The notes under the pieces are model-generated. The model was not told the DNA's origin and searched no databases. It saw only the letters and a list, made by a program, of their open reading frames with translations. Made by a program: the position numbers and the translations under genes. From NCBI GenBank assembly GCA_013203595.1, contig JABMNT010000177.1, forward strand, positions 1-35,442: DNA of 35,442 nt, in the 5' to 3' direction. Within the stretch, counting starts at the first letter, position 1. The number at the start of each line of letters is the position of its first letter. This document shows, one piece after another, positions 1 to 35,442 of the stretch. Source of the DNA: Rhodospirillales bacterium. Its GTDB lineage: Bacteria > Pseudomonadota > Alphaproteobacteria > Rhodospirillales > Casp-alpha2.

Positions 1-1140
1 CCCCTGCGCAGGGCCCTGGCCGATGTGCTAGCCATGGACGAGGCCGCGATCAAGGTCATCCACGCACCAGGGCCCGGCTGCTACGGCCATAATGCGGCGG
101 AAGATGCGGCCCTTGATGCGGTGCTGGTGGCCCGCGCCCTCGCCGGCCGTCCGGTACTTTTGAAATGGGAACGCGACGACGAACATGCCTGGGAGCCCTA
201 TGGCTCGGCGATGCGGGTCGAGGTCATGGCCAGCCTCGACGCTCAGGGCAAAATTTCGTACTGGAGCCACGACAGCTACAGCGACACCCAGGTCGCACGG
301 CCCGGCGCCGATGGCGAATGCTCGCAACTGCTGCCGGCCTGGTATCTGGAAAAACCGTTTTTGCGGCCCAGGGCAAAACCGTCTCGGGTGCCCCATGGCG
401 GCATTCACCGCAATGCGGACCCGATCTATAATTTTGCCAACCGGCGCATTGTCAAACATCTGGTTGAAGAGCTGCCGTTACGGGTATCGGCGCTGCGTGC
501 CCTGGCCGCCTATGGCAATGTCTTTGCCCTGGAATCGTTCATGGATGAGTTGGCCGATGCGCAGGGCATGGACCCGCTGGATTTTCGCCTGGCCCATCTC
601 GATGATACCCGCACCCGCGCCGTGCTCGAGGCGGCGGCCACCAAAGCCAACTGGCGTAGCCGGACAAAAACTGACGGCCAGGGTCACGGCATCGCCGTCG
701 CCCGCTATAAAAACCAGAAGTGTTTTGCCGCCGTCTATGTGGACCTTGCGGTTTCGGACAACGGAGATATTCACCTGAACCGGGCGGTTATCGCCGCCGA
801 TGCCGGCCAGGTGGTGGATCCGGACGGGCTGCGCAGCCAACTGGAAGGCGGCCTCATTCAGTCCGTCAGCTGGTCACTTAAAGAAGAAGTCACCTTCGAT
901 AGTGGCGGAATCACCAGCCGCGACTGGGAGACTTACCCGATCCTCGGTTTCGCCGAGGTCCCGGAGATCGAGACGGTGCTTATCGACCGCCCCGATCAGC
1001 CGTTCCTCGGTTCCGGCGAAGCCACCATGGGCCCCACCGTCGCCGCCATTGGCAATGCGGTGTATGACGCCGTTGGCATCCGCCTGCGCCAGATCCCGTT
1101 CACCGCGGAAAACGTGCGCAGGGCTGCGGCTGCCGATTAA
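1..1140 (+). CDS. Molybdopterin-binding xanthine dehydrogenase-family oxidoreductase, large subunit (3' part)
   Basis: The reading frame is open from base 1, so the gene starts outside the window and about 380 C-terminal residues are present. They match the C-terminal molybdopterin-binding half of molybdenum hydroxylases (xanthine dehydrogenase / aldehyde oxidase / isoquinoline 1-oxidoreductase beta subunit). Near the C-terminus GSGEATMGPTVAAIGNAVYD fits the conserved glycine-rich segment that carries the active-site Glu in this family. The upstream segment AADAGQVVDPDGLRSQLEGG is the usual block of IorB-like proteins. Such enzymes hydroxylate aldehydes or N-heterocycles with water as oxygen donor and pass electrons to a small 2Fe-2S subunit, which is not visible here. 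The substrate cannot be inferred. The gene ends 4 nt inside the convergent tupA-like gene, which supplies the related metal oxyanion; that suggests a metal-supply link but does not prove it. Confidence 0.9.
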   Translation, partial: PLRRALADVLAMDEAAIKVIHAPGPGCYGHNAAEDAALDAVLVARALAGRPVLLKWERDDEHAWEPYGSAMRVEVMASLDAQGKISYWSHDSYSDTQVARPGADGECSQLLPAWYLEKPFLRPRAKPSRVPHGGIHRNADPIYNFANRRIVKHLVEELPLRVSALRALAAYGNVFALESFMDELADAQGMDPLDFRLAHLDDTRTRAVLEAAATKANWRSRTKTDGQGHGIAVARYKNQKCFAAVYVDLAVSDNGDIHLNRAVIAADAGQVVDPDGLRSQLEGGLIQSVSWSLKEEVTFDSGGITSRDWETYPILGFAEVPEIETVLIDRPDQPFLGSGEATMGPTVAAIGNAVYDAVGIRLRQIPFTAENVRRAAAAD

Positions 1141-1970
1141 CTGCTGCCAGGCGCTTTGGCGTTTGCAAAAAACAGCTGTTTGCCGCCCACCTGATAGTCG
1201 CTGATCGCCTGTTGTCCGGCTTCGGAAACCAGCCAGTCAATAAACGCCTGGCCTTCAGCGGTTTTGATATGGGGGTGTTTGGCGGCGTTGACCAGAATCA
1301 CCCCATAGGGGTTGAACAGCCGGGCATCGCCTTCGGCCAGCAGACGAATGCCTTTCCTGTTCTTGAAACTGAGCCAGGTACCCCGGTCCGACAGGGTGTA
1401 GGCGCTCATGCCCGATGCGGCATTCAGGGTGGCGCCCATGCCGGAGCCGGTTTCCCGGTACCAGGAGCCGGAGACCGTCTTGACGTCGACCCCGGCCAGT
1501 TTCCATAGCCCCAGCTCCTTTTTGTTGGTGCCACTGTCGTCGCCACGCGATGCAAATATCGCCTTTTTTTCGGCTATTTTCGTGAACGCCTGCACGGCAT
1601 CGGTGAGACCCTTAATGCCCGCCGGATCGGCATCGGGGCCAATCACCACAAAATCGTTGTACATGACATCAAGGCGCGCGACGCCCAGGCCATCGGCGAC
1701 AAATTTTTCTTCGGACGGGCGGTGATGGACAAACAGCACATCGGCGTCACCTTTTGCCGCCAGACGGATGGCCTGGCCGGTACCGACGGCAACGACCCGG
1801 ACCTCGATACCGCTTTCGGCGGTGAACTTCGGCAGGATATCCTTGAAAAGGCCGGAGTTCTGCGTCGACGTGGTCGATGCAACCGTAATAAACGGTCCCT
1901 CTGCCCTGGCCAGACCTGGCACGGCCACGGCCATAACCAGGGCCAACGCAAACCATTTTTTAATCATCAT
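1137..1970 (-). CDS. tupA: Tungstate/molybdate ABC transporter substrate-binding protein, TupA-like
   Basis: Periplasmic binding protein of about 277 residues. The open frame runs back to 2063, but the start at 1970 is preferred because GGGAG lies just upstream and a clean signal peptide follows (basic MMIKKW, hydrophobic core, cleavage near ARA-EG). Right after the cleavage site comes VASTTSTQNSGL, the oxyanion-binding motif of TupA-type proteins. The family binds tungstate, some members molybdate, and delivers it to a TupB permease and TupC ATPase. Neither partner is in the window and the downstream side is occupied by a convergent molybdoenzyme gene, so the transporter is either encoded elsewhere or lost. 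The gene is divergent from a ModE-like regulator. Family confidence is high; tungstate versus molybdate specificity is inference. Confidence 0.88.
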   Translation of the reverse strand: MMIKKWFALALVMAVAVPGLARAEGPFITVASTTSTQNSGLFKDILPKFTAESGIEVRVVAVGTGQAIRLAAKGDADVLFVHHRPSEEKFVADGLGVARLDVMYNDFVVIGPDADPAGIKGLTDAVQAFTKIAEKKAIFASRGDDSGTNKKELGLWKLAGVDVKTVSGSWYRETGSGMGATLNAASGMSAYTLSDRGTWLSFKNRKGIRLLAEGDARLFNPYGVILVNAAKHPHIKTAEGQAFIDWLVSEAGQQAISDYQVGGKQLFFANAKAPGSS

Positions 1971-2041
1971 CACTGAACTCCCACATCCGCCGCCGCATAA
2001 ACGGTTTTTTATTTCCAGAATTATCGATAGGATAGTTACGG

Positions 2042-2073
2042 CATATCGGAGCGATATGATCAAATTATCATAT
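2042..2073. promoter_or_regulatory. Two overlapping inverted repeats between tupA and the ModE-like regulator (putative operator)
   Basis: Two perfect 7-bp dyads overlap here. CATATCG (2042-2048), 3-nt spacer, CGATATG (2052-2058); and ATATGAT (2054-2060), 6-nt spacer, ATCATAT (2067-2073). They lie about 75 nt upstream of tupA and 22-53 nt upstream of the regulator's GTG start. The AT-rich arms with a 6-nt spacer resemble the general layout of ModE-type boxes. Autoregulation plus control of tupA by the adjacent regulator is the simplest reading, but it is inferred. Confidence 0.6.
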
Positions 2074-2094
2074 GGGAATCAAGAGGTTTTTTTC

Positions 2095-2472
2095 GTGACT
2101 GAAACCACCCGCCTGAAACGCGACCAGATCAAGCTACGCCTGAAGCTGAAGATCGGTGACGATGCCATTGGTCCGGGCAAAGCCAGTTTGCTGAAAAACA
2201 TCCGAAAACACGGCTCCATTTCAGCCGCCGCCCGGGATATGGGCATCAACTACCGGCGCGCCTGGTTCCTGCTTGAAACCATCAATACAGCGCTGGGCCA
2301 GCCGGTTGTCAAAACCGAAAAAGGCGGCAAGGCCGGGGGTGGTGCCACCCTGACTGCGGCCGGCACTGCAATCATCGATGCCTTCGACGCCTGCAGCCGG
2401 GCCGCCGATGCCAGCACCGAGGACCTGCTGGCCGGCTTGCACCAGTCCCTCGCAACCACCAATAAGGAGTAA
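2095..2472 (+). CDS. ModE-like winged-helix regulator, DNA-binding domain only
   Basis: 125-residue protein. The open frame extends upstream to 1768, but the GTG at 2095 is the better start: AAGAGG sits 8 nt upstream and the coding signature begins there. Residues about 40-62 form the helix-turn-helix (GSISAAARDMGINYRRAWFL), followed by a wing with GGKAGGGATLT at about 77-87; both are hallmarks of the ModE N-terminal (LysR-like) domain. The C-terminal molybdate-binding TOBE/Mop domains of full-length ModE (about 260 residues) are absent, so metal sensing, if any, must occur another way. It is divergent from tupA across a pair of dyads and stops 3 nt before a deacetylase gene that it is probably co-transcribed with. 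The alternative ATG at 2056 would overlap the dyads. Confidence 0.85.
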   Translation: MTETTRLKRDQIKLRLKLKIGDDAIGPGKASLLKNIRKHGSISAAARDMGINYRRAWFLLETINTALGQPVVKTEKGGKAGGGATLTAAGTAIIDAFDACSRAADASTEDLLAGLHQSLATTNKE

Positions 2473-2475
2473 ATC

Positions 2476-3504
2476 GTGAAAATCCTGTTCGATGAACGCC
2501 AGTTGCTGCATGCGCCGGAAAGCTATTTCCGCCAGGGCCGGATCATTGCCCATCCTGAACAGCCGGCCCGCGCGATCCTGTTGCGCGATGCCCTGCTGGC
2601 CGATGGTCATCAACTGACGCAACCCAGAGACCACGGGGCCAGCCCGATCAAGGCCGTGCATGATCCCGCTTATGTGGATTTTTTCGATACCGCCTGGCAG
2701 CGCTGGCAGGCCTACGGAGAACCCGGTACCATCGGCGTTCCCAACTACCACATCAGCCACGGGCGCAACCGCTGCCCGACCGGCATTGTCGGCCAGCTGG
2801 GTTATTATTCGACGGACACCGCCTGCCCGGTTAGCGAGGGGACGAGAGAGGCCATTTACTGGTCAGCGCAATGCGCCATCGACGGCGCCGAACGCCTGAT
2901 CGGCGGGGAAGACCTGATCTACGCCCTGTGCCAACCGCCCGGGCACCATGCCAGCCGCGGCAATTCCAACGGGTTCTGTTATTTCAACAATGCCGCCATC
3001 GCCGCCCATCATTTGCGCCAAAAATTCCAGCGCGTCGCCATTGTCGATATTGACACCCATGCCGGTCAGGGCACCCAGGACATTTTTTACGAGCGTGCCG
3101 ATGTGTTGTTTGCGTCCATCCATGTGGACCCCAGCGACTACCCGCCGTTCTTTGCCTGTTATGCAGACGAGCGGGGCGCCGGCGCCGGTCTGGGCGCGTC
3201 GCTGAACGTGGTGCTCGACAAGGGAACCGGCGAAGCCGCAATTCTAGCCGGGATCGATCAGCTGATCACCGCAACCCGGGATTTTGCTGCAGACGCCGTT
3301 GTTGTTTCCTTAGGATTCGACATGGCGACCGATGACCCGCTGTCGGAACTGGTTTTTTCCGGGGACGGTTTCGCCGCTGCGGCGAGCCGGATCATGGCCC
3401 TTGATCTGCCAACCCTGCTGGTCCAGGAGGGCGGTTATCTGGGGCCCAGTCTGTCCAGCAATGCGGTCCGCTTCCTGCGCGCCGCCGAAGACGCCGTCCG
3501 TTAA
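2476..3504 (+). CDS. Histone deacetylase-superfamily acetylpolyamine amidohydrolase-like enzyme
   Basis: 342-residue zinc-dependent deacetylase of the arginase/deacetylase fold. Start is GTG at 2476 with GGAG 6 nt upstream. Catalytic elements are in place: tandem His in PPGHHA (H157, H158), zinc ligands D193 and H195 in DIDTHAGQGTQ, D282 in GFDMATDDP, and the transition-state Tyr in QEGGY (Y321). This spacing matches the bacterial acetylpolyamine amidohydrolase type (about 340 residues) rather than the AcuC type. The family removes acetyl groups from polyamines or other small acetylated amines in the cytoplasm. It follows the ModE-like regulator by 3 nt, so the two are very likely one transcript; why a Mo/W-type regulator would be linked to deacetylation is unclear. 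Substrate is inferred from family only. Confidence 0.9.
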   Translation: MKILFDERQLLHAPESYFRQGRIIAHPEQPARAILLRDALLADGHQLTQPRDHGASPIKAVHDPAYVDFFDTAWQRWQAYGEPGTIGVPNYHISHGRNRCPTGIVGQLGYYSTDTACPVSEGTREAIYWSAQCAIDGAERLIGGEDLIYALCQPPGHHASRGNSNGFCYFNNAAIAAHHLRQKFQRVAIVDIDTHAGQGTQDIFYERADVLFASIHVDPSDYPPFFACYADERGAGAGLGASLNVVLDKGTGEAAILAGIDQLITATRDFAADAVVVSLGFDMATDDPLSELVFSGDGFAAAASRIMALDLPTLLVQEGGYLGPSLSSNAVRFLRAAEDAVR

Positions 3505-3510
3505 CACGGA

Positions 3511-3543
3511 AACAGGCGGGCACCTGTCGGGCACCCGCCTGTT
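3511..3543. terminator. Hairpin between convergent deacetylase and EF-hand genes
   Basis: AACAGGCGGG (3511-3520) pairs perfectly with CCCGCCTGTT (3534-3543) around a 13-nt loop. It lies 7 nt after the deacetylase stop and 24 nt after the stop of the convergent EF-hand gene. There is no good U-tract on either strand (only a short TTTA on +), so it may be a weak bidirectional terminator or an RNA-stabilising hairpin. Confidence 0.5.
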
Positions 3544-3567
3544 CCAGTTTAAACCACAGACCTGGAA

Positions 3568-4146
3568 TTAACCCCGGTCGCGGTTGTGATGGCGTTCACC
3601 GCGGTCGTGGTCGTGGTCATGGTCTTGGCCTTTACGGCCCTTGCCACGGCCCTGCATATGTTTGCTGAGCTCTTCTTCATCCACATCGCCATCGTTGTCC
3701 ATATCGTGGCTTTTGATGATGCTGCCGAACGGAGCAATAAACTCATCGGTTGTTATAGTGCCGCTGCCATCGTCATCAAGACGCTGGAAGCTGTCGACCA
3801 TGCGCGATTTCATGCGCTCCAGCCACAGCCTTTCAAATTCAGCAAGCGACAGGTTGCCGTCCTTGTCGGTATCGAACTTATCCAGGGTTGCCTTGCGCAC
3901 CCCATCCACTTCGTCCTGCGTAACCGCACCGTCCTTGTTGGCATCATGCTCGTTAAACAGTTTGGTCATTTGTTGACGCATGGCGCCATATCGGCCTTGA
4001 TTGCCGTTACCATGATGGCCGCCTTCGGCCATCATGACAGCGTTGTGGCCGCGCATTTTCTCCTTGGCAACCACAACGGCACTGGCGGAAGCAAAAGCCA
4101 ATCCGGCGGTAACAACAGCGAGGGTAATTTTTGTACGACGTTTCAT
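3568..4146 (-). CDS. Exported EF-hand calcium-binding protein with His/Asp-rich tail
   Basis: 192-residue protein starting at ATG 4146 with AAGGA 8 nt upstream. An N-terminal signal sequence (MKRRTK, then a hydrophobic stretch to about residue 28) predicts export. Four full 12-residue EF-hand loops are seen: D68-E79 (DANKDGAVTQDE), D92-E103 (DTDKDGNLSLAE), D124-E135 (DDDGSGTITTDE) and D148-E159 (DMDNDGDVDEEE), all with acidic position 1 and Glu at 12. The C-terminus is a charged tail with alternating Asp-His. It is divergent from an OmpR-type two-component system whose sensor also carries an acidic, His-rich periplasmic stretch, so divalent cation buffering or sensing is a reasonable guess. 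Unpaired EF-hand proteins of this kind are common in Proteobacteria and mostly uncharacterised. Confidence 0.88.
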   Translation of the reverse strand: MKRRTKITLAVVTAGLAFASASAVVVAKEKMRGHNAVMMAEGGHHGNGNQGRYGAMRQQMTKLFNEHDANKDGAVTQDEVDGVRKATLDKFDTDKDGNLSLAEFERLWLERMKSRMVDSFQRLDDDGSGTITTDEFIAPFGSIIKSHDMDNDGDVDEEELSKHMQGRGKGRKGQDHDHDHDRGERHHNRDRG

Positions 4147-4330
4147 TGGTCATTCCTTATCTGGTGGTTAATTCACTTGGGTTCGTAGCAAGGATTAAAC
4201 ACCGCAGATGTCGCAGAAGTTTGTCAGCAAACCCGCCATTTGGTCGCAACCTGTGCCATGGCTGGCCATTGCGACAGATTGATACAAAATAGGGGTAGCT
4301 GTTCGTCGCCAAACCGGTAAAACTACCGCC

Positions 4331-5044
4331 ATGACTAAATCTGACCATATCCTGGTTGTTGATGACGCCCACGATATTCGCGAGCCGCTGGCCCGCTATT
4401 TAACGAAAAACGGCTATCGCGCCAGCCAGGCGGAGTCAGCGGCAAAAGCCCGCCAGTTCATCAAGGATAACGCCATTGACCTGCTTGTTCTCGACATCAT
4501 GATGCCCGGTGAAGACGGCCTGTCCCTATGTCGGCATCTGCGCGAAACCACGCAGATCCCGATCATCCTGTTAACCGCCATGAGCGAAGAAACCGACCGC
4601 ATTGTCGGCCTGGAAATGGGTGCCGACGACTACGTCAGTAAACCGTTCAACCCGCGCGAACTGCTGGCCCGGATTAAAGCCGTGCTCAGGCGCTTTCACA
4701 GCCTGCCACCGGAGCATGGAACCCTTGATGGCGATCAGATCAAATTCGATGACTGGATTCTCGACAGCAAGCGCCGCGAACTGATTGCCGCTGATGGCGT
4801 AACCATACCCCTGAGCACCGGTGAGTTTAAACTGCTCAGCGTATTTTTAAGCTATCCGGAACGGGTTCTCAGCCGCGAACAGCTGCTGGACCTGACCCAG
4901 TCCCGCAATGCCGAAGCCTTTGATCGCAGCATCGACAACCAGGTCAGTCGCCTGCGCAAGAAAATCGAGGCCGACATCAAGTCGCCGCAGCTCATCAAAA
5001 CCGTCTGGGGTGGTGGCTATCGGTTTCAGGCAAAACTCCACTGA
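4331..5044 (+). CDS. OmpR-family response regulator
   Basis: 237 residues. The N-terminal receiver (about 5-118) has the acidic pair D11/D12, phosphoacceptor D55 in LLVLDIMMPGEDG, the switch Thr in ILLTAMSEE, and the conserved Lys in SKPFNP. The C-terminal winged helix (about 140-235) has the OmpR-type ending RSIDNQVSRLRKKIE and TVWGGGYRF. It would be phosphorylated by the kinase that starts 2 nt after its stop, then bind DNA as a dimer. Its divergent neighbour, the EF-hand gene, is a likely target because they share a 184-nt intergenic region; no clear direct repeat operator was recognised there. The Shine-Dalgarno is weak. Target and stimulus are unknown. Confidence 0.93.
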   Translation: MTKSDHILVVDDAHDIREPLARYLTKNGYRASQAESAAKARQFIKDNAIDLLVLDIMMPGEDGLSLCRHLRETTQIPIILLTAMSEETDRIVGLEMGADDYVSKPFNPRELLARIKAVLRRFHSLPPEHGTLDGDQIKFDDWILDSKRRELIAADGVTIPLSTGEFKLLSVFLSYPERVLSREQLLDLTQSRNAEAFDRSIDNQVSRLRKKIEADIKSPQLIKTVWGGGYRFQAKLH

Positions 5045-5046
5045 CC

Positions 5047-6498
5047 ATGGGACTGTTGAAACGCCTCATTCCCAGAAGCCTGTCCGGTCAACTGATCAGC
5101 CTTATCCTGATTGCCCTGTTGGGCGGGCATCTGGTTGCCCTTATCATCCTGGCCGATGAACGCCGCGAAGCCCTCGAATCGGCGACACAAGGCGAGGTCC
5201 TGGCGCGGACAGCAACCATTGCGCGGCTGCTGAACGTCAGCCCGACCGACCTGCAAAACCAGGTCATGGACAATGCCCAGTCCCCGTTTGTCGCGTTTTC
5301 GATCTCCGACGCAAGTGCCACCGCCAATCCGCCGCGATCCCGGCGCGAACTGCTGATCGCCAGCCGGTTGCGCGCCATGCTCGATAACCCGAACGCAGAC
5401 GTCCATGTCAGGCTCGGGTTGAGTAGCCGGTTTTTAAGCCGGGACAGCGAGCCGGAGGAGGAAGAGGATGATCACGCGGAAAAAAACCGAAATGAATTTC
5501 TGAAACATCACCGGGACGGCAATCAGTGGCGGCGGCATTTTCGCTGGGGCATTCAGTTGTCGGTGCAACTGGGCAACGGCCAGTGGCTAAATGCGGCAAC
5601 CCAGACACCCAACCGGAAATCCTCCTGGGCCCTGCAATCCCTGCTGGCGCTCGGCCTTTCGATCCTGATGATCATCGGTGCCGTGATCTTATCAGTTCGC
5701 CGGATCACCCGGCCCCTGGCCACCCTGGCGATGGCCGCCGATGCGGTCGGTCGCGGCGAAACGACGCCGGATATGGCGGAAGAGGGCCCCGAAGACTTGC
5801 AGCGAACGATCCGCGCCTTCAACCGGATGCGCAGCCGCCTCGAAACATTTGTCGAGGACCGGACCAATTTACTGGCCGCCGTTTCCCACGATTTGCGCTC
5901 GCCCGTGACATCACTGCGGCTACGCGCCGAATTTATTGAAGATGAACAGCTGCGCGCCGAGATTCTGGAAACCCTCAGCGAAATGCAGACGATCATTGAG
6001 ACAACGCTGATCTTTGCCCGTGAGGAAACCCGCACCGAGGACACGCGACCGACAGATCTGGCGGCCCTGATCGAAAGCCTGGTCAATGATTTTAAGGATC
6101 AGGGAAAAACCTGCAGCTACACAGGCCCGGAGCGGTTTGTCATCACCGGGCGTCCGGTAAGCCTGAAGCGGGCCATTCGCAACCTGTTGGAAAATGCCAT
6201 TACCTATGGCCTGTCGGCGACAGCGACACTGATCCCGGGCGATTCGAAAAACCGCACTGACCATGCCATTGTCATCGAAGACAGCGGACCCGGCATACCT
6301 GAACAGGAAATCGAGCACATGTTCGAGCCCTTTGTCCGCCTCGAGACCTCGCGCAGCCGGGAAACCGGCGGAATCGGCCTGGGGCTGGCGATTGCCCGAT
6401 CCATTGTGCGCGGCCATGGCGGAGACATCCAGGCGGCAAACAAACCACAGGGCGGGCTCAGGATTACCATTCATTTACCACAATCCGCTGTCGACTGA
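5047..6498 (+). CDS. Membrane sensor histidine kinase, partner of the OmpR-type regulator
   Basis: 483 residues. TM1 about 15-36, periplasmic domain about 37-194, TM2 about 195-216, HAMP about 217-272, DHp with H281 in AAVSHDLRSPVTSL, then a HATPase domain with NLLENAITYG (N box), EDSGPGIPE (G1) and GGIGLGLAIARSIV (G2). The periplasmic domain contains an unusual stretch at about 134-166 that is very acidic first (EPEEEEDDH) and then rich in His and Arg. That composition suggests cation or charge sensing, which is inference. The gene starts 2 nt after the regulator stop, so the two are translationally coupled. An acidic/His-rich sensor beside an exported EF-hand protein makes a divalent metal stimulus plausible. 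Confidence 0.93.
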   Translation: MGLLKRLIPRSLSGQLISLILIALLGGHLVALIILADERREALESATQGEVLARTATIARLLNVSPTDLQNQVMDNAQSPFVAFSISDASATANPPRSRRELLIASRLRAMLDNPNADVHVRLGLSSRFLSRDSEPEEEEDDHAEKNRNEFLKHHRDGNQWRRHFRWGIQLSVQLGNGQWLNAATQTPNRKSSWALQSLLALGLSILMIIGAVILSVRRITRPLATLAMAADAVGRGETTPDMAEEGPEDLQRTIRAFNRMRSRLETFVEDRTNLLAAVSHDLRSPVTSLRLRAEFIEDEQLRAEILETLSEMQTIIETTLIFAREETRTEDTRPTDLAALIESLVNDFKDQGKTCSYTGPERFVITGRPVSLKRAIRNLLENAITYGLSATATLIPGDSKNRTDHAIVIEDSGPGIPEQEIEHMFEPFVRLETSRSRETGGIGLGLAIARSIVRGHGGDIQAANKPQGGLRITIHLPQSAVD

Positions 6499-6527
6499 CG
6501 GCGCTCGCGCCGATGTAACTTTTTTTT
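6499..6527 (+). terminator. Short GC hairpin with distant T-run after the kinase gene
   Basis: CGGCG (6499-6503), loop CTCG, CGCCG (6508-6512) begins directly after the kinase stop codon. A run of eight T follows at 6520-6527, but 7 nt separate it from the stem, so termination efficiency is doubtful. Confidence 0.4.
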
Positions 6528-6602
6528 GATTGGTGATAATCGGCGCCAATGCGTACATATAGGGGGAACGCTCGATACCCTATGCATCAAGGAGGCGCAG
6601 TC

Positions 6603-7562
6603 ATGCCGGAAGGCACGTTACCCGAAATGAATTACCTTGCGCCAACCAAATTCCAGGATCCCATGGTAACGGCAAAAGGCGAGGAACGTGCGGTGGTTGC
6701 CCTGACCCATCTGCGCACACTCTGGTTCAACACCGGCAGTCTGTGCAATATCACCTGCGCCAACTGCTATATGGAAAGCAGTCCAAAAAATGACGCCCTG
6801 GCCTATCTGTCGCTGGCCGATGTCACCCGCTATCTGGACGAGATCGCCGATCAGGGTTACGCGGTTGAGGAAATCGCCTTCACCGGTGGCGAACCCTTTA
6901 TGAATCCCGATATGCTGGCCATGCTCGAACAGGTTTTAGCGCGTGGCTTCAAAGCCCTGGTGCTGACCAATGCCATGAAACCCATGCGCCATAAGCGCCA
7001 TGGGCTGAGCAAGCTGCAAAGCCAGTTTGGGGCGCAATTGAGCCTTCGTGTTTCCATGGATCATTACACACAAACCCGGCACGAGACGGAACGCGGCCCC
7101 GGAAGCTGGGCACCCATGCTTGAAGGACTGCGCTGGTTGTCGAAAAGCGGCTTCAGTCTGGCCGTTGCCGGGCGAACCTGCTGGGATGAAGACCAGGAGT
7201 CGGCACGCAACGGCTACGCCCACCTGTTTCAGTCCGAAAACATTGCCATTGACGTCAACGCGCCGGGGCAGCTGGTTCTGTTCCCGGAAATGGACGGCAA
7301 ACTGGACGTCCCGGAAATTACCGTCAGTTGCTGGGAAATTCTGGGTGTCGCGCCGGAAACCATGATGTGCGCGTCGTCGCGGATGATCGTCAAACGCAAG
7401 GGGGCCGCCAGCCCGGTTGTCGTTCCCTGTACCCTGTTACCCTACGATCCGGCTTTTGAAATGGGCGAGGATCTGGCCCTGTCACCCAAAAAGGTTCACC
7501 TTAATCACCCCCATTGCGCCAAGTTTTGTGTGCTTGGCGGCGCCTCGTGCAGTCCGGACTGA
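6603..7562 (+). CDS. Radical SAM protein with Cys-rich SPASM/Twitch-like C-terminus
   Basis: 319 residues from the ATG at 6603, chosen over the in-frame ATG at 6549 because a strong AAGGAGG lies 7 nt upstream of it. The radical SAM core has C48-x3-C52-x2-C55 (LCNITCANC), which binds the 4Fe-4S cluster that cleaves S-adenosylmethionine, and the SAM-binding GGEP at 95-98 (FTGGEPFMNPDM). Further Cys at 256, 276, 305, 309 and 316 (HPHCAKFCVLGGASC at the end) are spaced like a SPASM or Twitch auxiliary cluster, suggesting a second Fe-S cluster. Such enzymes modify peptides or small molecules. A metallophosphoesterase-like gene starts 2 nt downstream, clearly one operon. No precursor peptide gene is visible beside them. 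Substrate unknown. Confidence 0.88.
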   Translation: MPEGTLPEMNYLAPTKFQDPMVTAKGEERAVVALTHLRTLWFNTGSLCNITCANCYMESSPKNDALAYLSLADVTRYLDEIADQGYAVEEIAFTGGEPFMNPDMLAMLEQVLARGFKALVLTNAMKPMRHKRHGLSKLQSQFGAQLSLRVSMDHYTQTRHETERGPGSWAPMLEGLRWLSKSGFSLAVAGRTCWDEDQESARNGYAHLFQSENIAIDVNAPGQLVLFPEMDGKLDVPEITVSCWEILGVAPETMMCASSRMIVKRKGAASPVVVPCTLLPYDPAFEMGEDLALSPKKVHLNHPHCAKFCVLGGASCSPD

Positions 7563-7564
7563 CA

Positions 7565-8449
7565 ATGACCACACCCTCCATCCTGAATCTCGGCTCGCTG
7601 GATGAGCCGGTCCTGTTGTTTGGCGGGCCCTATTCAAACCTGCAGGCAACCGAAGCCCTGATGCGCAGCGCTGCGGCGCTGGGGATCGCTGCGGCCAACA
7701 TCATCTGCACCGGTGACGTGGTTGCCTATGCCGGAGACCCGGCGGCAACGACGGACCTGGTTATGGGATCCGGCATGCAGGTGGTCATGGGGAATTGTGA
7801 AGAATCCTTTGGCTTTGAGGGTGATGATTGCGGATGTGGTTTTGATGCCGGCAGCGCCTGCGATCTGTTGTCCCGCCAGTGGTACGCCCATGCCAACAGC
7901 ACCCTTACACCGGCCCACCGGGCCTGGATGCGAAGCCTGCCCCGCCAGATCCGCTTTGCCATGTCCGGTCAGCATGTGGCCGTCATCCACGGCGGCATTG
8001 ACGATCTGAGCCGCTGGATATTCGCCTCCACGCCCGCCGCCATCAAGCGCCAGGAAATCGCGACCCTGGCCGGCTCGGGTGCCGTTGACGTTGTCGTTGG
8101 CGGCCATTGCGGGCTGCCCTTTGCCGACGATCTGGCTGATGTTTTATGGCTGAACGCCGGTGTTATCGGGATGCCCGCCAACGACGGCACTGCCAGAACC
8201 TGGTTCACGGCGCTGACACCGGTGCGTGACGGGATCCGGGTTGATCTGCATGCCCTTTCCTATGACCATCAGGCGGCAGCCGATCGCATGAACAGCCTCC
8301 ATCTCGCCGGCGCCTATGCAAAAACCCTGGTTGATGGATACTGGCCGAACATGGATGTTTTGCCCGAAGGTGAGCGCCATCAGGCCGGGGTCGCGATCAT
8401 GCCCTGGTCCATCCACCATCAGAGCCGCGCACGATCAGCCGCCGAATAA
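7565..8449 (+). CDS. Metallophosphoesterase-fold protein with incomplete metal site
   Basis: 294 residues, start ATG 2 nt after the radical SAM stop. The fold of calcineurin-like phosphoesterases (YfcE/MJ0936 type) is recognisable from the series TGDVVAYAGDP (50-58), VVMGNCEES (73-81), VIHGGIDDLSRW (140-151) and VVVGGHCG (176-183). Several metal ligands are changed: the usual N-terminal DxHGN is GPYSN (Asp and His replaced by G21 and Y23), and the usual GHTH is GHCG (second His lost). A family-atypical Cys cluster follows the GNCEE motif (C78, C89, C91, C99). These changes predict either altered metal use or a non-catalytic role such as substrate binding or Fe-S/metal handling for the radical SAM partner. 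That functional reading is inference. Confidence 0.78.
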   Translation: MTTPSILNLGSLDEPVLLFGGPYSNLQATEALMRSAAALGIAAANIICTGDVVAYAGDPAATTDLVMGSGMQVVMGNCEESFGFEGDDCGCGFDAGSACDLLSRQWYAHANSTLTPAHRAWMRSLPRQIRFAMSGQHVAVIHGGIDDLSRWIFASTPAAIKRQEIATLAGSGAVDVVVGGHCGLPFADDLADVLWLNAGVIGMPANDGTARTWFTALTPVRDGIRVDLHALSYDHQAAADRMNSLHLAGAYAKTLVDGYWPNMDVLPEGERHQAGVAIMPWSIHHQSRARSAAE

Positions 8450-8523
8450 GTTATTCTCGGATAAAAGGAATACCGGCTGATCCGTGGAATCCATTAATAA
8501 TTCGACGAAACGGGAATCCAACC

Positions 8524-8553
8524 TTGTGATAAAACGCCATCTACAGGTACCAT
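8524..8553 (+). promoter_or_regulatory. Possible apaG promoter
   Basis: TTGTGA (8524-8529), 18-nt spacer, TACCAT (8548-8553) lies about 50 nt upstream of the apaG start. The match to sigma-70 elements is only fair, and this is read by eye. Confidence 0.3.
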
Positions 8554-8604
8554 ACACGGACAAACTGGGATTGCCCGAACAGGCAGAAGGAATGACTGAA
8601 GACC

Positions 8605-9012
8605 ATGCCAGCGAAACCTATGTACGAACAAACAACCCGCGGAGTCTCCATTTCCGTCAATCCGGAATATCTGGAAGACCAGTCGGAGCCTGCCAATGGC
8701 CGGTTTACCTGGGCCTATCATGTGCAGATCGAAAACGTCGGGAATCAATCCGTACAAATTCTCATCCGTCACTGGAAAATAACCAATATCAAAGGCGAGT
8801 CCCACGAAGTGGTCGGCGACGGGCTGGTCGGCCAGCAACCGGTTCTCCAGCCTGGCGATGTCTTTGAATATACCAGCGGTACACCGCTCTCGACACCATC
8901 TGGTTTCATGTCGGGCAGTTTTCATGTGGTCGCCGAAGGTGGCGATGTCTTTGATGCCGTGGTTCCGGCGTTTTCACTCGACAGCCCGCAACAGCGCCGG
9001 GCGCTGCACTAA
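8605..9012 (+). CDS. apaG: ApaG family protein
   Basis: 135 residues, close to the usual 125-135 of ApaG. The single immunoglobulin/Fn3-like domain is recognised by YHVQIENVGNQSVQILIRHW at about 38-57, followed by ITNIKGESHEVVGDGLVGQQ and LQPGDVFEYTSGTPL, and the glycine-rich end MSGSFHVVAEGG. ApaG was named from its link to diadenosine tetraphosphate and Co2+ resistance phenotypes in enterobacteria; the domain is also found in eukaryotic F-box proteins, and its biochemical role is unsettled. It is not next to ksgA or apaH here. The start at 8605 has only a distant AGAAGGA; the internal ATG at 8620 is an alternative. Confidence 0.92.
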   Translation: MPAKPMYEQTTRGVSISVNPEYLEDQSEPANGRFTWAYHVQIENVGNQSVQILIRHWKITNIKGESHEVVGDGLVGQQPVLQPGDVFEYTSGTPLSTPSGFMSGSFHVVAEGGDVFDAVVPAFSLDSPQQRRALH

Positions 9013-9106
9013 TCAGGAAACCCGGTGGCGGGTCATCGCTTTGCAAAACCGGGGTTGATTGCCTGACCAAATACCGGGCGGCGGTCCTGCGGGCTGTTCA
9101 AATCTT

Positions 9107-9146
9107 GACGTCAGGGATATATAGTAGCATTTCCATTATCGACGTC
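9107..9146. promoter_or_regulatory. Pair of GACGTC palindromes upstream of folE
   Basis: GACGTC occurs at 9107-9112 and again at 9141-9146, 34 bp apart, in the 60 nt before the folE start. The first is within CTTGACGTCAGG. They could be half sites of a regulator or chance; no further support. Confidence 0.25.
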
Positions 9147-9168
9147 TGTAATGTGAAGGAACTGGAAA

Positions 9169-9792
9169 GTGGATATACCTGTCGATCGGTCTGATATTGA
9201 TAAGCCTACGCGCCAGCAGGCCGAAGCGGCTATCCGAACTCTTATCAAATGGGCCGGCGACGATCCCGATCGGGAAGGGCTGGTCGATACCCCGAGCCGC
9301 GTTGTCCGCTCCTATGAGGAATTTTTCCAGGGTTATGCGGCTGATCCCGAGGCCCTGCTGGAACGGACCTTCGAGGAAGTTGAAGGCTACGACGAAATCG
9401 TGCTGCTGCGTGATATCCGCTTTGAATCCCATTGCGAACATCACATGGCCCCGATTATCGGGCGCGCCCATATCGCCTATTTGCCGCACCGGCGGGTTGT
9501 CGGCATATCAAAACTGGCGCGGCTGGTCGAAGCCTATGCCAAGCGTTTGCAGATTCAGGAAAAAATGACCTCGCAAATCGCCAACACCATCAATGAAATA
9601 TTGCGCCCGAAAGGGACAGCCGTGGTCATTGAAGCGTCGCACCAGTGCATGACCACACGTGGCGTTCACAAACCGGGGGTTTCCATGGTCACCAGTACAA
9701 TGTTGGGGGAATTTCGGGACAATCCGTCGACCCGACGCGAATTTCTGAATATGGTTGGCAGTCCCAGTCATCGTGAAGCCCCTTTCACCTGA
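9169..9792 (+). CDS. folE: GTP cyclohydrolase I (type IA)
   Basis: 207 residues, GTG start with AAGGA 8 nt upstream. It converts GTP to 7,8-dihydroneopterin triphosphate, the first step of folate (and in many bacteria queuosine-type) pterin supply. The zinc ligands are C89 and H92 in SHCEHHM and C160 in [13 protein letters not shown]; their spacing equals that of the E. coli enzyme (C110, H113, C181). [20 protein letters not shown] is the conserved helix of the decameric core. It stands alone, with 156 nt before it and trkH downstream on its own likely promoter. The Cys-Cys-His zinc site marks it as the zinc-dependent form. Confidence 0.96.
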
Positions 9793-9835
9793 CCTCCCAG
9801 ATCACTGATCATGGCCTCGGGCATATGCATCCATT

Positions 9836-9864
9836 TTGACAAACCGAATAAACGCACGGATAAG
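9836..9864 (+). promoter_or_regulatory. Probable sigma-70 promoter of trkH
   Basis: A perfect TTGACA -35 (9836-9841) is followed after exactly 17 nt by GATAAG (9859-9864). It lies about 70 nt upstream of the trkH ATG, in the gap after folE. Confidence 0.5.
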
Positions 9865-9935
9865 GTCTGCGTGCGAAGGCCGGGGAATGGGCCGGATTTT
9901 GTAGCAGAGGAACCGCGTTAGCGGCGGATCAACAG

Positions 9936-11381
9936 ATGGATTTTCGACCTATCGTATTGGTATCAGGCACATTGCTCGCCTCATTGGCTGTGGTTATGTG
10001 CATTCCCGCCTTCGTCGATTTCATGAACGGGCATCCGGACTGGGAAGTGTTCGCCATTTGCGCCAGCATCACCCTGTTTGTCGGCGTCGGCATGGCCCTG
10101 ACCAGCCGGAGCGACGGCACGAAACTGAACATCCGGCAAGCCTTCATGATGACAACATTGTCCTGGATCGCCCTGGCTTTTTTTGCGGCGCTGCCTTTTC
10201 ATTTCACATCCATCGACCTCAGTTACACGGATGCCCTGTTTGAATCCATGTCGGGCCTGACAACAACAGGCTCGACGGTTATAACCGGTTTGGACATCGC
10301 CCCTTCGGGCATTTTGCTGTGGCGGGCCTTGCTGCAATGGCTTGGCGGTATCGGAATTATCGTCATGGCTATTTCTGTGCTGCCGATGCTGAAAGTCGGC
10401 GGCATGCAGCTGTTCCGCATGGAAAGTTCGGACCAGTCCGACAAGGCGCTTCCCCGCGCCGCCCAGATTGCGACAGCCATTTCCGTTATTTATCTGATAT
10501 TGACCGTAATCTGGATGATCGCCTACTGGCTGGCCGGCATGACCGGCTTTGAAGCCGTTGCCCACGCCATGACAACCGTTGCGACCGGCGGCTTTTCAAC
10601 ATCAGACGCCTCGCTCGGACATTTCAACAGTGCTGCCATCGATGCCATTGCCACTTTCGGTATGTTAATTGGCGCCTTGCCGTTTATTCTTTTTCTACGC
10701 ACCTTGCAGGGCGATTTTTCTGCCCTGTATAACGACAGTCAGGTCCAGTGGTTCCTGACCACGGTGCTTGTGCTTATCCTTATTACCGCCAGCTGGTTAT
10801 GGCTGTCGAACAATGTCTATCCGTTGCGGGCTTTGCAGCTGGCATCGTTTAATATTGTATCGATGATCACCGGAACCGGCTACGCAACGGATGATTTCAG
10901 CAACTGGGGAAGTTTTGCCAATCCCCTGTTTTTTCTGATCATGTTTATCGGCGGCTGCGCCGGTTCGACAACCTGCGGGATAAAGATTTTCCGGTTTCAG
11001 ATCCTCTATGCCTCGGCGCGCACCCAAATACGCCATTTGCTGCAGCCCAGCGGCGTCTTTATCCCTTATTACAACCGACGCCCCATATCGGACGAAGTCA
11101 TTGTTTCGGTACTTAGTTTCTTTTTTATGTGGTTTCTGACTTTCACCATCCTGGCGTTTGCCCTGGGCCTGCTCGGGTTGGATTTTCTCACCGCCTTGTC
11201 AGCTGCCGCCACTTCAATTGCCAATGTCGGTCCTGCCCTGGGCCCGGTCGCCGGCCCCAGCAGCACATTCCAGTCGCTTCCCGATGCTGCCAAGTGGTTA
11301 ATGACTGGCGGGATGTTGCTCGGCCGGCTGGAGCTATTCACCGTTATCGTCCTGTTTAGCCGAACCTTTTGGCGGGGCTAA
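9936..11381 (+). CDS. trkH: Trk/Ktr potassium transporter, TrkH family
   Basis: 481-residue polytopic inner-membrane protein that forms the K+ translocation path of Trk systems. The four pore-loop filters are visible: TTTGST (109-114), ATGGFST (216-222), TGTGYAT (312-318) and ANVGPALGP (429-437), each built around the conserved Gly. The MPM hairpins flank each filter. A gating subunit TrkA (RCK/KTN domains) is required for activity in the family and is not in this window. It is preceded by a TTGACA-type promoter. The Shine-Dalgarno before ATG 9936 is weak, but the N-terminal membrane segment begins immediately and fits the family. Confidence 0.95.
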   Translation: MDFRPIVLVSGTLLASLAVVMCIPAFVDFMNGHPDWEVFAICASITLFVGVGMALTSRSDGTKLNIRQAFMMTTLSWIALAFFAALPFHFTSIDLSYTDALFESMSGLTTTGSTVITGLDIAPSGILLWRALLQWLGGIGIIVMAISVLPMLKVGGMQLFRMESSDQSDKALPRAAQIATAISVIYLILTVIWMIAYWLAGMTGFEAVAHAMTTVATGGFSTSDASLGHFNSAAIDAIATFGMLIGALPFILFLRTLQGDFSALYNDSQVQWFLTTVLVLILITASWLWLSNNVYPLRALQLASFNIVSMITGTGYATDDFSNWGSFANPLFFLIMFIGGCAGSTTCGIKIFRFQILYASARTQIRHLLQPSGVFIPYYNRRPISDEVIVSVLSFFFMWFLTFTILAFALGLLGLDFLTALSAAATSIANVGPALGPVAGPSSTFQSLPDAAKWLMTGGMLLGRLELFTVIVLFSRTFWRG

Positions 11382-11389
11382 GGCCCCGC
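11372..11389 (+). terminator. GC-rich hairpin at the trkH stop codon
   Basis: GCGGGGC (11372-11378), loop TAAG, GCCCCGC (11383-11389). The trkH stop TAA lies in the loop. No T-run follows, so it is a candidate transcript-end or stability hairpin rather than a clear intrinsic terminator. Confidence 0.35.
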
Positions 11390-11607
11390 GCCCTGAAAGT
11401 CGTCGCCGGACTGGCAAGATACTGGCGTTTTCCGGCTCCGTCTCGCCTGACTTTGTTGAAAATTCCTGTGACAAACTCTTGATTTTCGGCATGGTTCACC
11501 CATAGTATCGAATACAGGGAGACACACACATCGGTCGAGGGGGGATATCTTTCCTAACTCGTCCATTTCAAATTTTACAAGGCAACCATTAAAAGATGCG
11601 TGCCATG

Positions 11608-11613
11608 TATAAT
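11608..11613 (+). promoter_or_regulatory. Perfect -10 hexamer before the OmpA-like gene
   Basis: TATAAT at 11608-11613, 35 nt before the ATG at 11648. No good -35 is found 16-18 nt upstream, so it is only a candidate. The 266-nt gap 11382-11647 also contains TTGATT with TAGTAT around 11480-11505 as an alternative. I recognise nothing else in the gap. Confidence 0.35.
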
Positions 11614-11647
11614 TTTCTATTAGGGATGGAACAAAGGAAGCCCGCAC

Positions 11648-12517
11648 ATGAGACAATTCAAGATGTATTCAATCGCTGCAGCCGGACTGCTATTGCTGTC
11701 TGGCTGTTCACAATTTGTCGATACAGACACGGTTTCGATGATGGCACCGCAAGGCAATGCGTTCCAGAATGCATTGCACCAGGAGTATGTCGCCCTGGCC
11801 CTGGCCGAAAAAAGAGAAGACGATGGTGACGACGCCTTGTATTTCATTAACAAGGCAAAATCGGCCGCCATGGGCGAAAGCGTCGGCCCGCAGCCCCTTG
11901 AAGAGCGTAAATTGCCGGAAAGCGCCAAGGGTGATCTGGCGAACGCCCGCCTCCAGCTGGTAAACAAATTATGGAAAGGTGCCACGGAAGTGACACCCGC
12001 CGCCGCCGCACGGGCGCAGGCCATGTTTGATTGCTGGATGCAGGAACAGGAAGAAAATAACCAGCCAAAAGACATTGCAGCCTGTCGTGACGGCTTCGAA
12101 AAAGCCTATGCCCTTCTGGGAACTCCAGCGCCGAAAATGGCGATGAAGAAGGAAATGCCAGAACCCATGCCGATGATGAAGCTGCCGTTCCCCTATCATG
12201 TCTATTTTGCCACTGACAGCGCGGACCTCGACGGCGCTGCCATGACTGTTATCAAGCAGGCGTTTGCTGATTTCCGTCTGCATAAGCCGGGCAAAGTTGT
12301 GCTTTCAGGCCATACCGATACGGTTGGCAATGCAAAATACAACGCAGGACTGGCACGTCACCGTACCGGGGCTGTCGGCAATGCGCTGATGGAACTAGGT
12401 ATTCCGCGTGCGACTGTTGAGCGGACATCCTTTGGCGAAGAAAAGCCAGCTGTAAAAACGCCTGACAATACCAACGAAGAATTTAACCGGGTTGTTAAAA
12501 TTACCTTCGAACGCTAA
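11648..12517 (+). CDS. OmpA-family outer-membrane lipoprotein
   Basis: 289 residues with AAAGGAAG 7 nt upstream of the ATG. A lipoprotein signal ends in LLSGC with the lipidated Cys at residue 20. The middle part (about 30-170) is an Ala/Glu-rich helical region of unknown function, followed by a Met/Pro/Lys-rich linker (about 160-178). The C-terminal OmpA-like peptidoglycan-binding domain (about 180-289) shows YFATDSADLD, VLSGHTDTVGNAKYN and the terminal NRVVKITFER. It would sit in the outer membrane and hold the cell wall non-covalently. It is monocistronic: a strong terminator follows 15 nt after the stop. Confidence 0.92.
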   Translation: MRQFKMYSIAAAGLLLLSGCSQFVDTDTVSMMAPQGNAFQNALHQEYVALALAEKREDDGDDALYFINKAKSAAMGESVGPQPLEERKLPESAKGDLANARLQLVNKLWKGATEVTPAAAARAQAMFDCWMQEQEENNQPKDIAACRDGFEKAYALLGTPAPKMAMKKEMPEPMPMMKLPFPYHVYFATDSADLDGAAMTVIKQAFADFRLHKPGKVVLSGHTDTVGNAKYNAGLARHRTGAVGNALMELGIPRATVERTSFGEEKPAVKTPDNTNEEFNRVVKITFER

Positions 12518-12532
12518 GTCGGCGCATGCATT

Positions 12533-12568
12533 AAAAAACCCGGGAAGCGAAAGCTTCCCGGGTTTTTT
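12533..12568. terminator. Strong intrinsic terminator (bidirectional)
   Basis: A 16-bp perfect stem, AAAAAACCCGGGAAGC (12533-12548) with GCTTCCCGGGTTTTTT (12553-12568), closed by a GAAA tetraloop and followed by a T-run to 12570. The A-run on the 5' side makes it work for the minus-strand lipoprotein gene as well; the two convergent genes flank it. Confidence 0.93.
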
Positions 12569-12586
12569 TTGTTTATGTCTTCCAGA

Positions 12587-13180
12587 TTACCGCAACCAGC
12601 TGGCCAGATAGCGACGAATGTTGGATTCCATTTCCGCGTTCAGCTCAGCCATGGCTTTCTCCGTCATTTCAAACCAGCGCTTATCCCGGTCATTCAGTGA
12701 CAGGTCTTCACCTGTGGTGATCGAACGCGACGCTTTTGCGGCAGAAAAACCGACCTGCTTTCCGGACCCATCGATTATTTCCAGGGCAATATCCATGATC
12801 AGATCGTATTGGTTCGATTGCTGCTTGGTGAAGGTCGCGGTGAAACCTTTTTCGAGTTTCAGATCGGTCTCCTTGACACTCGCCTGATTAATCACAATGC
12901 GTAAGGTCCCACTGCCTGCCGGGCCCACGGGTTTGAAACGATCAATCGCCCAGGTGCGGATTGCCGTTGCAGGCGGCGTCGGAAAGCGCGCCTCAATCTG
13001 GCTGCTGTTATTCGAGGCTTTATAACGGTTATCAATTTCAATTGATTCCACATTGAAGTTAAGCACACCCAGATGGGTGAAACTCATTTGTGGCAAGGTT
13101 TGCGTCGTTACCGGCGTTGAGCACGCACCCGCCATCAACAGGGCGGAGACGGCAAATGCGGCGATTATTTTTCTGTTCAT
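12587..13180 (-). CDS. Putative lipoprotein of unknown function
   Basis: 197 residues. The N-terminus is a lipoprotein-type signal, MNRKI, hydrophobic core, then LLMAGAC with the probable lipidated Cys at residue 20; the box is slightly off consensus (Ala at -3). The mature part has no motif I recognise. It contains a long beta-like stretch with VESIEIDNRY and a Glu-rich helical C-terminus ending NIRRYLASWLR. It is convergent to the OmpA-like lipoprotein gene across a strong terminator and lies 52 nt from the hslO gene upstream of it on the same strand, so co-transcription with hslO is possible. Envelope location is predicted; function is not known. Confidence 0.75.
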   Translation of the reverse strand: MNRKIIAAFAVSALLMAGACSTPVTTQTLPQMSFTHLGVLNFNVESIEIDNRYKASNNSSQIEARFPTPPATAIRTWAIDRFKPVGPAGSGTLRIVINQASVKETDLKLEKGFTATFTKQQSNQYDLIMDIALEIIDGSGKQVGFSAAKASRSITTGEDLSLNDRDKRWFEMTEKAMAELNAEMESNIRRYLASWLR

Positions 13181-13232
13181 TTTTCCCTCATATCATCTCA
13201 GTCACACAGTTACCGGATCAGCCGTTGGTCAT

Positions 13233-14192
13233 TCAGACTCCCAGATTTTGCTTGAACAACTCTGCCACATCTTTCTTACCAAATCGATAATCGGTTTTGC
13301 AAAACTCACAAGTGACGGTAACCACACCGTCTTCGGCCATCTCTTCAATTTCAGCCTGCGGGAATGAGGCCAGTGTGCTGCTGACTTTTTGCCGGGAACA
13401 GCGGCAGGTGTGGCGGACCTCGCGGAGCGGATACAGACGAACGCCATCCTCGTGATACAGCCGATACAGCAGCTGGGAAGCGCTCAGCTCATCACCTAAT
13501 AGCTCATCTGCCTTGATACTGCTCATTAATACGACGGCCCGGTGCCAGGCTTCGTCTTCCATATCGCGCGAGATGGTATCTTCTGTTTCACCCGGCATTC
13601 TCTGCACCATAAGCGCAGCGGACCTGGGCTGCGCGCCCTCGTTGATTTCGGAGACGACAATGATGGCCGTTTCCAGCTGTTCCGACTGGCTGAAGTAGGC
13701 CTGCGCGCAGTCGGCAACCGACGCTCCGACCAGTTCAACGATACCTTGATAACGCTCGGTTTCCGGGCCCTGGTCAACCGTCAGTGCCAGATGGCCCTTG
13801 CCCAGCAGTTTGGGAACCATGCTTCCGGGTCGGGCTATCGCCTTGGCCACACCGTCTTCATGGAATCGGGCGTAACCGCGCATATCCCCATCACTGGTAA
13901 TATCAGACATCAGCAGATTAACCGGCCCGTCACCTTGCGCCTGCAGGGTGAAAATCCCGTCAAACTTGATGATTCCAGACAGGCTGGCAGTCAAGGCCAT
14001 GGCTTCGGCCAACAATTGGGCCACTTCGTCCGGATAGTTCTGGCGTTTGAACGCCGATTCCAGCGAGCTGTCCAAGCGGACAAGACGGCCCATCAGGCCC
14101 AGGTCTTCAATCTGAAAGGGTTGGATGAAATCACCGAATCCGGTCCCGGGAGAAATCTGTTGATCGCCTGACCGATGGTCACTCGATGGCAT
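13233..14192 (-). CDS. hslO: Hsp33 redox-regulated chaperone
   Basis: 319 residues. The open frame reaches 14225, but ATG 14192 is chosen because AAAGGAGA lies 7 nt upstream. Hsp33 is a cytoplasmic holdase switched on by oxidation. The four zinc-binding Cys that form the redox switch are C263-x-C265 (HTCRCSRQK) and C295-x2-C298 (VTCEFCKTDY), at the usual C-terminal place. The N-terminal substrate-binding domain shows GQ..-type family segments such as LLMSDITSDGDMRGYAR. The gene starts inside the last 14 nt of the upstream acetyltransferase gene, so it belongs to the argD-argF operon, a linkage common in Alphaproteobacteria. Confidence 0.95.
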   Translation of the reverse strand: MPSSDHRSGDQQISPGTGFGDFIQPFQIEDLGLMGRLVRLDSSLESAFKRQNYPDEVAQLLAEAMALTASLSGIIKFDGIFTLQAQGDGPVNLLMSDITSDGDMRGYARFHEDGVAKAIARPGSMVPKLLGKGHLALTVDQGPETERYQGIVELVGASVADCAQAYFSQSEQLETAIIVVSEINEGAQPRSAALMVQRMPGETEDTISRDMEDEAWHRAVVLMSSIKADELLGDELSASQLLYRLYHEDGVRLYPLREVRHTCRCSRQKVSSTLASFPQAEIEEMAEDGVVTVTCEFCKTDYRFGKKDVAELFKQNLGV

Positions 14193-15003
14193 GCTCTGTC
14201 TCCTTTGTTCGGTAGTGATAGCCATATTGGGTCACAAAACCGGATGTTTGATAAAACTGCCTGGCCGATGGATTATCAGATTCAACCTGCAGATACATTC
14301 TTTCCGCGCCCTTTTTACGGGCCCAGTCGCGTAATTCGACCAGAACCTGTCGGCCCAGCCCGCGGCGGCGATGGCTTTGCAGCGTGTGCATGCAAAAAAT
14401 GCCGGCCCAGCCTTTTTCATAAACACACAGGCCAACGGCAACTGCACCGCCGGGTCCATTGATCTTGGCCAAAATATGCGCTGCCCCGATCCGCATGATC
14501 AGATCTGATTTAAGGGCAATTTCTCCCTGGTCCTGAACGTCCTCCATATAGACAGACATCCAGTCTTCGGTTGGTCCATCGAGCAGTTCCACTTCGGCAC
14601 TGTCTCCGTCGGGTCCGGTGACATCTGCAGTTGCACACCACTGGACAAGCGTGGGGGCGTCGATGTGATACCCCTGACGTTCCAGTTCGTCATCCAGATT
14701 TTCAGGTTGTGACGCCGGTGAGATCATAAACCGCGACGGCAATTGACGCTGCCCGTAAAACGTTTCCACATCGCCAATTCGGTCAGCCAGGTTTTGCGCC
14801 GAGTGATCGAACAGAGGCAGCACGGAATTGGCCCTTCGATTGGCTACACCGGGGGAATAACGGACCTGCCATCCGTCCGTTTGCTGGACCATCGTTGCCG
14901 GCCAGGCATTGGCAGCACAGCCTTCAACCACCCGCACATCGCCGACGGCGACCCGCAGGTCGCGGGCGCGTACCGAACCCGCGCCGGTTATTCCAGACAC
15001 CAA
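14179..15003 (-). CDS. GNAT-family N-acetyltransferase
   Basis: 274 residues. The start is TTG at 15003 with AAAGG 9 nt upstream, or GTG at 15000; both lie inside the end of argF (16-nt overlap), which implies coupled translation. The C-terminal half carries the GNAT fold: the acetyl-CoA loop [16 protein letters not shown] (R/Q-x-x-G-x-G type) and the beta-strand/alpha signature [20 protein letters not shown] near the end. The N-terminal half (about 1-130) is a second, less obvious domain. The gene sits between argF and hslO, so acetylation of an arginine-pathway metabolite or a protein is conceivable, but position alone does not establish it. Substrate unknown. Confidence 0.88.
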
Positions 15004-15899
15004 CTGAGAATGCCTTTCTGTGCGTGCAGGCGATTTTCCGCCTCATCCCAGATAACCGACTGCGGGCCATCCAGAACCTCATCCGTTACTTCATCGCCAC
15101 GGTGAGCGGGAAGACAATGCATAAACAAGGCGTCGGGGTCGGCCTTGGCCATCAAAGCCGGATCGACCCGATAGGGGAGCAGGACCTGGCGGCGCAGTTC
15201 CGGGTTTTCATCGCCCATGGAAACCCAGGTATCGGTGATTACCAGATCCGAACCGGCGACCGCCGCTTCCGCCGTTTCCTCGAGCCGGATGTCAGCGCCA
15301 TTTTCGATGGCCCAGGCGACCACGCCGGCGTTCGGCGGCAGGATTTCCGGGCAGGCGATTTTCAGGATAAAGCCCAGTTTTACTGCCGCGTGGATCCAGC
15401 TTGTGGTTACATTATTGCCATCGCCAACCCAGGATACGGTTCGTCCGGCGATCGGCCCGCGGTGCTCCTCATAAGTCATCACATCGGCCATGATCTGGCA
15501 CGGATGCGACGCATCGGTCAGGCCATTGATCACCGGCACCGTCGCATATTCCGCCAGTTCCCGTAATTTCTGCGGATCATCGGTACGAATCATTATGGCG
15601 TCTGCATAGCGCGACAGGACCCGCGCGGTATCGGCCCAGGACTCACCCCGCCCGACCTGCGATTCCTGATCGCCCATAACCACTGTCATACCGCCCATTT
15701 GCTGGAATCCGACCTGAAACGAGACCCGGGTCCGGGTTGATGGTTTTTCAAAAATCATCACCAGCGTTTTGCCGACCATTGAGCGGTCGATCTCGCCGCT
15801 GCGCAAATCAGCTTTCAGCGCCAGGGCCCGGTCAAAAATGGTGCGCAGTACGGCTAATTCATGGTCATGGATATCAAGAAAGTGTTTAGGCGCCGTCAT
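14988..15899 (-). CDS. argF: Ornithine carbamoyltransferase
   Basis: 303 residues, typical for the anabolic enzyme. It makes citrulline from ornithine and carbamoyl phosphate in arginine synthesis. The carbamoyl-phosphate site STRTR is at 54-58 ([12 protein letters not shown]), the second ligand region is [11 protein letters not shown], and the ornithine-loop HCLPAHRG starts at 261. The ATG overlaps the argD stop by 4 nt (ATGA), and its own end overlaps the acetyltransferase start, so the operon is translated in a coupled way. The arginine pathway pairing with argD (step before) confirms the role. No oddities in the active site. Confidence 0.97.
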
Positions 15900-17089
15900 C
15901 CACCCGCACCTTCTGCCAGCAGATCTTCACAGGTTTTTTCCATGATGGCCATGGCCTCATTGACATGGGATTCGGTAATGATCATCGGCGGGATCAGGCG
16001 AACCACATTGTCACCGGCCGGAACCACCAGCAGGCCGTTGGCCATGGCTTTAACAACAACAGTGCCGTTGACCACCTTATCCTGGCAGCGCAGCCCCAGA
16101 TGCATGCCAATGCCCCGCACTTCCTTAAACAAGGTCGGGTATTTTTGCACAAGCTGGGTCATGCCTGTATGCAGTTTTTTGCCCGTTGCCATGACATTTT
16201 CCAGAAATCCGTCGGCCAGCACAATATCCAGCACCGCATTGGCAACGGCCATTGCCAGCGGATTGCCGCCAAATGTCGAGCCATGGCTGCCCGGAGTCAT
16301 GGCGCTGGCAACCTTCGCCGTTGCCAGCGTCGCACCGACAGGAAACCCGCCACCCAGGCCCTTGGCCAGAGCCATCACATCCGGCTCGACACCAAAATAC
16401 TGATAGCCAAACAATTTACCCGTGCGCCCGATACCGGTTTGCACTTCGTCAGCCATCAGCAACAAGCCGTATTCGTCGGCAATCGCACGCAGGGCCTTGA
16501 CGTAATCCACATCCAGAGGCCGGATACCACCTTCGCCCTGGACCGGTTCGAAAAGGATGGCTGCGGTTTCGGCAGTGATCGCCGCCCGCATTTCGTTCAG
16601 ATTACCAAAGGCCACCTGATCGAATCCGTCAACCTGCGGGCCGAAACCATGCAGGTGCTTTTCCTGCTTTCCAGCGGCCAACATGGCTAGGGACCTTCCG
16701 TGGAAGGCACCGGCGATACTGATCACCCGGTAACGCTCGGGATGGCCGTTTTCAAATTGATATTTGCGCGCGATCTTCGCCATCATCTCAACGGCTTCAT
16801 TGCCGGAGTTGTTGAAAAACACGGCATCGGCAAAGCTGTTGGCCGTCAGACGGTCAGCCAGACGCTGCTGATCGGGAATATGATAGAGGTTCGAGCAGTG
16901 CCAGAACGTCTCGGCCTGTTTTTTCAGGGCCGCCACCAGATGCGGATGACAATGGCCCACAGAATTAACCGCAATGCCGGAGCCGAAATCGAGATAGCGT
17001 CGACCAGCAGTGTCAAACAAGTAAACGCCTTCACCTTTTTCAAAGGTAACATCGTACCGTGCGTATGTCTGCATAACTGCTGTGTTCAC
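15896..17089 (-). CDS. argD: Acetylornithine aminotransferase (class III, PLP-dependent)
   Basis: 397 residues. GTG at 17089 is preferred over ATG 17074 because AAAGGA lies 7-8 nt before it. The enzyme makes N-acetylornithine from the semialdehyde with glutamate, and in many bacteria also serves the lysine pathway. PLP-site residues are visible: [10 protein letters not shown] (94-103), EPVQGEGGI (181-189), D214 in [13 protein letters not shown], and the Schiff-base lysine K243 in [14 protein letters not shown]. It is the first gene of an operon argD-argF-GNAT-hslO. A perfect dyad lies 29-42 nt upstream of the start and could be a regulatory element. Confidence 0.96.
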
Positions 17090-17117
17090 AGGATTTTCCT
17101 TTCTACCCCGAGGGACC

Positions 17118-17131
17118 GAGCAAAATTGCTC
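17118..17131. promoter_or_regulatory. Perfect dyad upstream of argD
   Basis: GAGCAA (17118-17123), AA, TTGCTC (17126-17131): a perfect 14-bp palindrome in the leader of the arg operon, 29 nt before the argD start. It could be an operator or a small RNA hairpin. No regulator is known from the window. Confidence 0.35.
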
Positions 17132-17201
17132 ACTAAATGTCGGAAAAGCCGCGGAGTATGTTGAGGTTACGGGCAGATGTCAACGGGGATAAGGGGTTTG
17201 C

Positions 17202-17978
17202 CTAAGCTTTTAGCTTATAGCCCGTGGCAAACATCCAGGTCGTCAGACCCCACAGACAGATATTGACCCCGGCCATAACCAGCAAACCGATCCACAGGGT
17301 ACTGTCGGAATAGCCGATAAAGCCAAATCGAAAGCCATCAATCATATAGAAAAACGGGTTAATTTTGGCAATCATCTGGGCCATTTCGGGGAGGCGGTCA
17401 AGGGTATAGAAGGTGCCCGACAAAAAGCTCAGGGGTGTTATGATAAAATTGGTAACGGCGGCGATATGATCAAATTTGTCAGCCCAGATGCCACCGATCA
17501 TCCCCAGCAAACTGAGCATCAGCGATGCCATGACCGCATGATACAGAATGAAACCGACGTGGTGGACCGAGATACCAACCACCGCCATCATGACCAAACC
17601 GACAAATAAACCGGTAACGACGCCCCGGGTCGCCCCGCCAAGGGCAATACCGAAAACCAGTTCATGTGCGGTAAATGGCGGCATCAGCGTATCAACGATA
17701 TTGCCCTGGACTTTGGCAACCACCAACGACGACGAGGTATTGGCAAAGGCGTTCTGGGCGATCGCCATCATCACCAGTCCGGGAGCCAGGAATTGCATGA
17801 ACGGAATGTCGCCAACAAATCGCGTGGCACCGCCCAGCGCCAGGGCAAACACCGACAGAAACAGCAGGGTCGTGATCATCGGGGCCAGTAACGTCTGCGT
17901 ATAGACTTTCAGAAAGCGCCGGACTTCCCGCTTGTATAAGGTCCACAGGCCAATCCAGTTTGCATCGCTCGCGTACAT
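17202..17978 (-). CDS. ABC-2 type transporter permease
   Basis: 258 residues, ATG start. About six membrane segments are visible, starting after an amphipathic N-terminus (LYKREVRRFLKVYTQ), with the ABC-2 signature region near the end: PLSFLSGTFYTLDRLPE followed by INPFFYMIDGFRFG. This is the YadH-like permease type that pairs with a separate ATPase to export lipids, polysaccharides or drugs. No ATPase is next to it: it lies between argD (same strand, 112 nt away) and recX (opposite strand), so the partner must be elsewhere. Substrate cannot be inferred. Confidence 0.9.
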   Translation of the reverse strand: MYASDANWIGLWTLYKREVRRFLKVYTQTLLAPMITTLLFLSVFALALGGATRFVGDIPFMQFLAPGLVMMAIAQNAFANTSSSLVVAKVQGNIVDTLMPPFTAHELVFGIALGGATRGVVTGLFVGLVMMAVVGISVHHVGFILYHAVMASLMLSLLGMIGGIWADKFDHIAAVTNFIITPLSFLSGTFYTLDRLPEMAQMIAKINPFFYMIDGFRFGFIGYSDSTLWIGLLVMAGVNICLWGLTTWMFATGYKLKA

Positions 17979-18061
17979 GGGCTGCTCAGGTTATTGATGA
18001 CGGCTTTCTATATAGCGGGGAAGCCCTTGGCTGACCAGATATCACATGACAAACTTGAACG

Positions 18062-18646
18062 ATGTCCGACGACCCGAAACAAACCCGCGCAAAGGTCCCC
18101 CGCAAAATCACTGAAACGTCATTGCGGAACAGTGCGTTGTATTATTTGCAGCGTTATGCGTCGTCATGTGAAAACCTGAAACGCGTCCTCATGCGGCGGG
18201 TCATGCGGGCGGCCCAGGTCCATGAAACAGATATCGACGAAGCCTCCGGCTGGATCGATAATCTGATTGAACGATTAACCGCATCCGGCCTGCTCGACGA
18301 CCGCATCTATGCGGAAGGGCGGATGCGGGCGCTGTTCCGGCGCGGGGTTTCGCCCCGCGGGATCGCCCAGCGTCTGCAGCAGAAAGGGATCGATGGCGAG
18401 ATCATCGAACAGATGATCAGCAAGCTGCATGAACTCTCATCCAATCCAAATCTGCTGGCGGCCGTTAAATATGCCAAACGCCGCCGGCTCGGCCCCTTTC
18501 GCCCGCAACCCGCCCGCGACGCGCGTTTCGAAAAGGATCTTGCGGCCCTTGCCCGCGCCGGTTTTGATTATCAAACGGCCTTGCGGGTTATTTCTGCCGC
18601 CTCCATTGCAGAACTCGAGGAGATCGCAGAAGATGTGGTTCTGTAA
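18062..18646 (+). CDS. recX: RecX-type regulator of RecA
   Basis: 194 residues. RecX binds the RecA filament groove and limits recombinase activity. The family's three-helix repeats are recognisable: LYYLQRYASSCENLKRVLMR, ...LIERLTASGLLDDRIYAEGRMRALFRRG, the signature VSPRGIAQRLQQKGID, and a final repeat FEKDLAALARAGFDYQTALRVI. The N-terminus is Lys/Arg rich, as usual. It is divergent from the ABC-2 permease gene. recA is not within the window, so recX is unlinked from it here. The Shine-Dalgarno is weak but the start matches family length. Confidence 0.9.
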   Translation: MSDDPKQTRAKVPRKITETSLRNSALYYLQRYASSCENLKRVLMRRVMRAAQVHETDIDEASGWIDNLIERLTASGLLDDRIYAEGRMRALFRRGVSPRGIAQRLQQKGIDGEIIEQMISKLHELSSNPNLLAAVKYAKRRRLGPFRPQPARDARFEKDLAALARAGFDYQTALRVISAASIAELEEIAEDVVL

Positions 18647-18761
18647 TAAACAGCGGGCCCGGACCGGGTTTTCTTTTACCAGCAAAAGTTTTTTGCTAAC
18701 CTGACCATGCCTGAACACAAAGTTTTGATCAGGAAACGCAGTTAACAATGGGTATCGGGCG

Positions 18762-20042
18762 ATGACTGACGATCGTGATACACTCAAAGTCATTAATAAC
18801 TTCGCCCTGCGCCTTATTGCCATTCCGACAAAGCATGAACTGGCATGGTTTATTGCCCGTGAAGTCGTCGGTCCGCTGGGTTTCGACGATTGCGTGGTAT
18901 ATCTGTATGACGAAGAAAAGGAAGTATTACGCCAGACAGCCGCCATTGGTGAGTTGAAAAACCCCACATCGGAAGAGATTCGCAATCCCCTGGAAATAAG
19001 GATCGGTCAGGGAATCACCGGCCATGTCGCCCAGTTTCAGGAACCCCTGGTTATTGATGTCCTGTCAAAGGATGATCGATATATTCCGGACATCGGCATT
19101 GCACAGTCCGAAATTTGTGTCCCCCTGGTTGCTGACGGTCGGCTGTTTGGGGTGATTGACAGCGAATCGCCAACAGCCTTCCACTTTACCGACACGCATC
19201 TGCAAACGCTGACCACAGTTGCCGCCATGGCAAGTGCCAAATTAAGGCTGCTGGAGCAGGACCGAACGCTCGAAATGCACGAAAAACTGCTCGCCGCAGA
19301 AAAAGAAACGCTGCATGCCCTGCATGTGGCTGAAACCGCCAATAAGGCGAAAACCGATTTCCTGGCGACCATGAGCCATGAACTGAGAACTCCCCTGACC
19401 TCGATCAGAGGAGCCCTTGGCTTGCTCAACGCCAGTGTTATATCCAACCAGACTGAGGACAATCAGTCCCTTCTGGACATGGCGATGCGCAATTGCGATG
19501 CCCTGGTCAACCTGGTGAATGACTTCCTTGATTACGAGAAAATCATCGCCGGAAAAATGGTATTGAGTGCAGCGCCGGTGGAAATTGGACAGTTGGCAAA
19601 ATCCACCGTCGATATCAGCCAGGGCCTGGCGCAAACCTACTCAATCCGGTTTGTTTTCAATGAAACCACCGCTCCCATGTGGGCCCGCGTTGATGAAACC
19701 CGCTATGTTCAGATTCTTCGCAATCTGCTGTCAAATGCAGCCAAGTTTTCGCCGATCGGAAGCCCTGTTGAAATATCCGTTGACGATACGGACACCCATA
19801 TCCGCACATCGGTGAAAGATTTTGGTATTGGTATTGCCGACAAACACCGGTTCGATGTTTTTGAACGGTTTACCCAGATCGACTCTTCGGATGCACGCCG
19901 GCAAAGCGGAACCGGACTGGGGCTTGCCATCAGCAGTTCCCTGGCTAAAAGCATGGACGGGATCCTGAACTTTGAATCATCCCTGGGCGAAGGCTCGGTC
20001 TTTTATGTGGACCTGCCAAAAATCGATAATTACCCGGGTTAA
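18762..20042 (+). CDS. Cytoplasmic GAF-domain hybrid-less histidine kinase (orphan)
   Basis: 426 residues without membrane segments. An N-terminal GAF domain (about 15-165) includes IGQGITGHVAQFQEPLVIDV and ICVPLVADGRLFGVIDSES. A coiled coil (about 160-198) leads to the DHp box with H206 (FLATMSHELRTPLTSIRGAL) and a HATPase domain with NLLSNAAKFS (N box), DFGIGIADK and GTGLGLAIS. No response regulator is adjacent, so it is an orphan kinase; the GAF ligand is unknown. The stop codon overlaps that of the convergent Nudix gene by 4 nt. Confidence 0.92.
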   Translation: MTDDRDTLKVINNFALRLIAIPTKHELAWFIAREVVGPLGFDDCVVYLYDEEKEVLRQTAAIGELKNPTSEEIRNPLEIRIGQGITGHVAQFQEPLVIDVLSKDDRYIPDIGIAQSEICVPLVADGRLFGVIDSESPTAFHFTDTHLQTLTTVAAMASAKLRLLEQDRTLEMHEKLLAAEKETLHALHVAETANKAKTDFLATMSHELRTPLTSIRGALGLLNASVISNQTEDNQSLLDMAMRNCDALVNLVNDFLDYEKIIAGKMVLSAAPVEIGQLAKSTVDISQGLAQTYSIRFVFNETTAPMWARVDETRYVQILRNLLSNAAKFSPIGSPVEISVDDTDTHIRTSVKDFGIGIADKHRFDVFERFTQIDSSDARRQSGTGLGLAISSSLAKSMDGILNFESSLGEGSVFYVDLPKIDNYPG

Positions 20043-20494
20043 CCGCGCGATACCTTTTTCATGATATGCAGGCTCCGTTCGTCGTTGAGCAACCGTTCCA
20101 GGCCAAAATGCAGCGGGTCAGGCCAACCACCGAAATCAAACCAGCCAAAATGCTTCATTTCCCAATTCAATATGGGCTCGAACTCCTCGGCAACAACAAC
20201 CAGGTAATTGTTATAGCGAAAACCGGAATGGTGCTCGAACACATACAACGGCAATATCTCTTTTGTTTCACCGGTAAACTCGGCTTCTTCTTTCAGTTCG
20301 CGCAATACCGTCTGCTCCGGCGTTTCGCCCCTGTCGATGGCCCCGCCCCAGGTGCCCCAGGTATGTGGCTGCAGGGTCCCTTCCGCACGATGGGCGATCA
20401 AAAACCGACCTGTGGTTTCGGCCATGATCAAAGCTCCGGCAGCGGCACGCCCCCAGAAGCCCGTCTCCATCATTGCTTTCTTATGGTCATTCAT
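20039..20494 (-). CDS. Nudix hydrolase
   Basis: About 151 residues from the ATG at 20494 (a TTG directly before it is an alternative). The Nudix box is at about 51-73: GGAIDRGETPEQTVLRELKEE, G-x5-E-x7-RE-x2-EE, with the last consensus Gly replaced by Glu. Nudix enzymes cleave nucleoside diphosphates linked to another moiety, with Mg2+ at the Glu residues. The N-terminal AGALIMAETTGRFLIAHRAE resembles the housekeeping MutT/ADP-ribose group, but the substrate cannot be assigned. It converges on the GAF kinase with a 4-nt overlap. The intergenic region 20495-20707 upstream contains the leader of arsC on the other strand. Confidence 0.88.
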   Translation of the reverse strand: MNDHKKAMMETGFWGRAAAGALIMAETTGRFLIAHRAEGTLQPHTWGTWGGAIDRGETPEQTVLRELKEEAEFTGETKEILPLYVFEHHSGFRYNNYLVVVAEEFEPILNWEMKHFGWFDFGGWPDPLHFGLERLLNDERSLHIMKKVSRG

Positions 20495-20707
20495 CAAACA
20501 AGGCAGACCCGTCCGGTTATTGTGGGCAATATGCGGCGCATAATGTCATAATCCGATTAATTTGCCCAGACCGGGTCTTTGCCTGAATCTGCCCTATTGG
20601 CCCTTGTCATAATTTTGTATACATAGAAACGGGCCGGGCCAGCGCAGGCGGCAGCTGTTCGCCGGGCCAGGACCTTGATTTGACGCAACTACAGAGGATT
20701 AAGTCAC

Positions 20708-21046
20708 ATGGGCGTTACCATTTACCACAATCCGCGATGTTCAAAGTCACGCCAGACCCTGTCTTTGCTCGAAGACAAAGGCGTTTCTCTGACCGTTATC
20801 AACTATCTGGAAACGCCGCCCAGTGAAAAGGAACTCACCGAAATTCTGGTTAAAATGGGAAAACGGCCACAGGATATCCTGCGCCGCAAGGAAGCCCGTG
20901 AAGAAGGCATTGATTTAACCGCAGACGACGCCGGGCTGATCAAGGCGCTGGTTTCGCATCCGCGCGCACTGGAACGTCCGATTGTTGTCAATGGCGACAA
21001 AGCGGCGATGGGACGGCCACCGGAATCCGTCCTCGATATCCTGTAG
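20708..21046 (+). CDS. arsC: ArsC-family arsenate reductase (glutaredoxin-dependent type)
   Basis: 112 residues with AGAGGA 9 nt before the ATG. Catalytic C11 in NPRCSKSR, and the three Arg of the E. coli-type enzyme have counterparts: R60, R90 (in LERPIVVNG) and R103 (in MGRPPE). The enzyme reduces arsenate to arsenite with glutathione and glutaredoxin. No arsR, arsB or acr3 is near, so it may be a lone housekeeping member of the ArsC/Spx-related thioredoxin fold with another role (YffB-like). The catalytic set favours true ArsC. Confidence 0.87.
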   Translation: MGVTIYHNPRCSKSRQTLSLLEDKGVSLTVINYLETPPSEKELTEILVKMGKRPQDILRRKEAREEGIDLTADDAGLIKALVSHPRALERPIVVNGDKAAMGRPPESVLDIL

Positions 21047-21178
21047 CGTAAATTAAAGGCAAGACAATGCGCCTATATTTACGTTTGTCTTGCCGCATCT
21101 GTGATGGGGATTCACTATTGCGGAAAATATGCGTATGATAGCCCGGTGGCCATCAGGCTACTGATCACAGGGGGATGA

Positions 21179-22744
21179 ATGGCGAAAACAAGCAAGCCAG
21201 TGGCAAAATCTGACGGTGCGAAAAAAAGCCCCGGAAAGCCGTCCCCGCGTCGAAGCGCCGGTGTCACCCTGAAACGTCCGGCCGCACCCCAACCGGCGCC
21301 CGCCAGCGATTCCGCAGAAACCCAGGCCGCTCTCTGGAAAGCGTTGCCAGCGGAACAAAAGCTGGCCTTGCGCGAACGTGAAGCGGCGCGGATATTCAAT
21401 GTGGCCATCGACCATCATCAAAAAGGCGAGGTCAGTGCCGCCATCGAAGCCTATGGCAAATCGCTGCTGCTGAATCCAAAAATTCCGGATGTGTACAACA
21501 ACATGGGCGTCGCCCTGCGTTCGGCCGGAAAACTTGAAGCCGCCGTCGCCTGTTATCGGCGCTGTCTGGTCCTGCGCCCGAACCATCCGGGTGTGTATTC
21601 AAACCTGGGAAATGCCTACCGGGGCCTGGGACGCCTGCAATTGTCGGTGGCCAGCCATCAGCAGGCCGTTAAACTCGATCCGAAAAACCCTGAAGCCTAT
21701 TATAACCTGGGCCTTGCCTTGCGCGATCTGGGCCAGCCGTCACAGGCCCTGGCGGCCTTTGAGACAACCCTGCGCCTGAAGCCCGATCATGCGGAATGCC
21801 GCTGGGACCGGTCGCTGACGCTGCTTGGCATGGGCGATTTGAGCCGTGGATTTGCCGAATATGAATGGCGCTGGAAGCTCGACAGAAGCCCGCCCCGCGT
21901 GCTTGAAAAGCCGCTGTGGGATGGCTCTCCCCTAAAGGGAAAAACTCTGCTGATCCAGCAGGAGCAGGGCATTGGCGATATGATTCAGTTTGCCCGCTAT
22001 ATTCCCCTGGTCAAGGAACGGGTGAGTACGGTGGTGGTTGAAACACAGCCGGAATTGGCACGCCTGATGTCGACGGTCAAGGGTGCCGACAAGGTCATCA
22101 ACCGGGGCTCCGCCCTGCCCCGGTTCGACGCCTATATACCGATGATGACATTGGCGCGCCTGTTTGAGACGACACAGGCCACCATACCGGCTGACATTCC
22201 CTATATGTCACCGCCACCCGGGCAGTCCGTGCAGTTACTGCCATCGATGGAGAACCAGCGGCAAATTGGCATCGCCTGGGCCGGGCGGCCGACACATCAG
22301 AACGACAAAAACCGCTCCTGTGATTTCAAACAGTTTATTGAACTTCTGGGCATTCCCGGGGTCAATATATACAGCCTGCAGAAGGGCGGACGGGAGTCCG
22401 ATATCAAGGAAAACGGTTGCGAAGCACTGGTCATTGATATGGCCTCACGGCTTAATGATTTCGCTGATACGGCGGCGCTGGTCAGCCAGCTCGATCTGGT
22501 CATTACCGTGGATACCTCCGTCGCCCATTTAGCCGGGGCCATGGGCAAACCGGTCTGGGTTGTTGTCCCGTTCGCGGCCGACTGGCGGTGGGGATATAAC
22601 ACCAGCGAAACCCCCTGGTATCCGTCCATGCGCCTGTTTCGCCAACCCCAGCCGGGCAACTGGGACCAGGTCTTCAGCGATGTACGCAAAGCCTTGCGCG
22701 CCGAATTGGGCATAGCCCCCCCGCAGCCGGTGCGACTCCGATAA
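21179..22744 (+). CDS. TPR-repeat protein with glycosyltransferase-9-like C-terminal domain
   Basis: 521 residues, start with GGGGG 4 nt upstream. The first 60 residues are Lys/Ala/Pro-rich and probably disordered. Four TPR units follow (about 65-235), recognisable by the periodic NNMGVALRSAGKLEAAVACYRR and YYNLGLALRDLGQPSQALAAF patterns. The C-terminal half (about 245-515) resembles the GT9/heptosyltransferase-type fold: LIQQEQGIGDMIQFARYIP, IGIAWAGRP and LVITVDTSVAHLAGAMGKPVWV. Proteins with this layout occur in polysaccharide or flagellin glycosylation; donor and acceptor are unknown. The next gene also has TPR units, so the two probably work together. Confidence 0.85.
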   Translation: MAKTSKPVAKSDGAKKSPGKPSPRRSAGVTLKRPAAPQPAPASDSAETQAALWKALPAEQKLALREREAARIFNVAIDHHQKGEVSAAIEAYGKSLLLNPKIPDVYNNMGVALRSAGKLEAAVACYRRCLVLRPNHPGVYSNLGNAYRGLGRLQLSVASHQQAVKLDPKNPEAYYNLGLALRDLGQPSQALAAFETTLRLKPDHAECRWDRSLTLLGMGDLSRGFAEYEWRWKLDRSPPRVLEKPLWDGSPLKGKTLLIQQEQGIGDMIQFARYIPLVKERVSTVVVETQPELARLMSTVKGADKVINRGSALPRFDAYIPMMTLARLFETTQATIPADIPYMSPPPGQSVQLLPSMENQRQIGIAWAGRPTHQNDKNRSCDFKQFIELLGIPGVNIYSLQKGGRESDIKENGCEALVIDMASRLNDFADTAALVSQLDLVITVDTSVAHLAGAMGKPVWVVVPFAADWRWGYNTSETPWYPSMRLFRQPQPGNWDQVFSDVRKALRAELGIAPPQPVRLR

Positions 22745-22824
22745 ATGCCGTAAATCGGCCACACGTTAACCGTTCAGTAGGATGTCTCTGATAGCATGAG
22801 TCTGTACTGTCACGCGCAGACTGT

Positions 22825-24711
22825 GTGGCCGGGATCAACGCGAACAACGGCATTCGGAACCGATTATTGGAGCAGAGCAAAAAAGTCTATAGCGATGGAG
22901 CTGTTATCTTCCGGGAAGGAGAAGCCGGAGACGCTGCACTTGAGCTGATTTCCGGCGGCGTTGATCTGTTGGTCAAGCGCGACGGCAAATATGCGCGCGA
23001 ACGCAGCATCCAGCCGGGCGAGCATTTCGGCACGGCGGTTGACACAAAAAGCGGAATTCGCATCTTTACGGCACGGGCCAACGGGCGGACCGTTGTGCGC
23101 ATTGCACAATCCGCCATTCTGCCGGCACCCGTACCACAGACACCGGCCGATGTGAGCGGATTGATCGCCCGGCTGATCCAGAGTTTCTCAGGTAAACCCG
23201 CATCCGCAGACAATCCGGAAAGGCCCGCGGCCTACAGCAATCCCGGCCTTCTTCGCCGGCTCATGGATGGCATGGCAACGGATGCCAGCCGCATCGGTAT
23301 CCGCGTTGCCCGGCTTTCAGGCGAAGGAGGAGAAGCGCATTCGCGGCATCTGATTTCTGCGATCGGTAATACCCCCGAAATACAGACCCGCAGTATTGAA
23401 AAAGTGCTGTCGATTAATCCGGAAGCAGATATCGCACAGCAACTTGAACGCCTTGCCATTGCGTCCAGGCGCTATTTGAACAATCAGGGTGCCGATCTCC
23501 TGATTTGGGGGCATGTGCCCGAACACGGAAACGTCATGCACCTGCATTTCGTCACTCACCTCAATTGGGATCAGCAGGCCCCCGGGGCCTTTGATCTGGA
23601 AACGACCCTGGCCCTGCCGACGCATTTTGAAGGGGCTATGGCCGATTTGTTACGTACTGTCTGTCTGGCCGCTGTCCTGCCGCTGGTGCCGGAAAAGAAG
23701 AAATTGCGCGCCACCGCGCTGGCAAATTCCATTGCCCTTGCCGAAACCGCTTTCGAAATGGTACCGCCGGCCTTCTCGGACCGGGAAAAAGCCTGCCTGT
23801 ACCTGTGCTACGGAAATGCCATCGCAGCGACGGCACGCCCTGGCTACGATCCGACCCTGCTGGCGCAGGCGGCAAATCAATACCGGTCGGCACTGGGCAG
23901 CCTGAGCCGGGATGCGACGCCCATTGACTGGGCGCAGGTCAAGAAACACCTGGCCAGCATCAACCACATCGAGGCCGAGCGCAACAAGGACCCGGCATTG
24001 CTGAACGTCGCGCAAACGGAACTGGAAGAAACCCTGATATCTGTTGATGCCCGGCGCCAGGGTCGAATCTGGGCAGCCATCCAGAACCGCCTGGGACTGA
24101 TCTATTACCGCCGGGGGTTCGAGGACGGCGACACGGCAACGTTGCGCCGGGCCCTTAAATGTTTTCAGGCGGCGTTGCGCGTTTATACACGCAACGATGC
24201 ACCGGCGCGCTGGGCCGAGATCATGAGCAATTTCGCCCAGGCCACACAAATTCTTGGCGGCTTGCTGCAAAGCCCCGATGCCCTGGCAACAGCGGTAAAT
24301 GCCTGCCTGAGTGTTCTTGAGGTGCGGGACCGCCAGCAGATGCCAAAATTGTGGGCTGCCAGCCAGAACAATCTGGGCAGCGCGCTGTTTCTGCTGGGAA
24401 AACAAACCCGCAGCATCGAGCGCCTGGAAGCCTCCGTCGCTGCCTTCGAACAGGCGCTGGCGATTTATCAGATGCATGGCGAACAGCGGCTAGCCATTAC
24501 CACGGCAAAAAATCTTGATCGCGCAAAGGACATGGTGGAATTCTATCAGCCCCGGAATTCCAGCCAGCTGGATTGGGAAGAAGCCCTGGCTGACGAGGAT
24601 ATTCCCGGATTAACGGTTACCCAGACGGTCGAAGCCCTGGCCCCCCCGGACAGGCCGGCAGACGATGACCTGCCGTGGCCGGGCGAAGGCCTGGAGCAAC
24701 AGGCCGGCTAG
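22825..24711 (+). CDS. Cyclic-nucleotide-binding-fold plus TPR protein
   Basis: 628 residues. The GTG at 22825 gives the longest sensible frame, but the Shine-Dalgarno is not clear. An N-terminal cNMP-binding-like domain (about 15-100) shows IFREGEAGDAALELISGGVDLLVKRDG, but the phosphate-binding cassette is degenerate (PGEHFGTAVDTKSGIRIFTA lacks the usual Glu and Arg), so it may bind no cyclic nucleotide. A middle domain (about 140-300) of unknown fold follows, then helical repeats of TPR type (about 305-570), such as IQNRLGLIYYRRGFEDGDTA and SQNNLGSALFLLGKQT. The C-terminus is acidic and Pro-rich. No signal peptide; probably cytosolic scaffold. It sits 80 nt after the TPR-glycosyltransferase gene. 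Confidence 0.75.
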   Translation: MAGINANNGIRNRLLEQSKKVYSDGAVIFREGEAGDAALELISGGVDLLVKRDGKYARERSIQPGEHFGTAVDTKSGIRIFTARANGRTVVRIAQSAILPAPVPQTPADVSGLIARLIQSFSGKPASADNPERPAAYSNPGLLRRLMDGMATDASRIGIRVARLSGEGGEAHSRHLISAIGNTPEIQTRSIEKVLSINPEADIAQQLERLAIASRRYLNNQGADLLIWGHVPEHGNVMHLHFVTHLNWDQQAPGAFDLETTLALPTHFEGAMADLLRTVCLAAVLPLVPEKKKLRATALANSIALAETAFEMVPPAFSDREKACLYLCYGNAIAATARPGYDPTLLAQAANQYRSALGSLSRDATPIDWAQVKKHLASINHIEAERNKDPALLNVAQTELEETLISVDARRQGRIWAAIQNRLGLIYYRRGFEDGDTATLRRALKCFQAALRVYTRNDAPARWAEIMSNFAQATQILGGLLQSPDALATAVNACLSVLEVRDRQQMPKLWAASQNNLGSALFLLGKQTRSIERLEASVAAFEQALAIYQMHGEQRLAITTAKNLDRAKDMVEFYQPRNSSQLDWEEALADEDIPGLTVTQTVEALAPPDRPADDDLPWPGEGLEQQAG

Positions 24712-24818
24712 TTGTGACTTCTCACGAGGCGGCATCCGCGATCACAGTTGCGTTAGGCTATCGACATCTGCAATAAACCGACTTATCTGTGAACGAACAG
24801 TCGTCTCAAGGAACCGCC

Positions 24819-25043
24819 ATGCGCCCCACCAAAGACAGATCACAAATCACCTGGACGCAACCGGACGGCACACCGGTTTCCTGCGCCGAAAAGATCGCCC
24901 TGCTCAACGATAACCTGAACCTGTTGCGCCAGGAATGCCAGGACGTGCTGGAAGATGCCCTGCTCATGGGCTGTGACGAAAAGCAGGTGCGCGACGTGCT
25001 GCACGAAGTTGTCCAGACGATTGTTAATCCCCTCAAGAAATAA
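24819..25043 (+). CDS. Small protein of unknown function (74 residues)
   Basis: ATG 24819 is chosen over an upstream in-frame GTG at 24789 because AAGGA lies 6 nt before it. The protein begins with a polar part (KDRSQITWTQPDGTPVSC) and continues as an amphipathic helical part: IALLNDNLNLLRQECQDVLE and DALLMGCDEKQVRDVLHEVV, ending in basic KK. Three Cys are present. It is soluble and has no recognised domain. It sits 107 nt after the cNMP/TPR gene and 145 nt before the CuA gene; membership of either transcript is undetermined. The good Shine-Dalgarno and codon structure favour a real gene. Confidence 0.7.
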   Translation: MRPTKDRSQITWTQPDGTPVSCAEKIALLNDNLNLLRQECQDVLEDALLMGCDEKQVRDVLHEVVQTIVNPLKK

Positions 25044-25188
25044 CATCTTACCCTCCTTCCAGTGGTGACCTCGTGATCTCAATTTACACCTTTTCGGGCA
25101 CTCTTCCTGCCGCTTTGCCAGCCTTCTCTGCGCCGGCAGGCGACAGTCGGCAGGCAGTCCGCGGATCGAATGATGATATGGCGCAGCC

Positions 25189-25668
25189 ATGGCCGTGAAA
25201 CCCCGTTCAAAAATGCTGGCGTTCCTGTTTGTCCCCTTCGCGTTGCTGGTGCTGGTTGTTTCTCTGAGCCTGTACAGCGGATTTTCCGTTTGGGGCCTGT
25301 TTCGGCAAGCGCCGGAAAACGCCCTTGAGATCAAGGTAACCGGCTACCAGTGGTATTGGAAATTTGATTACGGCCAGGGCATTATCTCTGATCAACTCAA
25401 CGTCCCGGTTGGCCAAACGGTTATTTTGAATTTGACCAGTGGCGATGTGGCCCATTCGTTTTCCGTTGATCAATTTGGAATTGAAGAGGACGTATTGCCC
25501 GGTCAGATAACCTCGGTCCGGTTTCAGCCGCAGAAAGCAGGCTCATCTGTTGCCATATGCGGTGTCCTGTGCGGGACAAGACATAGCCTGATGAAGACCA
25601 ACGTCAATGTCTTGCCAACTGATGCCTACGCGGAATGGTACGCAAAGGCGAAAGCGGAAGTGTACTAG
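25189..25668 (+). CDS. Membrane-anchored CuA domain protein (cytochrome c oxidase subunit II-like)
   Basis: 159 residues. One membrane segment (about 10-29) anchors a periplasmic cupredoxin domain. The CuA ligand set is complete: H89 (AHSFSVD), C124 and C128 (AICGVLCGTRHSLMK), H132 and M135; V126 stands where COX2 has Glu, but that residue only donates a backbone carbonyl. The aromatic GYQWYWKFDYGQG (52-64), the electron-entry region of COX2, is present. True COX2 has two membrane segments and lies with subunit I; neither applies here. It is therefore a stand-alone CuA protein and may be an electron carrier. It precedes the PQQ/heme dehydrogenase by 135 nt. The start has no obvious Shine-Dalgarno. 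Confidence 0.85.
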   Translation: MAVKPRSKMLAFLFVPFALLVLVVSLSLYSGFSVWGLFRQAPENALEIKVTGYQWYWKFDYGQGIISDQLNVPVGQTVILNLTSGDVAHSFSVDQFGIEEDVLPGQITSVRFQPQKAGSSVAICGVLCGTRHSLMKTNVNVLPTDAYAEWYAKAKAEVY

Positions 25669-25803
25669 AAAACCCCTCAATACGGGCCGGTTCAGTCAGT
25701 TGGTGGAGCAAGCCAGCCTCCCTTTCCCTGTTTACTCCGACAGCAAATTAAGGTCTAGTCGGGGTTTAAGAACCTGCTGAAAATTGGACACAGTACCAGC
25801 CTT

Positions 25804-27954
25804 ATGACCGCTTCCTGTCTTCGTTTAAAAAACGTGTCTCTGTTGCCTGCCGTTTTTTCCTTTTGCTTTGCCAGCATGGCTTTGCACGCCGCTGCGCAGC
25901 AGACCGACGGCTATCGAAGCTATTCCGATAACCAGTCAAGCCGTTACTCAACACTCGATCTCATCAACAGAGATAATGTCCAGAATCTGGAAAGAGCCTG
26001 GGTTTACAATTTTTCCGGCAATCCAAACGCCGGGTTCTCGGTCAACCAGGCCACTCCCATATTTGCCGGCGACGTTATCGCAACACCCTCCGTCTTTGGT
26101 TCTGTATTGGGCCTGGATCCGAAAACCGGCGAACAGATCTGGAAAAAAAGACTGCCGTCTCCGGTTGGAAAACGGGGCATAACCAGTCAGGTTATCGCCG
26201 GGCAATCGGTTCTTTTCATCCCCACATCGCAGGGCGTCTATGCGCTCAATTCAACGGATGGAAGCCGCGCCGCACATATTGGAAAGAACGGCATCTTTGA
26301 ATCTCACACCAGTGTCGTGCCGCCGGTTCTTTCGCAGACCCATCTTTTTGTGGCGACCATGAATAAGGGGGTTCAGGCCTTCGAAATCGCAACGGGGAAT
26401 GAAGTCTGGACGACGACCATCAGCAGCGGCAATTTGTCTCCCCGCATTTGGTCCGGCCTGTCCTATGATCAGAAGACCGAGACTGTGTTTGTTGTAACCA
26501 GCGATGCCGGTGGATTAATAGGAAGGGACAGGGCCTACGACATCGATTATTCCTCGAGCCTGATTGCAATTTCCGCTCTTACCGGCGACATAAAGTGGCA
26601 TTTTCAGGAAACCATCCATGGCTTGTGGGATCTTGATCTGGCGGGCGCGCCGATTATCGCCGAATTTGACGTCGCTGGTAAGCCGAAAAGAAGTGTCATC
26701 GCTCTCTCAAAAACCGGAAATGTCATAGTTCTGGATATTCTGACAGGCCAGCCGGTCTACAAGGACAGCGTGGTTGAAATAACCGCCCCGCCCTCCGATG
26801 TTGCCGGAGAACAGGCATCTCCCGTCCAAAAGACAATCCTTGTCCCTGAGCCCGTCGCACAGATCCAGATCAATCCGGAAACAGATTTTCGCGACGACAC
26901 GGAAGAGGATGCAGCCTATATAAAAATAAAAACCCGGCGCGCCAAATTCGGCGCTTTCGTTGCGCCGTCTTTCAATTACGATGTCGTCCTCTACGGCTTG
27001 CATGGGGGCGCCAACCGAACCGGCGGGGCTTATGATCCCAGCGCGCAACGCCTGATCGTACCGGCAAATCATGAGCCCTGGTTTCTGCGCCTGTTCAAGT
27101 CTGACAAAATCTATCAAGCCATAATAAGAAAGCGCCGGTCGTTCCGGCGGCTTCAGGACTGGACCGGAATTGACTACAACTCCGATAAGGACCATGCCTT
27201 TGAGATTGCCGAACAGGTCTATTCCCTTTTGCCCTTCGTTGGCAGAAACGATAACTACAAAACCTTTTGCGCCGCCTGTCACGGATTGGCCCGCCAGGGA
27301 TATCTGCAATCCGAATTTGAGGGTGGCACCTATTATCCATCCTTAATCGGGATCACCAACAGTGACAAATTCGATCACCTCAGGTCCGTCGAAAGCTTCA
27401 AGGCTGTCCACAGATTTGCCAATCTCGAAAAAAATATTGACGAGATATCCCTGAAAGATATCCGGGACTACATCGAATCCGCCGACCAGTTTCTGACAGA
27501 TTATGACTGGTTGGAAGATAAAGGCGCATGGCAACTGTTTGTCGGACGTGATGGCCATCCTGCGACCAGAGCACCTTGGGGAACAATCACATCGATCGAT
27601 TTGTCTAGCGGGAAACACGACTGGAGAATCCCCTTTGGCAAAAGGCTGGACAAGGACGACCAGGTGATTGCCGTTGGTGACATAAATTTTGGCGGAATTC
27701 TGGCAAGTGCGGGAAAAGTTATTTTTGCGACGGGAACCAGCGATAACTATGCCCGTGCCTATGACACGGGCTCCGGTCAACTGCTGTGGGAAGCAAAGCT
27801 TCCGTTCTCAGGATCGACAAGTCCGATGACCTATGTGGTTGGTGGTTGCCAGATTGTCCTGTTTACAGCGACCGGCGGCGATTTCTTCGGCTTCGAAAAG
27901 GCCCCGGGTTCGCTGGTCGCCTTTAAAGACAAAACCTGCACATATCAATTCTGA
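25804..27954 (+). CDS. Periplasmic PQQ-dependent dehydrogenase (glucose/alcohol type) with inserted cytochrome c domain
   Basis: 716 residues. A signal peptide (cleavage near ALHAAAQ, residue 35 or so) predicts export. The quinoprotein beta-propeller opens with SYSDNQSSRYSTLDLINRDN and contains HGLWDLDLAGAP at 272-283, the motif of membrane glucose dehydrogenase-type PQQ enzymes, and GTITSIDLSSGKHDWRIPFG near the end. Between propeller halves lies a c-type heme domain with C489-A-A-C492-H493 (FCAACHGLARQGY). The usual axial Met cannot be located: the aligned segment reads KAVHRFANLEKN with His but no Met. Such enzymes oxidise sugars or alcohols in the periplasm and pass electrons to a c-type or copper carrier. 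It lacks the N-terminal five-helix anchor of mGDH. It follows a CuA gene and precedes a binding protein. Substrate unknown. Confidence 0.88.
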   Translation: MTASCLRLKNVSLLPAVFSFCFASMALHAAAQQTDGYRSYSDNQSSRYSTLDLINRDNVQNLERAWVYNFSGNPNAGFSVNQATPIFAGDVIATPSVFGSVLGLDPKTGEQIWKKRLPSPVGKRGITSQVIAGQSVLFIPTSQGVYALNSTDGSRAAHIGKNGIFESHTSVVPPVLSQTHLFVATMNKGVQAFEIATGNEVWTTTISSGNLSPRIWSGLSYDQKTETVFVVTSDAGGLIGRDRAYDIDYSSSLIAISALTGDIKWHFQETIHGLWDLDLAGAPIIAEFDVAGKPKRSVIALSKTGNVIVLDILTGQPVYKDSVVEITAPPSDVAGEQASPVQKTILVPEPVAQIQINPETDFRDDTEEDAAYIKIKTRRAKFGAFVAPSFNYDVVLYGLHGGANRTGGAYDPSAQRLIVPANHEPWFLRLFKSDKIYQAIIRKRRSFRRLQDWTGIDYNSDKDHAFEIAEQVYSLLPFVGRNDNYKTFCAACHGLARQGYLQSEFEGGTYYPSLIGITNSDKFDHLRSVESFKAVHRFANLEKNIDEISLKDIRDYIESADQFLTDYDWLEDKGAWQLFVGRDGHPATRAPWGTITSIDLSSGKHDWRIPFGKRLDKDDQVIAVGDINFGGILASAGKVIFATGTSDNYARAYDTGSGQLLWEAKLPFSGSTSPMTYVVGGCQIVLFTATGGDFFGFEKAPGSLVAFKDKTCTYQF

Positions 27955-28118
27955 ACCCTACCGTGCCTGACTGTCATGCAAATTGAACCTCCCTGCGGTT
28001 TCTTGTATAAGTCATTCACCGGTTGCTTTCAGTCCACCTGCAAACGGTTCTGCATCATCTGGTGATGATTGCAGATGCCTGCACATCGGGGCCGAGGGCA
28101 CCGGATCGGGAAGGTTTT

Positions 28119-28802
28119 ATGGGCGTAAATTACCTCTTTGGACTATTTTTCAGTTGTATCCTGTATGGCGGGTTTGCAAACGCGGCCGAGAATAAAACCT
28201 ACATCGTCGGGTACAGTGAAAACGCCCCTTTTCACGACCTCGCCAGGGACCGTCTTCGTCTGGCCTATTTGCGTGCGGGACTTAACGTGCAGTTTGTCGC
28301 GGCATCCTCCATTCGATCCCTTCATAACGCAAACAGGGGAAATTTCGACGGAGATACGGCGCGCATTGCGCTGGTGGAAAAGACCTATAAGAATCTCCGG
28401 CGCGTCGATGTCACACTGGCTGAACTGCGCGGCGCTGCCTATACAATTCGCGATGATTTGAAAACCTATGATGCGACGGTTTTAAAGACCTCCATAATCG
28501 GCCGGGTCCGTGGCGTGTTATGGGCCGAACATTTAACCGCGGGTCATCGCTCGGACCTTACCAACAATCACGCCCAATTATTTGATATGCTTCAAAGAAA
28601 GCGATTTGACGTTGCTTTCGCGACCGAAATCAGTGGCGATATACTTATCCGTCAAGCAGATGGCCGCTATGCAAATATTGTTAAATTGATGCCTCCTGCC
28701 TACACAGCACGAACCTATCACTATCTCCACAAACAGAATGCTTCGATAATTCCGAAGCTTGAGGCGGCCCTCCGTTCCCTGGATGCAGACCCCATCCGTT
28801 GA
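28119..28802 (+). CDS. Small periplasmic substrate-binding (SBP_bac_3-like) protein
   Basis: 227 residues from the ATG at 28119 (GGGAAGG just upstream). The signal peptide (MGVNYLFGLFFSCILYGGFANA) ends at about residue 22-24. The mature part resembles family 3 periplasmic binding proteins in the compact orphan form: IVGYSENAPFHDLARDRLRLAY at the start and GNFDGDTARIALVEKTYKNLRRV, the usual D-G-D-x-x-R region. No permease or ATPase is nearby, so it is unlikely to be a transporter part. Its place after a PQQ dehydrogenase recalls the MxaJ/XoxJ binding proteins of methanol dehydrogenase clusters, but sequence evidence for that link is weak. A spacing of 164 nt leaves co-transcription open. Confidence 0.72.
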   Translation: MGVNYLFGLFFSCILYGGFANAAENKTYIVGYSENAPFHDLARDRLRLAYLRAGLNVQFVAASSIRSLHNANRGNFDGDTARIALVEKTYKNLRRVDVTLAELRGAAYTIRDDLKTYDATVLKTSIIGRVRGVLWAEHLTAGHRSDLTNNHAQLFDMLQRKRFDVAFATEISGDILIRQADGRYANIVKLMPPAYTARTYHYLHKQNASIIPKLEAALRSLDADPIR

Positions 28803-28894
28803 AACCGGCCATCCGCGAGTGCTGGTGTAATCTGTGATGCCAGGCCCCTGAGCAAAAGCGGCAACCTGTCGGTCCGGGGGTTCCTTGAAAGTGA

Positions 28895-28922
28895 AAAAGC
28901 CTCACCCGGGGGTGAGGCTTTT
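28895..28922. terminator. Intrinsic terminator between the binding protein and cyclase genes (bidirectional)
   Basis: AAAAGCCTCACC (28895-28906), loop CGGG, GGTGAGGCTTTT (28911-28922): a 12-bp perfect stem with A and T runs on both sides. It serves the cyclase gene (minus) and the binding protein gene (plus). Confidence 0.9.
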
Positions 28923-28937
28923 CGCGGCTCTGCGTTG

Positions 28938-28961
28938 TCTAGTACATGGTCTAGTACATGG
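28938..28961. repeat. 12-bp tandem duplication across the cyclase stop codon
   Basis: TCTAGTACATGG occurs twice without a gap (28938-28949 and 28950-28961). On the minus strand this repeats the codons for Met-Tyr-stop, so a second TAG stands 12 nt after the first. It looks like a recent replication slippage at the 3' end of the cyclase gene. Confidence 0.95.
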
Positions 28962-30015
28962 CAATCGGGTTGCCCGGCGAGCCGGTCGCACCTTTCATTT
29001 TAAGCGGCGACCAGGCAAACAGGAACTCGTAGGCTTTGTCTGCAACCAGTTGGCTAAGATCCAGGTTTTCAATATTCCAGATACCGCGCTTGGTTTGCAG
29101 CCGGATGTGGCATTCAAACGGCTGGGTGCCCTCGCCAGCGGCTCCCTTGCCAACGGCTTCCGTTGCCCAGGTATCAGCACCGGTCAGAATGATTTTGCGC
29201 GACGCCATATATTCACAGGCGGACAGGCCGAACCCCGGCTCGCCGGCATTAAAGTCGGCCACCCGTTTGGCTTTCTCGGCCGTATCAAACTTGTCCCAGT
29301 CCTTGGGATGCCAGATATCACCATGGCCGGTATGCAAAAATACGCAATCGCCTTCGCCAATGGGGTCAATACCCTGACGTTTAACCATTTCCTTAACATC
29401 GGCTTCGGTAATGATGCCCGGATCGGACATCGAGTTTTCCTTTGGAATCGGCAGGTTACCACCCCGCAAGGCGACCGCATCGAGCAGCACGCCGCGGCAG
29501 ACAAACCCTTTATCTGCCACATGCTCAACGCCCAGCGGGCCCATGCCATAGGCCGTGATGTCACTGTCTTCAAGGAACCGCCCGTTGTAATAATACATGC
29601 CCTTCGACGTGATCACGCCAATATGTCCGGGGCCGTCAAACTGGGTACCAATCTGGCCGATTTCCGTGGCCAGATATTCATCGTTATACACCAATTGTTG
29701 GCTGCCGAAGGGGCCACCGGTTGGCAGGCCGGGGATCGTCATCCGCCAGCCGCGGCTCCCGAATGCCGGGGCATCGCCGGCGTAGATTTTACCCAAAGTC
29801 GCCACTTTACCCCTTTTCACCAGACCGGCCGCCTTCAAAACCATAGCCGGTGTGGTGCGGTTAACCGCACCGATGCTGTCGCCGGCCCCCCATTCCGTCG
29901 GCGACCAATTCTCCGTCAACGGCTCGTCATTGACTGCCTGGGCCAGCGCAAGCGACGCAAAGCCAAGGCCGATAACAAGGGATCCCGTTGCTAACACACC
30001 CGTTAATTTATGCAT
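28951..30015 (-). CDS. Exported cyclase-family (kynurenine formamidase-like fold) protein
   Basis: 354 residues, ATG with AGGGAG 7 nt upstream. A signal peptide (MHKLTG, hydrophobic to ALA-Q, about residue 25) sends it to the periplasm. The cyclase/KFA-fold motif, usually HGTHxDxPxH, appears as GTQFDGPGH at 123-131, so the first His are replaced (Gln125 in the second place) while Asp127 and His131 remain. Downstream segments GDCVFLHTGHGD and the terminal WSPLKMKGATGSPGNPIAMY fit the family. The family hydrolyses amides or lactones with zinc or manganese; substitutions at the first ligand leave activity uncertain. It has its own promoter with an operator-like dyad (30114-30156) and a terminator. 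Confidence 0.88.
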   Translation of the reverse strand: MHKLTGVLATGSLVIGLGFASLALAQAVNDEPLTENWSPTEWGAGDSIGAVNRTTPAMVLKAAGLVKRGKVATLGKIYAGDAPAFGSRGWRMTIPGLPTGGPFGSQQLVYNDEYLATEIGQIGTQFDGPGHIGVITSKGMYYYNGRFLEDSDITAYGMGPLGVEHVADKGFVCRGVLLDAVALRGGNLPIPKENSMSDPGIITEADVKEMVKRQGIDPIGEGDCVFLHTGHGDIWHPKDWDKFDTAEKAKRVADFNAGEPGFGLSACEYMASRKIILTGADTWATEAVGKGAAGEGTQPFECHIRLQTKRGIWNIENLDLSQLVADKAYEFLFAWSPLKMKGATGSPGNPIAMY

Positions 30016-30113
30016 TCCTAACTCCCTGTCCTAATGGTTGATTTGCCTGTTCCCGGACTTGAGCCGTCGTCTCCCGGCGGCCAGACTGTCCCGTTATGGT
30101 TTATAAAGAATAG

Positions 30114-30133
30114 ACAATGTTCGCTGACATTGT
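30114..30133. promoter_or_regulatory. Operator-like perfect dyad over the cyclase -10 region
   Basis: ACAATGT (30114-30120), 6-nt spacer TCGCTG, ACATTGT (30127-30133). It covers the -10 and probable start site of the minus-strand promoter at 30129-30156, the classical place for a repressor site. The regulator is not encoded next to it. Confidence 0.6.
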
Positions 30134-30156
30134 AGCAGATTCTGATTTTATGTCAA
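30129..30156 (-). promoter_or_regulatory. Sigma-70-like promoter of the cyclase gene
   Basis: Read on the minus strand: TTGACA (complement of 30151-30156), 16-nt spacer, TACAAT (complement of 30129-30134). This is close to consensus. The transcript would start near 30122 and have an untranslated leader of about 105 nt before the ATG at 30015. The rest of the 30016-30268 gap shows nothing else I recognise. Confidence 0.7.
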
Positions 30157-30268
30157 AAGGCTGAAATGCACATCACAACTGCCTGATAGCCACGGATACC
30201 CGCTCGTCCCATGGCGGGGAGCCGTAGCGACTAGGCCCCCTTACCCGGCCGTGCCTTGGCGAGTGCCT

Positions 30269-32353
30269 TCAGGCACCGCACTGGGTGATTACAAAGGCAT
30301 AGGCCGCCGCCGTTTCCTGCAATCGGTCAAAGCGCCCGGCAGCCCCGCCATGGCCGGCATCCATATTGGTTTTCAGAACCAGCAGATTGTCGTCGGTTTT
30401 CAAAGCCCGCAGCTTTGCCGTCCATTTTGCCGGCTCCCAATAAGTTACCCGGGGGTCGGTGAGGCCGGCGGTTATGAACAGGGCCGGATAGGCCTGGGCG
30501 CACACATTGTCATAAGGCGAATAGGATTTGATATAGGTAAAAGCCGCTTTATCCTCGATCGGGTTTCCCCATTCCGTCCATTCCGGCGGGGTTAGCGGCA
30601 GCGTTGTATCGCCCATGGTTGTCAGCACATCGACGAACGGAACCTCGGCCACACAGGCGGCAAACAGCTCCGGCGCCCAATTGGCAACAACACCCATCAA
30701 AAGGCCACCGGCGGAGCCTCCGTGCGCCGCTATTTTGCCCTTTGAGGTATATCCAGCCTCGATCAGATGATCAGCGGCACCAATAAAATCACTGAAGGTG
30801 TTTTTCTTGGATTCGCGTTTACCCGCTTTGTACCAGCCATAGCCCTTTTCCATGCCGCCGCGAATATGGGCGATGGCATAAACGAAACCCCGGTCGACAA
30901 GACTTAAACGCGCCGTCGAAAACGCCGCCGGAATGGCATGGCCGTAGGATCCATAGCCATAAAGCAACAGCGGTGCCGAGCCATCAAGGAGTGTGGTTTT
31001 TGCGTGCAGGACGGAGATCGGCACCTCAGCCCCGTCAACAGCCCTGGCGAACAGGCGTGTCGTTACATAGTCATCCGGATTGTGGCCCGACGGCACTTCC
31101 TGCTCCTTGCGCAATATCCGCGAACGCTCCGCCATATCGTAATCGAACGTCCGTTCCGGCGTTGTCATCGATGAATAGATAAAGCGCAGCTGGGTGGTTG
31201 CGAAGGCATAGCCTCCGGCAAGGCCAAGACTGTAGGCGGCTTCGTCAAAACTGATGGCATGGGCGGCACCGCTTTCGAATTCCGTGACAATAATCTGCGG
31301 CAAGCCTTCGACCCGTTCCATCCGCACCCAGAAATCCTGAAATACCTGCAGGCCCAGCAGCAGGCGTCCCGGCTCGTGGGCAATAAACTCCTGCCAGTTT
31401 TCACGGCCTGGCCGGGCCACCGGGGTGGTCATGATCTTGAAGTCCTCAGCCCCATCGGCGTTGGTCAACACGATCAGCTGATCGCCATGATGGGAAACCT
31501 CATACTCGTGTTCAGCTGTGCGCGGCTCGACAATCACCGGCTTGGCATCGGCCCTATCTGCGTCAATCAGGTGAACTTCCGATGTCTGATGGTCGTGCGC
31601 CTGGATAAGAATAAACGCCCGGCTTTCGGTTTTCCCGATGGAAACAAAAAATCCGGGGTCCGGCTCTCGGTAAATTTCCTGATCGTCCCCGGGGTCGGAC
31701 CCCAGTTGGTGGCGGAAGACGGCGCAGGGGCGATGGTTGTCATCGAGCACCGTGTAATAAACGGTCCGGTTGTCATTGCCCCATTCGATGGGGCCGTGGG
31801 CACCGGTGATGGATGCGTCCAGGTCCCGGCCGGTTTGCAGGTCCCTGAACTTGATTGTGTAAATTTCCGAGCCGTTCAGATCGATGCCATAGGCCAGCAT
31901 CTGATGGTCCGGGCTGTGGGTGACACCGGCCAGCTTGAAAAACTTCTGGCCGGCTGCTTCCCTGTCACCATCCAGCAGAACCTCGGTCGCGCCGCCCTTG
32001 ACCGGTTGCCGGCACACATGAGGGTGCTGGCCGCCTTCCACATATTTTCGAAAATAGGCATAGTCACCATCCGGCGACGGAACCGACGCATCATCTTGCT
32101 TGATGCGGGCCTTCATTTCTTCAAACAAAGTGGCTGCCAGCGCTTCCGTGGGTTTCAGCATGGCCTCGGCATAGGCATTTTCAGCTTCCAGATAAGCGCG
32201 GATTTCCGGATCCAGAACAGCGGGGTCCTGCATCACCTGCTGCCAGTTATCGTCCCTTAACCAGGCATAGAAATCGGTCAGCTGCTGGCCATGACAGGTT
32301 TTCGAGGACGGATGTATCCTGGCGCGCGGTGGTTGGGGGGCAAGTTCAGACAT
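30269..32353 (-). CDS. ptrB: S9-family prolyl oligopeptidase / oligopeptidase B-like serine peptidase
   Basis: 694 residues, ATG with GGAGA 6-7 nt upstream. The N-terminal seven-bladed beta-propeller (about 70-410) restricts access to short peptides. The C-terminal alpha/beta-hydrolase carries the triad S547 (HGGSAGGLLMG), D633 (ITAGLTDPRV) and H668 (DAGHGGAAGR). The C-terminal signature YGSYGHAIPAAFSTARLSLV and GWYKAGKRESKKNTFSDF are of the oligopeptidase B type, which cleaves after Lys/Arg in small peptides; length (about 690) fits. No signal peptide, so cytoplasmic. It lies 69 nt downstream of the deacetylase gene on the same strand and may share its transcript. The gene symbol is by family and not certain. 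Confidence 0.92.
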   Translation of the reverse strand: MSELAPQPPRARIHPSSKTCHGQQLTDFYAWLRDDNWQQVMQDPAVLDPEIRAYLEAENAYAEAMLKPTEALAATLFEEMKARIKQDDASVPSPDGDYAYFRKYVEGGQHPHVCRQPVKGGATEVLLDGDREAAGQKFFKLAGVTHSPDHQMLAYGIDLNGSEIYTIKFRDLQTGRDLDASITGAHGPIEWGNDNRTVYYTVLDDNHRPCAVFRHQLGSDPGDDQEIYREPDPGFFVSIGKTESRAFILIQAHDHQTSEVHLIDADRADAKPVIVEPRTAEHEYEVSHHGDQLIVLTNADGAEDFKIMTTPVARPGRENWQEFIAHEPGRLLLGLQVFQDFWVRMERVEGLPQIIVTEFESGAAHAISFDEAAYSLGLAGGYAFATTQLRFIYSSMTTPERTFDYDMAERSRILRKEQEVPSGHNPDDYVTTRLFARAVDGAEVPISVLHAKTTLLDGSAPLLLYGYGSYGHAIPAAFSTARLSLVDRGFVYAIAHIRGGMEKGYGWYKAGKRESKKNTFSDFIGAADHLIEAGYTSKGKIAAHGGSAGGLLMGVVANWAPELFAACVAEVPFVDVLTTMGDTTLPLTPPEWTEWGNPIEDKAAFTYIKSYSPYDNVCAQAYPALFITAGLTDPRVTYWEPAKWTAKLRALKTDDNLLVLKTNMDAGHGGAAGRFDRLQETAAAYAFVITQCGA

Positions 32354-32422
32354 TAAAAATCTCCAGTGGACAAAGCTTAGAATAGGCAGTCGCCACAGCC
32401 GCTTAAACCCCGAAATCCGCTT

Positions 32423-33547
32423 TCAGGGAGAAATATCTGCAAGACGGTAAATCGCGTCGCCGATGGGGCCGTCATTGGGACGATCGGCCAGTGTGGTTAA
32501 CCAGGCCGCAGACGGCGCCCGGCCCTTGCGGTGATTCCATTTGACGTCGCCCAGCAGGGCTTGCGCCGGGGCGGGCAAACGCTCGGGAATTGCAAACCCG
32601 TTCAGGGTCGCCCAGACACCGGCCCAGCACCGACCGACGGCATAGGGATTGTAACCGCCACCGCCCGATACTATCAATCTGGGAACCGCCTTCTGCAGCA
32701 GCGCGACGGTCCGCCAGATGGCCCGGTTTGACAGCGCCAGCTTGCTTTGCGGGTCATCAGCGAGGCCGTCGCAACCACACTGCAGGTAAACCACATCCGG
32801 TGCAAAGCCGGCGATCAGGGGCATCACCACATGATCAATAAGATGACCGAACTCCGTATCATTGAGCCCACCCGGGACCGGCAGATTTCGCGCCATGCCG
32901 CCGGCCCGGTCCTCCCGCGATCCCGGATCACCCGGGGCCTGGTCGCGGTTTTGTGGCCAGCGCGCCTGTTCGTGAATGGACAGGGTGAAGACCTGGTCGT
33001 TGTCGTGAAAAGCCAGTTGAACGGCATCGCCGAAGTGGGCATCAATATCCAGATAGAAAACCCGTCTGGCCCCTGACTTAAGCAACTGACGCAGGGTCAG
33101 AACCGGCTCGTTCAGATAACAAAAACCACTGGCCCGGTCGGGCTGGCCGTGGTGCTGACCGCCGGCGATATTAAACACAGCCGTCGCCTGGCCGCTCCGT
33201 AACAGCTCAACGGCCAGCAATCCGCCGCCACAGGCGGTTGCCGGACGCCGGAACATTTCCGGAAAAACCGGGTTGCCGTTTGCGCCAATATGATAGCGCG
33301 CCCGCTCCTGAGTTGTTGGTGGTCGCTGTTCTGCCGCCAGCAGGGCGCGCAGATAGCCCGGGTCATGAAAATCCGATAACGCCTCAATGCTGGCCTGCGG
33401 ACTTTCGCGGAAGTTGCCCGCAGTCAGCCAGCCCATGGCCCGCACCAGGTCGGTGGCCAGAGAGACCCGGGGGATCGCCAGAGGATGGCCCGCCCCATAG
33501 GTGGAACTGCGGTAGATCTCGTGGCCTATAAATATCGGTTTGCGCAT
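32423..33547 (-). CDS. Histone deacetylase-superfamily protein, AcuC-like
   Basis: 374 residues from the ATG at 33547; the longer frame to 33598 adds a non-conserved extension. The Shine-Dalgarno is weak. Deacetylase residues: H132-H133 (GGQHHGQPDRASGFCYLN), D169 and H171 (YLDIDAHFGDAV), D260 (QCGCDGLADDP), Y299 (SGGGGYNPY), matching the class I/AcuC zinc site. AcuC-type enzymes deacetylate proteins such as acetyl-CoA synthetase, but no acs gene is in view. It is the second deacetylase of the superfamily in the window and differs in type from the one at 2476. It is followed by the oligopeptidase on the same strand. Confidence 0.9.
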   Translation of the reverse strand: MRKPIFIGHEIYRSSTYGAGHPLAIPRVSLATDLVRAMGWLTAGNFRESPQASIEALSDFHDPGYLRALLAAEQRPPTTQERARYHIGANGNPVFPEMFRRPATACGGGLLAVELLRSGQATAVFNIAGGQHHGQPDRASGFCYLNEPVLTLRQLLKSGARRVFYLDIDAHFGDAVQLAFHDNDQVFTLSIHEQARWPQNRDQAPGDPGSREDRAGGMARNLPVPGGLNDTEFGHLIDHVVMPLIAGFAPDVVYLQCGCDGLADDPQSKLALSNRAIWRTVALLQKAVPRLIVSGGGGYNPYAVGRCWAGVWATLNGFAIPERLPAPAQALLGDVKWNHRKGRAPSAAWLTTLADRPNDGPIGDAIYRLADISP

Positions 33548-33669
33548 AGCAGGCCCATTAAACAGAAAATCCAGGCCACTGTCCCGCGATCCGAACAATC
33601 ACCTTTCAAAGATTTTTTCTGCTGCTATTTTCGTCCGGCCATAACTGACGAATGCTGGGAAGAGTGTCT

Positions 33670-34581
33670 ATGTTTGAGCTTTGGGTGCCAATAACCATCG
33701 CGGCTGCGTTTTGCCAGAATGTCCGCTCCGCCCTGCAAAAGCACCTGAAAGGTCAGATGGGCACTTCCGGCGCGACGATGACCCGTTTCATCTATGCCAT
33801 TCCCTTTGCCGCCCTCTACGCCTTTTTGCTGCATAGTCAGGGTGGCTATGCATGGCCGGCGCCAACAGCGACCTTCGCCATTTACACGATGACCGGCGGC
33901 CTCACGCAAATCGCAGCAACCGCCCTGCTGGTCTATCTGTTTTCCTTTCGAAATTTTGCCGTCGGCACCACCTTTTCGAAAACGGAAACCGTGCAGGCCG
34001 CCATATTTGGTGCCGTAGTCCTGGGCGATCCGCTGAGTCTTGGTGCGCTGCTGGCGATTCTGGTCAGCCTTTTGGGGGTTGTCGCCCTTACCGTCGCCCG
34101 CGACACCAACACAACCCTGCGCAGCGTGATGACGTCCTGGACCGGCAAGCCGGCCCTGATCGGACTGGCATCCGGTGCCTGCTTCGGCATCTCCGCCGTC
34201 AGTTACCGGGCCGCTTCCCTGTCGCTGGGCGGTGAGGGCTTTTTAATGCAGGCGGCATTTACACTGGCCTGTGTGACTATATTTCAAACCCTGGTGATGA
34301 CCGCCTATCTGCTCGTCCGCGAACCGAACGAACTGGTCCGGGTCCTCAAATCATGGCGAATCAGCGTTTGGGTAGGGCTTTCGGGCATGGCCGCATCGGC
34401 CGGATGGTTTACCGCAATGACCATTCAGAACGCCGCCTATGTCCGTGCATTGGGACAAATTGAACTGCTGTTTACCTTTGCCGTTTCCGTGATTTTATTT
34501 AAGGAAAAACCGAATTTAAAGGAAATATCCGGAATTCTGCTGGTCTGCGGCGGGATTTTGATTTTGCTGCTCTATGCCTAA
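33670..34581 (+). CDS. DMT-superfamily (EamA-like) membrane transporter
   Basis: 303 residues from the ATG at 33670, with GGAAGAG 5 nt upstream; an in-frame ATG at 33652 is an alternative with no such site. About ten hydrophobic segments in two repeats match the drug/metabolite transporter fold. The first half ends with VLGDPLSLGALLAILVSLLG and the second with LFKEKPNLKEISGILLVCGG, the paired EamA-type repeat endings. Members export amino acids, nucleotides or other metabolites; substrate unknown. It is 89 nt before purC on the same strand. Confidence 0.88.
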   Translation: MFELWVPITIAAAFCQNVRSALQKHLKGQMGTSGATMTRFIYAIPFAALYAFLLHSQGGYAWPAPTATFAIYTMTGGLTQIAATALLVYLFSFRNFAVGTTFSKTETVQAAIFGAVVLGDPLSLGALLAILVSLLGVVALTVARDTNTTLRSVMTSWTGKPALIGLASGACFGISAVSYRAASLSLGGEGFLMQAAFTLACVTIFQTLVMTAYLLVREPNELVRVLKSWRISVWVGLSGMAASAGWFTAMTIQNAAYVRALGQIELLFTFAVSVILFKEKPNLKEISGILLVCGGILILLLYA

Positions 34582-34670
34582 AACGGAGATGACTTTTGCC
34601 TTGCCATCGGCGAAGAAATATCCATCATGTGCGCCTTCCTGAATGATCCCCACAGAAGGTAACATCGACC

Positions 34671-35442
34671 ATGAGCAACTCCTCCGATATTGACGTCATC
34701 ATTGGCAATTGCCTGCAGGACGCCACCTTTGACCAGCTTCCCAATCACGAAAGCGGAAAGGTCCGGGATTCCTATCGTTTGGACGACGGGCGCAGGATTA
34801 TGATCTCCAGTGACCGGCAGTCAGCCTTCGATAAAGTCCTGTCGGCAGTGCCCTACAAAGGACAGGTGCTCAATCAGGTTGCCCAGTTCTGGTTCGAACA
34901 GACTGCCGACATTTGCCCCAATCATATTATTGATATCCCCGACCCCAATGTGGTCATTGCAAAAGACCTGAACATGCTGCCGGTTGAGATGGTGGTCCGC
35001 GACTACATGACCGGTTCAACCGAAACATCCATCTGGCCCATGTACAAGCGCGGCGAACGCGTCCTCTACGGGCACCAGTTCCCGGAAGGCCTGGTCAAGA
35101 ATCAAAAACTCCCGGCGACCATTATCACACCAACAACCAAAGCGGTGCAGGGCGAACATGACGCCCCGATCACCGCCAGTGAAATTATTGAGCAGAAGGT
35201 TTTGACACAAGCGCAATGGGATGAAGTTGCCAGCAAGTCTTTGGCCCTGTTTGCCCGTGGCCGGGAAATCGCTGCCAGGAACGGCCTTATTCTGGTCGAT
35301 ACCAAATATGAATTTGGGCTTGATGAAAAGGGCGTGATCACTATTGCCGATGAAATCCATACCCCGGACTCGAGCCGCTTCTGGATCGCCGCGTCCTATG
35401 CGGACCGGCTTGCCAAAGGCCAGGAACCGGAAAGCCTGGACA
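34671..35442 (+). CDS. purC: Phosphoribosylaminoimidazole-succinocarboxamide synthase (5' part)
   Basis: The gene starts at ATG 34671 with AGAAGGT about 10 nt before it and runs off the window end, giving 257 codons without stop. SAICAR synthetase joins CAIR and aspartate with ATP in purine synthesis. Recognised segments: [20 protein letters not shown] (glycine-rich ATP loop), [54 protein letters not shown] and [14 protein letters not shown]. The long N-terminus and the [10 protein letters not shown] insert fit the longer, yeast-like form (about 300 residues) rather than the 237-residue enterobacterial form. No other pur gene is in the window. Confidence 0.95.

Follow-up and report, generated by a model that had tools for sequence, protein, structure and literature searches.

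In the sea, arsenosugars make up a major class of organoarsenic compounds. What is known of the bacterial steps of their biosynthesis comes from ArsM and ArsS of cyanobacteria (PMC8552651, PMC12159101); ArsS is described as working with ArsM in Synechocystis (PMC8552651), and a radical SAM enzyme as adenosylating arsenic in arsenosugar biosynthesis (PMC12159101). Here we analysed a window of 35,442 nucleotides (the whole stretch of DNA under study, contig JABMNT010000177.1 of a Rhodospirillales bacterium), in which an ArsS-like radical SAM gene is followed by a gene for a degenerate metallophosphoesterase (PE). No description of a radical SAM-metallophosphoesterase system was found among the matches listed for the open-licence literature, as judged from titles and abstract openings. 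To judge from the sequences, the radical chemistry would be of the already known arsenosugar type, while the PE partner appears undescribed as far as we searched. The pair and its importer pattern suggest an undescribed variant of organoarsenic metabolism.

The gene pair, its conservation and its importers

The initial annotation had described the radical SAM and PE genes as lying 2 nt apart, and both open reading frames are present with that spacing: the first ends with TGA at 7560-7562 and the second begins with ATG at 7565 (Table 1). For the radical SAM gene the ATG at 6603, with AGGAGG at 6590-6595, is preferred over the opening of a longer frame at 6549. A hairpin with a T-run, read from the sequence and absent from the pattern-scan output, follows the upstream sensor kinase gene and is a possible terminator that would set the pair apart as its own unit.

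Table 1. Positions of the genes, motifs and codons of the radical SAM-PE locus within the window.
Feature	Position	Strand	Basis
Hairpin CGGCG-CTCG-CGCCG with T8, 3' of sensor kinase gene (possible terminator)	6499..6527	+	Read from sequence
Radical SAM gene, ArsS-like (window-type)	6603..7562	+	Pfam, NCBIfam, ribosome site
CX3CX2C (CNITCANC), radical SAM [4Fe-4S] cluster motif	6744..6767	+	Invariant in 20/20 homologues
C-terminal auxiliary Cys codons 7329, 7368, 7428, 7515, 7527, 7548	7329..7550	+	Invariant in 20/20
Degenerate metallophosphoesterase (PE) gene, SapH/Ap4A-hydrolase fold	7565..8449	+	Metallophos_2, AF2
GGPYSN replacing the DxHGN region (D to G21, H to Y23)	7622..7639	+	Alignment to 3rqz and SapH
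D51 (GD motif), retained site-2 ligand	7715..7717	+	Invariant in 63/63
N77-C78 of GNCE, site-2 ligand and first Cys	7793..7798	+	N77 invariant; C78 in at least 90% of 63
Cys cluster C89-x-C91-x7-C99	7829..7861	+	All three invariant in 63/63
H142 (HG motif), retained site-2 ligand	7988..7990	+	Invariant in 63/63
H181-C-G183, first His of GHxH retained, second replaced by Gly	8105..8113	+	H181 and G183 invariant in 63/63

The view that the remodelled PE and the radical SAM enzyme form one unit was strengthened by comparative data. The two genes are adjacent in 20/20 loci, the window itself (L009) included. A PE scan of 84,980 species genomes gave at least 540 relatives, from which 80 loci of named genomes were kept. 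In these 80 loci (of at least 540 relatives), a radical SAM gene was found within 800 bp of the PE gene in 42, in 41 of them on the same strand, with one more at 1.6 kb, and nine loci had a single stop-free frame with PE followed by radical SAM, Bradyrhizobium BTAi1 among them; a Ferrovibrio sp. MAG (L089) also has a natural fusion. By title, the pair loci belong to Rhodospirillales, Acetobacteraceae, Hyphomicrobiales, Bradyrhizobium and Azospirillum, indicating that the pair is conserved past close relatives.

Co-occurrence was scored in a sample of 100 relatives, with PE presence set at E <= 0.001 (fragments counted) and radical SAM presence at E <= 1e-100; two genomes with only a lower-scoring radical SAM fragment (G029 and G060) were scored as lacking it. 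The radical SAM gene was present in 44/45 PE-positive vs 31/55 PE-negative relatives (kinship ignored). Within the window's own family the counts were 36/36 vs 9/12 (p 0.013), and outside it 8/9 vs 22/43 (p 0.062). The two proteins are almost certainly functionally linked.

Recurring third partners were also found, namely an SSS symporter, PhnDCE, MerA-like/VTT proteins and TIGR04282/TIGR04283 proteins. Among the 80 loci (of at least 540), an SSS gene lies within 2.5 kb of the PE gene in 28, two of which also have a radical SAM gene, leaving 26 in which PE stands with SSS and without radical SAM in the locus. PhnD/PhnE genes occur in six of the 80 (of at least 540), three of them also with radical SAM, and take this place in some Acetobacteraceae, a Methylobacterium MAG and Bradyrhizobium BTAi1. 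Eight of the 80 (of at least 540) have no radical SAM, SSS or PhnD/PhnE gene nearby, five of these having less than 4 kb of upstream DNA. In the 100 relatives, SSS (presence at E <= 1e-20) was found in 21/45 PE-positive vs 2/55 PE-negative genomes (kinship ignored), and the association was significant in both family strata (p 0.009 and 1e-4). The SSS protein of the window genome has 57% identity to a Neptuniibacter protein and is encoded on a different contig (C257, L265) from the pair. A Roseomonas-type PhnD was found in 0/100 of the window's relatives at E 1e-40, which shows little because the search set held no positive control. Since an importer (SSS or PhnDCE) is often present, uptake is a more probable source of the substrate, or of a precursor, than synthesis from arsenite. 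Bacteria that pair the radical enzyme with PE include many marine and soil species, sometimes with the two fused, and many of their genomes have a matching importer.

An apparent SSS-PE fusion in G057 (an 891-aa frame) proved to be separate genes, at 7498-8907 and 8922-9803 in L187. FolE (13/80 loci) and ApaG (10/80), in loci titled Rhodospirillales, Rhodospirillaceae, Alphaproteobacteria and one Nitrospira, as well as response regulators (8/80) and kinases (6/80), both generic families, were treated as shared neighbourhood and not as partners (80 loci of at least 540 in each case).

The PEs encoded beside SSS genes bear the same substitutions as those of the pairs. However, 19/21 PE genomes carry a radical SAM (window- or gamma-type) or ArsS gene elsewhere: 10 of the 21 searched had the gamma type, five the window type, four canonical ArsS (60-65% identity to that of L276, the ArsS model itself not being the query there) and two neither. 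The four other PE genomes of the phylum sample described below have an unlinked radical SAM gene ~3 kb to 179 kb away.

Fold and metal site of the phosphoesterase

The PE contains the Pfam domain Metallophos_2 (37 bits, above the gathering score), and the solved fold nearest to its AF2 model (pLDDT 94.4) is SapH (3qfm; Z 26.4, rmsd 2.7, 245 aligned), followed by close relatives. YfcE, which the initial annotation had proposed for comparison, did match the model (Z 15.9), but SapH is nearer, and membership of the YfcE family (TIGR00040) was ruled out, with 21.4 bits against a cut-off of 56.25. By sequence, PE alone had no match among solved structures, and by profile only 3rqz and 3qfm were matched.

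The retained scaffold that had been read from the letters (GD and GNCEE, with GPYSN for DxHGN and GHCG for GHTH) was recovered in alignments: GPYSN aligns with SDVHAN of the Sphaerobacter enzyme (3rqz) and with IHGN of SapH, and GHxG stands where these two enzymes have GHIH or GHTH. In the PE, GH(C/S/A)G stands in place of GHTH, and GNCEE and GD51 are retained.

Conservation was followed in a wide alignment of 63 PE relatives and in a narrower set of 20 homologues. Residues G20, G21, Y23 and N25 are invariant in 63/63. We take the D and H of DxHGN and the second His of GHxH to be metal site 1, and D51, N77, H142 and H181 to be site 2. So assigned, site 1 of the two-metal calcineurin-like arrangement is lost in 63/63 PEs, while site 2 has all four ligands unchanged in 63/63, so the earlier description of the enzyme as metal-ligand-deficient holds for site 1 and not for site 2. 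The proposed gain of Cys residues was borne out: C78, C89, C91 and C99 are invariant in 20/20 homologues, and among the 63 relatives C78 is present in at least 90% and the other three in 63/63.

A diverged PE homologue was found in three genomes (L175-L177), with 247 columns aligned to PE (E 9e-11). It bears the same signature as PE, with GGLYGN in 2/3, the third sequence being incomplete, and NGD, GN, CGC, HGD and THTC in 3/3. In L176 an ectB gene scoring over its cut-off lies near this homologue.

The radical SAM enzyme and its gene company

The radical SAM protein matches Pfam Radical_SAM (50.9 bits). With numbering from the 6603 start, the additional Cys residues 256, 276, 305, 309 and 316 noted at the outset are present, and all five, together with C243, are invariant in 20/20 homologues. 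The radical SAM domain of a predicted PE-radical SAM fusion matched BlsE (Z 19.5, rmsd 3.2, 248 aligned), SkfB (Z 18.1) and SuiB (Z 17.9), in a model in which clusters are invisible. A putative SPASM/Twitch-like C-terminus is supported by these fold matches and by the Cys pattern of ArsS. With a pTM of 0.65, the fusion model was not used to dock the two proteins. The best NCBIfam match was the Rv1681 family (NF049973), in which membership was ruled out by 94.1 bits against a cut-off of 380.

Direct membership of the ArsS family (TIGR04167) was ruled out as well, the score being 57.4 bits against a cut-off of 300, and DUF3641, which the ArsS of L276 has, gave no match in the window protein at E 0.01. 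The last five C-terminal Cys follow the pattern MC...C(T/D)...HCx2-3C...SC, as in ArsS (MAFFT alignment with four ArsS and eight gamma-type relatives). When the window-type profile was compared with ArsS (hhalign), alignment was limited to the N-terminal 152 columns; for the gamma-type radical SAM, 276 columns were aligned along the ArsS length (E 5e-10).

The distribution of the two enzymes was scored in a phylum sample of 299 genomes, of which 30 were radical SAM-positive (window- or gamma-type at E <= 1e-40) and 77 ArsS-positive (over cut-off). ArsS was present in 0/30 radical SAM-positive vs 77/269 radical SAM-negative genomes, and a 350-aa ArsM-like methyltransferase in 11/30 vs 17/269; the 28 genomes with the latter comprised 11 with radical SAM, 16 with ArsS and one with neither (kinship ignored throughout). 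The radical SAM thus alternates with ArsS; the overlap of 0/30, and the presence of either enzyme in 27/28 of the ArsM-like genomes, suggest an alternative form of ArsS. It is probably ArsS-like in function.

Clusters with varying subsets of ArsM-like, MTA phosphorylase, TIGR04282/TIGR04283, VTT and MerA-like genes were found beside the radical SAM gene in several relatives (L170, L172-L174 and L238-L240). In L170 it lies 1.5 kb from an ArsM-like gene, with a MerA-like reductase gene between them and TIGR04282-type and GT2 genes on the far side. The ArsM-like gene adjoins the radical SAM gene in 3/3 gamma relatives (L172-L174), and the ArsM-like proteins of L172 and L173 have 58-59% identity to that of L170. 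MTA phosphorylase genes are located beside radical SAM in L173, L174, L238-L240 and L252; those adjoining it in L173 and L174 scored 251 and 281 bits against a cut-off of 275, and a TIGR04282-like gene near the radical SAM gene of L174 scored 102 bits against 134. The gene order in Neptuniibacter is TIGR04282-like (128 vs 134 bits, L239), radical SAM, MTA phosphorylase and TIGR04283-like (156 vs 182 bits, L238), with a VTT-MerA-like fusion nearby. A Roseomonas plasmid region contains TIGR04282 over cut-off, a TIGR04283-like gene (165 vs 182 bits) and two radical SAM genes, along with PhnDEC, PE, DUF547, FAD oxidoreductase and VTT genes.

The window genome (G000) encodes a TIGR04282 protein (contig C252, 148 bits vs cut-off 134) beside a TIGR04283 glycosyltransferase (L204:6310-6978, 211 bits vs cut-off 182), the two genes being adjacent and outside any arsenic cluster. 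The best ArsM match in this draft of 288 contigs had E 1.5e-6, with none at 1e-40. Arsenic is therefore suggested by the relatives, since the window genome had no ArsM found and its TIGR04282 and TIGR04283 genes lie outside an arsenic cluster. TIGR04282 was present in 69/75 radical SAM-positive vs 10/25 radical SAM-negative relatives (kinship ignored), a difference that is not significant within the window's own family.

The 350-aa ArsM-like protein scored below the arsenite methyltransferase cut-off (171 and 184 vs 263 bits). Among 103 radical SAM-positive genomes it was found in 0/48 with PE vs 13/55 without (kinship ignored), and any ArsM (E <= 1e-21) was found in 8/44 PE-positive vs 19/31 PE-negative radical SAM-positive relatives (kinship ignored). 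Ordinary ArsM was found in 5/9 short-type loci tested, 5/5 over cut-off. An exclusion between PE and ArsM was lowered from a firm rule, the family strata not being significant (p 0.58 and 0.20) and Kistimonas (L077, L243) having both; the data hint that import replaces methylation in PE genomes.

Proposed role and comparison with known systems

The initial annotation had left the pathway unnamed. A likely name is now arsenosugar-type organoarsenic metabolism, with arsenic read from relatives. The reading we favour, tentatively and at a little under an even chance, is that the PE serves an arsenosugar-type pathway as an importer-linked accessory enzyme, with the substrate or product of an ArsS-type radical enzyme as its target. 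The radical SAM would be a second, non-orthologous ArsS type. Its substrate would be a methylated metalloid in the trivalent state, with dimethylarsenite the most likely, and coupling to the 5'-deoxyadenosyl radical of SAM would give a 5'-modified adenosine. MTA phosphorylase acts on 5'-methylthioadenosine, and its gene beside radical SAM would for that reason fit such a product. In the related clusters, the MTA phosphorylase relative, the CofC-like TIGR04282 protein and the TIGR04283-type glycosyltransferase may lead on to an arsenosugar-type product. The PE would be a dedicated partner that acts directly on the substrate or product of the radical enzyme, to judge from their fusion in some species; with one metal and a Cys cluster it could bind a soft metalloid ligand, cleave a phosphoester on the adduct by a one-metal mechanism, or both. 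The importer (SSS or PhnDCE) would supply the substrate or a precursor.

A more specific form of this proposal, which we regard as doubtful, is a methyltransferase-free, importer-fed pathway in which SSS or PhnDCE imports a methylated arsenical and a Cys trap beside the remaining metal of PE hands the trivalent arsenical to the attached radical SAM for adenosylation toward an arsenosugar.

Alternatively, the radical chemistry is the same and the PE takes a downstream step, in which a nucleotide or sugar-phosphate intermediate would be hydrolysed by a one-metal phosphatase or phosphodiesterase activity; the Cys would then have a structural role (Zn or Fe-S). In favour are the nearest fold, that of the Ap4A hydrolase and phosphodiesterase SapH, the invariance of all four site-2 ligands, and the phosphate intermediates that the pathway would have if MTA phosphorylase acts. 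However, metal site 1, which is needed for the usual two-metal phosphoesterase mechanism, is lost in 63/63, and three invariant Cys lie near ligand N77 in sequence, which a purely structural role would not need. We consider this alternative somewhat unlikely.

It is unlikely that the names ArsM-like and ArsS-like mislead and that the pathway instead handles selenium, phosphorus, antimony or some other element or group, or a substrate that contains no metalloid. The frequent company of ArsM speaks for arsenic, given that 16/28 genomes with the 350-aa ArsM-like protein have canonical ArsS and that 19/31 radical SAM-positive, PE-negative relatives have an ordinary ArsM or ArsM-like protein; on the other side are the below-cut-off scores of the 350-aa protein (171 and 184 vs 263 bits), its lack in most radical SAM-positive genomes (present in 3/75 relatives and 11/30 of the phylum sample) and the PhnDCE-type importers at some loci.

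A role of the PE as a scaffold or sensor of the radical enzyme, without catalytic activity, would suit the loss of site 1 and the presence of VPS29, one of the same-fold proteins that serve as scaffolds, among its fold matches, but is very unlikely, as catalysis or the binding of a ligand is indicated by the invariant Cys and by D51, N77, H142 and H181, likewise invariant, and PE stands with SSS, without radical SAM in the locus, in 26/80 loci (of at least 540).

Should the arsenosugar-type reading hold, many Alpha- and Gammaproteobacteria would have a parallel version of the pathway with its own radical enzyme, repurposed phosphoesterase and importer, and such bacteria could recycle methylated arsenic made by others. 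A two-metal hydrolase fold would then have been converted to one that holds a single metal and a Cys cluster. The locus type offers three testable proteins, two of which are united in the natural fusion.

Among known systems, the arsinothricin pathway (ArsQML) likewise combines a radical SAM enzyme, ArsM and a transporter to make a C-As bond, but its ArsL is a 3-amino-3-carboxypropyl transferase in which only three Cys are conserved, and no phosphoesterase was seen in the part of its description available to us (PMC8552651). YfcE-like phosphodiesterases (TIGR00040, Metallophos_2) share with PE the Metallophos_2 domain over the gathering score, whereas PE is below the YfcE cut-off, longer and without site 1. 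Rv1680 and Rv1681 (NF049985, NF049973), which we take to be adjacent, are an SBP-like and a radical SAM protein by family names, a combination comparable to PhnD beside radical SAM in Roseomonas; Rv1681 is the best NCBIfam match of the window radical SAM, yet far below that family's cut-off (94 vs 380 bits). The asymmetric Ap4A hydrolase SapH/Spr1479 (3qfm) has the PE fold and the GD, GN, H and GH motifs, and differs in that PE lacks the site-1 ligands and the second His of GHxH and has an extra Cys cluster and a radical SAM partner. ArsS (TIGR04167) shares with the window-type enzyme the radical SAM core and the C-terminal Cys pattern, and with some of its relatives the company of ArsM-like, TIGR04282/TIGR04283, MerA-like and VTT genes. 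In contrast to ArsS, the window radical SAM scores below the family cut-off, has no DUF3641 found and is paired or fused with PE; the window type takes the place of ArsS, mostly in genomes that lack the 350-aa ArsM-like protein, and is linked to an importer.

PE, radical SAM and symporter genes in other genomes

L175-L177 carry a diverged form of the degenerate metallophosphoesterase (PE) that has lost metal site 1, as in the window PE, and has the CGC motif in common with it. In these genomes it is accompanied by an SSS symporter, a radical SAM gene and a VTT-MerA-like fusion, and in L176 ectB is located close by. A symporter of the same group as the PE-linked one, with 60% identity to that of the Ferrovibrio sp. 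locus L089, is present in G054, where neither PE nor the radical SAM gene was found.

In Roseomonas, a second radical SAM gene overlaps the 5' end of the window-type gene; the top NCBIfam match of its product was TrsS (100 bits vs a cut-off of 490).

Coordinates of the features described
Locus	Position	Strand	Feature
L272 (G054)	5957-7342		SSS symporter
L139 (Roseomonas)	7411-8790		second radical SAM, 459 aa
L204 (G000, contig C252)	6310-7583		TIGR04283 and TIGR04282, side by side
Window	1768-2472	+	ModE-type molybdate repressor domain
Window	2476-3504		histone-deacetylase family
Window	3568-4146	-	EF-hand protein

Other genes in the window

The ModE-type domain scored slightly below its NCBIfam cut-off (87 vs 98.5 bits), and its gene adjoins that of the histone-deacetylase family. 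The EF-hand protein, whose top NCBIfam match was lanmodulin LanM (48 bits, under the cut-off of 135), is a possible lanthanide or calcium binder.

TIGR04283 and TIGR04282 outside arsenic clusters

Since the TIGR04283/TIGR04282 pair stands outside any arsenic cluster in the window's own genome (L204) and in several relatives (L206, L207 and L209), the curated "arsenosugar" names of these families may be too narrow.
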